DNA of 64,000 nucleotides. Source: Akanthomyces muscarius (Eukaryota; Ascomycota; Sordariomycetes; Hypocreales; Cordycipitaceae). The stretch spans positions 6,138,001 to 6,202,000 of the forward strand of contig NC_079241.1 in NCBI RefSeq assembly GCF_028009165.1, given 5' to 3'. Below are positions 1 through 64,000 of this stretch, piece by piece. Numbering within the stretch: the stretch's first letter is position 1; every line of letters starts with the position of its first letter. The position numbers and the translations under genes were made by a program. Below the pieces are notes generated by a model. That model was given only the letters and a program-made list of their open reading frames with translations. It did no database searches and was not told the DNA's origin.

Positions 1-335
1 GTCTTTCGCCGTCTGTAAAAAAATTTAAGAAGAAAGAGCGCATAGAGCATGAGAGCGTACGATACCCTGCTTGGTGGTTGTTGTTTTGACCATGGAATAA
101 AACGGCAAAAAGACACTGTATCAATAGAGAATAGCCATTCCCCAGAAATAGAAATAAAGCATTTCTCAGAAATTATTGACCATCGCGTGCCTCTGACCGT
201 TGGCTGGGTGGTGTCATTGCTTGGGTGGTGGGGATCGACTAACACTAAACACTCTACGCGTGCTTGCAGCCCCGCGACGCGTCTTCCAGATTCACACTTG
301 CATCCAACACCACATCGGAAAAATACCCCTCCAAA
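1..335. other. 5' flank of the thymidylate synthase gene
   Basis: No gene is supported here. A 96-codon open frame from 49 has no recognisable family and runs into the synthase start region, so I treat it as chance. The stretch should hold the promoter and 5' UTR of the downstream gene; I see no distinct motif. Confidence 0.5.
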
Positions 336-1336
336 ATGACACAGCTAAAAGCGCATGAGGAGCACCAATACCTCGATCTCGTCCGCGAGATTCTAGAAGA
401 TGGAGAACATAGACCAGACCGGTAAACACCCAACAACCTATCCTAAGCACCGGCGCGCGGCCACGAGCTAACCGAGACCTCCCCCGTCCTAGCACCGGCA
501 CCGGCACCGTCTCAATATTCGCCCCTCGACCGCTCAAGTTCTCCCTCAACAAGGACGGCGTGCCCATCCTCCCGCTCCTGACCACGAAGCGCGTGTTCCT
601 GCGCGCCGTCGTCGCCGAGCTCCTGTGGTTCGTCGCCGGCAGCACCTCGTCGCTGCCGCTCAGCGCCGCGGGCGTCAAGATCTGGGACGGCAACGGCTCG
701 CGCGAGTACCTCGACAGCGTGGGGCTCGCGCACCGCGCCGTCGGCGACCTCGGCCCCGTGTACGGCTTCCAGTGGCGGCACTTTGGCGCCGAGTACGTCG
801 ACGCGACGACCGACTACACCGGGCAGGGCGTGGACCAGCTCGCGGACGTCATCGACAAGCTCAAGAACAAGCCGCACGACCGGCGCATCGTCCTGTCGGC
901 GTGGAACCCAAAGGACCTGAAGCTGATGGCGCTGCCGCCGTGCCACATGTTTGCGCAGTTTTACGTGTCGTATCCGGGCGGCGGTGACGGGGACCGCGCG
1001 AAGAAGGGCCACTTGCACTGCCAGCTGTACCAGCGCAGCTGCGACATGGGGCTCGGGGTGCCGTTCAATATCGCGAGCTACGCGCTGCTGACGCACATGC
1101 TCGCGCACGTGTGCGACCTGGTGCCGGGGTCGTTTACGCAGGTCATGGGCGACGCGCATGTGTATAAAGACCATGTGGAGGCGTTGCGGGTGCAGCTGGA
1201 GCGCGAGCCGAGAGAGTTTCCGACGCTGGAGATTGCGAGGGAGCAGGGCGGGAGTATTGATGGCTGGAAGGCGGAGGACTTTGTGGTCAAGGGGTATGAT
1301 CCGCACAAGACAATTGCGATGAAGATGTCGGTCTAG
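336..1336 (+). CDS. Thymidylate synthase (two exons)
   Basis: Converts dUMP to dTMP using methylenetetrahydrofolate, the last step of de novo thymidylate synthesis. Exons 336-421 and 493-1336 join across a 71-base intron (GTAAAC..CTAG) inside an Arg codon, giving 309 aa, the usual family length. The start in CCAAAATG at 336 is preferred because it gives the conserved N-terminal helix ([14 protein letters not shown]). The active-site loop PPCHMFAQF places the nucleophilic Cys near residue 179; the dUMP-binding stretches [12 protein letters not shown] and GDAHVYKDH follow, and the protein ends MKMSV, close to the conserved C-terminus that closes over the substrate. It is convergent with the next gene. 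A long antisense open frame over the same DNA is only a shadow of GC-rich codon use. Confidence 0.96.
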
Positions 1337-1787
1337 GGACTGAGACGAATGGGATTTCTATCGGAAGAAGAGACGCGGGATGTGTATTACTATATTGGCA
1401 TTTATGGCACCCCATCAACTGGAGGTGTACCGGGTGAATGGATCACCCAATGAAAGCAACTGGCTACTTACATCCCTCGTCCATTGTCGTGAAGCCGTAC
1501 CAAAGTGAGCTGTACCGCCGAAATGGCCTGCTCTTGGTCTCTTGCTGCCACGCAGCAGGTATTGGAGGACTTTCTGTGATGGACTGAACCGTCTCAGTAG
1601 ACTGCCCGCTCAAGCCAGGGTGCCTTCACTTGACACAGATATAACATGCACCATTTTACATTGAGTTGCCGGACGAGTTTAGTTAAGGCAAGATGTCATT
1701 AATTGGCCATGCATGAGAACATATGTGTATCCAACGCCTAAAGACCACATGTACAGCAAACACAACTCCCCCATCTCGCCGCACTTG
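1337..1787. other. Convergent 3' intergenic region
   Basis: Lies between the stop codons of the synthase and the membrane-protein gene. No coding signal or RNA gene is visible; it should contain both 3' UTRs. Confidence 0.6.
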
Positions 1788-2654
1788 TCAACGATGACCG
1801 AACCCAGAACTCCTCATCGGCGGCGACGTGTCCTCGTGCAGCTCAAAGACAGCCGTCGTGGCGCTTCCCGGGAGCTCCGTCGGCGCTGGGCTGTGTTTCG
1901 CCGCAGCCGAGTACTCTGGCGGTATAGACTGCCGACCGCCGCCCCGATGCAGTGATGCATACGACAAGTGCTTCGAGTACGCAGCCGAGCGATCATCAAA
2001 CGTCCACGCCGAGGCCGCCGCAGACGTCTGGCACTGACCTTCCGGTGCACCTCCCGGCAGCGCATAGTCGTGCCTCGCCGCCGCGGCAGCGCGTCTTCTC
2101 CGCACGAGCCAGAAGATCAAAATCGCAATCATCGAGACGACAGCGGCCGTGCCGATGGCTAGTCCTGCCACGGCGGCGGGCTGCATGCCTTGATGCTCGC
2201 CATTCGACGGCACCGGCGTGGACGACGGCGACGCTGTGGATGTTGCTGTAGCTGAGCTCGACGACGACGGAGGCGCGGCAGAGGTCGAGACGGACGGCCC
2301 GAGAAACACATTGGCGTCTTCAATGTCGCTGCTCAGCTTCGCGGGCCGCAGGTCGGCCTGCGCGCAGCCCTTTTCGCAGGCGCTGACGGCGCAGCAGCCC
2401 ATAAACGGCGGCTCGGTGTACGCGCAGACATACCAGAGCGCGCTTCTGTCCTTTGCCGCGCACTGTTGCTTGGGTATGCTGCTGTACGCGGTCGGGTTGA
2501 ACGTCGCTGCGCGCAGGCTGTCGTCGGGGCAGAGGCCGTCGCTGTTGGTCGCTGGGTCGACGGTGCAGCAGCCGAGAAAGGCGGCCGTGGTGTTGCCGCT
2601 GTAAAAGTGGCTATATCCGGGGCATTTGATGCCAAATGAAGATGAGACTGGCAT
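1788..2654 (-). CDS. Cys-rich single-pass membrane protein, unknown function
   Basis: A single-exon 288-aa protein that I do not assign to a named family. The first ~105 residues are Cys-rich and carry two similar blocks, each with a GCC motif (AFLGCC near residue 28 and PFMGCC near 85), suggesting an internal duplication. A Ser/Thr/Pro-rich linker (about 120-155) resembles an O-glycosylated stalk. One transmembrane helix (about 160-184) is followed by RRRR and a Ser/Pro-rich tail of ~100 residues that would be cytosolic by the positive-inside rule. There is no cleavable signal peptide, so the helix probably acts as a reverse signal-anchor. The architecture resembles fungal surface sensors, but the known WSC Cys pattern is not evident. 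Sensor function is only an inference. Confidence 0.75.
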   Translation of the reverse strand: MPVSSSFGIKCPGYSHFYSGNTTAAFLGCCTVDPATNSDGLCPDDSLRAATFNPTAYSSIPKQQCAAKDRSALWYVCAYTEPPFMGCCAVSACEKGCAQADLRPAKLSSDIEDANVFLGPSVSTSAAPPSSSSSATATSTASPSSTPVPSNGEHQGMQPAAVAGLAIGTAAVVSMIAILIFWLVRRRRAAAAARHDYALPGGAPEGQCQTSAAASAWTFDDRSAAYSKHLSYASLHRGGGRQSIPPEYSAAAKHSPAPTELPGSATTAVFELHEDTSPPMRSSGFGHR

Positions 2655-3575
2655 GTTTTTTAATTTTTTTTAATTCGAAGCGATGATGGGGGCTTTTGGT
2701 AAAGTCGTTTGTGTGTGCAGCTGCTCACACTATTTGTGCGAGTACGATTGAGTTGCGACGAACGCCTATAACACAGTCTTGAATAAGCCCAAGGGAAAGG
2801 AGAGAGCAAGATCCGGTAGAATTCTCGTCTCACCCACCCACCCGCATACACACAAAGCTACAATTAGAATGTCGGGCGGTGGCTTTTCATGTTACACACA
2901 GCCCGTGCTTTGCTGGTACATGGACCAAGGTCTTCTGCACTGGGCGGAATGGCAAGCCGACAGATGTCGGCAAGCATTTTGCTTACTAACTTAGTACTGC
3001 CCTGTAGGGTGCTGCAGGGCTTCATGGACAGCGACGCTTGAGACAGCGGGATCTGACCGGCTGCATGCAGGCTGAATGCAGACCCTCGTATAAATTTTCA
3101 GCAGCGTATTGCGGATGCGAGCAAGAACGGTCATTGAGGCCGCAGCCTTGTCTAAGGACAGACGGGGAGACAAGGCCATCACTGCCGTCAAGCCAACAAT
3201 TGCCCGAAAGGCTGGGTGAGACGGCTTGTGCTCAAGTTACAGCTGAGCACAGGGGGGGGGGGGGGGGGGGGCACAGGCAAGGATGACTTTGTGCGATGGC
3301 AATATATTGACAGCAGGCGAGTGCCACGATTGCGTTGATCGATCGTCCTGGAGCAAGCTCAGCCATCTTCTAGGTAGAAAGAAATGGTCAATCGATTTCA
3401 CCAAAGAATAGAAAACGTCTCCGTTTGCATAGGACTTTGACCCCGACGAATCGCATTTTTCCTTTTTACATCCGTACTCAGACGACTGACCACGGGCTGA
3501 GCACGCATCTGCAGCCTCCGCCCCAGCATGTCTCGAAGCCGTTTCCCAAAATACACATGCACGTACAAGACGTAA
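2655..3575. other. Intergenic region with a G20 tract
   Basis: Contains the promoter of the membrane-protein gene (reading leftwards) and the 3' flank of the MFS gene. No gene is supported. The only conspicuous item is the uninterrupted G run at 3252-3271. Confidence 0.5.
3252..3271. repeat. G20 mononucleotide tract
   Basis: Twenty consecutive G on the + strand, flanked by CACA on the left and CACAGG on the right. Such runs are length-unstable and error-prone in sequencing, so the exact count is uncertain. Confidence 0.9.
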
Positions 3576-5246
3576 TCATGCACTCGTCTCGTAGCGACTG
3601 CGTTTGCGGATCCGCTCGCCATAGATCCAGAAGCACCACGGGATCGGCGCCATGGCCAGCGTCACGCAGCCCAGCAGCGTCGTCGCCCACCCGACGCCCA
3701 GCGCCTCGTACATCTGCAGCGCAAACAGCGGAAACGCCGCCGACAGCACGTAGCGGCTCATCATCATGGCGCCCGACGCCGACGCCCCGTACAGCGGCCC
3801 GTACGAGTCCAGCATGAACAGGCTCGCGCTGCTGTAGACGAGAATGGACGCGAGCATGACGCAGCCCTGCAGCGCGACCGGTACCATCCAGTGCGCGCGC
3901 CGCTCCGCCGTCCACGCGCTCGCAAAGAGGCACGCCGGGAGCAGGAAGCTGCCGGCCAGCGCGCCGACGAGACGATGCTCCGACGGCAGCAGCAGCGCTT
4001 CTTCGTCTTGATGCTCGGCCTGCCAGCGCCGCAGCCGCGGCTGGTAGTACCACACGTCGATGCCCACGAGGGGCACCGCCGCGGCCAGCGTGCCGACAAT
4101 GAGCCCCAGGAACACGAGCGATGCCCGCGGCTCCTCGAAGCCGTAGTAGTGGTGGATGATCCACGGCACCGCCACGACAAAGGTGTACAGCAGCGCGAAG
4201 AGGAAGCCGCAGTACACGCTCACAAGCGCGACAATCGGCTCCGTGAATAGCATGTGCAGCGGCCTCTGCACCAGCGTCGTCGCAAAGTACCGAAACGCGC
4301 GCCCGGGGGACGTGCGCTGCGACGCCGAGTCCTGCAGGCCGAGCCGCACCGCCCGCCGCCTCAGTATAATCTTCTTATACGTCTCGCGCGTGCACAGCAG
4401 CACGGGCAGATAAAACACGGCCGCGAGGATGAGCGCCGCCCACTGCGTCCAGCGCCACCCTCCGCGCGTATGCACCAGGAAGCCCCCGATCAGCGGGCCG
4501 AGCGAGGCGCCAAACGACGGCACCGTGTAGTATATCCCCAGCACCACGCCGCGGTACCGCGTCGGCGTAAAGTCCAGCATCGTCGCCGGCGCATTGTTGA
4601 TCAGCGGCGCCGCAAAGACGCCCGCGAAGAAGCGGCAGGCAATCAGCCCGCCCGCCGAGGCGCTCAGCGCGGCGCCGAGCACGAGCAGCATGAAGACGGG
4701 CGCCGTGCCGAGCACCACCGCGCGCCGGCCGTATGTCTCGGACAGCGGCGCGCCAACGAGCGGCCCGCACGCGAGGCCTAGGTTGTACAGCGACAGCGGC
4801 AGCACTGCGACCTGCCGCGAGGTGTGCAGCGCCGAGGCGACGGCGTCCTGCGCGGGCGCGTACATGGCGCCGACGACGGTGGCGACCATGGCCAGGAGCG
4901 TGAGGGCCGCGGCCGAGCACACGCGGAAGGCGAGGGGGAAGTTGCGTGGGTTGTCGGGATCGGACGGGCCCGTCCAGTCGAAAGCGGCATTCATGGCGGC
5001 CATGCCGCGACGGACCTCCTCGTCGTACTGCGTGGCTTCATTCTCGGGCACCTCTTGAGAGGGTAGTGGACGCTGTGTCATCTTCTCTGCTACAATAGCG
5101 ACAGGAGAAGTGACGGGACACGGAGCGTCTGGTGGTGGTAGCGTGCTGGTGCGCCGTTGCTCGGCCGTGAGCGTCAAGGTCGGGGGGCTGTCCTTCCCGG
5201 AAGATATCTGTGTCATCTCCGGCATGTTGGATCTTTCTGAAGCCAT
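3576..5246 (-). CDS. MFS transporter, DHA1 (drug/polyamine:H+ antiporter) type
   Basis: A 556-aa single-exon major facilitator carrier expected in the plasma membrane. A ~90-residue hydrophilic N-terminus precedes DWTGPSDPDNPRNFP, the pre-TM1 signature common in fungal DHA1 carriers (Tpo/Flu1-like). A motif A variant (PLSETYGRRAVVLG) sits between TM2 and TM3 and about twelve hydrophobic segments follow, with a central cytosolic loop around the IILRRRAVRL stretch. I chose the start at 5246 (MASERSNMPEM). An upstream in-frame Met at 5363 would add residues encoded by a T-rich tract and pentanucleotide repeat that look like 5' UTR. The substrate cannot be read from sequence; polyamines, azoles or secondary metabolites are usual for the family. 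Confidence 0.88.
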   Translation of the reverse strand: MASERSNMPEMTQISSGKDSPPTLTLTAEQRRTSTLPPPDAPCPVTSPVAIVAEKMTQRPLPSQEVPENEATQYDEEVRRGMAAMNAAFDWTGPSDPDNPRNFPLAFRVCSAAALTLLAMVATVVGAMYAPAQDAVASALHTSRQVAVLPLSLYNLGLACGPLVGAPLSETYGRRAVVLGTAPVFMLLVLGAALSASAGGLIACRFFAGVFAAPLINNAPATMLDFTPTRYRGVVLGIYYTVPSFGASLGPLIGGFLVHTRGGWRWTQWAALILAAVFYLPVLLCTRETYKKIILRRRAVRLGLQDSASQRTSPGRAFRYFATTLVQRPLHMLFTEPIVALVSVYCGFLFALLYTFVVAVPWIIHHYYGFEEPRASLVFLGLIVGTLAAAVPLVGIDVWYYQPRLRRWQAEHQDEEALLLPSEHRLVGALAGSFLLPACLFASAWTAERRAHWMVPVALQGCVMLASILVYSSASLFMLDSYGPLYGASASGAMMMSRYVLSAAFPLFALQMYEALGVGWATTLLGCVTLAMAPIPWCFWIYGERIRKRSRYETSA

Positions 5247-5833
5247 CTCGACTCTGCCCAGTTGCTGTGCAATGCAATGCAATGCAATGCAAAAAAAAAG
5301 AAAGAAGAAAAAAAAAGCCACGCCGAGGAAGGCAGGTCGCGGTGTGTGCGGTGAGAGAGACAATACGGCTAATAAACTGTTGGCCCGCCTCTTGCGCCAA
5401 CTCTTATGCTCTCAGTCTTGCAATTGATGAGTGTCTCTGAAGGTGATTACTTTGCTCTCGGCTAGATGACATCGTAGCAAGAGGTTGGCCGACGATCGTA
5501 GCGGAGAAGGAAGGCGAAGAGCATTGCTGGCAACTGGAAAAGCGACAAAATCAAGACGCCGAATGAAAATGAGCATGATGGCGCTGGCAATTGGCCATGA
5601 CGGGCGCCTAGTGCCATGTTAGTGCTCTCCGGGGTGGGGTTACGCGCTGCTCCGCTCCGGACTCGGTCGATAATGTCCCTGCAGGTTGTCACTTGAAGCA
5701 TAGAAAATTGAAGAAACCAAGTAAAACTCAAATGGGTATGATCATTTAGCAATAGCTGCATATACGTAAATATAGATACATCAACATCATCCTCCATAAC
5801 ACCAAAACCCGTTTAATTCCATTATGTGTATTT
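5247..5833. other. Intergenic region, MFS promoter and PTR2 3' flank
   Basis: Holds the leftward promoter and 5' UTR of the MFS gene, with the (AATGC)4 repeat and A-rich tract at 5271-5318, and the 3' flank of the peptide transporter. No further gene is supported. Confidence 0.5.
5271..5290. repeat. (AATGC)4 microsatellite in the MFS 5' UTR
   Basis: Four perfect AATGC units followed by a run of A broken by G. In the sense of the MFS gene this is a poly-T tract then (GCATT)4, ending about 25 bases before the start codon. Confidence 0.85.
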
Positions 5834-7758
5834 TTAATTGTTGTGCTCCAGATCGGCAGCCTTGCCGACGCCGGGCTGGTTTTGGCCAACGTATTCCGAC
5901 TTCTTGAGCATGTTCCACTCATCTTCCTCGGAATCGAGGTGGCGGAAGCAGAACCAGAAAGCAATACCTCCAACAAGGGCGATGACAGAGATGGAAGTGT
6001 AGTTCCAGACAAGAAGAGGGTCCGTGGACAGGGGCGTGAAGGCCTGGCCAATGGCAGCGGAGACAGCGCTCATAAAGAGGTTGACACTCATGACCAGCGA
6101 CTTCATGTTCTCGGGAGCTTTAGAGAAGGCGTACTCATACGAAGTAACATTGGTCAAGAGTTCGGAGATACCGATGAAGATGTAGGGAAGACACTGAGCC
6201 CAGACGTTGATGTTCGCAGGAGCGCAGTTGACCTCCTCTCCTGCGTCGTTGGTGACTGTGCCATTGGCGTGCCATCCACAAGGGCTCTTCTGGTAGATGT
6301 AGTACTGCATGACGGCAGAAGCAACCATGGACAGAGTGGCCATGAAAAAACCAGCAGTCATTCTCTTGATGGGGGTAAAGGGAAGTCCTAGACGGCGGAG
6401 GAGAGGGTAGAGACCATGATCAAATATGGGAATCATGACAACAATAGAGATGGGGTTGAGGTTCTGGATAATGTCGTTGGGCACTCCGTGCAGCATCATG
6501 GTGCTAGCCTGGGTGGTCAAGTTACTGGTCATCTGGTTGTATGCCAGGAAGAAGACAGGCAGGAAGAGGAAGACCTTGCAAGCCATCAGACCACGGCGGA
6601 CCTCGTCAACCCAAGCATCGTCGTAAGTCATCCAAGACGGGCGCTCGCTGATGGCAACTTTGGAGGGGCGGGCGACATCCCAGTTGAAGTTGAAGGAAGA
6701 GGGGGAGCGCTTGCGGACATAGAACCACATCTTGAGGAATTTTTCCAGCAGAGACCCAGTGGGTGGTGTGAGTTTGTAATTCTTCTTCTGTGACCAGAGA
6801 ACGAAGGGGGCGAGAAGGAAGAGACCGGTGGGAATGAGGAAAGCGAGCCAGAAACCAACGTATTTCTCAACGTAGACCATGCCAATCTGGCCAGTAAGGG
6901 AACCAATGTTGATGCAGAGGTAAAAGTAGAGGAAGATACGGGTGTTGGTGATGGCAGGATCGACAATGACAAGTTCGCCCTTGCGTTCTTCAACGCGCAT
7001 GCGTGTGTCTTCATTTTGCTCAGCCAGAAGAGGGGAGACGTTGGCCTTGAAGAAGCCGGTACCGACGCAAAGGCAGAGAAGGCCGATGATGAAGGCGGCG
7101 AAGGAAGAATCAGGGTGAACAATAACACCAGGGGCGGAAGCAGCGACAAGGATGACGTGGGCAATGGTAGAGATACCAATGGCCAGGTGGAGAGTCCAGA
7201 AGCGACCCATGCGAGCATCAGCAATCCAGGCACTGCAAGAGGGGTTATTAGCAGGAATCACAAGGAGATTTTTTTAATAGATAGTACGTACCCAAGAAGA
7301 GGCATGATGTAGGCAAAGAACTGGTTGAACAAGCTCAAACCCTGGGCGGCCTGCGGACCCATCCCGAGGGCACCAGCCTGTGGGTGCTTGTCGCCTGGGA
7401 GAGGAGCGCCGGTGGTAGAGCCGTTGGGAAGCTTGTGGTTGACAAAGTTGGTGTAGAGGACAGCCGATCCGTAGTATGAGAAACGCTCACACAATTCAAC
7501 AAAGGCAATTGTCCACATAGCCCACTTGATCTTGCCGGAGACACGGCGCAGAGTGCGCTGTTGCTCTGGCGTGGGCTTGTCAGGCCAATCGTTGTCATCC
7601 GTGGTGACGCTGTGCTGATCAAAGTCATTTTGACGCTTCTCAGCAGCAAAGTCTTGCTGGTGCTTCTCATCGTCAATCGGGTGGATGCCGTGATGTTCGG
7701 GGTCCACAAGACCGGCGCGCGCAATGGCGTCGTTGTCGAGGTTGACGGTAGTCGTCAT
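5834..7758 (-). CDS. PTR2: PTR2-family proton-coupled peptide transporter (two exons)
   Basis: Imports di- and tripeptides with protons across the plasma membrane (POT/PTR family). Exons 7292-7758 and 5834-7232 join over a 59-base intron (GTACGT..TTGCAG) to give 621 aa, normal for fungal PTR2. The join restores FFAYIMPLLGAWIADARMG, the conserved TM2-TM3 region. ELCERFSYYG in TM1 is the ExxER-type proton-coupling motif of the family, and FYLCINIGSL matches the second PTR2 signature. The N-terminal ~85 residues are charged and probably cytosolic, as in yeast Ptr2 where this part controls turnover. TATA-like sequence lies ~150-170 bases upstream on the minus strand. Control by nitrogen source is known for the family; I see no decisive site here. 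Confidence 0.94.
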
Positions 7759-10700
7759 GGTGAAGTACCCTCAGAGCACAAGAACCGTGTTGCTCAGTGT
7801 GATGGAGGCGCTCGACGTCTGGATTGCAGTAGGTACAAGCTAGGTTGAGGGAAGAGACGGACGAATGAAAATCTCACACAAGGACAAAAACACAGGAGCA
7901 TGGGAATGGGAATCGATGTATAGTTATATATATGCACGAAACGACGGGAAGCCCGCACAGCCATATCCGGTCGGCCAATCCCCGTATTCGAGTGGATGGA
8001 CACTGATAAGGACTCTGGGGAAGCAGGGTCCAGAGCTCGGGGGCAAAACTCTAGACACGGAGCATCCTGGATATGCCAGCTGGTCGAGGTCTGTCGGCCG
8101 GCAGCTGTGCGCAGCTTGTTGCTTGGCAGCTTACCTACACTCCAACAGAGTCAGTCGCCCGAGAGCCAAGACTGAGGCGGCGGAGGGGGCTGCCTATTCG
8201 AGACTGGTGGCACTGGTGGCTCGACAAAAGAACCTCAAGAGAACGACGGGAAGGCCTGAATGGAAGGCAAGGCCTGGAGCTGTGGGGGGCGCCGAGAACT
8301 TGAAGCGGGTCGCATTCAATTTAGCAGATTTGCAAATATGCTTTTGTGGAGGAGGCGATGGTGTGCAGCCTAGTCGTGCTAGCTTGGGTGTGAGGGTGGT
8401 TCGTGGCGTTGTCATGGTTGCCGCTGCACATTCTTTGTTGGTGGCGTGTGGAAATCTTTGATTTTTTTTTCATTCTACTTCCGCTCGTTGTTGTTCTGAG
8501 TATCGGTGTTCTCCGTGTTACTTCTGGATCCGTTTTGATGGAAATAGTCATCTTGGAGATGGTCATTGTTGGTCAGCATCTTGGTGGGTGAAGATGGAGA
8601 GAAGAGAGGAGGGGTGATAGATGCACGCAAGCGGGCAACTGGTCAGGCGAGGCAGGTCGTGCGGGGCGCCGTAGCAAGTATCTAAGACTCTATCTTACTA
8701 ACTTTAGCCCGCGAGATAGCGACGACAGGGGCCTTCTGGGGCCAACCGGGCCACGCTACAGCGCTGCTTCGCTGGAGCTACAGCCTTGGGCCACTGTAAC
8801 GCCGCGGCCGTTGGCTACCCGCAAGTTGGGTAGTTGGGTAGGACTCCAATGTTGCATCCGACACGAGCAAACGGGATCACCGCTCTGCCTTTCTGCGCTA
8901 TAGCAGCATTGTGATAACAGCTGCAGCCGAGGTGACTGGTCTGCTGGCTTCATCCTTCGCATGCTTTCTCCATTTTACTAGACTTAGCCAAGTTGCTCAA
9001 ACTGCCAAACCCTGCATTGAGTTGCGTCGAATGAGGCACGCTGTCGCCATAATGGGCTGGTCACTCACTTCTGGTGAGGGGAAGCTGAATCCTGCAGAGT
9101 AATGTTTAGCTCTCGCTTCCAAAGGGACCCTCTCCAGTCAGGTATCGACTTGAACCCCCCATCCCTTCCTCGTTGGCGTTATTATAAGCTAACAAAATCG
9201 CCAGCATGTTACCTAACTGCCCAGCCTGAATCTGAAGCTCAACACCCTCACGGACAAGCGCTAGTCAAACATACAGCCTGCATTGTAATTCCCCCAGACC
9301 CACGCGAGCAACGCCATCTAGCGAGCGTCTCGTGTCAGGAAACCGTCTCAGTACTGCCTTTTTTTTTTCGGTGGTGGTGGGATTGCCGGCCGCCATCTCG
9401 ACCCGGCGACGACGAGCGCCAAATGGTGCAGTCCAGGCGACGGTGGCACTGGATCCTCGCCTTGCCCGAAGCGGCGAAGCGCCTCGTCTGTTCGATGCTT
9501 GCCAGTGGCACATTTTTATTCCTCCGATAGCCACTTGGCTAACTTGTGGAACAACTAGCAGTATTCTTTTGGGGGCGCGATGAATGTCGATTCTCTTGTC
9601 GGCGCCACTCAGTCGACAGCATCAATAACCAGCGCGCTTTATCAATGCTCTGGATGCATGGATGCCAAATGTCATCATCAACTGTCGTCAAGTCCATATT
9701 CACATGCGCATGGAACATTGATCCTCCAGCAGCCCACACACCGCTCACGAGGCTATGCTTTCTCCTGCGAGTCTCGACACAGCGTTCTCCGTCCACCCCC
9801 ACCCGGCCATTCATTCCGACGGCGGTGTCCTGTGCCACGAATAAGCATACTGCTAGAACCCTTTTTGAACGCTAACCAATGGGGCCAATCTCCTAGTAGT
9901 AAAACCGCGGTATCCACTGAACTACACACTAAACGCCAAGCTTAAAAGCTAAAATACAGGGCTGCGCTGGTGAGATAATTTTTAGCCATGCCTCTCGCCT
10001 TGACCAGTCGAGAGGCAACCGAACCAGGACTGGAGAATACACGTCAACACGCTTCATGAGCACCTGTCAGATTACGCGCCTCAGCCTGCTCTACATCAGA
10101 TTTTCTGCTTGAACGGGTGTTGGCTGCAAAACAAATACTCCGTAATCCATGAATGTCATTGTGTGGGCTGCTGCTCGCACGCCATTATCCCCGCCAGCTA
10201 CGGGGCATATGAGAAGACCAAAAGACAATGATGGGAGCATCGTGAAGTGTACAAGAATTGCCCATGATACCAAGTCTAATCCGCGCCTGGTTCGGCGTCA
10301 TGATCGCGTGTTCGAGGCATTGTAGCCCGACATTTACGTGGCTCTGGTCGCTTATTCATGTTGACAGCGCTGTAGGCACTTAGACACCACTCACCATATT
10401 GACACAAAACGTCCGCAGGAGACTAAAATCGTCCGTTTCTTTCTTTCTTTTTCTTTCTTCTTTCCTGCTTACCTCTATCTCTCTCTCTCCCTTCAGTACT
10501 TTCTCTTCTTGGAGAGGGCCATGGTACGACAATAATTGCTAACCAGACCAACTACAGCCCGGCCAAGACCCAAGACTGATAACCCGTCGCGGCATCTCAT
10601 GGCAGCTTGGCAGGTTTGCCAGTGGCTATTATTCTCCGGCGCCGGTCCAACCAGCGCCTCAGACCGGAATGGCCGTGCTTGGCAAATGTTGTTTCCGCCG

Positions 10701-12199
10701 GAGACAAGTAAAACAACGAGTTAAAGCTACCAAACCTAAGATTCTCAGAAAGCAGAGGCGACAACACCCATCCTTACCGTATTGGTCCCCAACTTGCCAC
10801 CACCACCTGTTCTCGCCCTCATGGCCACAAATGTCAGCTGGGGCGAGCCGGCTAGCAAATGCTACCGTGGGGACAACAGCCGTTTCACCCTTGGTGGGTG
10901 GTTGAGTAACATGCCGGCGAGCAACAATGACCGGCGAAGAAATAATAACCCGTTCAGGTAGCAGGGGTCGCCGCCCGATATCATCTGCCGTATTTTCATT
11001 ACTCAATGATTTTCACCAAAAGCTGCACTCCATCTTGTCCTGAGGGCCTTCCGGCTCTGGGGGCCCATGGGGAACAAATATACTAGCCCTATTTGGCCCG
11101 CACGATCTCAGCTGTCTGCTCCTCATTCTTTGTCGCATTCACTAGATCAAGAGTATTACTCGATTCCGCCCCTCCATCAAGACTCGGGCAGCGGCGGGTA
11201 GAGGAGGTCTTTGCCAGTCTCAGCTGGGCGCATCTTTGTACGCCACTTGGCCACCCATACCCAGTTTGCCAGGTCGGTTCGCCATCCGTGGCAGCGATCA
11301 CCATCTCCTTGTTAGAGAAGCCCATGGCGGCGCCTCAAAACATGGATATCAGTCATCAGACAAAGGAACGGGTAAAGTACCCAGTTAGACGCACACACAC
11401 ACGGACGCATAAAATCTCGTGTCGCTCACGCCAAGCAAAATAGTCACCACCGCCAAATGGTTCAACTTGCATGTAACATGGCGTTGGACTAGCGGCCAAC
11501 CAAACAAGGGCCCAGCAAAACAAAAGATAGAGACGTGGAGCCGAGGCGCTACCAGTAGCACTGTGACAGGGATTGGTGCTATTGCCACGGCCTGTGAGAA
11601 CTCCTGATACTTGGCTTGCGACTGGCCCAATGCTGGGCCACGCCACACGCAGCCTTGGATCGTGCATCTGGGCCAAATATCCACGTTTTCCTGGGCCCCG
11701 CCCCGAGAAATTGTCAAAAAGTATTCTTATTATCAACGTGGCGCACTCAGCAGCAAGCCCCAGCATCGCCCACCTACGCCACGTTCTGCTAGTATCATCC
11801 GACGTTGATGAAGAAGAAGAAAGACCGAAAGCCCCCCGAGCCTTGGCGTAGGCATCTCTCCACAAGCTACCAGGATCAAACCAGACGGGATACTGGCACA
11901 CCAGTCTGGAGGCTCAGAGTACCTCGGCTACATGGCTGTCTACTCGCCTGGGGTGTGTCTTGGTAAACGGGCTCTCATGAACCATTTTGAAAGAGGGCGC
12001 AATTGCCAAGTCGGGCTGCCCCGTTTTTTCATCTGTCACTTTTCAATATAGGCACTTGGTGTAGAAGGCACCCAAAAGTAGACACTCGGCTGGTTATATT
12101 GGTACCTGCAGAGCCTTGCGGACGAACTGCCGACATTCCCTGCATCGTGCGAAATTTCTACTTGTGGGTTTGATGCTAGCGAAAGCCTCGTCTGCCCTT
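7759..12199. other. Long gene-free region (4.4 kb)
   Basis: The right part of this stretch lies downstream of the P450 and the left part is the PTR2 promoter (TATA-like sequence near 7920-7935). Scattered GATA cores occur near 8617, 8680-8695 and 8714 but are not beyond chance. Several open frames of 80-180 codons have no family resemblance and overlap on opposite strands. A pyrimidine-rich tract at 10436-10510 precedes a weak candidate ORF described in the findings. No intact transposon, tRNA or rRNA gene is recognised. Confidence 0.5.
10436..10510 (+). repeat. Pyrimidine-rich (CT) tract
   Basis: About 75 bases almost wholly C and T, including a CTCTCTCT run, ending shortly before an ATG at 10521. 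Such tracts are typical just upstream of fungal transcription or translation starts, but no convincing gene follows. Confidence 0.6.
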
Positions 12200-14040
12200 T
12201 CACCCCAACTTGCTCTCCTCCAAAGGCAGAAACCTCGCGCGAGCTCCCGTCAGCATGGCCAAAAAGTATGTCGGGCCCTGCTCCTCCTCGGGGGGGACAA
12301 CGGCGCGAATCTCAAACCGCTCGAGCAGCCGCACGACGCACTTGAGCACAATCATCTCGGCCACGTGCCGGCCGGGACACGTCCGCGAGCCGCCACCCCA
12401 ATTGAGGCTGTAGCGCTCCAGCGCACGAACGCGAGCCTCGCCGTCGTCGTCGTCGTCAGACCTGTCGCGGCCAGTGAGCCAGCGATGAGGGTCGAACGTG
12501 TCGGGGTTGGGACCGCATATGTCTGGATTTCGATGGAGTGCGACGGGATTGCATCCCACGGTGGTGCCGGGCGGGATGTAGTGCCCGTGGAGCTGCAGCC
12601 CGCCGCCCTCGAGGGGCACCACGCGCGGCAGGCTCATGCTAATCACGGGTAAAAGGCGCATGGCTTCTCTGATGACTGCTCGTGTGTATACCAGCTCTGA
12701 TGCATCCGCGTACCTTACGCTACTGGCTGCTTTGTGTGATTTTGACGCCTGCTGGGAATGTATTTCTTGTCTTGCGACGGACTGTACTTCTGGATGTGTT
12801 CCTAGCATGGCCATGATGGCGGTCAGGGTTGACGCAAGAGTCTCGTGCCCAGCACCAAAGTTGGTAACGGCCATTTTTCGTAGGTATAGCTCTGTAAACT
12901 CGGGCTTGTCCTTGTGCAAGCTGATCAGATCAGTCATGAGATCTTCTCTCTGGTTATTGGTCGGGTTCGTCGCATTCTTTATTCGCCGCGCTACCTTCCT
13001 AGCCACGTCCTGAGACCTCGCGTTAGCATCCTTGTCGATGAGGGAGCGGAGCGTTAATACTGCAGCATGGAGAAACTTACAGGGAAGAAGGGCCGGAAGC
13101 CCTTTGGAGTCTGATATGTGATGCCCCAAAGCGTGCCGAATATCCTTCCAATCCATTTGTGGTTGACTTCAAGCTTGGTTATCAGAGGAAACAAGCCAAA
13201 GACTGACTTGCGCCGCCAGCCGAGATAGCTCTGGTAGCTGGTGTGGCGGTCCGTTTCGGCTTTGAGCATCCCGGGCGACCAAGACAGAACCATGGCGCCG
13301 AGTGATTCCACAGCGACTATATGCATCCACTCTTTCAGATCTATTTCTGCGCCATTCATGGAGTTAAACTTTTCCGTAACGGCATCCAGGACAGTGTTAA
13401 TGGCGTGTTCATGGCGAGTCGCATTGGCCGTCCGGTAGACTCGCCCGATGAGCCGGCGTTGTAGTCTGTACCGATGCATGTCCCTTTCAGATAGCAAGTC
13501 GAGATTGTCCTCGAATTCAGCATTCAACTGCCAATCTATGCGAGGCCTCACAAGCGCCGTGGCCACTATAAGATGTTAGTATGCGTCAGCCTGCCCTTCC
13601 TCTGCTTCGGTTCGCTTACAATAGAAGTCGGACTTTTCATATCCGCGTGTTCCCGTGCCTGTACGGCACTGGCTGTCAGTCGCTTAGTGCAATTTCACCC
13701 TCAAATTTGTAAGCTCAAGATAGCACTTACTGTAAATTTGATCGTATGCTTCTTTCGTGTTGAACCACACTTCTTTCGGCCCAACTCTCACGGCCGGGCC
13801 ATATTGCCGGTGCAGCTGTTTTGCCATGGCAGCCGTGCTACCATTTCTTGCATGTCTCGCGTACCATAGATTTGATAGAGCTGCCAACCGCGGCCCTGGA
13901 ATGCGTGACAGGGGCCCCAAGAATAGCCGGTGCGTGATGATGGCGATGAGAAGAGTCAGCAGCGTGACGGCTGTGGCGCCCAGGGCATGGCGAAGGACGA
14001 GAAATGCCTTGGCCGATACCGCTCCAATCTGAATATCCAT
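12200..14040 (-). CDS. Cytochrome P450 monooxygenase (four exons)
   Basis: A microsomal haem-thiolate oxygenase. Exons 13731-14040, 13620-13658, 13081-13565 and 12200-13009 join through introns of 72, 54 and 71 bases to give 547 aa. The joins are supported by frame and family pattern: the 39-base second exon supplies TGTRGYEKSDFY, the segment expected before the B' region. Residues ~10-35 form the membrane anchor, followed by the Pro-rich hinge RIPGPRLAA. The I-helix reads FGAGHETLAS (AGxET instead of the common AGxDT), the K-helix ExxR is EAMR, the PERF-like segment is FDPHRW, and the haem loop WGGGSRTCPGR has the ligand Cys near residue 489. The substrate is unknown. A DHA1 carrier lies directly upstream on the same strand, a pairing often seen in small metabolite or detoxification loci. 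Confidence 0.93.
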
Positions 14041-14485
14041 AATCTCGAATCTACATGAAGTTTGCCATGGGAGCCTTCGCTGCAACCCCTCCGCGACTGC
14101 GCTGGAGACGCGAAAAGTCTGTCGTGGCGACCTGCTTCCCACGCCGACAACTTATCACCGAAACGTCGGACAAAAGCCTGTCATGTGAGACCTGAAGTTT
14201 TGAATGACTTCGTTTGCCCGAATTAAATAGGCAGCGAATTGGCTTCTCAAGATCTGAGCTGCAAAGCAAACAACAGCAGCAGTACTGTGTTGAATGAAAA
14301 TTGGGTCGCTCACTTGCTGAGCTGGATGCCGTTTAGTGTGATGGTACTCTTGTTAGGTGACGAAGGCCGATGCAAATGATTGCAAAATCAAGAAAATGAA
14401 CAAATATTCCGCTGGTACTATAATGCTTCTATGCAGCTTTTTTAAATAAGACGATATTTACATTTTCTTCTTCTTTTTGAGTTCC
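14041..14485. other. P450 promoter and MFS 3' flank
   Basis: Short intergenic stretch between two leftward genes. No coding signal is visible. Confidence 0.5.
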
Positions 14486-16060
14486 TCATGCACCCTGTGC
14501 CTTTTTCTGCATTTGCCTCCACTTCATGCCCTTGAGCGCGAGCAGTGCCAGTGGTGTAACGCAGATAAAGTACAAGATGCCTACAATCGAAAATGCTTTT
14601 CCGACGCCGATTGCTCTCTCTAATGGGATAATAGCCGCCGTCGCGCCAGCACCAATCAGACACCTCGTCAGGTTATTGGCCGCCGTCGCAGTGCCTGCCT
14701 TGCCTGGATGCATGTCCACCAGGAGCACGTTCATCGAGTTGGTCATTCCGATGAGCCCGATTCCGAGAAATACCATGATTACGCACAGTACCGCAATATG
14801 CGCGTGGAAGTGTATGGCCCAGCCCCATGAGATGAGGCACGCACCCGCAAGTAGCACGAGCGGAATACCGATTTCCAGGCGGACCCGTTCGATGGGAAAG
14901 TTCGTCATGTCCATCTGGCGGCTGCGATCGAATGGAAGTCCGGCCATGGCGCAGTGACGCTTGTAGTTCCACGTCATTAAGCGGCCGGCGGCAAATGCAG
15001 CAATGATGGAGCCCCCCGCGATGGGCAGATACATGAGGCCGACCTGCGTCTCGTTCAAGTGATAGCGTCTGTGGAGGAGAACAGGCATGGCGGCCGTGAT
15101 GCAGTAAAATCCAGCAAATATGATGGCGCTGGACCAGAGAAGGAGTCCGGATGCGCGACGGAAGAGCATCATCACCGCTTCGAGGACATTTGGCGGCTTG
15201 AATTTGAACTTGGCCTCACTAGCACTAGTGGCTGCCGCAGAAGCTCCTTCGAGATCGGCTGTTTCATTCATTTTACGATTCTCCTTGCGCACACGGATCG
15301 TTTGTAAAAGGGAGCGATAAATTGGCGGTGGCATGATTGAGCCGTCTCCAACAATTCGTCGACAGGTTTCCGGGAAAAGGGCAACAATCAACAGGAGAGC
15401 AACGCCCGCCGCGATCGCCAAGACCCAGAATATCCAGCGCCAGCCGAGATACTGCGAGAGCACGCCTCCCAGAACGGGGCCTAGCGACGGCGCGAGGACG
15501 GTGGGCAGAACGGTAAAGCCGACGTACTGCCCTCGTTCCGCCGACGTAACCACGTCCGCGACGACAGCCGTGCACAGCGCGACGGTGCTGCTCGACCCGG
15601 CCGACTGCAGGCAGCGTAGGGCGAGCACGGCGCCGTAGTTGGGCGCGAGGGCCAGGCCGATGTTGGCGGCCAGGTAAATAACAAAGCACACGATGTAGGC
15701 GGGGCGACGGCCACCCGCGTCGGCGAGCGAGCCGACAAACATGGGCGTGATGCCCTGGAAGACCATGTACGTGGTGATGGTCAGGTTGACCTTGGCGGCG
15801 CTGACGTGCAGGCTCTTGGCGATGGGGATCAGCGCGGGCAGGTATATCTGGGCCGAGATGGGTGAGAAGATGGCCGTCGCCGACGCGGCGAGCACCAGCA
15901 GACGTTTGACCGTCTTCGAGTGCACAGAGTAGGGTGCCCGCGAATTGGTGCGCTGGATGGGGGCTTTTTCCTCCTCGTCGGCGGCGGCAGACGGCTGCGG
16001 TAGCACTCCTTCGATTTCTGGCCGTCCCGGCTCATTTTCTAAACGAGTCGTGTCCCCCAT
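14486..16060 (-). CDS. MFS transporter, DHA1 family, Qdr-like
   Basis: A 524-aa single-exon carrier. After a ~60-residue hydrophilic N-terminus, TM1 starts near SKTVKRLLVLAASATAIFS and continues SAQIYLPALIPIAKSL, a pattern typical of fungal quinidine-resistance (Qdr) type antiporters. Motif A is clear (GSLADAGGRRPAYI), and PSLGPVLGGVLSQYLGWRW in TM5 matches the antiporter motif C region. A long charged central loop (about 250-310) separates the two halves. The start at 16060 (CAACATGGGGG) is preferred over an in-frame Met six codons upstream. It sits head-to-tail with the P450 and may export that enzyme's product or a toxic substrate; this is inferred from position only. Confidence 0.9.
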   Translation of the reverse strand: MGDTTRLENEPGRPEIEGVLPQPSAAADEEEKAPIQRTNSRAPYSVHSKTVKRLLVLAASATAIFSPISAQIYLPALIPIAKSLHVSAAKVNLTITTYMVFQGITPMFVGSLADAGGRRPAYIVCFVIYLAANIGLALAPNYGAVLALRCLQSAGSSSTVALCTAVVADVVTSAERGQYVGFTVLPTVLAPSLGPVLGGVLSQYLGWRWIFWVLAIAAGVALLLIVALFPETCRRIVGDGSIMPPPIYRSLLQTIRVRKENRKMNETADLEGASAAATSASEAKFKFKPPNVLEAVMMLFRRASGLLLWSSAIIFAGFYCITAAMPVLLHRRYHLNETQVGLMYLPIAGGSIIAAFAAGRLMTWNYKRHCAMAGLPFDRSRQMDMTNFPIERVRLEIGIPLVLLAGACLISWGWAIHFHAHIAVLCVIMVFLGIGLIGMTNSMNVLLVDMHPGKAGTATAANNLTRCLIGAGATAAIIPLERAIGVGKAFSIVGILYFICVTPLALLALKGMKWRQMQKKAQGA

Positions 16061-17580
16061 GTTGCTGTACCGTATCAAGCCCTAAACTCAGGTCTTTATT
16101 TCGCAGTGGTTGGTTGTCGATGTACTTTTTGCCACTCAGCCAACGAGTGGTGAGAAATATGAGATAGACAGTCCGCAATCAGTCCCATGTGCGCAAAGCT
16201 CTTCTGCCTTAAAAAGAAGTCGAAGCGTCCGAACTGGCTGCAACTTTCCTTACTTATTCCATTTCAGGTCAGTGTCGTTGCTTGCAGGGGGGTGGCGAGC
16301 TCCCTCGTGGCCGAGTTATGGTTGGCCTTGGTAAGATGATAAGCTGGTGATTGAGCGACGCGATATAGAAATAGCTGGTTTCATATAATAGGAACAGGAT
16401 ATAAATAAGACCTTTAAATATCGAAGAAGACAAAGTGCTTTGGCAAGGTTGGAAATATTCACTGGAATAAGCGGTATTGCAACAGGTTTAGTCGGGCATA
16501 CTAGCGTAGACGGGCCCAGGACCCGAATCGGCGCCGAGTTCGGCGGCCGGCAACCCGGGGTCATGCTTCGTAAACGGCCATTGTCAATGCGGCAATTCCC
16601 GTTTAATTGATTAATCAATCATGGGCTCAGGCAAATATTCACTATCTCTGGTCAGCGTGGGGGATTGTCAAGATATCGGGCCAGGCTTCGGCGATTTGCG
16701 GTCTCATGGCCATTGTCATTCGGCTACTACAGCATTTTACTGCGGCAGGATATGTAAATTTTTCAACGAGGTAGATTCATGGAATTTTCTACCTCAGTAA
16801 AACGACGGGACTCACTATTTCTTAATGTTGGCAAGGAAGCCTTTTTTGAAGTGTAGACGGTGATCAACTATGGTAGCGATTGTTCAGAACTCCTATTAAT
16901 AAGTGTAGTATGTCGGTAAGTAAAAGTACATCTATGCTAGTAGGTTGCATATATGCTATTAATATACTAGAAATCGGACCGTACACTTTGAGTGTTTCTT
17001 GGTACAGTGTTTGTGCTTGTAGTGTTGTGTTTTGGAGGACCGCGGGATTCGGGATTTGGACTCGAGCTAATTGCCTACCCTATGGACCTTCCTGGTGACC
17101 GTGATGTTCTTAGTCGGCTGTTTAATACTGAAGCTAATCGATTCTGACAGTAGTGAAAGTTTTTAATGTCGTTATTGCATGTTGGTATATATTTTAAAAC
17201 TGGGTAGTATTGATGGCATTGATTGGGCGACGGACCGCGCTGCTCAATGACAGTGTGCTCCTCTACTCCGAGAGTAGCGATTCCGAATTGGAGTACCATC
17301 ATCCACAATCACAACCGCAAACCTGCATGATTCGAGTCGCAATCCTAGCCCGACAATAAAATAATCAAGGCTGAAACCGTACTTTGGAATAAAATTATGA
17401 TCTTCGCAATTGCTTTAAGTGACGCGCTCGACTTGATGCTGGTAGGGTGGCGGGGTGACAATTTTCCGGCGCCGAGATACTAAGGTGGCCTCAACATGTG
17501 AAGCTCTGTAGGGAGCGAAGGAAAGGACCTTTGTTCGCCTGTAAGTCCAACAATCACCAACATTTGATATAATAGACGCA
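16061..17580. other. Intergenic region, partly AT-rich
   Basis: Divergent promoter region between the MFS gene (left) and Bos1 (right). The part from about 16300 to 17400 is AT-richer than its surroundings and contains a perfect 14-base palindrome (ATTGATTAATCAAT, 16606-16619). It may be old degenerate repeat DNA, but I cannot align it to anything else in the window. No gene is supported. Confidence 0.45.
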
Positions 17581-18390
17581 ATGGTAAGTTCTGATTGCTA
17601 CCACTGGGGAATTGACTTTCATATTGTGCATATCTAATTATTTCAGAATGTCGTGTACAATGCCGCCCTGCGGCAGAGCAAGGCCATCAACAACGACCTT
17701 GCGACGTTGCAGTCCAAGGGCGAAGCGTCCGCTGCAGAGATCGGCAACGTGTCCGTGACACTGGCCACATTCACCAAAGCCATCGACGAATACAACAGCC
17801 TAGCACGCCAGGAAATCGTCCCCAAGAAGCAAGAGGAGGCGTTTGAGCGCGTCAAGCGGTTCCGCGACGACCTCGCGGGCTTCCGCAGCCAGGTCGACAA
17901 CCTCAAAAAGGCCCGCGAGGAGGCGCAGTACCAGCACAACCGCAACGAGCTCCTCGGCCGCCGACCCTACAATGCCAACTCGACACCCGAGAACCCCTAC
18001 GCCAACACCAACACGACAAACACCTCGTCGACATTTCAACCCCGACACACCTCCGGCGGCGGCAGCGGCGCGTCACAGCTGACGACGGGCTCGCAGGACG
18101 AGATGCGCGAGGCGCACGCGTTTCGGGAGCAAAACTTCTTCTCCAACACGAACCAGGCGCTCGACGACTACATTGCGCGCGGGCAGGCGGTGCTGGGCGA
18201 CCTGGGCCAGCAGCGCGAGATGCTCAAGAACACGCAGAAGCGGCTGTACAGTGTCGCCAACACGCTGGGCATCAGCGGCGAGACGATTCGCATGGTGGAG
18301 CGGCGCGCGCGCGAGGACAAGTGGATCTTTGCGGCCGGCGTCCTCGTCTTCTTTGGCTTTTGCTGGCTGGTCATGCACTACCTGCGATAG
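17581..18390 (+). CDS. BOS1: Bos1-type Golgi/ER Qb-SNARE (membrin)
   Basis: Membrane SNARE for ER-to-Golgi vesicle fusion. The first exon is only the start codon (17581-17583); a 63-base intron (GTAAGT..TTTCAG) follows and exon 2 is 17647-18390, giving 248 aa that begin MNVVYNAALRQSKAIN, as expected for Bos1/membrin. Unspliced reading reaches a stop within 20 codons, so the splice is needed. The N-terminal region (~1-100) is helical with coiled-coil character (VKRFRDDLAGFRSQVDNLKKA). A Ser/Asn/Thr-rich linker follows, then the SNARE helix (about 160-225, with LKNTQKRLYSVANTLGIS) and a C-terminal anchor (IFAAGVLVFFGFCWLVMHY) ending in YLR. Ends 200 bases from the convergent thiamine pyrophosphokinase gene. 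Confidence 0.94.
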
Positions 18391-18590
18391 GCAATGACAC
18401 AGAGGGCGGGCAAGCTGGCTACAGGCGGAAAGCATTGACTTGGGAACATGGAGCGTGGCGTCAAAAGGTCTTTATTCAGCAAAAGAAAGCATGGCATATT
18501 CACAACTCGCGGACAGCGCGTTAATCCTTTATATATATCCTGTCCATATGATTATTTATTCATTATAGCGGTGGTCTCTTGAGTCTGTCT

Positions 18591-19546
18591 TCAACCATCG
18601 TCCTCATTATCAACATTTCGGAGGGACACGGTAAAGAGCACATCTTTTGTCGTTTCAATCTCGATGCACCTGGTAGTAGGCAGGATGTAGTTGCTCGTGC
18701 TGAGCTTACCGCCAATCTGGCTCAGCCAGTCGGTGACGTCCCACTCGAGGCCCTTTGTGGTGATGCGGCTCGGCTCGCGCAGGGGGATGATGCCGACGGC
18801 CTTGGCAAAGACGTCCGCCTCGCCCTCCTCGCGGACGTGGATGTGGTGCTGGCCCGCCTTGAGCAGGAACGTCAGGCTGGACCCGGACAGCAGGAAGATG
18901 CGGCCCTCGTCGTAGCCCGCGCCGGACTGAAAGAGGTACAGGTGGTGCAGCTGGCTGATGCCCTGGTCGACGCGGCCGCCGATGCCGCCGAGGGCGATGA
19001 TGTCCATCTTGTACGAGTCGCGGATCCATTTGATGGCCTTGCCGAAGTCGCTGCTCTCCTGGTCACGGTCGTGGATGACCTGCGCAGGCTGAGGCTGTGA
19101 CGAGTAAAAGTCCCGGACGGTAGGCGTCAACGAGTCCAGGTCGCCGATGATGGCTTGGAGGTTGGACTGCGTTTCATGTTAGAGTGCGCACGCTTCTGTG
19201 TCCACGGGCGGAGAAGGAAGGAAAAAATCCTACAAATTTGCCTTGGAAGGAAGAAAGCTCATATAAGCGGTTGGCACCGCCGTCGGCGGCCACCCTCACC
19301 GAAGCTGTATTGATGTCATGTGAGCGCAAGCCAAAGCAGGGCTGCGCTGCGTTGCATTTATGCAAGACAGCTCAGATGAAATTCGTTGGATTGAGATCTA
19401 CTACACTCACAGTTTTTCCATAATTTTCGCAAGTTGATGCCGTTCTTCAACGGCTGATTGAGCACAAGCAAAGCAAAGTCATCTACCGGCTCACTGGTTT
19501 GAAGATACCTCGCCGGATGCCACTCAAACACCTCCGAGGAAGCCAT
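18591..19546 (-). CDS. THI80: Thiamine pyrophosphokinase (three exons)
   Basis: Transfers pyrophosphate from ATP to thiamine to make thiamine diphosphate. Exons 19411-19546, 19234-19304 and 18591-19166 join through introns of 106 and 67 bases; the product is 260 aa. The joins restore the family blocks: DDFALLVLNQPL at the N-terminus, VRVAADGGANRLYEL across the first junction, and AIIGDLDSLTPTVRDFY (the catalytic Asp-rich motif) after the second. DRDQESSDFGKAIKW and ALGGIGGRVDQGISQLHHLY follow, then the thiamine-binding C-terminal domain with ITTKGLEWDVTDW and LSTSNYI. All expected motifs are present, so the enzyme should be active. It is divergent from Mia40, sharing a 565-base promoter region. 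No thiamine riboswitch is recognised in the introns. Confidence 0.95.
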
Positions 19547-20111
19547 GATATTTCTGTTTGTTCTTCCCGTCGCCGCAAGACAAGACGACAGCAGCTAGGT
19601 ATTGTAGTGCAGGACAGAGAGGCAAAGCCACACCCTTTTTTACTCTTGTGCGATGCGGGTTTATCCACGTTCCCCTCAGGTGCAAGATTGAACTTTCTCA
19701 ACTGCCGTCTCTTTCTTGTTCCTTTTGCAGGCGTTTGACTTGCATTAGTCCTAGCTCTGTTCTCTCAGCAGACGCCACGCAAACAGTGGTTAATCTTCGG
19801 GCCTGGCGCCGTTTGAGAGCTGTTGCTGCTACCTCTGGTGCTCTGCAAGCTTGGACTCGGCCTTCAGGCCCTGCTGGCCGCCGTACGGCGGAGCACTACA
19901 GGTGCTCGTGGCGGACTTTCTGGCGCTGACCAATCTAACCCCAATTGCGCCCGACATCTTTTTTCTCTCGCTAACCCCCTCGGATCTCCATACGTTCCCT
20001 CCGCGATAATCTCTTGCCATTCCTTTGTTACGCTGGCTGTGGCTCCAATTCATCTCGGGGCGGCTTCTATTTCCTTTTCGTTTAATTCTTCCTCATTAAT
20101 ATCCTGCGAAA
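19547..20111. other. Divergent promoter region, THI80/MIA40
   Basis: Shared upstream region of the leftward thiamine pyrophosphokinase and rightward Mia40 genes. No additional gene is supported; small open frames here resemble nothing known. Confidence 0.6.
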
Positions 20112-21386
20112 ATGTACCGCTCAGTACTGCGATCCGCCTCGCGACCGGCCGTCGCGAGCCTGCGAGCTCAAGCCCTCCGATCCGCTCCGCGCCGATTTGC
20201 GTCGACTTCGCCTGCCGATAAATCGAGGTCATGGAAGGGCTCTGCTGTGCGATGGGCTCTGGCCGGTGGCGCCGTCTACTACTATAGCACCAGCTCCGTC
20301 TTTGCTGAAGAGGCAATTCCTGGTATGGATGCATTGCATCATCGATGCGGCGACTGCCTCCCTGTTGCCGTTTTAAGGCGCCTGCTGACAGAATCGATAT
20401 AGCCAAAAAGTTCTCTACTGCGCCATCTGCCTTCCCCGAGACCGTCGAGTCGACACAGCTCCCAACCGTCGAATCCATAGTCGAGGAGAGAAAATCACAG
20501 GCTACCGCCAAGGCCCAAAAGGCCGCCGAGGCCACGTCGGACAAGCAGGCCAGCAAGGAAGAGACGGCCGCCGAAACCACGACGGCTGTGGGCTCGCCGG
20601 CCGCCCTCGAGGAGGAGGCCGATCAGCAGGGCGCGTTCAACCCAGAGACGGGCGAAATCAACTGGGACTGCCCCTGCCTGGGAGGAATGGCCGACGGCCC
20701 CTGCGGAGAGGAGTTCAAGACTGCATTCAGCTGCTTTGTGTACTCCAACGAGGAACCCAAGGGCATGGAGTGCATTGACAAATTCCAGTATGTCCAGCTG
20801 AACACCGCATCGCGCGCCGAGAAGGTCTACTGACCATGACATCTACAGGGGCATGCAAGAGTGCTTCCGCAAGTATCCCGAGATCTATGGCGCAGAGCTA
20901 GCCGAGGCCGACGACGCAGAGGACTTTCCCGGCGACCTCGAGCAGCCCTCCGAGACGCAGATTTCCCGCGACGACCACAAAGTTGCCGAAGTGCAGACTC
21001 CTCACGAGGACGACAAGGCCGACGACAAGGCCGCTGACAGACAGACGCCCCGCGCGGAGTCCAAGGCCGCCGATACACCAGCTGCTCCCGAGCAGAAGAG
21101 CAAGAAGTCCACCGAACCCAAGCCCGCTGAACCCAAGCCCGCTGAACCCAAGCCCGCTGAACCCAAGCCCGCTGAACCCAAGCCTAGCCCTGCGTCCGTC
21201 GCCATTCTTGAGCAAACGTCAGAGAAGCTGGCCGGACCCGAGACGACCCGAGACGGCGATGACGCGGCCGCTGGCATTCCCGAGGCCAGTATTGACAGGA
21301 CCTCTCCTACGGTTGCTTCGCACGGCCCCAAGTGGGAGGATGCCACGGACGCCAACAAAGCTACTCCCAAAGCCAAAGAGGCCTAA
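20112..21386 (+). CDS. MIA40: Mia40 mitochondrial intermembrane-space import oxidoreductase (three exons)
   Basis: Introduces disulfides into small Cys proteins entering the intermembrane space. Exons 20112-20322, 20403-20787 and 20849-21386 (introns 80 and 61 bases) give 377 aa. The N-terminus is an Arg/Ser-rich presequence followed by a membrane anchor near [14 protein letters not shown], as in fungal membrane-bound Mia40. The catalytic CPC lies at about residues 160-162 (WDCPCLGG). The twin CX9C core follows: [11 protein letters not shown] and CIDKFQGMQEC, the second formed only when the second intron is removed. The acidic C-terminal tail (~180 residues) contains five copies of EPKPA. Without the second splice the frame stops soon after, losing half the fold. 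Confidence 0.95.
21114..21188 (+). repeat. 15-base minisatellite coding (EPKPA)n in Mia40
   Basis: Four identical copies of GAACCCAAGCCCGCT and a fifth with diverged 3' end, in frame within the Mia40 C-terminal tail. Length variation would keep the frame because the unit is a multiple of three. Confidence 0.95.
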
Positions 21387-21862
21387 AGGACGAAATAAGA
21401 CAACCATTGGAAATGGCGATATCACTTCCACTTTCAGGATACGATGCTTGGGACTCAGGTCCGGCAGCGATTCCTTGTACTACCTTTATCGCTCATCTAT
21501 AGCTGATGGGCTCTGTACGAAAAGCAAAACAAGACGGCTTATGATGGCATATAGACAGATTCGGAAAAAGGCACGAGGTGGGATGTATTACTTTGTACAA
21601 ACAACTCCACATCTACACAGTTCCATTTTAGAAAAGAAAAAAAATCGAAACAATGATGAAACACTATGCACTGCCAATAGTAGGGTGTAATTGAGAGGAA
21701 ACATGAATCATTACTATTGACTGCGAATAATACAAACTTGCTTCAAGCAAGCTACAGAAAGCAGGACTTTAATAACCTGCTGCATTAGTTGGATTCCACC
21801 TTCGTCTTCCACCCGTTGGCCCATCTCTTCACAGCCGCCACCATATCCGTTGGCAAAGTCCT
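21387..21862. other. Convergent 3' region, MIA40/OM14-like
   Basis: Holds both 3' UTRs. No coding signal is recognised. Confidence 0.6.
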
Positions 21863-22530
21863 CTAGTTCTTCTTTCCGCGGTAGAGATAGCTTCCCACGA
21901 CCGCCTGCGCGGCGCCAACGGCAGCGAGGATGCCGACGCCCAGACCGACGGCCTTGCCGTCGAGGTTGCCCTTCTCGTACAGCTTCCAGGCCTTGTAGCC
22001 GAGGTAGCCGCCGACGCCGACAAATGTGGCGAGGTTGGCGGCGGCGATACCCTCGGCGGCGCCGTCGGAGAGCTGCGACACCTGCCTGGTAAGCCACGAG
22101 TCGGCCTTCTTCGCCTTGGCAGCGGCCTCCTTGCGGGCGCGCTCGGCCTTGGCCTTGGCGGCCCGGGCCGTCTCCTCACGGTCGATGCGGTTCGCCTGCG
22201 TCTCCGTCTGCACGTCCTGCTCCATAAAGTCGGACGGCACCGTGTGCACGCTAGGCATGTCGACGTCAATCAGGGACGAGGTCGAGGCGGACTCATTGGG
22301 GATAATCTCAGGTTGTTGAGGGGCGGCAGCCTGTTGGGAAAACCGCGAGGTGAGAGGTTAGCGACGAGGGCGATGACGGCCGAGTGGGAAAAAAGGGCAT
22401 TGGTGTATTTACCTCAGAGGGGGACTGCTTGGGGCCCTTGGCAGCAGCGTTGGCGTACGACACTGGCGAAAAGATTAGCAAAGGTTTCAATGGAATGGAT
22501 CGTCGAATTCGCGGCATCACGCAACTTACT
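21863..22530 (-). CDS. OM14-like mitochondrial outer-membrane protein (start codon split by an intron)
   Basis: Small membrane protein resembling fungal proteins annotated as OM14-like. Exons 22530 (one coding base, A), 22413-22462 and 21863-22330 join through introns of 67 and 82 bases, giving 172 aa that begin MSYANAAAKGPKQSP. No ATG exists in the first exon itself: its final A joins TG of the next exon. A fallback start at 22258 (MPSVHTVPSDF) would drop the conserved first ~49 residues. The middle is a charged Ala/Lys/Glu-rich helix (EETARAAKAKAERARKEA). Hydrophobic segments near NLATFVGVGGYLGYKA and AVGLGVGILAAVGAAQAVVG form the membrane part, and the end is YLYRGKKN. Role in outer-membrane import or ribosome docking is known for yeast OM14 and inferred here. 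Confidence 0.7.
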
Positions 22531-23574
22531 GTTGATGGTTTGTGAAGCGTGGCGGCGCAGGGAAAAGGAATTCGCGCAGTTTGTTGTTGTCTCTAGCTGC
22601 TGGGCGAGAGATGGATGGAGGTGGGTGCCTGGAAGGTGGAAGGGTTCGACGTAACGTGCAGTGATTAGGTAAAACGTAAATTTGGATGAGGAAGGAGCAG
22701 AAATATCGGGAAATCAGGAACGGACAGCAGATTTGGACGTTTTAAGACAACTGTGCAAGGTAAACGGTCGAGGGACAGCTGAGCTGGGGGGAAAGCTTGC
22801 AGGTCATGACGTAACGATCGCCCCATGCCCCTGCTCCGCGACCACACCACATCATGCCTTGAATCTGCAGTTTCTCGTCGAGGTTATTAGCCGTTTTTGT
22901 CGGTGTTGGCGCTAATGCCTTTTTTTTTGCGGAAGAAGTAAAGCAAAGTTTAGCGGAATGGCACGTGCATGTGTTTTTGTTCTGCCCTGTAATCGCTGGC
23001 AGGATTTTTATGATGCATGACGATGTTTGGGAGAACGAGAAGCTGCTAGCGCGCCGTGCGTACCAGGGTTCACCACCATGTTCGATTTTAGTTCAACGGT
23101 CGACCAACAAAACCTGATTTCACGGTTGACAGAATACAGATTCAAAGGAAATTGATTACGTGTAATGCATGTCTTGGTTCTGACGACAACTCCGCAATAC
23201 GCAATAGACGCTATAGATAAGACCAAGCCCCCACGGTGAAAGAATTACTGTATATACCGATTAACAGATTACATCTGTCATTTCATCCCCCTTCCATTCT
23301 TGAAACGACGTCGACCCGAAAAGGTGTCATGCTTCTTCCACAAGCACATATGGTGCAGCATAAAATGGTCATCCGACAAAAGCGCCAATGAAATCCAGAC
23401 GAAAAACAAACAAAATCCCGGCCAAAGTATTACCCAGAATACGCAGTACTCCCCCCCTCTCCTGTTCATATGCTGCATTATAGGAAAAAAACAGAAAAAT
23501 GACGAAAAAAAGAACCTTTATATCGATAATACAAATACACAATGGAGCGTGGCCGAGAGAGCGCCACCTATGCA
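22531..23574. other. Intergenic region
   Basis: Contains the 5' UTR and promoter of the OM14-like gene and the 3' flank of the Myb/SANT gene. No gene or repeat is recognised. Confidence 0.5.
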
Positions 23575-24854
23575 TTAGCGCAAAGCGCCACGAAGGCTTC
23601 GGACCCAATGCTCTCTGACCTGGCAGGGCATTTTGCAGAATACCATGGCCGTATGCTCATTGCTAAGCAGCTCCTGCGGAACTTTGACCTGCAGGTCCAG
23701 CTCTTCTGCAGAAAAGTCCCTGTAAAACAGATCGACAGCCTGCTCCCGCCACGGGGCGGAACCGCTCGCCGCCGCCGTCGACGGCGCCCCCGCGCACGAC
23801 AGGTCCTGCACACCACCAGGGTTGCCACCATCGCTGTCCAGCGAACCAGAGTCGCTGTGCCTCATCGTTCGTGGCGCTGACAACAAGCTGGCAGATGCTG
23901 CTGGAGCAGGAGGTGCTCCGTCCTCGGAGGCAGAAAAACGGATGCGCTTCTCGGGCGACCCGGTCTGGGACGCATCAGGCCGCGACGGCGTGTTGGAGGC
24001 TGACAGCGAGCATTCCAAGTCTATGCTTGCGAGGCTTCGCTTCTTGTTCACAACCGCCGTGTCTTCTGGAGGCGTCAGGGCACTCCCCTGCGTGGTGGCC
24101 GAGGTGAGAGCCGTCGGCGGCGTTGTGATGCTCGGCGGACCGGAGCTTGCGTTTAGTGCGGGCTGCGTGCTCGGGCTCTCGAGACCCGACTGCTGGCCGG
24201 TCACAGCCTGATCAACCGACAAAAGAGACGTGTTCGCCCCACCCAGCTCAGAATCATCACCGGGTTGACCATCTCGTCGCTTTGGCTTCATGATTCTCTT
24301 GGGAGCGCCTCCGGAGCCGATAACATCCGGGTACAGAGTCTCCATATAGTCTTCGTGATCGAACGGCCGCCCTCTAAGTGCCCGCGACAAAGGTTCTCGC
24401 TGCGGAAGGAAAAGAAAAGCATCAGTAAAAGTGCGACAAAAACTGTGAGCTGCGGTACGGTGAGCTGCGGTCAACATACCTCTATGTGTGCCCGCCATGC
24501 CTCCTCCGTCGCCGTCACTGTCCTGGCCTTGGAATTATACACAAAGTCTGGATCCTCTCGCAAACCCCTCCACAGCCTAAAGCGCTTTCGCGCATTATCG
24601 CTCTTGTTGATGAGGTGGTTCTTGGTCGGGGATGCGCCGTGGCTTTCCTGGAGCGCCTGGGCAGCGCGCTCCCAAGCCTCCGCCTTGAAGCTGCTGTTCT
24701 CGCGCAGGCCCAACTGAACGCTCTCGCAGAGGCTCCGGAAAAATGTCGCCTCGTATGCCGGCGTCCAGCTGAAGCGCGGCGCGCGACGATCGCGGTCGAC
24801 CTTGCCGGGGCCCTGGCCGTCAGCGGCCAGCATATCTACATCATCTTCGGACAT
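23575..24854 (-). CDS. Myb/SANT-like DNA-binding domain protein (two exons)
   Basis: Likely nuclear protein of 399 aa from exons 24480-24854 and 23575-24399 (80-base intron GTATGT..CCGCAG). The N-terminal third resembles the Myb/SANT-like (Myb_DNA-bind_3) helix-turn-helix fold: FSWTPAYEATFFRSLCE, then HLINKSDNARKRFRLWRGL and the typical VTATEEAWRAHIE, which continues across the splice into REPLSRALRGRPF and a YMETLYPDV segment. A basic patch KRIMKPKRR may be a nuclear localisation signal. The rest is Ser/Thr/Pro-rich and probably disordered, with SPEKRIRFSASEDG as a possible phosphorylation or NLS site. The C-terminal ~70 residues (EQAVDLFYRDFSAEELDLQ) may be a short helical interaction domain. 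Target unknown. Confidence 0.8.
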
Positions 24855-26332
24855 GACAGGCAGAAACGCGCGCTCGGCGGTGCGCGCCCCCGTCTCAACG
24901 TTTGTGTATCGTAGGTTTCTCTAGCGGGCGTGATGGGGTCTCTCGCTGAAGGGGGAGTGGAAGGCGAATATAGGCCTCCCCCCTCGTTGCGCGCAAGCAG
25001 GTACCGAGGGATCTCGTACGGACTTTTTTTTTCCTTTGGTGATGGTCTGCACTCGACGCCGTAAGGGCAAGATCCCCGTGAGGCTGATTTACGTACAGTC
25101 ACTTTTTTCCCTGTGGTGGGGCGACGGTCGCGGGACGAGATGCCGCTGGAAAGCAGGTCGTTGGGCGGACCTCAGCGGCCAGTACGATTTTGGCTGGCAT
25201 TTGGCGCAGGGCCGGCGGATTTACATGCTGGCAAGATGTGGCCGGTTCTGCGGTGAAGAGTCACGTGTGCCACTCCTCATGGGCCGGACTGGCATCACGC
25301 GTTGGAAGAAGTCCACCCACTTTCGGGCTCCTCATCGACGGGACGACAGCTTCCACATGGAACGAGGTCGAGCGCGAAAAGATAAAACATTCTTCAGGAA
25401 AAGATGCATCCTGATCGAACGACCTCAAGATGCACCCAGATAGCAGATAAACATCCTCCAAGACTGTTAAGACGTGTCACGACAAACGCAGTTTTCCTAG
25501 ACCTGGTCACGCTCCGATGAAGGACAGCGCCAAGGACGGATTTGCTTCGGCATAGCGGGCGTTTATAATTTATGAAAGGCCGTACCAGCGAGAAGAACCA
25601 TTCGGCATCCTCGTCCTTGGAGCAGGGTGGGCCACGGCCTCGCAGCCCTATTCCACAGCTCCCTGTGGCCTCCACCAGGTGCAGCGACATGCTCCCAAAA
25701 CAGAGAGCTGCACGCCCTAGAAACAGATGTAATAAGCATGCTTCCGTGGCCATTCCCCTCGTAGTGCACTTTGCATTGAAATACCTCGCGGGATATATTT
25801 TGCGGACTGGTGAAAAACGGGCCTGCCCTGAGGAAGGCATTCACGGTTCTTGCCTTCCAGACCCCAGTGGGTAAGCTTCTATTGCAGACTGAGCGTTCTA
25901 CTGCTAGGATTGCAACATATTTTCGCGTTTAGCTGTCTCTAGGGATGACTATGAGCGCTTCGCACTAATGTTCCCGCGGTATTCTTCCACTTGATGATAC
26001 TGGGTGGGCTACACTGCGATGCTCAAGTACGATCACCCATGCGACTTACACGGGAATCGCGAGCTTATTGTGCGGGTTGAAGTCACGCTATGGAGAGGAA
26101 ATTGCTCTTTTCGTTTATCAACTCAAGAATTATTTTCATTGACTAGATCCCATTTTCTGTTGAGGTATCTAGCCGGAGATCGGCTCTTGCAATGTACTAT
26201 GCCGAGATTCGAACTCGTCACATTCGCCAAGCTGGCCCCAGCCATGTGAAAGACATTAAAAGCCAGAGTAGACAACCCCAAACATCCCCAGTTAAACCCC
26301 CGTACCGAGTCCGTATCAAATAGGATCTGGCT
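24855..26332. other. Intergenic region
   Basis: Promoter of the Myb/SANT gene and 3' flank of the CFEM gene. Open frames at 25394-25840 (-) and 25572-25874 (+) overlap on opposite strands and resemble nothing. A T-arm-like sequence near 26207 was considered as a tRNA and rejected. Confidence 0.5.
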
Positions 26333-26908
26333 CTACAGAACGGCCAAGACACCGGCTAGCAGTACCGCCGCGCCGGCAATCGGACCAGCTGTTGCGGCGG
26401 CGCCTGGCGATGCCGTCGTGGGCTTGGCAGTAGAGCTTGTAGAAGCCATCGATGAAGCCGCAGAGCTCGTGATGGACGCCGTGTTGTTTCCGGCCACGCT
26501 CGAGGACTGCGCTGACGCGGTAGGAGCAGGTGTGCTGGTCGCCGCCTTGGCCGAAGCAGTGGCCGCAGCGCAGAATTTAGCAGCACCAGGAAGTACTTGC
26601 TCTTGAAGAAACTGTTAGCGAAACGGTGTGAAGAGAAGAGAAAGAAGAGCTCCGCTTGGGGCAGTTGGCTTACTGATGGCCTTGTCGGATCCGCAAGCGT
26701 CGAGGACGCAGGCAACTCCCTGGTTGTAAATGTCCTCGTAGTTTTTCTGGACGCACCAGCACACGGCGTCGTCGAGGGCGCAGTTTGTTACCTTTTGGGT
26801 GGCGTCGTCGAGGCACTTGAGGGAGCACTCGGGCAGGAAGTCGGCGCGGTTTTGGGCGGCGACGGACCAGGTGCTAGAAGCAACGAGGGCGATTGTGGCG
26901 ACCTTCAT
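26333..26908 (-). CDS. CFEM-domain, probably GPI-anchored, cell-surface protein (two exons)
   Basis: Exons 26674-26908 and 26333-26601 join over a 72-base intron to give 167 aa. A signal peptide (MKVATIALVASSTWSVAA) is followed by one CFEM domain with eight Cys: CSLKC, NC, CWC, AC, DAC and KFC. The last Cys is contributed by exon 2. The acidic LDD just before the CWC is where haem-binding CFEM proteins carry their ligand Asp. A Ser/Thr/Ala/Pro-rich stalk and a C-terminal hydrophobic tail (AGAAVLLAGVLAVL) with small residues upstream fit a GPI signal. Family roles include haem capture from the environment, adhesion and virulence. It is divergent from SIT1 and shares with it the ATCWGATAA cluster, which favours an iron-acquisition role (inference). 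Confidence 0.9.
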
Positions 26909-27570
26909 TGTGATTGAGTAGCAGGAAAGAATTCTTCGAATGTTGAGCTAGTGACGGATCGAGAAGCTTTCGACTGGGTATGTTTTGTCGGCCAGCAATT
27001 GTCTGAATTGCACGTGAAACGAAGCAGGAGTTAGACCGGCGGCCACATTTTCGGCTTGCATTGTCAGGGGCGCGCCGTTTTAAGTACCACGGCCATCGTG
27101 CACTGACTTGCGGCGACAGAAGCCATCATTCTCAGCTATCAGACCAGAATCACCGACGGAGTCTAAACGTTGCGTTAGTCGAGCGCCCGTTGTCCACTGG
27201 CAACCCGCGGTACATCCAAAGACCCTTGTTGAGATTTCAGCCCTTGAGTGGGCAGAGGCGCCGAGCCAAAAGGGTCTGGAACTAGAGCCCCCCGACGCCG
27301 CTCCACGAGGAAGCTGAGTCTCGCCGCAGGGCTGTTGACTGGGGCTCTACTTCCCGGGTTCGCGGAGTTGGGCGCAACGTCCGAGATGGTTGGCGCGGTC
27401 TACGACTGCGTTCGGAACTGATCAGTTCTGCGGCAGCAGCCTTTTTTAGGCTAGTCGTTTACTCATTTTAAATTAAAATAAGAAACCAAGTAGCGTTGAG
27501 CGTCTTTTAGCCCAGAATGTTGGTGTGAGTGGAGGTTTGTGGCTTACTGAGAGCGCTCGCAGTGGTCATG

Positions 27571-27579
27571 ATCTGATAA
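27571..27579 (+). promoter_or_regulatory. ATCTGATAA, iron-GATA-factor-type site
   Basis: Exact match to ATCWGATAA, the extended GATA motif reported for SreA-type iron repressors. It lies six bases left of the inverted pair and in the same divergent promoter. Confidence 0.6.
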
Positions 27580-27585
27580 AAAAAA

Positions 27586-27604
27586 TTATCTGATCATCAG
27601 ATAA
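27586..27604. promoter_or_regulatory. Inverted pair of ATCWGATAA sites
   Basis: TTATCTGATCATCAGATAA: two ATCAGATAA motifs, one per strand, separated by a single central base. About 730 bases upstream of SIT1 and 680 upstream of the CFEM gene. Plausible operator for an iron-responsive GATA repressor controlling both genes. Confidence 0.7.
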
Positions 27605-28331
27605 GATGCCCTGGCCTCGGCAACCACCTCCGTTTCCTGCAACGAACCCCGAGCTACTTTTTTCTGTTTCGACTCCACCACACCAAGCACGCAGGCCGCT
27701 TGAACTCAAGTGGTACTATCGAAAATGAAAATGAAATACACGAGGCATTTTCTCCACGGCCTGCTGCTGTACAAGTCGCAGTGTAGCACACCTCAGCTGA
27801 TCCCGTGCCCCCCAGTAGCGAGGCTGCAGGGCTCTTTTCCTGCTTCAAGCTTCCTATTTGCTCCGAACTAAACGATTAGGATCCCTCTCCTGCCTCTGCC
27901 CTGTAGAAAGAGCGACATGGCTCGCTGCATTGGCTTATGGAGCTGAAACCGCACCCAGTTCATTAATTCGTTCAGAGCCTTGTTGCCTGCATGGCTCCCG
28001 CACTTGTCTCCGCCCGTTGCCACTCTATACACATTATGCATACACTGATCTTGGCAAGCTCACTGAGAAAAAAACGATCAGCTTTTTTTCTTTCGGCCTT
28101 GGGCCCTGCGCAGGTTTTAAAGCCGGCCGTGCCCCCTCCCCCAAAGTTCGCATTTGCTTGCTGCGTTGTTCGTCTTTTTCAGCGCTGATCGCCAACTACC
28201 CGATTTTCAAAGGGCTTGGCTAGTTTTCCGCACCCCTTGATTCTTTAGAGTCGTCTCTCGGCGCATTCAAACTTTCGATCAGTCCTTCACCACTTTCTTG
28301 GCTGTTGTACACATATAATACGCCTGGGACG

Positions 28332-30219
28332 ATGGGTTTCTTCCCGAAGAAGTCCACGGCTGCAGAGCCGGAGATTGCGGCCGCGGCGCTGGAGCCCGGT
28401 GGTGTTGATGAAAAGGGCATCGCTACCGAACGATCGAGCGAGGAGGACTTTGGCACCGCCAAGCAGGCTGGTGTAAGAAAGATCGAGGCTGCGGCCGAGG
28501 TCTGGACCAAATGGGATCTCGTCACCGCCTATGGCTTGTGAGTATTTCGTCCATTGCCACTCCTAGAGCTCTTAGAAAGCATAAAAAGGTGCTAATCAGA
28601 CACAGAATCTGGCTCTACTACTTTGCCACTGCCACAGCCGAAGTCGTCACACGAACACTTAATCCCTTTGTGACCAGCTCCTTCGGCAAGCACTCTACTA
28701 GTGCTGCCGTCAATATCCTTTCTTCCATCATCGGCGGTCTGACCAAACTACCGCTGGCCAAGATCCTGGATACTTGGGGAAGACCTCAGGGTCTGGCGCT
28801 GATGCTCCTGATCTGGTGTCTGGGATACATCATGACCGCCTGTGCCAGGACCATCGAGACGTACGCTGCGGCTCTCGTATTTTCCGCGGTTGGGTAAGTT
28901 GACGCTCGATGCATGACGAAAGAAGACATGGAAGCAGATCGCAAACTAATAAGAAACTATCGTGTAGATCTCAAGGTGTTAGCTACTGCGTCACAGTCTT
29001 CATCGCCGATACTTCGTCGCTAAAAAACCGAGCTCTGATGTTGGCCTTTGCCACATCTCCATACATCATCACCACGCCCATCAGCGGATTCATCGGCAAA
29101 CGCATTTACAAAGACGCTGGATGGCGTTGGGGATTTGGTCTTTGGGCTATCGTTATGCCTATCATTGTGCTCCCGCTGTGCTTCGTTTTTCTTTGGAATC
29201 AGCGCAAGGCCAGGAGGCAGGGCGTGTTGGAACCAAGCAACACCAAAATTACCGCGCGCTCCGTCTACAACTATCTCGTTGAGATCGATATTGTTGGTCT
29301 TCTGCTTCTTGCTGGCGGATGGGCCTTGTTTCTCTTGCCATTCTCCCTCTACTCTTACCAGCCGCAGCAGTGGCGCGCACCGATCATCATCTGCTTCCTC
29401 ATCTTCGGCGCGCTTCTTCTCATCGGCTTCATTATCTGGGAGAAGTTTTTCGCTCCAGTCACTTTTATTCCGTACAAGCTTCTCATGGACCGCACAGTCT
29501 TCTTTGGAGGTCTGATGTTTACCTTTGTCTTCGCCAACTCAGCCATCTGGGGCAGCTACTTCACCTCGATGCTTTTGGTTGTGTGGGACATGGGCTTTGA
29601 TCAGACGACGTGGATCAACAATATTTACCGAATCGGCTCCTGCTTCGCGTCTATTATCCTCGGTGTTCTCATGCGCTTCACAGGACGCTTCAAGTGGGTT
29701 GCCACCATATACGGCATCCCTCTGATGCTTCTTGGGGTTGGCCTGATGCTCAAGTTCCGTCAGGCTAACGAGAAGATTGGATACGTTATCATGACCCAGA
29801 TCTTTGTTGCTTTCGCAGGTGGTCCCATCGTTGTTGCCGGCGAAATGGCGATGATGGCTCCCTCGGATCATCAGCATGTTGCTGTTGTCATCGCCATTCT
29901 CGACCTCTTTGCTAGTATTGGCTCTGCCATTGGCTCTACTATCTCTGGCGCCATTTGGACCGGCACTTTCAAGAATGAGCTGGCAAAGCGTCTACCATCC
30001 GATGCCCCTATTGACTCCATTTATGGGAGAATCGAGGTGCAGCTTGGATACGAGGAGGGCACAGCTATCCGGGCTGGTATCGCAGACGCTTACTCTGCCT
30101 CGCAGCGATACATGCTGGCTACCAGTGTCTGCTTCCTGGCTGTTGCTTGGGGTTGTGTCTGGATGTGGAGAGATATCAACATCCACAAAAAGAAGCAAGT
30201 TAAAGGAAACGTGGTTTAA
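28332..30219 (+). CDS. Siderophore-iron transporter, MFS SIT/ARN family (three exons)
   Basis: Proton-coupled importer of ferric siderophores at the plasma membrane. Exons 28332-28537, 28606-28893 and 28968-30219 (introns 68 and 74 bases) give 581 aa, typical for the family. A ~65-residue hydrophilic N-terminus precedes TM1. Family landmarks include AEVVTRTLNPFVTSSFGKHS in TM1, LPLAKILDTWGRPQG (motif A position), the TSPYIITTPISGFIG and DAGWRWGFGLWAI segment before TM6-7, and VVAGEMAMMAPSDHQHVA in TM10-11. The extracellular loop near IEVQLGYEEGTAIRAGI and the following Tyr-containing segment corresponds to the C-terminal loop needed by yeast Arn transporters. The bound siderophore cannot be predicted. 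Regulation by iron is suggested by the upstream ATCWGATAA cluster. Confidence 0.93.
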
Positions 30220-31361
30220 AAGTAGGCTTCGCACTACATGCGGCAGGCTACAAGGTGTGGTGTGCTAGGTAAGGTCCAGCATTGTCGACTTCTAAGCATT
30301 ACGGGTAAAGAAAATGATGGAAAAGAAATCCCGCTCCTCAAGTCGCCAAAGCCCAGGTCTCGCTATTCAGACACCCAGATTTAATAGCAGTAAATTGGGG
30401 CGTTCCAGACCGCCACCTTCACTCTTTTCACGCCATCATCAACGAACTCTAAGTTGCCACTACTATAATATAGACGCGTTTCCCGCTAGAATCGGTGCAT
30501 TTGAAATGCACGCAGTCGTTCCATGAATCGGGGGGGGCGGAGCTTTGTCGTTGATGCCTGGCCTGGATGGTTGGACTTTCGACATGTCTTTGGCCCAGAT
30601 CTCGCGCTTCACACGAGTTGCAATGAAACATGTATTCTCGGAATAATAAATTGCCTCCAGTAAAGGGGCGTCTAATGAAATAAGTTTTCTATAGGTAGCC
30701 CAATAGTCATCCGCCAGACATACGAGGGTGAACAAGGTCAAAAACCTCGCTGGAAGGCGAGTAGCTGCCATTATTTCTAATTGGCGCGGTAGAGAGCCAC
30801 ATATATTCGAAGTATTATAATACACTAACAAAAGTCAGAGAACGCATTACGCATTGTGTAGGAAGGCTGAGAGTAGGATGCGCCGTAGCGCTCACTGAGC
30901 GATCCTTTCGTGCCCGTTTAGTACGGTCCGACTGCTTATTACGGATCCGGTGTCTTCTTTGGAATCCCTTCGTCAAATTCCGTCAATGGCACAAAAATAC
31001 AATCATTGCGAAACAAAGGACATATAACTTCCCTAGGCAATCGATACCCGATGCGAGTTGCCGCTATCGACTGGGCACCAGTCCTTGAGAAACATCCGTG
31101 TGTCACAAGGCGACAAGAGGATGTCCATTACTGATGGATACAAAGTTTGATCTTTCTTCTATGGGCGCTATCAATTTTTCTCAATGTGATACAATGGAAG
31201 AATGGCTAGCGGGCCGACTCGATACAGTGTTACACACACGCGGACAAGGCGACAGCCTGCTCTTAGTTACCCTGTCACGGCCCTTGATGTAGCTTAGTTT
31301 GGCGTGGTGTATGATTGTGGCGGATGATCGGCCCGTTTAGGACGAGCAATAGCCTGGGGTT
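30220..31361. other. Intergenic region, convergent
   Basis: Between the convergent SIT1 and SDR genes. No gene, tRNA or repeat is recognised. Confidence 0.55.
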
Positions 31362-32353
31362 CTATATCTTCGTCTCGGACATGGTCTTCTCAGCTTCCTG
31401 CTTCCACTCGTCACGCCATCTGGTCAGAGGCGGACGTCCGTAGACAATATCGCCCACACTCCACAGCATTCGCTTCTTGTCAGTCTCCTCAGACACGTCG
31501 TTGTCAGGACAGATGACATAAAATTCGCTCTTTTCCATATTGGTGTACAAGAACTCTGCAACCTGTGCGGGCGCCCACGCGCCAGCCGGCTTTTCCTTGG
31601 CCTGCCCGCCGCCAGTCTGCGAAATGTTAGAAATCAGTGCCACGGGCCGAAAAGACGTCACGAGACAAATATGAAAGAATCTCACCATTCCTGTAAATGT
31701 CCAGCCCGGCACCAAGAGGTGTACGCTAGTAGTAGTATCGCGGAGATCCCAGCTCAGATGCTCAGCGAGCGTCTTTACCGCGGACTTTGAGGCATTGTAC
31801 GCCGCGTTTCCGGGCGGGTTGGTGATTCCCTGCTTACTTCCAGTGATTACGATGGCGGTTCGCTTCGCCTTGGAGGCTTCTTGTACAACAGGCAAGAACG
31901 CATTGACTCCATTAATGACGCCAAAGAGATTCGTCGCGAGAATCTACGCCACGGTTAGCAAGTCACAAAATCGCAGTTGGTAGGCGACGGCCAAAACAGT
32001 ACCCTGCGGAAGTAGTCATTATCACCCCATGTGCCCTTTCCACCAACGCCGGCGTTGAGCGCCAAAAATTCGATAGAGCCGAATTTGGCCAGCGCAGAAT
32101 CCTTGAGCGCAGCCCAGTCCTCGGCCAGGCTCACATCAGCGACCGAGGTAGCCACGCGGGGGCCAGAAGCGTCCACACCCTCGCCTGCAATGTCCAGTCT
32201 AGCTTGTTCTAGAGCTTCGGCATTGCGGTCGACAAGGAGCACGTTCATACCCTTGGCGTTACACAGCTTCGCGACTGCGAGGCCAACACCAGAGGCTCCG
32301 CCAGTGATGAGGGCGGTGGAGCCGGGGGCGAACACTGCGGCGGCTCCTGACAT
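31362..32353 (-). CDS. Short-chain dehydrogenase/reductase (three exons)
   Basis: NAD(P)-dependent classical SDR of 287 aa. Exons 32003-32353, 31686-31943 and 31362-31616 join through introns of 59 and 69 bases, all phase 0. TGGASGVG (residues ~17-24) is the dinucleotide-binding glycine motif, DRNAEAL follows beta-2 where an Asp would favour NAD, and LNAGV is the NAG motif. The catalytic Ser lies in ITGSKQGI and YNASK supplies Tyr and Lys. The region after the active site (VPGWTFTGM then a Gly-rich stretch) is the substrate lid. It lacks an obvious targeting signal. The substrate is unknown; similar fungal SDRs occur in secondary metabolism and detoxification. Confidence 0.92.
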
Positions 32354-35300
32354 GGTTACTTTTTCGATATTTCGGATATAGACAGCTTGAATGGAGGGTC
32401 CTCAAGATGCGACTGACTCTGCTACGGTGGGCAGAGCTGAATTCAGAGGTAGTTGCTGGTAGATTACAGGACTGCTATTCAGTGTGAGTGGCTGAAGCAA
32501 GATGAAAGCAAGGGATGGGGTGGGCAGCTAGTTCTAGCTGCGTGGGGAGCTTCGCAACCAATGATGACGATGATGCAGCTTTGCGGCGGGGTAGAGTCAA
32601 ACAGATGGAGTTGCTGCCAATTCGATCTGGGATCAATCAGAGCGCAGCATTGCCCTGTCGCCTTGCACACCAAGTGGATGATCTGCAGAGAAGCCGCTCT
32701 AGAACATGGTTTACGTGCAGAAAGCGCCGGAGAATTCGACCCTTTCATCGGAACCGAAATTTCAAAGCAGGGACGATCAGACTGTCGCTCATGCAGGCGA
32801 AAAGTCTATCTTGGAAAGAGACAAGAGGAGATAAATGGGCAGAGACGCAGAGCCAATGGCCATTAAGTCTAGCCTGCAACGCAAAATTAGGGCTGCACAG
32901 CTAAAATGGATGCCAAGCTGTCAGTAGCTAGCTTTGAGGGAAGGAGCAAGGCCCCTCACTCATCCACGCGACTGACAAAACAATGGAAGCGGTCCGCTCC
33001 GGGTCTAATCCCATTGTGCATGAGCGTCTTTGCCCGCGTGGGATGTCAAAGGGATCGATGCAGCTTGCATGCAGGGAGCACGTTGCCCGTCAGCGTTTCG
33101 GCTCCGGCTCCAAAGTCAGTCTTTCGGCTGCGACACAGTTCTTATTGCGCAGGGTTCAACTCCTGCGAACAGTCTGCTGCATGTTATCAGGCCATGACCA
33201 GCTTAGCACGCACTAACCACGGAATTTGTGTCAGCAACGGGTCTAGCGTGGCCGGACGCACCACTGAATTGAGAAAATGCTTTGAGGTCGGCTTTCTAAC
33301 GACTTTCTGGTGCTCATGCGGGTCAGGCTCGAGGTCACATTGAACGGCCAGTGTGCCTGCAAAGGAGCGGGCGCCGGATTGTACCAGTACGGCGTGGCCA
33401 CCCAACACGTTGTCGAAACCATCTGTGTGTCTGTGTGTCTTTTCATGCGCCCCAGGACAGTCGGCTTATTTGAACGATCCACCGGACTTGGCTGCCCCTC
33501 GCTGCGGGGAAACCTTCAAGCAAGCCTTCGACGACATGCAGTAACACAACGCCATCGTACCTGCGTGGCGGTGTGCAGCACAGACGAATGTGTCAACCCA
33601 ATAACTCGGCGGACCAGTTCGAACGTGTAACCAAATATTCCCGACCACATCGGCCTTGTCCAGCATGTCGCTGGTGGTCCTTCGGTACAAGCCTCCCGCC
33701 TGTGCTGTAATAGTTCTTTGTGTTTTTGCCCCGCCGAGGGACTGTATTGTCGTTCAACATTCTCAACACCTTCTTTTCTTCCATTTCGGTGCCATATTTC
33801 GTGCGACTTGGTAGACCAGATTCCATGCTCGGCAGTGTCACGTTTCAACGACGGACGGAGGAGTGCCCATGTCGGGAACAGCGACGTGATCCCCAGCGTG
33901 CGGTAGCCGACGCCAGCGATGCAAGCCGCCATGCGCCGCCATGCACCTTCACACTGGTGTTAGTGCCCTGGCGGCGTCGCACGGGATCGATCTACCATGC
34001 TGAAGAGCAGCAGGCACCCAAATCACCGGCCCCCTGGTAGACTAATTAGGGCCGCTGAAATGGTGGTAGCCCCGGTCGCGCATCCCTGTCAAGTAGTCAC
34101 TGCGCATCGTGGTTGGCTCAATCAGAGACGGCAGATCCCAAAGCAGAAATCACCTGTCGCAACTCGCCTCGAATGACTCGAGAGGAGGGTTTTCAAAAAA
34201 TTAGGCAAATTTCCCGTGCGTGCACTCAGCAAGTCGGCTCTCGCGAGAGAGTATGAAATGAGAAACAGAACAAGTACAACGCTATTTCGCTTGTGATTAG
34301 GTCCACAAGATGTGGCTGCACAAACCAGGAGGCAATCACCCCAACTTGCCACCAGTAAGCTTCACAAGCCATATGGCCCCCTTCGCAGCCGCCACAGAGA
34401 GCTCGCCCGAGCCTTAAGAAGCCACGGGAACAATGGAGGAGCCAAGCTTATCAGAGTGGCTTTTGTTGCGAAGCGAGAAACAATGAGCCAAAATCTATGG
34501 CGCAAAGCCCCCATGGCGAAGAACGCCGCCGCCGAAAGAATCACCGAACCCAAACCACGCCTCTTCTCTTTGAGCAGAATCTACGCCTAGGTACCCCGGA
34601 CGGCATAAGCAAGCCACATTAACCACTTGCCTAGCTTGGACATGTCCGCTCTGTTAGCTGCACGCTTTTTGCTGAGCTGCTGTAGTTGTGCCAGGGGCCC
34701 TTTCGTTTTGCGACAGGGCCGGGCGCTTCCTCCGTACGCTAGCGAGCCTCGCAGTCAGCCAAGGGAGACTTGGCAGCTTGGGGATGTTGGAGGGATGTCC
34801 TCTGTTGGTGGCGTACTTTGAATACGTTTCGCCAACAGCAAACATGAGTTTAATCAATAAACTCGTACCATATGCTTTCAACTTCCCTCAAGAGGCTGCG
34901 AAATTGCTAAATACAATGTAAAACTGTGCTGGGCCTTGCATAAGCCCAAATGCTTGTGTGAGAGCCGCGCAGACTAACAGCACGTGTGCACAGCTCGCTA
35001 TCGGGCCGGCCATCAGGAGGATGGCCATTAGTTCCTGCAACGACGTAGCATTCACAAAGAGCCTAGACATTTCACACTGTTATTTTTTTTTTTTACAGCC
35101 CATTGAATGTCGCGCCCCACCGACGCAGAGAGAACTATGAGTTTCTGTCTGCACACCCCCCGGGGGGTTTCGTGCAGTCATCTGTGGTCTGTCCGTTGAC
35201 ACCCTTGTGCGCGCGCTGACCCCATGCGACGTTTCGCGAGGGCACAAAGCTGGCGGTGCTGGCGAATAGATTCCCGAGAATGCCCTGTCTTCGGCTCGCT

Positions 35301-35676
35301 CCCCATGAAGGGGGGTGTGAGCTTTAATCCATATCTTTGACCAAGTGTCGCTTTTGACCTTCCCAAATGACTGCAGCGCGAGTGAGAAAGAGACGGGAGG
35401 AGGGTCACGCAAGTGGATTCAGGGACACTTGTAACAGACGGTTATATACTGGATGAGATCCTCAGATATATTTATGCAACCCCTTTCCGTTCTTCCTGTA
35501 TCCGAGATTTGAAGTAATACTTGTACAACGGAGGATCTTCTTGATTTCAATCTTCTATTCCTTTCTACTACTTTCAAATAGCACTGTTGCTCAGCGTGTG
35601 TCGGTTCCGTCCTCACCACAAAGTCCACATATACCCTGCCCCGGAATCATTTAAGCTATATCTGGATCTAGCAAAG
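32354..35676. other. Gene-free region (3.3 kb) between SDR and GH16
   Basis: Divergent upstream regions of the SDR and GH16 genes. Several overlapping frames of 100-145 codons on both strands have no recognisable domain. No transposon or RNA gene is evident. The last 300 bases before 35677 carry TATA-like (TTATATA near 35440) and CT-rich sequence expected for the GH16 promoter. Confidence 0.5.
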
Positions 35677-36589
35677 ATGGTTAAGGCTGGTTTCATCTCT
35701 TCTCTCCTGTCCCTGGCCGCGGTCACCAGCGCCTGGGACGCTCCCAACTACGGCGGTTTCAACCGAGTTTGGCAGGACAACTTTGGCGGCAACGGCGGCC
35801 AGCTCCCCAACGAGGGCAACTGGAACATCATCACCGGCAACCTCGGCGTCAACAATGAGTTGGAGGTCTACCAGCGCGACACGCGCAACCTGCAGCTGAG
35901 CGGCGGCAACACCCTGCAGATTGTGCCCTGGAGAAACGGCAACGGCTGGACGTCTGGCCGCATCGAGTCCAAGTACGTCTTCACGCCCCAGGGCGGCAAG
36001 CTCACCCGCGTCGAGGCTGTCCTCCGCTTCGGCGGCAACAGCATCAACAACAAGCAGGGCATCTGGCCTGCGTGGTGGATGCTCGGCGACGGCATCCGCC
36101 ACGGCGTTCAGTGGCCCGGGTGCGGTGAGCTGGACATTCTCGAGACTGTTAACGGACAGCTCACCGGCCACGGCACCATGCACTGCGACACGTTCCCCGG
36201 CGGCATTTGCAACGAGGGCAACGGCATCGGCTCGCCCGTCAACTTCCCCAACCAAGACTGGCACACCTGGCGCCTGGAGATCGATCTCCGCCCCGGCAAC
36301 TGGGTTGACCAGAGCATCACTTGGTATCTGGATGGCCAGCAGTTCCAGCGCATCACCGGCAGCCGCATCAACAACTACAATGTGTGGCGCTCTGTTGCCC
36401 AGAGCCCCCTCTTCTTCATCCTCAACGTCGCTGTTGGTGGCAACTGGGTAAGCATCATCTGTCCAGCAACTGCAAAGCGAAACTTGACGCTAACCATTGT
36501 AACAGCCCGGTAACCCCAACGGAAACACCCAGGACGGCTACGGCAGCATGATGGAAGTCGGCTACACTGCTCAGTATGTTAGCCAGTAA
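35677..36589 (+). CDS. Secreted GH16 endo-beta-glucanase (two exons)
   Basis: Glycoside hydrolase family 16, cleaving beta-1,3(4)-glucans of fungal or plant walls outside the cell. Exons 35677-36447 and 36506-36589 (58-base intron) give 284 aa. The start at 35677 is chosen because it yields a signal peptide (MVKAGFISSLLSLAAVTSA); an in-frame upstream Met would bury it. The catalytic signature GELDILE (ExDxxE) places the nucleophile at about Glu151 and the acid/base at Glu156. IWPAWWMLGDG precedes it and WHTWRLEIDL follows, both usual for the jelly-roll fold. Exon 2 supplies the last strand. There is no GPI signal or binding module, so the enzyme is probably soluble. It could act in wall remodelling or in attack on other fungi; context does not decide. 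Confidence 0.93.
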
Positions 36590-36856
36590 GCGCTTTCGCC
36601 ATTGCTGATCGTCACGGTTGACATGCGACGCCCTCTCGGTTTGGCACTCGCAGAAGCTTTCCGCTTTTGCGGCTTTCCTTTTCCGTTCTCTTCACTGTCT
36701 ATATTTTTACGGCCGTCTTGACACGCCACTGTCCATACTTTCGCTCGCTGGTACGAAGCTCGTACATACATTATCATGAGAAATACAACCTGTATATATT
36801 CTAGACTCCTCTATTCATTGCGAGTGCGATAATATCCACCAGTTTCCCTGAGATTT

Positions 36857-37935
36857 TTAAACCTCCAGTTCTTCCATGGACTGAAGAAGCTCCTGGACCT
36901 TTGACTCGGTCTGGTGGCGTCGCTGATCTTGCAACTCGTACATAACCTGCATCTCCTCCACCATGAAGGGCTTGAGGGGCGCCTTCTTCGCTGCTCGATA
37001 ATCGTACACTGCGATATCTTCAAAGAACCGAGCAGCAGGTCGTTTATGTTTGTGTGAATAAGCAACCGCTTCCATCAGGACCTTGTCGGACGTGCTGTCT
37101 GGCTTTGTTACCAGCTTGTGCAGCACCGTGACCTGATCCGGAAACGTCATCGGCTGCCAGACGGCAAGGGGAGATCAACAAGTTAGATGTGTCGCACACT
37201 GGAGGCCAACTCGTTTTATCAAATACTTACAAACTTGTAGTCGGTGCGGATGCTCGCAAGAATCAGGCCAATGCCTCGTGGCGACATCAGCTCTGTAAAT
37301 TCTTTTCTGTTTTCGGGGGCAACGTGAGCGGCGACATTCATCATCCAGTTGACGCGACCTGATTCAGCAAACCGGTTGTACATGACATTGTTCACATGGC
37401 CTGTACAAATGACATTTAGTAATTATGGCCGTGTGTCTGGCACGGTAATCGTACCCTACTGCGTGGTTAGCCGGCACAAGAACAGAACTTTCATGCTCGT
37501 TTCGGCGACTTACCATTGAGTCCTGTTTGGCGAAGGCGAATGGTCAGTATTGCGCTTACATTTATCCAAAGCAACAGTGATCCACATGAGACTCACCATG
37601 TCTCCCCATGCGATGTTATGCTTGTCCAGTCCCCTCCATTGAGGTTCGATGAGAAAGCCCTCGCGGCCGGCAGATAGATTGAGCCAGTGCTGGTCCAGAT
37701 AGCTCATGTGATGCTTGAGCTGCGAGACGATCTTTGGCTCATCTGCCCTCTTGGAAATTCCCGTAGATAGTCGATGTCGCATATCTGAAAGCCATCGTGA
37801 GTTGGGCGCCGTCTCTGCTGGCGCCGCGGAAGCTCCGTTGTGCTTTTGAACACTGGTGCTGCTCAAGGCGCGTCGCGTTGCGCCGGTGCTCCGGCTGACG
37901 ACGCGCAAGCGTAATAACTGCTGTCTGGGGATCAT
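36857..37935 (-). pseudogene. Hotdog-fold thioesterase-like, mitochondrial; frame off by one base at a microexon
   Basis: Product resembles fungal 4HBT-type thioesterases with a mitochondrial presequence (MIPRQQLLRLRVVSR). Exons read as 37597-37935, a 9-base microexon 37514-37522 (coding DSM), 37231-37400 and 36857-37153. Together they should give WGDMDSMGHVNNVMYNRF, the hotdog active-site helix, then ESGRVNW. Joined strictly by GT..AG, one G is missing between DSM and GHV (815 bases instead of 816), which would shift the frame and stop at once. The rest of the protein (expected ~271 aa, ending MEELEV) is undamaged, so a sequencing or assembly slip in a G run, or a very recent mutation, is more likely than an old pseudogene. 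Substrate unknown; acyl-CoA hydrolysis is the family role. Confidence 0.7.
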
Positions 37936-38295
37936 TGTGTCGAATATATGGGTGAAAAATGGTCTGTATTAATGTAGAGGGCGAATTGGTCGTCTCGGAC
38001 TGATGGCGAAGGAGATGCTTAGTCTTGAAAGGGAGCGGTCTTCCGGCCGACCGCCGGCTCGTGTCGGCTCTAGTTGCTCCGAGGCCCACCGACGTCACTG
38101 GCGCTCTCCGGTATCGTCGGCGGCTTTGCCGCACCATCATGATATAGCCGTTGAGAAGACAAAAATCGAATTTCAATAAATATTAATTACTGAACATGTC
38201 AATTTTCTGTCCCAATACATCGAATCAATGCAATGTCTGTGTTAAAGTATTCTTGAGAAACATGCCGTAGCCGCGCGGTGGCTCTGCTCCGTCCG
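37936..38295. other. Intergenic region, thioesterase promoter
   Basis: Upstream region of the thioesterase gene and 3' flank of the NmrA-like gene, both leftward. Nothing else is recognised. Confidence 0.5.
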
Positions 38296-39266
38296 CTAGA
38301 TGCCCGCTTCCACGGCATCTTTGATGGCTTTTCCAAGCTCAACTTTGCCACGAACTATGTCCACATTCTCAATCCCATCAGAGCCCGGCGCGGCTACGCC
38401 ACCGGGGAGAAATGAGCAGGACATCTCCACCCAGGTTCCTACAAGGTTTGGCGGAATGAAAGTGCTGAAAAAGTCGGCCAGTTGATCCTTTTCAATAGCC
38501 TTCAACGGAATCTGCTTCCCCATTGCTTCAGAAAACGCGGCTTGTACGTCGTTCGGCGAGTATTCTTTAGGGCCGTGCAAGGCGAACACGTAGGGCTTGC
38601 TCGGCGGCGCATAGCTGGACAGCAGTCCGGTCGCGAATGTAGACCCAATATCCTCGACAGCAACCATAGGCAGCTGGAAGTCGATCGGCGTAATTAGCGA
38701 GTTCAAGTACGGGTCACTGCCTCGCAGCGTCTGAAGGTTGAACATGGTCCAATTTTCCATGAAATAACCGCATCGAACAAAGAGGAGCTCAGGAACATTG
38801 GTACTGCGAAACACTTTCTCTGCAATGTGGTTCGTTTTAATTTCGCCCTGTCATTGCCCATGAGCCAACGCACTGTTGCTCCGCAGATGTCGACACTTAC
38901 AACGCCTTCGGCAAACTCGGCACCCATGCTACTAAGTAGCATGAGTCGCTTGATCCCACCAGCTCTTTCAACGGCACCTTTGACATTATTTGACACCTCC
39001 TCTGTCTTTGCAAAAGGGTCTTCACCGCTGAAGAATGGGGGCGTGCTTGTCATCACGGCATCCGAGCCGCTGAGGTCTAGAGAAGACGCATCCTCAATGT
39101 CGCCGCACACGGCATGGAAGTTTTTATGAGACAGGAATTCTGCGGGAACTTTGTAAATGCTTCGATAGACGCCGTACACATCAACGCTGGCTGGTGCCTT
39201 GTTGAGCAACTGCCGAATAGTTGCCGCGGACGTCTTCGGGCCTGCTGGGACAATTGTGATGCGCAT
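38296..39266 (-). CDS. NmrA-like NAD(P)-binding protein (two exons)
   Basis: Atypical SDR of 305 aa from exons 38901-39266 and 38296-38847 (53-base intron). The splice joins GAEFAEGV to GEIKTNHIAEKVF, restoring the helix after the pseudo-active site. The N-terminal strand MRITIVPAGPKTS occupies the position of the glycine-rich loop but lacks a full GxxGxxG, and there is no YxxxK; this fits the NmrA-like group, which senses or binds NAD(P) and often is not catalytic. LMLLSSMGAEFAEG and LLFVRCGYFMENW are family-typical segments. GVAAPGSDGIENVDIVRG near the C-terminus is family-like. Possible roles are redox sensing or reduction of small ketones. No targeting signal is seen. Confidence 0.85.
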
Positions 39267-39732
39267 TGTTGATACTGTTTACTGAGCAAAGTTGTGCAAG
39301 TAAGTTTCGACACCAAGTATGATTCACGAAGTTGGGAAAGAGACTCGTTTTAATAGCAGTTCAAAAAATGTAGGGAGTGGTCGCCACCTCCCGTTCATGA
39401 TTGATCTGCAATCGGGTTTCAGCTGCTAGCGTTCTATCCCACCTTCGCTCAAACAAAGTCTAACAATGTTAGTGCATCATCGCCAGTCACCGACAGTCTC
39501 ATTCAGCTTCACGTCAGAGTTTACTTCAGCTGAAAGTTGAACGGAATGCAGTTAATCAAGAAGAATATACGAAAAAAGAAACTAAAAAGGTATCATACGG
39601 ACTATGCAAGCCGAGCATCTGTCTCAGCGCGGCCAAATCAATCAATTCGTCCTGTCTTACATCCCAATATCAATGCATCTAGTTGACGAAGCGCGCACAA
39701 ATTCAATCACCACCGCATGAATATATGCATAC
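39267..39732. other. Intergenic region
   Basis: Promoter of the NmrA-like gene and 3' flank of the MFS gene. No other feature is recognised. Confidence 0.5.
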
Positions 39733-41790
39733 TTATTTGGCCTGAGCGTGTGCGACACTGGGTCTGCGGCTTGCCGACGGAGTACCGCGGGGGGTCTGGC
39801 GAGGAGTGACGCGGCTCTCGCCAAAGAAGCGGTGCTGCTGGCTGTACCGTCGCTCGGCGCCAGGTCGCTGCTGCGCACCAGAGGCTGCAGAAGCTACATA
39901 AATTGTTAGTGATTGTCTTGGCTCGAATCAAAATTCTTCCAGATACATACCTCGGCGACTGTCGTGGACGACACTGTTGCGGCGGCCAGGGTGTTCCTCG
40001 CGGGCGGAGGCGAGCTGCTGGGCAAATGGAGAGCGGTGTCGCAGTGTAGGTCCCTTCCAGTAAATGACGTACACCGCAATGACAAGAATGAAGGAGATGC
40101 AGAAGAGGATGGTCGAGGCGTATTCCAAGTTCTTTCCACTCGAGGCTCCAATGTTGCTGAAGAAGGGAACGGCGGGGATGGTCAAAACACCAGCCAGGAA
40201 GTCACGCTGTGAAAGATGTCAGCAACCAACTCGGGGCATAGAATAAATCCAACTTACAGCCCAGCCATTACCGCCTGTAGCGGAAGCAGAGTAAGGACCA
40301 TACGCGCAAATCATGTAATCAATGGTGGCCATGTAAATAGCGTAGTTTGCGATACCGACAATAGCAGCGAAAATCATGGAGCCAATCCAGTGGATGGGAG
40401 GACCCTGGATGGTCCAAGCGAAACCAATCAGACCAATTGGCAGGCAAGGGGCCGTGTAAAGCAAAAACCAGAGGCGCGATTCATACTGGGCACGTTCGTC
40501 TTCGGGCTTGGCTCGGCGCTCCTTGATATTGCGCTTGATGGCGGGAATAAAGAGCAGCCATGCGATGAGGTAGCCTACACCAATGGGAATGAACGAAAGG
40601 CCGATCTGAACCTTGCTGAAGTGCCATTGGTCGTAGACGAGACCAAAGGACTGGATGAACATGAAGATGAGGGCATCGGAGAAACCAGAGAGCAGCGACA
40701 GAACCAAGACGATGGGCTCAGTGAGGAACATCTTGAAAGGTCGTCCCCAGGTCGAGAAAATCTCCTTGGCGGAAAAGCGATCACGGTACGGGACCAGCTC
40801 ATCGGGTCCCCATATGTTCTCTCCGTTCTTGGTGCGGCGGCGCTTTGCAATGCGGTTCATCATGATGGTGCTGCGGGTTTCGGGAACGGTGAAGAAGTGG
40901 ACAAGCTGAACGAAGCCACCGAGGATGAGCTGCACCCACATGGCCCATCTGGAACAGTAGTTAGCATGACTGTCAGAAAGTACTAGGGAATTCAAGAAAT
41001 CGGGTTAGGATGTTTACCTCCAGTTAAGATATTGCTCGACGAAGCCACCGACAATGGGTCCGAGAACGGATCCTCCGACCGAGGAGAACACGACGTAGGC
41101 GACGGCGTACTGCTGGTTGTCCGCCTCCCACATGTCGGCAATCATGCCGAGGGTGACGGAGCCGCCGGCCGAGGACAGGCCGCCGAGGGCGCGTCCGACC
41201 ATGATGGTGGCAAAGTTGGGCGCGAGCGCGACGGGCAGCTGCCAGATGTTGACGAGGAAGAGCGAGAGCTGGAGGACGGGCCAGCGGCCAAACTCCTCGG
41301 ACCAGGGCGCCCAGAGCTCGCAGCCAAAGGCGTAGAGGACGAGGAAGATCATGGCGCCGCAGCGCGCGGCCTGCAGGCTGACGCCAAACTCGTGCTTGAT
41401 GCCCTCGAGGCCGTTGGAGTAGAGCGACGTGTTGAAGTTCATCGACACCTGCACCCAGAAGATGACGGTGAGGATGTACCACTTCTTCCACGAGGGGAAC
41501 GAGAAGCCGAGCTCCTCGTAGCAGTCGTCCTCGGTGATTTCGTACTTGTCGTACGTGCCGATCTTCTCGAGCTGCGTCCCGTTGCCGTTGGCCGTCGCGC
41601 CATTGGTGGCAGCGGCGCCGGCGTCAGCGTCGTTTGAGTCGCTGCTCGCAGCGCCGGTATGGGCTGCCTTTTCGGCGTCGGCGGGCGCATTGTCGTGATC
41701 AGAGGCGCTTCTGAGCAGCTCGTTGGCGCGCTCGAGATCCTCCTGGTTCATGACCTGCGGAGGGTCTTCCGAAAAGTGTGTTGTCGGCAT
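39733..41790 (-). CDS. MFS transporter, DHA1 family (four exons)
   Basis: Plasma-membrane carrier of 626 aa. Exons 41018-41790, 40258-40948, 39951-40206 and 39733-39893 join through introns of 69, 51 and 57 bases. The joins give QYLNWRWAMWVQLIL and GGNGWARDFLAGVLTIPAVP, both natural for the family. The N-terminal ~120 residues are hydrophilic and low-complexity (Ala/Asn/Asp-rich). TM1 begins at WKKWYILTVIFWVQV; the motif A position reads WSEEFGRWPVL, and SSVGGSVLGPIVGGF is the antiporter motif C segment. The C-terminal tail after TM12 is Arg/Ser/Gln-rich (RQTPRGTPSASRRP) and probably cytosolic and phosphorylated. I start at 41790 (MPTTHF) because the longer frame adds a non-conserved leader. 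Substrate unknown; similar fungal proteins are called polyamine or multidrug carriers. Confidence 0.9.
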
Positions 41791-44700
41791 CTTGAGGGCT
41801 GATGCGACAGGGCGGTGTTTCCTTGTTGCTATGTTCTCCGTGTAATCTGCTGTTGCTTCGAGGACTGGAGGGGTAGGGAGCAAGGAAGGAAGAACTTTTA
41901 ATCGCACTCCTCTCCGGGAGAAAAGCAGTCACGGCAGGCTAGGAGAAAGTTTCTCGGGAAAAAAACAGAATAGTTGCGGCCAGGCGAGCTTAATATTATT
42001 CTTTCACTTCGCACGGAACTAGACCCGGCCTTGTTTAGTTTTTGGGGCGGACCGATTCTCCACCAGCCATCAAGTACACATTGCGAGGTGACATCATGTC
42101 TCTCATCGAAGATCGCTACGGCGTATTGGGTCTAGCAAAAAGCACCGCTGCCTCACCTCAGCGGGACGCGGAGATGCCATTGTTAGTGTTTAATGCGACC
42201 AGTAAGCATATTAGAACGGCATGCGCCAACTCCCCACACCTGGGCTCTGGAGAATATTGGAGAATGGAAAATGGAGAATGGGAGAGACATGAGGAGCGAA
42301 AGCGCCGTGGGAAAGTTGTCTGGGGACCGCATTGTCCCCGTCCAAAGGAATGCTGCATCACGGAGCCACGGCAACGCGGTGCTCTAATCACCCCAAGGCT
42401 TGCTGTTCCATCGACTATTCCCGTCTATTGTCTCGACCTCGTTTTGAGACTGGCGACTGACGACTTGAGCAACCAAAGGCACCCAACACAAGACAAGCGC
42501 TCCGAGCGGCGGCGGCCAAGCCGGCAAGTACGGCACTCTACCAAATGGCGTCGACTAGCAAGGTTTATTAAGTTAGTGGCCATCGCAGCCGGACGTGGCG
42601 CCCATCATCAACCAAAAAGGAACGCCACTAAATCTACTTGGCGTCAGCGCCGGAAAATTAGCACCCACCGGCTTTTGTTCTCGGTCCAAAGTAAGGGCAG
42701 TCTTGGGGGAAATGTAGGACTGGAGAAAGCGTTGGCGTGTTGCCGATCTCGTGCGAGTCTGCATTGCATACAATGCGTTGCCATCTTCGGGCGCTCCGAA
42801 GCCAAGCTTGAATTATGTGCGCCGCTGCTCCTAGGCAAGCAGCAGGCACCGCAATCCTTTGGAAGTTGGCTTGATGATGCCAGCCAGCGCATTCAGTGTG
42901 CCCAGCACGTCTGGCGATCCCCAGAAGGCCAGCCCCCCCCGGCCGCTCCGCAGTCGTCAATTGCCTGATGAAGGAGAATAAACTATGGAAACATGATTGT
43001 GGAAACATGCGGTCGGTTCGTGTCCTCCCCACAACAATCGCCCTCTTGTACGCCAATAAGAAAAGTTTTTATATTGTTGCCTGTTTGGAGGTTGATCCGT
43101 GCAAAAGGAAAAAAAGCTGAACTTGCACCACAAAGACGGGGAAAACGGCGCGGCACCTGGTCGGAATGTCTCAATTCTTCAATGGCGTGAGCGGTTTTCT
43201 TCTGTCTCGGCACAAGATTCTCGATGCTCAAACTGGTGTGGTCGCTTGCTCCCCCGCGACAGAGGAAGGAGGACTCGAGGGTAGCCAGCGTTACACTGCG
43301 CTCAACTTTTTACCTTTTGCTCCAACTACGGAACACGAGACCCCTACTCGGTAGTCACAAGACCAGTAAGCTTCGACTCTAGGTTCTTGGAATTCGAAAG
43401 AACGCACAGGGCTGCCATTTGCGCCCAGCGGACATGGTGAATGGCACAGAGGCTCTGCACCAACTGCATGCGTACTACGGCGTCCGTATTTCCCGTGGCA
43501 GAAGTACAGCGACACGGCCAATCGTGTGTCGCAGAACTTGGAGACGTAGGGCAGCAGACTCCATAAACGTTTCCTGCGAGCTACAGGGTGAAGAATCGCA
43601 GTCTACTCCGTAGATTCTGCTCCTTTCAACATTTGCGAGCCAAGCAGACGTCATTGGCATCCTCGGTGGCGGCCGGGCGGGCAGCCACAGCCTCGTCCAA
43701 CAGGGATCAGGACGCCACAGTCTCCCTCCGCAAACTGTTTATTACCGTGAGATGACGCAGGACGCCGGCGCCGGCCCTTGTCTGTCTTTCAGTCGTGCTC
43801 ACGGAAAAGGACTGCTGTTATTCTCGTCTACACTGACTGATCGCCAAAACTAGTGCTGAGGAAAGGGAGAAGCAAAAAGTCGCCGACGTTTCTAAACAGT
43901 AGTAATATCCTTATTATCCCTGACCAAAAAGTTGAGTGTGCTTGCAATTGACACACTAACGTTACCTGTCAATGCACTGCTCGTGTGAGCAGGCTTTTTG
44001 GTCTCCAGCGTCATGGCCTCTCACCCTACGTCATACTTGCCGGGGAGGCTTTGCCAACATGCAGAAACGCTGGCCGCAGCCTACTTGGACGGAGATTGAT
44101 GAAATTGTCTTTTTTTATCTGGGGTGCATAATTCTTGCGTCTCGGATCCCAAACAGGCAGTACTTTAATTCAGAGGCTCAGCCGCGTCAGCGAGGCAGGG
44201 CAATTCCAACTTTGAAAAGCACAATGTTCTGGCCAAGACGGCTGCAAATCCCGAGCGCGCCAAGCTGCAGCCAAATCTCATCGCCAAGGGGCCAGGTTAT
44301 TACCAAGGACCATTCGGCTGAGTCGCAACGGCTCCCTCGGGTTTCGAAGCGACGGAAATAAACAAGTAACTACACCCACGTTTACAGCCTACCAGGCGGT
44401 GCACTGCCTCTGGCCGCAATGGCCGCTCGGGTACCATCCGCAGGATCCGTAAGGCGACGTTGCTATCGCCTGGCTTTTTCTCACTCCTTTTTCTTGTCTG
44501 GCTAGCACTCTTGGTCCCCGGCCTCTTTCCGCACGTTTTCTGGTCGATGGCTCCTCACAAGGCCAGCCGTTGCATCTTGGACGGCGACCCGAGCGCGCCG
44601 GACCCCGAAAGCGCCGGAAGAGAAGCCCCGGCCGCGCAGCCGCAGATTTCGGCCTCTCCGGCCGGCATCAAACCGCAGTGGGTGCAACCGAAACTGCTAG

Positions 44701-44835
44701 TCCTTTTCGAATTGCACTACTGTGACAGAAAGTGGTCTGTTTGGTTTCCAAAAAAATATTACTAACATTTTATTAAATTCGGTCATATACATCGTCGACA
44801 CCTTTTGTCCAAGTCGCACTATCTGTTTCGACTTG
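41791..44835. other. Gene-free region (3 kb)
   Basis: Upstream of the MFS gene and downstream of the GFO/IDH/MocA gene. The longest open frame (42042-42968, +, 308 codons) has no domain and biased, non-protein-like composition, so I do not call it. No intact mobile element is recognised. Confidence 0.45.
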
Positions 44836-46109
44836 TTAAAAAGTCACATCTTTGCCCGATTTGGCGCTCTCCTGGATCGCCTCGATGATGCGAAGGACAT
44901 CGCGGGCCTCGGTGGGCTTCACTGGCACATCCTCCTCCTTTCCGCTCTCGACCGCCTTGCCAAAAGCATTGTAAAAGGTCGTGTACGTCTCGGGCTTTAG
45001 ATCCGGCACCGCCGCTATCGACGACTTGCCATCCGCATCGACCACCGTCAGACGCATGCTCTCCGGCTTGTCCTTGCCGAAGCCCTCGGCCGTGGGCTTG
45101 ACGCCGGCCTTGAGCTGGTCCTCCTGGGGGTCGAGGCCGACCTTGTGGAAGCTGCCCTTGATGCCGCGGACCCAGAAGCGCTGCTGGTCGACCTCGGCGC
45201 TGAGGGCGCTGATGCGGACGTGGACGAGCTTGCCGTCGGGGTACGTGAGCTCGGCGGCGACGGCGTCCGGGTTGAAGAACTCGGGCTTGCCCTCGCGCTG
45301 GGACAACAGGCGGCCGTGGACCGACTGCGGCATGCCAAAGAGCACGTAGGCCTGGTCGATGAGGTGGGTGCCGAGGTCGAAGAGCGCGCTGCCGCCCTGG
45401 GGGATGCCCAACTCGCCCTTCCAGTTGGTGGCCGCGACGGCCTTGTAGCGGTCGAAATGCGTGTTGTACTCGAGGACGCGGCCGAGGGTGCCCTGGGCTA
45501 GCAGGTGCCGGACGGTCAGGAAGTCCGAGTCCCAGCGGCGGTTCTGGTACACGCAGATGAGGCGGCCGTGGGCGCGCGCAATCGAAATGAGCTGGTCGGC
45601 CTCGGCCGAGGTGGGCACAAAGGGCTTCTCGGTCAGGACGTGCTTGCCCGACTCGAGCGCGGCCTTGGTCAGCGTAAAGTGGTTGTCGGGCGGGGTGGTG
45701 ACGACGACGACGTCGACGGCGGCGTCGGCGAGGAGGTCCTGGACGTCGGTGTAGTGCTTGGCATCGGGGTGGTCGGCGGGCGCAGAGTTGCCGTCCTTGG
45801 GGCTGCGCTGGACGATGGCGTGGAGCTTGAACTGAGGGGTGGTGGCGATGAAGGGGATGTGGAAGATCTTGGCAGACATGCTGGAGGGCAAAGGTCAGCC
45901 ATTGCTGCTTCCTGGCGTTTCGTGCTGAAACATTGGATAGCACGATTTGCTAGGCGAAGCTTCGTTGAAGGATTGGGCAGCTGTTGCTGAATTGCTCATG
46001 ATGCGAATCATCACCCATGGCGGGGGAGGGGGAGGGGTCAAGGTGGGATGCTGCAGAGGAGGACTCACCCATATCCAATCACGCCGACGTTGAAGGTTTT
46101 GCTGGCCAT
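44836..46109 (-). CDS. GFO/IDH/MocA-family NAD(P)-dependent oxidoreductase (two exons)
   Basis: Exon 46069-46109 encodes MASKTFNVGVIGY and the intron (188 bases, long for this window) splits the next Gly codon; exon 2 is 44836-45880, giving 361 aa. The join creates GVIGYGMSAKIFH, the Rossmann GxGxxx dinucleotide site. EKPFVPTSAEAD carries the conserved Glu-Lys-Pro whose Lys contacts cofactor and substrate, and GGSALFDLGTHLIDQA has the catalytic Asp/His helix of the C-terminal alpha/beta domain. RRWDSDF and FDRYK fit sugar-type members. Family enzymes oxidise or reduce sugars, inositols or dihydrodiols; the substrate is undetermined. Starting at the internal Met near 45876 would lose the cofactor site. 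Confidence 0.92.
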
Positions 46110-48180
46110 CGTGTTCGTGTAGATGCTCTGAACGGTATAGTGCTAATATTCGAAAGAAATCCAAGAGATGCGACAGACGTCTCTCCTATATATGAAGCTC
46201 CAGACCAACAAGGACAGAAGAAAAGCTTGTCAAGACCCTGATCCGCTTAATAATGTTACAATATGGAAAAGTGACGGCGGAAACGTCACCGCTGTAAGGT
46301 AGCGCATCCGGAGGCGTTCCAGGCGAGCTCCAGGTAGCTGCTCAGCTGCTGCTCTAGCGGGCTTCTAGATGGCGCAGGACCCACGCATGTGGGTGACGAA
46401 ACAGGGCGCTCTGCCGAATAAGAAGAGATTGAACGGGGAGTTGTTGGCTAATTAATTGAGTAAAATCACTTAAAAAAAGATATTTTTCTTGTCCTTTTTG
46501 TCCTTTTTATTTTCATTTTCTATTTTATCTTCTTTACGTTCGCAACAGCCGAGAAGCAGCCCGTGGAATAGAAAGCCAACACCAGCCTCTGCGCTATACA
46601 GAGGTAGGTAGCGACCGTGACCCCCAATAGGCGCCCCCACTGCAGCGTCTTGCTCGCTGTGACAATCCCATCCAGCGGCAAGCTCTCGCTAGCATCACCC
46701 AGAAGAGCCCCCGTAAAGTGGACAGAAAAACTGGCCCAGCACCGCTATGAGCGGGAAAAGGGCCGACTTTTTCGTTACGGCAGACCCGCCGCCGCTCTCG
46801 CAGCGTACACAGTGTATGCGACTTTTGACAATGTTGATTTCCAATCGTTGAGCTTTTCATGCTGGACTTTTGCCTTGATCTTTTGTTCCCACGTGCCACT
46901 GTTGCAATGCGGAGTCGCCTTCCTTGAGTCACTCGCCGGCCTCGTCAACGATTGCCGAATTGATCGGATGGTCCACGACGGGACAAACACCGCGCTCCAG
47001 CAACTTCCTATTCTGTGCCCTCCGTAGATCGCGAGACCAGAGCAACCGTTTTGCCAGCTTCAATTAATCGCCTATCGCCGAATTCTTGACCGCCGATCGT
47101 CTCTCCGGTATGAGCAAATGCGTGGTTGGGTTGGGCAAGCTTCGGTCTGCTAGTCCACTGCACACAGAGCTGCGCGTTCTGCTTCTCGCAATCGTCACCG
47201 GAGCGAACAAGACGCAAATTGGGCTCACAACTTGCAATTTTTTTCTCTGATTCTACTGCTTAAATAAAGTGCCAAAGGAAGTAGACAGTATAGATGCAGC
47301 ATCACGTCACAAGCTCGAAGAGTGGTTGCAGCCGGAGCATTGCCAAATTGACTGTTTCAGTATGCTCACTTTGCAAGTGTAAGTCTCGCATGCAATATCA
47401 TGCCGGCGTCCAGATAAGCAAGGTCCTCTCTTGATTGCTCTCGAGAGCTTGTCAACCTTACACGCGAAGATGTACTGAGATAAGAACTTGACGACATGCC
47501 CATATGACAGCAGAAATCGTCCAGCAAAGACCGAAAAAGACGCCATTTCTTCAAGAGCGTCAAATTATAACAGATTTCCTTTTCAACTGTGAATCGATAC
47601 TACGATCAGATGCAGCTCGACCTTGGACCAAGTCAATGGACCAGATATGCCGGGGCGTCGATCTCAGAATTACGGTTCAATTTCAGGAGTCGGTGCCGTG
47701 GGACATTTGCCTCCGATATACTAACCTATACTCTACTCGCCACGCTTTTGCCATGCAGTAATACCAATTTTGCCATCACAAAACACTTCAGTACCAAGAT
47801 TTGATGTCGATGGCCCGAATGACGGCATAGGCCTGTTCTCGTCATTGAGTAGCGAGGCTGTGTCAAGTCGATCGTATTTCGCATTTGCCGGCCCGGTCGA
47901 AGCATGCTCAGCCCTACAACACCACTCCCGAAATGGGCATCCAAGGCTGAGCCTACTAAAATTCAATAGACATCCACCGGAGCTGGGAGGCACAGCTGTC
48001 GCAGCGAATAGACGCCCTTCTGGGACTTTTTTATTAGTTGGCATGGCGCAGGGCACTCAGCCTCGCTCCACGGGCCTTGACGGAAATTGCACACCACTCC
48101 CTTCTTATACGCTGGCTTTCTAATCCATCGAAGCTCTACAACATGTAATCCATCCACAACAAGTTCGAAAGACGAGCATT
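46110..48180. other. Gene-free divergent region
   Basis: Divergent upstream region of the oxidoreductase and the Zn2Cys6 gene. No gene, repeat or RNA gene is supported; T-rich sequence near 46490-46540 is the only compositional feature noted. Confidence 0.5.
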
Positions 48181-50241
48181 ATGGTTCAAAAGGGCAAAGA
48201 AGCAGCAGTGGACAGGTCGCAACACTGCCACACGTGCCGACGCCAACGGCTGCGCTGCGACGGCGTCCGTCCGACATGCAACAAGTGCCTCGCCCGCGGC
48301 GTCGACTGCCTCGGCTACGGCACGCAGGCGCTGCTCTGGGTGCAACCGCAGTCGAAGTCGTCGGGCACGCAGGCGGACCACCAGCAGCAGCAGAAGGAGC
48401 AGGAGACGACCCCGACGGAAGCACGGCAAGGTCGGAAAAAGGGCCGTCCGAAGCTGGTGTTGATGCAGCGCACCGCGGCGGAGCTTGCCCTGCCCGACGG
48501 CGAGGAGCTGGAGCTGACGAGGAAGCCGAAAGCCACACATCTGACCGCGTACCGCAAGTACATGAAGATGCGTGGCTTCCGCGACGAGTACCTGCGACGA
48601 CGCAAGATTGTGCTGAGCCCGGGCTTGGACCCCGAAGGTTACCAGATGCAGCGACTGATAATCGATTCGCTCCGTTACTGTAATGCTGCGCCAAGCCCCC
48701 CTACCCTGTGAGATGACCGCCGCCCTTTTTGCTAATGTGAGTTTCGAGCTTTGCTCACTAGATGACGAACATGTGTGCTCGGATCTGGTCCTCCTCGACA
48801 CCCCCGCGAATCCGTTCCGCGTCCTCGTCGAGTTTTGGAGCTACCTCCCCGACATCGTCTCGGACCCCCTCGTCTCCGTCTCGGCCGTCCACCGCATCAG
48901 CAAGACGCAGTCGGCGCTCGAGGTCGCCGCCTACGTGCCGGGGTACAAGTACGAGCTCCGGCGCAACAGGCTGCTCTCGGTCAAGCACCCGCTGGTGCCC
49001 GTCGTCTTTCGGCACCAGCAGCGCATGGCCGGTGCTCTGGCCGCCATGGTGGCCGACGCGGAACAGTGTGAGCATCGTGGTCTTCTCGAAGCCATCACCA
49101 CTTTGATCTTGTGCGAGGTAAGCCCAGAAGCAGCTGCTGCGTTTATCCTGCTTCTCGTGTGTACCCTATTGCTCATAGCTAGAACGCCTAGGTTCAACAA
49201 TCGCTCTTTGGGAACTGGGACAAGCATCTCCTCGGAGCCCAGGCCATCATCGCCGCTCGAGGAGGAATAGAGACGTTTGTGTCGGAAAAGCTGAATCCAG
49301 TCAACTTTGATCTGTGCACAGTCATGCAGTAAGTTTCATCCCCGGCACACCGCGGCAAAAGCGTACAGACTAGCCAACACACGAGCAGGGTGGAGGTGAT
49401 GCGAGACGTTGGGTCACCATCGTGTCTTTTGCGCGCCAAAAAGGCCGTGCTTGAGGACTATCTGGAGCACGTCATACCCGTATACCAAGAAGGGTGGCTC
49501 TCGGGGTTCCCATGCACAGACTTTCTGATGAGCTCCCTCGTACGCATCAACATGGCTCGCTACGACGACTACCAAGACAGCGCTGGCGTCGTGACCAGAC
49601 TAGATCTGCGACGCAAGCTTCTCGAAGAAATCGTCGCCTTTTCTCCAGCGGCGTGGCTCGGCTCCCGCACGCATCAGCTCAAAAAAGTGTTCGGGGAGCG
49701 CGCAAAAGAGGTGGAACAAGAAAGCACACGATGCGCCCTCTTGGACCTCATACAGTCGTTCCAACTGTCCACCATGCTGTACGCAACTCGGACGCTGTTC
49801 CTGGACAATGGCATACATGTCCTAATAGGGGCCACTGCTGCAGAGGTCGTGCCGCCCGCGCAGGACCGCTTCTCGCAAAGCACCGCCAGCGGCAGCATCA
49901 TCTACCTGCGGCAGGCCGAGGCGGCTACGCTGGCAGCGCTGGACGCTTCCCTGCGGCGCGTCTGGGCGACGGAGCAGGCGTCGCCGGACTGGTTCGGCAA
50001 GTTTACCGTCTGGCCGCTGTTCATGCTCGGCATGTCCATCCACCCCGCCGCCGAGCCGGACGAGACCAAGGACTTTGTGTGCCGGTCGCTGCTGCGGCTC
50101 GGCCACCACATGGGGAGCATGGCCTACAAGGACGCGATATGGGCCATGCAGCACACCTGGGAGAAGACCGAGAGGTTTGAGCGCTCGCACTGGCTCGGCG
50201 AGCTTCCTCTGGACGTCCTGCCGGGGCTCTTCTTCATGTAA
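48181..50241 (+). CDS. Zn2Cys6 transcription factor with fungal-specific domain (four exons)
   Basis: Nuclear regulator of 614 aa. Exons 48181-48679, 48762-49117, 49192-49328 and 49389-50241 are joined through introns of 82, 74 and 60 bases. The binuclear zinc cluster uses Cys 16, 19, 26, 33, 36 and 43 (CX2CX6CX6CX2CX6C) with the basic run RRQRLR; a Gln-rich linker and the basic GRKKGRPK, an AT-hook-like or NLS segment, follow. The remainder resembles the fungal-specific Fungal_trans_2 domain (LLDTPANPFRVLVEFW and LLGAQAIIAARGG), and the C-terminus ends LPLDVLPGLFFM. Exon 1 alone would read into a stop 30 codons later, so the splice is needed. Convergent with ISA1; target genes unknown. Confidence 0.92.
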
Positions 50242-50580
50242 AAGCATTGCTGCGAGTGACGTCACAGCACACGAAATGCGGCAATTCTTCGTAAAAAGAG
50301 TTCAGATATGAATATAGATTGTATTCGTTGTATGATCTAATATTAAAAAAAGCAGCAATGTCCCAATGTTCTGATTTAACGCCTGATTACGCCGTTGAAT
50401 GTTTCTTCCGCTGCTGTCGTCCCCTGCTGGTGGCATCAGTCCTCAATTCGCAGTTGTGAGCTTGCTGCTCCGTACCGCCGAGGTCATGTGTTGGTTCCAG
50501 GATCGGTTTCGCAATACCGAGCCCAATGCCCATGATTAAATGTACAGTCGTCGATGGAAGGGGGGGGGGGCAGTATTCTT
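50242..50580. other. Convergent 3' region with G11 tract
   Basis: Between the stop codons of the regulator and Isa1. Contains a run of eleven G (50560-50570) and otherwise only 3' UTR sequence. Confidence 0.6.
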
Positions 50581-51362
50581 CTATACCATGAAAGACTCGC
50601 CACAGCCGCATTCTTCCTCTGTGGAGCAGTTAGTATGCAGTTGCCAAGGTTGAGCAGATGGTTGCGGTAGTACGTACTGATGTTTGGGTTTCTAAAAACA
50701 AATCGCTGGCTCAGCTTGTCTTCTGCCCAGTCCATCTCGCTGCCGATGATGCTAAACAGCGCCTTGCTGTCGATGAGGACCCGGACGCCGTCCTGCTCGA
50801 CCGTCTCGTCAAAGGCGCCCGGCTTGTCGACGTACTCCAGATGGTACGCCAGCCCGCTGCAGCCGCGATTGCGCACGCCGACCTTGATGAGCTTGGGCTC
50901 GGGCTGGTCCAGCATGTTGCGCAGCTGCTCGACGGCGGCGGGCGTCAGCTTCATGGCGGCCTTGCGCGCCCGGAGCTTCGACCGCGGCCGCGTGGGCTTG
51001 GTCTTTTGCGGCTCCTTGTCGGCGACGGCGGCGGGCTGCTGCGTCAGCGATGGCGCGGGCGAGGCAGCAGCGTGTGCTGGTGGTTGTGATGGTGGTGCCG
51101 TGGTGGAGGCGGGTGCGGGCGACGCAGGCGATGACTGCGGCGGGCGTGTCTCGTGGACCTTGGGCAGAGGCTCGGGATAGGCAATCGACGTCTCGGTGAG
51201 GTCTTCGCCGCCGCCGCGCGCATCGGTCGGTGAGCGCGACGGCAGGGCGTAGGATTGGTAGGCGGCGCACACTGGTCTCGAGGTTGAGAATTGTCGAATT
51301 GCCAGGCGGGAGGCACAGTGGCGGGCGGCGGCAAGACGGCCGATGTAGAGGTGGGCGTTCAT
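50581..51362 (-). CDS. ISA1: Isa1-type mitochondrial iron-sulfur cluster assembly protein (two exons)
   Basis: A-type carrier needed for [4Fe-4S] cluster formation in mitochondria. Exons 50678-51362 and 50581-50618 (59-base intron) give 240 aa. A presequence (MNAHLYIGRLAAARHCASRL) and a long Pro/Ala/Ser-rich, probably disordered segment precede the conserved domain (about residue 135 onward: AAMKLTPAAVEQLRNML). The three cluster-binding Cys are present: one in RGCSGLAYHLEY and two in CGCGESFMV, which is encoded by the small second exon. RFVFRNPNI joins to KEECGCGE across the splice. Skipping the small exon would remove two ligands. The gene is convergent with the Zn2Cys6 regulator. Confidence 0.95.
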
Positions 51363-52057
51363 GGTGGCGGAAGCATGGGAGGGATGAGCTTCTCCAGATG
51401 CAAAAGGGAGTAGGAACAGAGTTTATGAGCAAGACTGGCGCATGTCGTTGGATTGCAGGATATGTTGATGATAGAATTTGGTTGGAGCTTTGTCGGGGAG
51501 AGTAGCGGGTTAGTAATGAGAACCAAGTGCTGTGCTCCGGTGCATGTTACAGTGCATGTTCACAGTGGCTCAGCGCTGTTTTAGTGCTCGGCTCAGCGAG
51601 GTGGCCTGACTCTGTATCCCGTCTTCCGCCGAGCAAAATGTGGAATCGGCTCTCAGGACTTGAACACCAATCACAGCCCGTACATTAGTCACAGTTGGCT
51701 GTTTTTGTGGCGACTTGGGAATTGGCCACAAGCCAAACTGGTAGACTTGATGGCCAGCATGTCCGTAGAGGTGTCTATGAATTTACTTCGATAATCACCA
51801 ATCGCCAGGCAACAAGAAACAAGAAACAATCGTTTGCAGCACCGAGAAAAGCCCAATCCAACGGCGTCATTCTCCAGAAACTCCAACCTTTGTGTCCGTG
51901 CAGTGCTGCACGCTTCCAAGCTTGTCTCAACAGAGTCCCTCAATCATGCGGAGCCTCCCACCTGCCTGGTGGCCTGCAGACCACTTCTCACAGGCCCCGT
52001 GATGCATCCCTACCTTACACTTCCGTCTCTAGGTATCAATTTACATCGCTGCTGACC
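51363..52057. other. Intergenic region
   Basis: Promoter of ISA1 and 3' flank of the SLC6 gene. A 204-codon open frame at 51695-52309 (+) overlaps the SLC6 C-terminal exon antisense and shows no domain, so it is not called. Confidence 0.5.
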
Positions 52058-54074
52058 CTACACGCCTCGCTTTTTGGCCTCCTGGTCACTGCCATTTCCG
52101 GCTTCGATACTGCTAGTCGATGCAACATCATCGGCGGGGACCAAAACATTGGCACCGTAGTCATGATGGCCGTCGCTGCGTCGCGGCGGCGGAATCAGGA
52201 TGTCAAACCACCGCGGCACAATCAGGCCGGCTCCTATGAGAATCAGAGCAATGTGGCCAACTGCAAATCCAAAAATATGGAGCGGATCGTTTCGCAGCTC
52301 ATAGAATGATGGATATGAGAAGCTGTACACTATCGACAGTGTCGGCGCCGCAATATAACGAACCAGCGGTGCCCAGAACGCCGGAATCTTCCAGTTTTTA
52401 CCTTGCCCGACAATCTCATTCAAGTCGCGGCGAAGCTGATTACCCTGAAAATTGGCATTAGTTTTGTCAGAGGAATTCGCCAGAGGGTACACGTACCGAG
52501 TAAAAAGCAACGAACCAAACGCGTGCGGCAAAGACGCTCTTGTTCCACCACTTGGGGGCTACTGCATCGGGCGTCCTCGCCAGCAGTACAGATCCAACCA
52601 AGCCGACGATGAAGATACCAAACCCTACGCATGCGCCAGCAACCGGTGAAACAGCCTGTGCGATTGTGACGCCAAGCACCATGCCCCCGAAGAAGCCGCC
52701 GTTGAATGTCAGGAAAGCCGGCAGGCCGACTTGCCCAACGACGTCGCGCCATCGATACAGTGTTGTCGATGTAACGCACTCAGCCCAGACGACAAATACC
52801 AGGCCTACATCGTTGATCCAGCGATCCACGCCGCCCAGCAAATAGAATCCAAATTCTGTGCAGTACGGCAGCGTCAGGCAGAAAAATGCAACCACGACAG
52901 CGGTTACTACCCACGGCCGACTAAATCGCGGGTGGGCATCCATGATTAAAGTGACAATGGCATCAACCATGGCAAAAGCCGAGCTGTATCCAAGAACCAT
53001 GAGAGTAAAGAACAGCATGACGGCCCAGAAGTTGGCACCAGGCATCTGCGTGACGGCTGTGGGCAGTGTGATGAAGCCCACCACAAAACTGCCGAGTCGC
53101 TCGCCACTGCCAGGTACGATGCCGAGAAAGCCGATCACGCCATATACAATGAACGCCGCAACATTTTCGAACAAGACGTTGCTACTCACAATCATGATCG
53201 AGTCCATGACCGCATTAGAGTACTTTTGGTTGTAAGATGCATACGACGTGAAATAGCCGAAACCGACACCCGTGGAAAAGAAGACCTGCCCACATGCCGT
53301 CTGCCAGATGGTGCCTTTCGCCAGCTGGCTGCCGTTCCAAGTAGCCCAGAAGTATCGAACGCCGCGGGCGGCATTCTCGAGCGAGAGAGCTCGGCCGATG
53401 AGGACAAAGGTAATGACAATAGGGAGGCCCATCGTAAAGTACACGACACGGCCTGTAAGGCCGACGCCGCGAAAGATGGAAATCCACACCAGAAACCAGG
53501 TGAAAACAGCCCAGCCGACAGTCTCGCCAATGACTGCCACGCCAGGGTACTGGACATATTTTGTGACCGAGGATCCGTCGGCGGAGAAACTGCCCGGGAT
53601 CGGGTCGACATTGGCAACGACGTCTTGCATGTAAAATTCTTCGCTTCGGCCCGTCCAAGGCAGAGGGCTCTTGAAGGAATTGCGAAAGTAAATCATGATC
53701 CACGCCAAGTTGACCACAAAATACGGACTAACCACCGTCCCGACGTAGATGAGCGAGAGGCCGGCGCCCTTGAGGCGGTGGTTGATGTTGTTGTAGGCGA
53801 CGACGCAGCCTCCGCGGTAGGCTTGCCCAATGGCGATCTCGAGAACCAGGACCGGTATGGCGATGAGGAAGACGCAGAGCAAGTACGGAATGAACCACTG
53901 CAGCCCGTGGTTGTTGAACGTCTGGCTGGGATAGCGCAACAGGTTTCCCATGCCCGCGCAGCCACCCATGGAGGCGAGCAGGAAAGCGGCCCGCGACGGC
54001 CATTGATCGCGGCCATCGGGAGACTTGCTACTCTTGGGCGCAACGATATTTACGAATTTTGTAAACGCGCCCAT
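52058..54074 (-). CDS. SLC6-type sodium:neurotransmitter symporter family transporter (two exons)
   Basis: Polytopic membrane protein of 654 aa from exons 52497-54074 and 52058-52444 (52-base intron). The start at 54074 (MGAFTKFVN) is preferred to an upstream Met that adds a Cys-rich leader. TM1 contains GGCAGMGNLLRYPSQTFNNHG, matching the unwound TM1 ion and substrate site of the family (usually GNVWRFP). PVLVLEIAIGQAYR in TM2, the TM3 Tyr segment SLIYVGTVVSPYF and TACGQVFFSTGVGFGYFTSYAS in TM6 are also conserved. About twelve helices are expected with a long cytosolic tail. Animal members carry amino acids, GABA or monoamines with Na+; fungal members are poorly characterised, so amino-acid uptake is an inference. 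Confidence 0.92.
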
Positions 54075-55270
54075 GTTGAAGGATGCTGCTACTGGAGCAG
54101 GCGTTGATATTTGAGGAACGATGTCATGTAGTGTCGGCAAGGCGATTCGGTGTCGGGTAAGGATGGAACAGACAAAGATGCAAGCGCATGGCAATCTGAG
54201 ATAGAGATATTTCGCGGGACATGCGACTTTTTAAGAGGGAACAGGGTTATCTAGACGAGGCCGTCTCGGCCGATGATGACATCGAAACATGCAAGGAAGG
54301 AGCGGAGAAGGCTTCTTGGCAAAGGTACATGCGCTGTCTGGCAACCTTGAACTTTTTCATTTGATCGCTCGCCGGTCCAACATGTCGACATTGCCCGCCC
54401 CTTTTTTAGCAAAACTTGAATCTCCATGAGGATGCTTGGCGAAAACTCATGGCTGGCCTGCCTACCAAAGCTTACCAGTTTACACTAGTTACAAGTGCAA
54501 AGAACCTAAAGAGTTATGAATGTGGGTTTCGGCGATTTTGTATCCCGCATCTCGCTTCTGCTGAGACATGATGCGAATAGCATCTGTTGCGCGCAAGGAA
54601 ATAACAGACAGCTCACTGCCGCTCGTCTGGGAATAGAGCCCAGCTTCGGTGTTTTGTTAGGATCGGCAGCCACCTCCGCAGGACAGCCAAGGCGCTTGTG
54701 TGGATAAGCATAAAACAACGTTTGAACGACGGGTCGCTGTGATAGGCGCAGAAACGGGATGCTTCTCCAGCGCCGAGGCACTAAACACACACAGCAGGAT
54801 TGCGCAGTGTCTTGGCCTGATCCTTTGTGTGTAATAGAGTTGGACGCAAAGCGTTTCGGCTATGCCGTTCAAATATTCTCTTTAAAACAGTTGCCAGTAC
54901 TAGCTACCAGGAGGATGGCCGTCAGAGGCAAAAGAGGACATTGTAGATTTTGCGTGGCACAGCCCCATCTTGGCGAGTCGCTTGGTTTACGAGTTTGCGC
55001 TCCTCTGGCAATTATCCTGACTCGTCAGGCTACTTCGGCGACAAAGCTCCGTGGCGGCGCCATGGTGATGTGTGCCAAGGACGCCGTCCGCTCCGCTTCA
55101 ACGAGGCTATTCAGCTCTGGAGGAAATACCAACAAAAAAGACGTGGCAAAATTAAAGTGAAAAGTTGCAAATTAGGAAAGGTACAAATCACATAGTAAAT
55201 GGAAAATCAGACAAATCAATTTCCGAGTAAGTCAACTCGTCAGCATCCCGTACAATTTTTTTTCATTTAC
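54075..55270. other. Intergenic region upstream of SLC6
   Basis: Promoter and flank of the SLC6 gene. No other gene is supported. From about 55200 the sequence becomes strongly AT-rich, leading into the mutated repeat copy. Confidence 0.5.
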
Positions 55271-55590
55271 AGTTATTGCACCACTTTTTCCTTAGGAGTA
55301 GTGTAAAAAAATGTTTTTTTTTCAGAAATTAATAAGAGCATAGATTAATTATAGCAGCATATTTAGACCAATATTAGCCCTACTAGGTAACATGCTATAT
55401 AGCTAAAAGTCGCTCTATATATTAGCTCATATTTTAGCCTCTTATCCTAGTATAAGAGGCCTAGTTATCTGCTTAGACTTATAATAAATATAGTGTAATA
55501 AGCGCTATTTTAGGTTTATTCTACCTAAATAACTAATTGAGTATTAATGTAGAGTAGTTATCAGTTATTTAAAGGGGAGAAATTAAAGAA
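55271..55590 (+). repeat. Unknown dispersed element, RIP-like mutated copy
   Basis: About 320 bases that align by eye to 58020-58325 in the same orientation. Shared anchors include TTATTGCACCAC, AGAAATTAAT, AGCATATT, CCCTACT and AGCTAAAAGTCGCTCT. Most differences are C-to-T or G-to-A in this copy, making it very AT-rich, as expected from repeat-induced point mutation. No coding frame survives and the element type is not recognised. Confidence 0.75.
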
Positions 55591-55658
55591 GAAGTAGAAT
55601 TATTGATCACTGGGGAGGAGAAGATTCCTTCCTAGCTCTTCTAGCCGGCTTCTCGTCC

Positions 55659-55892
55659 TTAAAATCTGCTTTCTAGCGCATGGATCCACTCGTCCGTGAC
55701 ACCACTGGTGACATAGGCAACGCTTTTGCCAACTGCCACGACTTCTCCGCTGATTTCCAGACCGGGTGTGTTGGGAAACTTGAGTATAGCGACAATAAGG
55801 AGCCCCGTCTCGGGAAATTTGCAGTCTGCCGGATTGGTTGTAGCACATCTCACTTTGACGAGAATTTCGGTAGGCTTGAGCTGTCCGGGCAT
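55659..55892 (-). pseudogene. Truncated medium-chain dehydrogenase (quinone-oxidoreductase-like) fragment
   Basis: The frame reads LKPTEILVKVRCATTNPADC, then NTPGLEISGEVVAVGKSV, the GroES-like N-terminal domain of zinc-type or quinone-type MDR enzymes. An AG acceptor just before LKPT suggests an original exon start near 55880. The similarity ends after about 60 residues (VAYVTSGVTDEW is not family-like) and a stop follows; the remaining ~270 residues of the enzyme are absent. The fragment lies directly beside the mutated repeat copy, so repeat insertion or recombination may have removed the rest. It is a different subfamily from the intact dehydrogenase at 58553. Confidence 0.6.
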
Positions 55893-57426
55893 TGGTGAGG
55901 AACAGTGGTGAGTTTTAACTGCGTTTGGAGGATACCTGGCGCGGAAAGCTGCCAATACTTCGTGTTCTTGGCTATGAAGTTTGGGTTTATATATAGCGAT
56001 GCAGGCTACTTTGCAGACAGTGATTGTCAAAGAATTACAGTATGCGAGTATCAAAGAACCAGCCCAAAATAGTGTTAGAAGAATAAGAGCCGCCATATGT
56101 AGATATGCCGAGTTTCCTCGGGTTTACTTGTAATTCAAAACGACAAGCAGGCATCGCATAGCACCGCCTCACTCACAGCATAATAGTTGCGCCAGCGGAG
56201 TGCGCGAGCTCCGCTCGAGTCGATAACCGACTCAGACGGAGGGTGATGGCACGGATAGTGAGAAAATGGACGCACCACCGCATGCCGTGAACTTTAATGT
56301 CTCTGTATGCTTTCAATGATGGTGGGCAATGCGAAGGCCTGCGAGGGGACGTAGGCAGCAGGCTTTCTCGGCTGAGTCCCTTCACCTGCGCAATCGGCGG
56401 GGTGGAGCGCCTGCGAGAGCTCACTATCGCCCGTTACATAAGTTCTCCGCGGCGTGGGCGGGAAGAGAGATGCTTCAATATGGCGTTACGGCGAATCCCC
56501 CGTCCGACTAGACACCGACACGCTGTCGTCATCACCACGCAAGGCAGACAACAAGCTATACAGCTGCTTCATGCAGGTCTCATCACTAGGATCCATGCAG
56601 CCGTGCTTGAGCACCGAGGCGGCGCTTCAGTGCCCTTTTCATGGCCATTTCTGCCTACTTTCCCCTTCACTCGTCCTATTCTATTCTGAGAAAGCCGCTT
56701 TTTCGAGGAAGTCCTTGCTTCGACAGTAAAGGGTGACCAACTAACAGCCCTAACAAAATGGTACTGTTCTCTAAGTATGATTCTGGAAAATTCCACCTTG
56801 GCCAATGGTACTGCGGCTGCAACGAGGAGGCCAAATGGCGCACACCTCGACCAAGGAAAATAGCAAGGGCGAGCGATGTTTGTGCCTTCTCCCCATGATA
56901 ACGCCTGCGTCCAGTGGGCGGCCTTAACTACATCACTACTGGGGACTAATCCACCGAATCTACACACGCAACCACGGCAACGTTGATGCAAGACAATTCC
57001 GCGTAGCTGCACATAGTCCCCGCCGAGGACGCCAACGTGGGGAGCTAAAATGCTACTCTTGGTGCCTTGGTGCTCGCAAGGCTCTCGGAGAGGCCAATCG
57101 GACGCCGACTGTTCCCCGCTGTGAGCGGCGCGGCCCATAGAGCTCCTTACAGACTGTCTTGCAGTGAACCACTCCATAACGCATCAAAGAAACATCAGTA
57201 CCAATGTTGAATTGACCTGATATACGCAGCTGTCTAGAATACACAAGTTCCAGGGACGAGGTAATGTGACGCTGCCAGTAACGCGTCTGTTTTGCCACCG
57301 GCTTCACTTTGGCTTACACACAGAAGTGCCCAGTGTGCAGGGTTTACATAACTGGCAAACAAGCGTATGAAAGCAAGCAGACGGCTCCAGCTAAGCTATG
57401 GAAGGAGATGCGATGTGAATGTCACT
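55893..57426. other. Gene-poor region
   Basis: Upstream of the dehydrogenase fragment and downstream of the small secreted protein gene. Overlapping open frames at 56297-56689 (+) and 56569-57177 (-) show no domain. No RNA gene or element end is recognised. Confidence 0.45.
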
Positions 57427-57719
57427 TTAACAGCCACCGCATCCATCGCAGAAAGCAATGCTATTCCTTTGTTAGTGCATTTATGTAAAGCTTGCAACAA
57501 AACACCGGGCCCATACCAGTTGATCGAGGACGGAATACTGTCCTGCTGACAAGCCCAGTACCTATCATAGCAATCCTGACAGTCGATAAAGCGCTCTTTG
57601 CAGCCACGCAACATAACGCTGGCATCGTCTTTACCAGACGTCTCCTGACGGTCCGCAATAACAACGGCGGCCGCGGTACAGCCAAGGAGCGTGATGACGG
57701 CAAGAATGTTCAGCTTCAT
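57427..57719 (-). CDS. Small Cys-rich secreted protein (two exons), effector-like
   Basis: Exons 57517-57719 and 57427-57466 with a 50-base intron (GTATGG, branch CACTAAC, acceptor AAAG) give 80 aa. A signal peptide (MKLNILAVITLLGCTAAA) is followed by a short acidic stretch and seven Cys at 40, 47, 50, 57, 74, 77 and 80 (C-x6-C-x2-C-x6-C-x16-C-x2-C-x2-C). The spliced tail is WNSIAFCDGCGGC. Without splicing the frame continues for 107 aa but only one further Cys appears and the tail looks random, so I prefer the spliced form. No family is recognised. Size, signal and Cys content match the loose class of fungal effectors or antimicrobial-like proteins; this is inference. It lies in a repeat-containing region. 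Confidence 0.6.
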
Positions 57720-58019
57720 GTTGGGGGCAAAGAAAAGGAAAGGCAGATATAGCAGCCTGAGAGATTTCTTGGATGAAGTCCAGGGTCGTTTATGCGGCCA
57801 GTGACGCGGGCAACAGCTGGCTTAAATAGTTGGTAATACGGGCAGCTGCTGCATCACTTGCCAGCCTGATTTTTGGAACGTCGAGAAAGTATATGCATAC
57901 TGACAAGCTAGTGGATCTTTGGGTTGGAGTTGGCCCTTTTGAAAATGTGGCTGCAAATGTTGGGTTGGCGACGGACCATCGCACCCAGGCACCAGGGTTG
58001 GTTGATTGTACTCCACTGA
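57720..58019. other. Intergenic region, promoter of the small secreted protein
   Basis: No gene supported; holds the leftward promoter of the small secreted protein gene. Confidence 0.5.
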
Positions 58020-58325
58020 CAATTATTACACCACTTTCCATAAAGAGTTGTGGAAATATATAAAGTTCTTTTTCTCTAGAAATTAATTCGAAGCCCGATT
58101 TGCATCGCGATAGCATATTAGACCATTGCTGGCCCTACTGGGCGACGCAATGGGCAGCTAAAAGTCGCTCTGGATGTCGGCTCGCATTCCAGCCGTCTTG
58201 TCCTAGTGCAAGGCCTATTCGTCCGCCCGGACTCGTAATAGACACAGCGCGAGGAGCGCCGCTACAGGTTCGGCCCACTCGGATACCTAATCGAACAGCT
58301 TAATGCACAGGCGGGAGAAAACGTG
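58020..58325 (+). repeat. Unknown dispersed element, less mutated copy
   Basis: GC-richer partner of the copy at 55271-55590, same orientation, 2.7 kb apart. It retains C and G at positions that are T and A in the other copy, for example CTCGCATTCCAGCC against CTCATATTTTAGCC. No terminal inverted repeats or coding frame are visible. It ends about 230 bases before the dehydrogenase start and so may sit within that gene's promoter. Confidence 0.75.
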
Positions 58326-58552
58326 GCAGCTGAAGCATGTATGAGTGCGAGGCCGCAGCTGTGGCGCTCGCTCTCGCGAAAAGCCAGCTGTATTTCATCC
58401 GGCACATGTCCCTAATGACCACGCAAATGGGCTTCTTTCAGCCTCAGCTGCGCGTTCCAACCTCTTTATATACGGGCGGCCAGCCAGCCGCACGGCCCCT
58501 CGCTTTCTGCTGCCTTCTTCCGATGTAAACTATTAGCCAGTTTAAAGTAAAA

Positions 58553-59770
58553 ATGTCGCAGCACGAAACCATGCGCGCCTGGGTCTTTACTAAACGAGGC
58601 GAACCCTCCCAGGTACTTACATTTACGACCCTCGACAGGCCGTCTCTGCCACCGCGCGCGTCTCTGCCCCGCGATGCGCCGACGCCGGAGGAATGGGTAC
58701 TCGTCAGGACAGCCTTTGTTGGGCTCAACGTCGGCGCCATTTTCCAAATGACGCTCATTCCGCAAATTATGCGCACCAAGACCTGCGTGCCCGAAATGGA
58801 CCTCTCCGGTGTCGTCGAGGAGGTGTGGCATCCGGAGCGCGAGGCCGGTAGCAGCAGCAGCTCAGCAGCGCCATTCCGCTTCCACAAGGGCGACAGGGTT
58901 GTGGCGATGCTGCCGGCGAGCCACTCCCTCGCCACGGGCACAGGCGCGCTGGCAGAGTACATTGCAATCCCGGCCAAGTACGTGGCGCGCAAACCGGAGA
59001 ATGTCAACTTCGGGGATGCGGCGGGGTGCCTGCTGGCGGGCATGACTGCGTGGCAGCAAGTCCAGGAGTCTGGCGCCAAAGAGGGCGACAGAGTCCTTGT
59101 AAACGCAGCCAGCGGCGGTATCGGGACCATGGTAGTGCAAATGGTGCGGAACATCGTGGGCGGTTCTGGGTATGTGGTTGGTATATGCAGCGGGAGGAAT
59201 ATCGAACTGGTCAAAAGTCTTGGAGCGGACGAGGTATGCGCTTGCGTGGCCACAGTGTTTGACGTCTTCAAGTAGATTGTATTAACAGTGCACAAGGTCA
59301 TTGACTACACGAAACATGACAGTTTATCCGCCCATCTCAAAGACGTTTTCGAGAGCAAGCCCTTCAACGCCGTCATCGACACGCTGGGACATCAGGCTCT
59401 CTATCTCGGCTCACCCGCGTACCTCGTCCCCGATGGGATATACTCGTCGGCGGGCATCAAACCACCAAACTTCACCGTTCCCAACTTTCTGCGCGCTGTC
59501 CTGCAGATGAAGCTCAACGAGTGGTGGCCTGTGAGCACCTGGCTGGGCGGCGTCGGCCGTCTCTGGCGGGGCGTCTCCATGATGGCGCCTACGCTGGAGG
59601 ACCGGCAGCGCATCGTGGGCATGCTGGGAGCCGGAGATGTGCGGGTTGTGCGCGACAGTGTGTGGGAGTTTGAGGACGCGCAGAAGGCCTACGCGCATTT
59701 AGGGGGGCTGCATGCTCGCGGCAAGGTCCTGGTCAGGGTTAATCCGGAGCTCGGTGACGACGAGGCCTAG
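58553..59770 (+). CDS. Zinc-type alcohol dehydrogenase / quinone oxidoreductase-like MDR protein (two exons)
   Basis: Medium-chain dehydrogenase/reductase of 384 aa. Exons 58553-59233 and 59297-59770 join across a 63-base intron (GTATGC..CACAAG, phase 0). The closer AG at 59287-59288 would break the frame. The GroES-like domain holds CVPEMDLSGVVEEV and FHKGDRVVAML, and the Rossmann motif is NAASGGIGTMVVQM, giving NAD(P)H binding. SLGADEVIDYTKHD follows across the splice. The usual catalytic zinc ligands are not evident, so a zinc-independent enone or quinone reductase is likelier than a true alcohol dehydrogenase. Yeast and mammalian relatives (RTN4IP1-like) are mitochondrial; no clear presequence is seen here. 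Convergent with SIT2, 208 bases apart. Confidence 0.9.
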
Positions 59771-59978
59771 GCGAGCCCAAGGAACCACGGACGTGTTATT
59801 GTAATTAGTATTAATGGCGTAATTCACTACTCCTGGTTGACTGTACTCGGATCAACGCAGCCCGATATGAACTGATATTCCTAGAATCTAGCACATGATG
59901 CCCCATCCCACACAGATCTGTTCAGTAGAGGCCGATGCAGGAGGAAAGAAGAAATACAATCATCTCTCTTTCGATTCA

Positions 59979-62179
59979 TCATTTCCGTGATAGTTTCTTC
60001 TTGCACCAGCTTCTAAAGTCGAGGCGACCAATGACACCGCTTTGAGCGCGGTCTTGATCGATGGCTTTCAGGTCCACGTCTTCAATGGCCAAAGACACCA
60101 GGAATGAAACGCCCAGAAAAGCGACGGAGGCAACGAGGAGAATATGCATGACTTCGGTGTAACTTTGGTTGATGGCAATGCGCTCGGGGCTGCCCGCTGC
60201 AAAAGAGGTGGCGACAGTGAACGAGTTTTGTATGCCAGTGGCCTGCGACTTGGACGCCTCTGGAAGATGTGCTTGCAGTTTGGCCAGCAGCAGTCTTGTC
60301 CAGATCAAGCCCGATATTGCGTTTCCAATAGCACCGCCAATAGCTCGCGCCGCTTCGTAAAGCGTCGTCACGTTGGCGACATCTAAGATTTGTAAGTCAC
60401 TTTTCAGGCGCTGCTAAGATTAGAAGAAACTCACCTTGGTGACTGGCAACAGATTGCACCGCCGTCTGCGCAACAATACTAATCATGCCAGAGCCTCCGC
60501 TCGCAATAACCTGTCCCATGACGATCTGCGCCAGCGTGGCGTCCCCGTTGGAGTACCGAATCATGAACCCCCCGCCAATCAGCTTGACGAGCGTGCCCGC
60601 GACGACCACCCACTTGCACTTGCCGGTGTACTTGACCACAAACGCAGCCGCGAGGCCGATCGCGGCGGTGGACACGCCCTGCGCCGCCACGACGTTGGTG
60701 GCGGCCTTGGGCGACAGGCCGTTGACGACGACCAGGAACGAGTAAAAGTACGGCTGCCAGAGGTAGTAGCTCAGGAAGAAAAAGGCCTCGGTCAGGCAGC
60801 CCGCGGCGACGGTCCTGCTCATGGCAAGGCGCAGGGGCATGATTGGATGGCGGGCAATGTACATCTCGTACAGGACAAAGCCGGTGAAGCTGAGTGTGCC
60901 GGCGACAATCATGGCGAGGATCTGCGGCGAGGTCCATCCGCCATGGAAGCGGACGGTGAGAGTCATGGGTAGCAGAAGTAGCACCAGGCCGGCGACGAAG
61001 AGGAACAAGCCGGGGATGTCTGCCTGTGCCCATTTTGAAATAAATACGTCCGTCACCCTGCCCATGCGTGTCTTGTCTCTTGACCTCTGGTGGCCCCAGA
61101 TCGAGACGAGAAGCGGGATCGACACAACAGGCACAATTATCGCCCTAGAACAGGTTAATCACTCCGGCGTCCCGTCCTTGCGGAGGTGCTTCTCTTACCA
61201 CATGCCATAGCCCCTATTTAGCAAACACAATTAGCTCCGCGATTTCCGTATATCCTTGAGTCTGAACTTACCATCGCCAGTGCGTCGGCACGAGCGCCTC
61301 CACCATAGGCCCGCCAATCCACGCCGTCACGATGGGCGGCGCGTACAGCAACGAGCCAAATACCGCTCGGTTCGCGAGCGTCGTCGTGTCCGCTGCCAGG
61401 ATCTGCTGCAGAAACACAACGCCCACCTGTCCGACCGAGTAAAAGACCTGGCCGGCCGCCAGGGCGCCGAGGTTCCGCGATGCCGCGTTGACGACGAAGC
61501 CCAGCACAATGGACACGAGCGACACGCTCAAGGCCTCGGCGCGGCCCGACGCATCGGCAATCTTGGCCATGACGGGCTTTGTCGCTGCGTTTCTGTTTGA
61601 TGTGTGAGGACAAGGGGACGCCGGTGGAATGAGGCCGACACGGCAAAAAAGAAATAATACTCACAATACGCTTTGCAATGTGCTGATGGCGGGAAGCATG
61701 GAATGGGAGTTGAACTCGGACAGCGCGTAGGGCTGGTAGGACGAGACGGTGAGGCTGTCGAGACTGAGCGCCATGGCGAGCAGCATCATGCCCGTCCAGG
61801 CGACGAGCACGGCGGTCGGCGTCCATGAGCGGGTAACTTGCTCAATCTTTTGGACGCCAGTGGGCATGCTCTGCTGGCCAGCAGAGCCTGTGTGGTTCGG
61901 ATCCTCTGGCGCATCTTTCTCGAATTCCTCAAAGCTAACGTCGTCGCTGTCGTCGTCATCGTCGTAGAATCTTTTTGCGCAGGGCTGGACACTTGGTGGC
62001 ACTGGCGTGATGACGTCCTCTGCCACGCGATCAGCCTCACGTTTCCTTTGTCTCTTCTCCTTCCGCTTCTTCTGACGCGGCGGCTGTCGGCGGGTCTGCA
62101 AGGGAACATCGCTACCGGCTCGCGGCGGCACCAGAAACGGGGCCGGCGACGCAAAAGGCACCATCTGCGAGTAACTCAT
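59979..62179 (-). CDS. Siderophore-iron transporter, MFS SIT/ARN family (five exons)
   Basis: Second ferric-siderophore importer, 654 aa. Exons are 61665-62179, 61272-61592, 61199-61213 (15 bases), 60435-61144 and 59979-60382, with introns of 72, 58, 54 and 52 bases. The microexon completes HWRWGYGMWAI, a strongly conserved SIT segment, and cannot be skipped without loss of it. TM1 and its loop read SLTVSSYQPYALSEF, then SMLPAISTLQSV and TKPVMAKIADASGRAEAL (motif A position). VASHQDVANVTTLYEAARAIGGAIGNA and SPERIAINQSYTEVM are the C-terminal landmarks. The N-terminus is unusually long (~115 residues) with a Lys/Arg-rich stretch (RQKKRKEKRQRKREADR) and an acidic run (YDDDDDSDDVSFEEFEKD). An inverted ATCWGATAA pair lies ~465 bases upstream. 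Siderophore specificity unknown. Confidence 0.93.
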
Positions 62180-63432
62180 CTTGTCGACTACTGCTCATGA
62201 GAGAGAAGCATTGCAAGAGATGGAAAACTGTGCGCCAGGCAAGGGCCAGCAATACGAAGAAGAGAAGAAGGCTATGTACCTGATCCTTCAACCCCCACTC
62301 AAAGGTTACCTGCAGCATAGTATTCTGGCATCTTAGGAGGGGCTGGGTACTGTCGCCGGGTTGTACCGTTTAAATCCGACTTGGTGGGTGTCATCTACGA
62401 GTATACTGTACATTGGGTGACCAGGGCCACAACCGCCAGGACGCACTGGGGCATCAGCGCATAATCATGACCCAACAAGGTACAGGGAACATCTAAATGG
62501 CTCGTTCTTATTCGACGTAGCTACCAGTAGAAAGAAATATATCAGAGCACCCTTGTGTACGGTTACACATTGTCCAGTGGAGCGAAGCTCGCAGAGGCGG
62601 GGGTGAAAGGGGGTATTAGCCTCGTGTCAACGTGAATGCATCTTATCAGATGATCTGATAAGCACTAACCTTAGCTACGACGTGCACCGAGCCTGCCCTT
62701 CCCGCTAGCAACGGACCCAAGTTTTTTCCCCAGGGACGTTGCAATCCCTACCAGCGCAGTGGATGTGCGGAACTTTTGCTCTCGGCCCCATCCTTCATTG
62801 GGCTAAGCTTGACAAAGCCCTTGGGTATTTGTGCTCGGCTTGGGCCGGAGAACCGATCATTTGCCCAGGCAAGACTCGTGAGTGGTGCGTGCGCGTAAGC
62901 TGCCACATCGGGCCATGTTGAGCAGTGGCTGTGCTCTCACTTCCAAAGCGAAAGCGACGGCTAGGCTGTGTCAGTGTGGCATTTCAGGAATTGGGCTGCA
63001 TCCGAGGCCGGCCCTTTGCTCGCTGGTGATTCACACCACCCCGCATCGGCTTACTGGTCCCCCGGCCGGCCTCGTCCTAGTTTATGTCCGATTGTGCCCG
63101 GGCCGGTCGACAGAAGGGCGTGCAGTTCACGCTCGAAGCATGGCAGAATCGACGGCAGAAGCAGTCTTCTAAATTGAGCGCGCATGTAATTCCGCCTTTT
63201 GAAAAGTCACATCCTCGGCTTTTCTTACATTCATCTGCAAATGTCGACCTCAGCCGCAAACGACTCACCGGGCGGCGCGCCCGTGTATAAGTAGCGTCGG
63301 CAGTCCGATGAAGGACCCCGCTCACTCCTCGAGGGATCCCGGCTTCCACTTACACACAGCATTAACCAAAGTATCTCGAATCCCATTAAGAAAAATCGCT
63401 TTTGAGAAGAAGCCAGCAAGAACAGACCAAAA
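62180..63432. other. Divergent promoter region, SIT2/O-methyltransferase
   Basis: Contains the inverted ATCWGATAA pair at 62643-62661 and a reverse CCAAT (ATTGG at 62412-62416). No further gene is supported; small frames on either strand lack similarity. Confidence 0.6.
62643..62661. promoter_or_regulatory. Inverted pair of ATCWGATAA sites upstream of SIT2
   Basis: TTATCAGATGATCTGATAA: two ATCTGATAA motifs, one per strand, with one central base, the same geometry as at 27586-27604. Flanking C and G extend the symmetry by one base on each side. Likely operator for an iron-responsive GATA repressor. Confidence 0.72.
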
Positions 63433-63934
63433 ATGACGCCGTCCCGTCCCCCGCAGAACCCCATGGAGGGCACCCCGCCGCACATCCTCGCCCTGCTCGA
63501 CCGGCTGCACGCCGAGTCGCTCGCGCAGGAGAAGCTCCTGGACCGCTCCGTCTTTGCGGGCGCCGCCTCGGACGAGGCCAAGAAGGCGGCGGTGCGCGAC
63601 AAGTTCATCGCGCTGGACCAGGACAAGAGCCAGTACGTGTACGCGCTGGCCCGCGCCGCCGACGCGCGCACCATTGTCGAGGCCGGGACGTCGTTTGGCG
63701 TCAGCACCATCTACCTGGCCCTCGCCGCGAGCGCCAACGCCAACGCCGCAGGGGGCCGGGGCAAAAAGGCAAATGTGATTGCCACCGAGTACGAGCCGAC
63801 AAAGGCGGCGAGGGCGCGCGGCTACTGGGCCGAGTGCGGCGAAGTGGTGACGGGGGCGATTGATCTGCGCGAGGGAGACTTGAGGGAGACGCTCAAGGAG
63901 AATCTGGAGGAGGTTGACCTCTTGCTTCTTGATA
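63433..63934 (+). CDS. SAM-dependent O-methyltransferase, partial (first exon)
   Basis: N-terminal 167 residues of a small-molecule methyltransferase. The fold resembles the caffeoyl-CoA/catechol type: DQDKSQYVYALARAADARTIVEAGTSFGVSTIYLALA is the helix plus SAM motif I region (EAGTSFGVST), VIATEYEPTKAARARGYW is motif II with the acidic ribose ligand, and LREGDLRETL then VDLLLLD follow, the last being the metal or substrate-site Asp region. A donor (GTAAGA) at 63935 ends the exon in phase 1, and a branch-like GCTAAC lies near the window edge, so the rest is beyond 64000. Reading on would give a stop within 20 codons. It is divergent from SIT2. Substrate unknown; relatives methylate catechols or hydroxylated metabolites. 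Confidence 0.85.
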
Positions 63935-64000
63935 GTAAGAGACGACGTGATACTGCGTTGGGCCTGTCACAACGCGAGGAGCTTTGCTAACTTTGAGTCT

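What the first reader, a model, noticed from the sequence alone, without database searches (positions are those of the whole stretch)
27571..27604. Triple ATCWGATAA cluster in the CFEM/SIT1 divergent promoter
One forward ATCTGATAA and, six bases on, an inverted pair TTATCTGATCATCAGATAA. ATCWGATAA is the extended GATA motif reported for SreA/SRE/Urbs1-type iron repressors. Three exact matches in 34 bases, in the only region between a CFEM protein and a siderophore transporter, is unlikely to be chance.
Basis: partly seen in the sequence, partly recalled or inferred. Interest (0 to 1): 0.8.

Follow-up and report, generated by a model that had tools for sequence, protein, structure and literature searches.

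The report
Iron-repressor operator cluster in siderophore promoter
A short, nearly symmetrical DNA element between a siderophore-transporter gene and a surface-protein gene of an insect-killing fungus looks like a landing site for the known iron-sensing repressor SreA, and its few exact copies in this genome lie at siderophore genes.

Summary
It is not chance. The 19-bp pair TTATCWGATNATCWGATAA occurs exactly at 3 places in 36.2 Mb (reversed-pattern control 0): this one, a second in the window at 62643-62661 (upstream of SIT2, a MirC-like siderophore transporter; not in the finding), and the promoter between a sidA-like gene and an NRPS gene. One of two single-mismatch copies lies in a probable second siderophore cluster. 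Single ATCWGATAA motifs lie upstream of 10 of 12 testable SIT-family loci (SIT1 and SIT2 included) and of FTR1, but of 0 of 17 other CFEM stretches. The genome encodes the expected regulator twice: two intact SreA-type proteins with two GATA fingers and a C-X5-C-X8-C-X2-C linker. The SreA-operator reading is well supported; binding and iron response remain untested, and control of the CFEM gene is less certain than that of SIT1. The motif itself is known (A. fumigatus SreA). Less ordinary are the rigid dyad spacing, its occurrence in divergent promoters, an adjoining GATG, and the second SreA.

The parts
27571..27579 (+). single SreA-type motif ATCTGATAA
   Evidence: exact match
27586..27604 (.). 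19-bp inverted pair TTATCTGATCATCAGATAA (1-bp spacer), proposed SreA operator
   Evidence: the same 19-mer, on the other strand, at C2:841641-841659 between sidA-like and NRPS genes
27605..27608 (+). adjoining GATG, shared with 3 of the other 4 copies of the pair that have 0 or 1 mismatch
   Evidence: seen post hoc
26333..26908 (-). CFEM-domain gene (one intron, my splice model), signal-peptide-like start and GPI-like tail by eye; ATG 663 bp from the cluster
28332..30219 (+). SIT1, siderophore-iron transporter of the MFS (3 exons, 581 aa); ATG 728 bp from the cluster
62643..62661 (.). second 19-bp inverted pair TTATCAGATGATCTGATAA, same 1-bp spacer; GATG adjoins on the minus-strand reading
59979..62179 (-). 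SIT2, MirC-like siderochrome-iron transporter (my model 650 aa, 99% to the annotated 654 aa); ATG 464 bp from the second pair
63433..64000 (+). methyltransferase gene (Methyltransf_24), divergent from SIT2; ATG 772 bp from the second pair; runs off the window

Best explanation
The cluster is an operator for the fungus's SreA-type GATA repressor. When iron is plentiful, SreA in its iron-bound form sits on the three ATCWGATAA elements and represses SIT1, and probably the divergent CFEM gene as well. When iron is short, SreA lets go and the genes can be switched on. The same element at 62643-62661 does this for SIT2. Shown here: the motif, its rarity as a pair, its concentration at iron-acquisition genes, and intact SreA-type genes in the same genome. 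Inferred from other fungi: binding, direction of regulation and iron dependence.
For: The exact 19-bp pair occurs at 3 genome places, control 0: SIT1/CFEM, SIT2/methyltransferase, and between a sidA-like gene (Lys_Orn_oxgnase E 3.6e-80) and an NRPS gene with a condensation domain. Of two one-mismatch copies, C4:3880005 lies between an AMP-binding gene (NRPS-like; no condensation domain in the stretch fetched) and an acyl-CoA ligase, next to an Acetyltransf_8 gene and a SIT fragment. Three ATCWGATAA lie upstream of another NRPS gene at C2:3869-3873 kb, beside ABC-transporter and SIT genes. Single motifs lie upstream of 10 of 12 testable SIT-family loci (SIT1, SIT2 included) and the one FTR1 locus, against 0 of 17 other CFEM stretches and 0 of 4 weaker MFS hits. 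Fisher SIT versus CFEM p = 3e-6; 8 of 10 without SIT1 and SIT2, p = 2e-5. SRE1 and SRE2 carry two GATA fingers and C-X5-C-X8-C-X2-C. Published, passages only: SreA-regulon motif (PMC2610380); FgSreA ChIP-qPCR at promoters with ATCWGATA (PMC10602907); SreC yeast one-hybrid with ATCWGATAW boxes and iron-dependent EMSA (PMC10938068).
Against: No binding, ChIP or expression data for this species were found or could be produced. Two of 12 testable SIT loci lack the motif: C6:3442648, the closest full-length paralogue of SIT1 by score, and C8:647147, whose matched stretch holds stops, perhaps introns. Two of three Acetyltransf_8 loci lack it. Two clusters, C2:2686844 (near a Pyr_redox_2 oxidoreductase) and C4:4830902 (no clear gene), are not obviously iron genes, nor is the one-mismatch copy at C1:6710857 (BIM1-like copper gene). 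Neither SRE gene has the motif in 9.9 kb round it. With up to two mismatches the pair is no commoner than its control: 7 versus 10 places. Conservation in other species could not be checked.
Confidence: 0.87

Rival explanations
1. The cluster is read by another GATA factor, such as the nitrogen regulator AreA/NIT2, which favours paired HGATAR sites (recalled), rather than by SreA.
For: The genome has 15 GATA-finger matches, only four of them in the two SreA-type genes. HGATAR cores are shared by such factors.
Against: The full ATCWGATAA extension, not only the core, is repeated, and it tracks siderophore genes (10 of 12 testable SIT loci). The exact 19-bp pairs fall at siderophore loci in 3 of 3 cases. 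Nitrogen promoters were not surveyed.
Confidence: 0.07
2. The operator serves SIT1 only; the CFEM gene merely shares the intergenic region and is not iron-regulated. (A sub-case of the best explanation, not an alternative to it.)
For: 0 of 17 stretches upstream of other CFEM genes carry the motif. The element lies about equally far from both ATGs (663 and 728 bp), so position does not tell.
Against: Copies of the pair with 0 or 1 mismatch sit between divergent genes at the four loci where both flanking genes matched a family, which suggests two-way use. CFEM proteins of some fungi take up haem iron (recalled).
Confidence: 0.35
3. Chance or a dispersed small repeat: the 19-mers are copies of a mobile or duplicated sequence with no regulatory role.
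For: The copies at 27586 and 62643 share 24 bp (91.7%) including an adjoining GATGC.
Against: Among 1.2-1.4-kb stretches round six clusters no alignment between different clusters is longer than 27 bp at E <= 1. The third motif of the triple has the opposite orientation relative to the pair at 27571 and at C2:841667. Expected number of such pairs by chance 0.0007.
Confidence: 0.02

Closest known systems
ATCWGATAA element of the Aspergillus fumigatus SreA regulon (PMC2610380, passages read)
   Same: Identical nine-base motif, over-represented upstream of SreA-regulated genes; 5.4-fold average enrichment reported there for 49 genes.
   Different: Here three copies lie in 34 bp, two as a fixed 1-bp-spaced inverted pair; the passages read call the single motif partially palindromic and mention palindromic GATA sites elsewhere, not this pair.
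ftrA/fetC bidirectional promoter element TTATCAATCAGATAA of A. fumigatus (PMC10294635, passages read)
   Same: ATCWGATAA preceded by a GATAA on the other strand, in a bidirectional iron-gene promoter.
   Different: Closer spacing and only one full ATCWGATAA; the element here is two full motifs tail to tail.
Fep1 of Pichia pastoris and Schizosaccharomyces pombe (PMC4992955 and PMC11840675, passages read)
   Same: Same regulator family: two GATA fingers and C-X5-C-X8-C-X2-C; P. pastoris Fep1 (residues 1-208) is a dimer with a [2Fe-2S] cluster; S. pombe Fep1 occupies siderophore-transporter promoters under high iron.
   Different: A. muscarius encodes two such proteins; nothing was measured here.
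SreC of Curvularia lunata and SreA of Fusarium graminearum (PMC10938068, PMC10602907, passages read)
   Same: SreC: yeast one-hybrid with ATCWGATAW boxes and EMSA on Fet3 and Sit1 promoters; FgSreA: ChIP-qPCR at promoters with ATCWGATA.
   Different: No dyad arrangement is mentioned in the passages read.

Membership tests
SreA/SRE/Urbs1/Fep1-type iron-responsive operator | extended GATA motif ATCWGATAA | tested here: met
   three exact copies
SreA/SRE/Urbs1/Fep1-type iron-responsive operator | lies upstream of an iron-acquisition gene | tested here: met
   relatives of SIT1 named siderophore or siderochrome iron transporter; 728 bp upstream of its ATG
SreA/SRE/Urbs1/Fep1-type iron-responsive operator | motif concentrated at iron-acquisition genes of the same genome | tested here: met
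   10 of 12 testable SIT loci and 1 of 1 FTR1 locus against 0 of 17 other CFEM stretches; 2 further SIT loci set aside (contig end; only the C-terminus matched); but 2 of 3 Acetyltransf_8 loci lack it
SreA/SRE/Urbs1/Fep1-type iron-responsive operator | genome encodes a two-finger GATA factor with C-X5-C-X8-C-X2-C linker | tested here: met
   SRE1 and SRE2
SreA/SRE/Urbs1/Fep1-type iron-responsive operator | bound by the factor in an iron-dependent way | not testable with these tools
   needs EMSA or ChIP
SreA/SRE/Urbs1/Fep1-type iron-responsive operator | iron-dependent repression of the flanking genes | not testable with these tools
   needs RNA from iron-replete and iron-starved wild type and sre deletions
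SreA-type GATA repressor (SRE1 and SRE2) | intact open reading frame with both fingers | tested here: met
   532 and 537 aa after removal of two introns by my model; dN/dS 0.20 between them
Siderophore iron transporter (SIT/Mir) family, SIT1 and SIT2 | full-length similarity to named siderophore transporters | tested here: met
   SIT1 57-63% to proteins named mirB, siderophore or siderochrome iron transporter; SIT2 70% to a Cordyceps protein named MirC
CFEM protein family | CFEM domain | tested here: met
   Pfam CFEM E 3.4e-9, over the curated cut-off
CFEM haem-iron receptor | haem or iron binding | not testable with these tools
   no solved relative at E <= 1 except one unrelated hydrolase at 0.87
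AreA/NIT2 nitrogen GATA site | paired HGATAR cores controlling nitrogen genes | tested here: inconclusive
   cores are paired, but the extended motif tracks siderophore genes; nitrogen promoters were not surveyed

The most novel reading that the evidence does not exclude
TWATCWGATNATCWGATWA, with an adjoining GATG on one or both sides, is a distinct two-fold operator: a dimer of SreA (SRE1/SRE1, or SRE1/SRE2) grips both half-sites at once and shuts both directions of divergent siderophore promoters, while isolated ATCWGATAA sites give weaker one-way control. The second SreA, whose finger-2 tail differs from that of the nine other sequences compared, may tune this. If so, siderophore promoters are graded by operator geometry.
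Probability: 0.3. Interest if true: 0.55.

Novelty: new member of a known kind. Interest (0 to 1): 0.4.

Why it matters
It gives a concrete, testable iron regulon for an insect-killing biocontrol fungus from sequence alone, and links the sidA/NRPS locus and a probable second siderophore cluster to one operator. The fixed 1-bp inverted spacing offers a direct way to ask whether the dimer seen for P. pastoris Fep1 is how this family reads DNA. A second SreA gene, kept under purifying selection, would bear on the assumption (recalled) that ascomycetes rely on a single iron GATA repressor.

Tried and rejected
Rejected: chance; duplicated promoter DNA (no alignment between different clusters longer than 27 bp); CFEM genes in general as targets (0 of 17). 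Led nowhere: solved structures for SIT1, SIT2 and CFEM gave no usable hit.

Limits. The listing of single motifs stops at 100 of 314 places (C1 whole, C2 to 3.87 Mb), so promoters elsewhere were fetched one by one; no unbiased intergenic background was measured, and the genome-wide density, also tripled, was used. Motif-to-gene distances on C1 and C2 came from comparing the lists (sums). The scan with up to 2 mismatches did not separate signal from control as a whole (7 versus 10 places); only its rows with 0 or 1 mismatch were used, and the control rows are not broken down by mismatch. The adjoining GATG and the divergent setting were noticed after the sites were chosen. Conservation in related fungi could not be checked: no fungal DNA collection was at hand.

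SIT set: the 13 loci with a row at E 1.2e-19 or better, plus C4:3885891 (E 2.8e-12, kept for 57% identity over 46 residues, 296-341 only, so its motifs 1.2 kb before the match are taken, not shown, to be upstream of the gene). C8:334 (contig start) and C2:4565028 (only residues 455-572 matched; its fetched stretch has a motif that may be inside the gene) were set aside before the count. Without C4:3885891 it is 9 of 11, p = 8e-6. The seven other weak loci (E 1.6e-12 to 6e-7 or so) were treated as non-SIT; four lay in the listed part of the genome. CFEM: 18 rows besides the window's, two of them adjacent on C6 and covered by one stretch, hence 17 stretches. The first stretches for two Acetyltransf_8 loci stopped 0.5-0.7 kb short of the match; the gaps were fetched later and also lack the motif.

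Literature: the 19-bp strings and TTATCWGAT had no occurrence in the 30 listed of 271 papers; 'ATCWGATAA' is in 11 papers (listing); no paper on a duplicated SreA was recognised among 8 listed of 9 (listing). Absence from print is not claimed beyond these searches.

Full report
WHAT IS THERE. The window is C1:6138001-6202000 of a 36.2-Mb, 12-contig genome. SIT1 in the window is 100% identical to LMH87_007091 of Akanthomyces muscarius on a contig of the same length as C1 (7,450,776 bases), so the organism is this insect-pathogenic biocontrol fungus (genome paper PMC10323777, abstract and section list seen; Cordycipitaceae). The reported cluster is exact: ATCTGATAA, six bases, then TTATCTGATCATCAGATAA, two ATCWGATAA motifs tail to tail with one base between. 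It lies 663 bp from the ATG of a CFEM gene and 728 bp from the ATG of SIT1, in a 1,423-bp divergent intergenic region.

MORE THAN CHANCE. The single motif is not over-represented genome-wide: 314 against 475 for the reversed control. Its clustering is what stands out. Pairs with 0-30 bp between are expected about 0.02-0.04 times per arrangement and were found 5 (tail to tail), 2 (head to head) and 3 (direct) times, with controls 0, 1 and 0; several share a cluster, and there are seven clusters. The exact 19-bp pair is found at three places, control 0, expected 0.0007. None of 20,000 simulated intergenic regions held three motifs.

WHERE THE PAIR OCCURS. (A) The finding. (B) Window 62643-62661, 464 bp upstream of SIT2, whose Cordyceps relatives are named siderochrome-iron transporter (one of them MirC; 70% identity), and 772 bp upstream of a divergent methyltransferase gene. 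(C) C2:841641-841659, between a sidA-like L-ornithine monooxygenase gene and an NRPS gene; a third ATCTGATAA follows after seven bases, so a triple recurs there with another orientation of the third motif. With one mismatch there are two more: (D) C4:3880005, between an AMP-binding (NRPS-like) gene and an acyl-CoA ligase, beside an Acetyltransf_8 gene and a SIT fragment; the comparison with a fusarinine-type SidD/SidI/SidF cluster is recalled, not tested; and (E) C1:6710857, between a BIM1-like copper-acquisition gene and an open frame without Pfam match. At A to D both flanking genes matched a family and diverge; at E the plus-strand partner is only an open frame.

REGULON TEST. With SIT1 as query, SIT-family loci were listed. 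Ten of 12 testable loci, SIT1 and SIT2 included, have ATCWGATAA within 1.5 kb upstream of the first matched residue (from the listing for C1 and most of C2, otherwise from fetched stretches; distances, SIT1 728 bp and SIT2 464 bp from their ATGs). The two without are C6:3442648 and C8:647147. Two more loci were set aside before the count (C8:334 at a contig start; C2:4565028, where only the C-terminus matched and the fetched stretch, which has a motif, may be inside the gene). The row C4:3885891 rests on residues 296-341 only; without it the count is 9 of 11. The one FTR1 locus has a motif 464 bp upstream. Of 17 stretches upstream of other CFEM genes none has it. Of four weaker, presumably non-SIT, MFS hits in the listed part of the genome none has it within 2 kb. 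Two of three Acetyltransf_8 loci lack it. SIT 10/12 against CFEM 0/17 gives p = 3e-6, 8/10 without SIT1 and SIT2 p = 2e-5; against the genome-wide density, even tripled, the chance of 10 of 12 is about 2e-12.

THE REGULATOR. A GATA search gave 15 matches; two loci have two fingers in one frame. After removal of two introns by my model they give SRE1 (532 aa, C1:5.068 Mb) and SRE2 (537 aa, C3:0.170 Mb), 80% identical, dS 0.52, dN 0.106, ratio 0.20, each with the C-X5-C-X8-C-X2-C linker (CPGGGRCNGTGGAEGCNGC in SRE1). The shared stretch is about 2.6 kb and the flanks differ. In a 10-sequence tree SRE2 is sister to the A. muscarius SRE1 and A. lecanii pair (support 96/92) on a long branch. The tail of finger 2 reads LHGVHRPV in the nine other sequences and LHRLHRPI in SRE2. 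Neither gene has ATCWGATAA in the 9.9 kb fetched round it. Whether relatives have a second copy was not settled: a search with SRE2 listed the best 120 of 2,264 proteins, the best at 78% identity.

HOW IT MOST LIKELY WORKS. By analogy with published members, iron-loaded SreA occupies ATCWGATAA elements and represses (passages in PMC2610380, PMC10602907, PMC10938068, PMC11840675). The symmetric pair fits the dimer shown for P. pastoris Fep1 (PMC4992955 passages). The three exact pairs share a 1-bp spacer; the two other tail-to-tail pairs have 2 and 21. GATG adjoins one side of the pair at A, B and E and both sides at D, but neither at C; this was seen after the fact. Binding, direction and iron response are inferred, not shown.

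VERDICT. Observation confirmed, interpretation supported, novelty modest: a new member of a known kind of operator, with an unusually regular dyad form and a duplicated regulator as the parts that deserve follow-up. On checking, the best explanation's confidence was put at 0.87 instead of 0.88, because the Acetyltransf_8 misses are now complete.

Noticed in passing
L029:3681-5384 (C1:5.068 Mb) and L030:3882-5601 (C3:0.170 Mb): Two intact SreA-type repressors in one genome, 80% identical with dN/dS 0.20; the second has a changed finger-2 tail and lies about 170 kb from a contig end near a frame that looks retroelement-like by eye.
   Followed up: partly
window 62643-62661: Second exact 19-bp inverted pair, in the divergent promoter of SIT2 and a methyltransferase gene; not in the finding given.
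   Followed up: yes
L059:2958-2976 (C1:6710857): One-mismatch copy of the pair with adjoining GATGC upstream of a BIM1-like copper-acquisition gene: a possible iron-copper link.
   Followed up: partly
L060 and L056 (C4:3876900-3885900): AMP-binding (NRPS-like), acyl-CoA ligase, Acetyltransf_8 and SIT-fragment genes together, with four exact ATCWGATAA and one one-mismatch half-site: looks like a fusarinine-type siderophore cluster.
   Followed up: partly
L016 and L037 (C2:3869000-3880710): NRPS, ABC transporter and SIT genes side by side, three ATCWGATAA upstream of the NRPS gene and one before the SIT gene: a further siderophore-type cluster.
   Followed up: partly
L013:4975-4995 (C2:823574): Head-to-head ATCWGATAA pair upstream of an MFS gene 18 kb from the sidA/NRPS pair; substrate unknown.
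   Followed up: partly
L012:4945-4964 (C2:2686844): Tail-to-tail pair with a 2-bp spacer upstream of a Pyr_redox_2 oxidoreductase gene; link to iron unknown.
   Followed up: no
L015:4903-4941 (C4:4830902): Tail-to-tail pair with a 21-bp spacer about 26 kb from a contig end, no clear gene beside it.
   Followed up: no
L033:662, L035:1001: GATAAGATG, the flank seen at the 19-bp pairs, also stands alone upstream of two SIT loci, one of which lacks ATCWGATAA; also found upstream of two CFEM genes, so of unsure meaning.
   Followed up: no
window 5837-7273 and 52470-54230: PTR2-type peptide transporter and SNF-type symporter genes in the same window; no ATCWGATAA near them.
   Followed up: no
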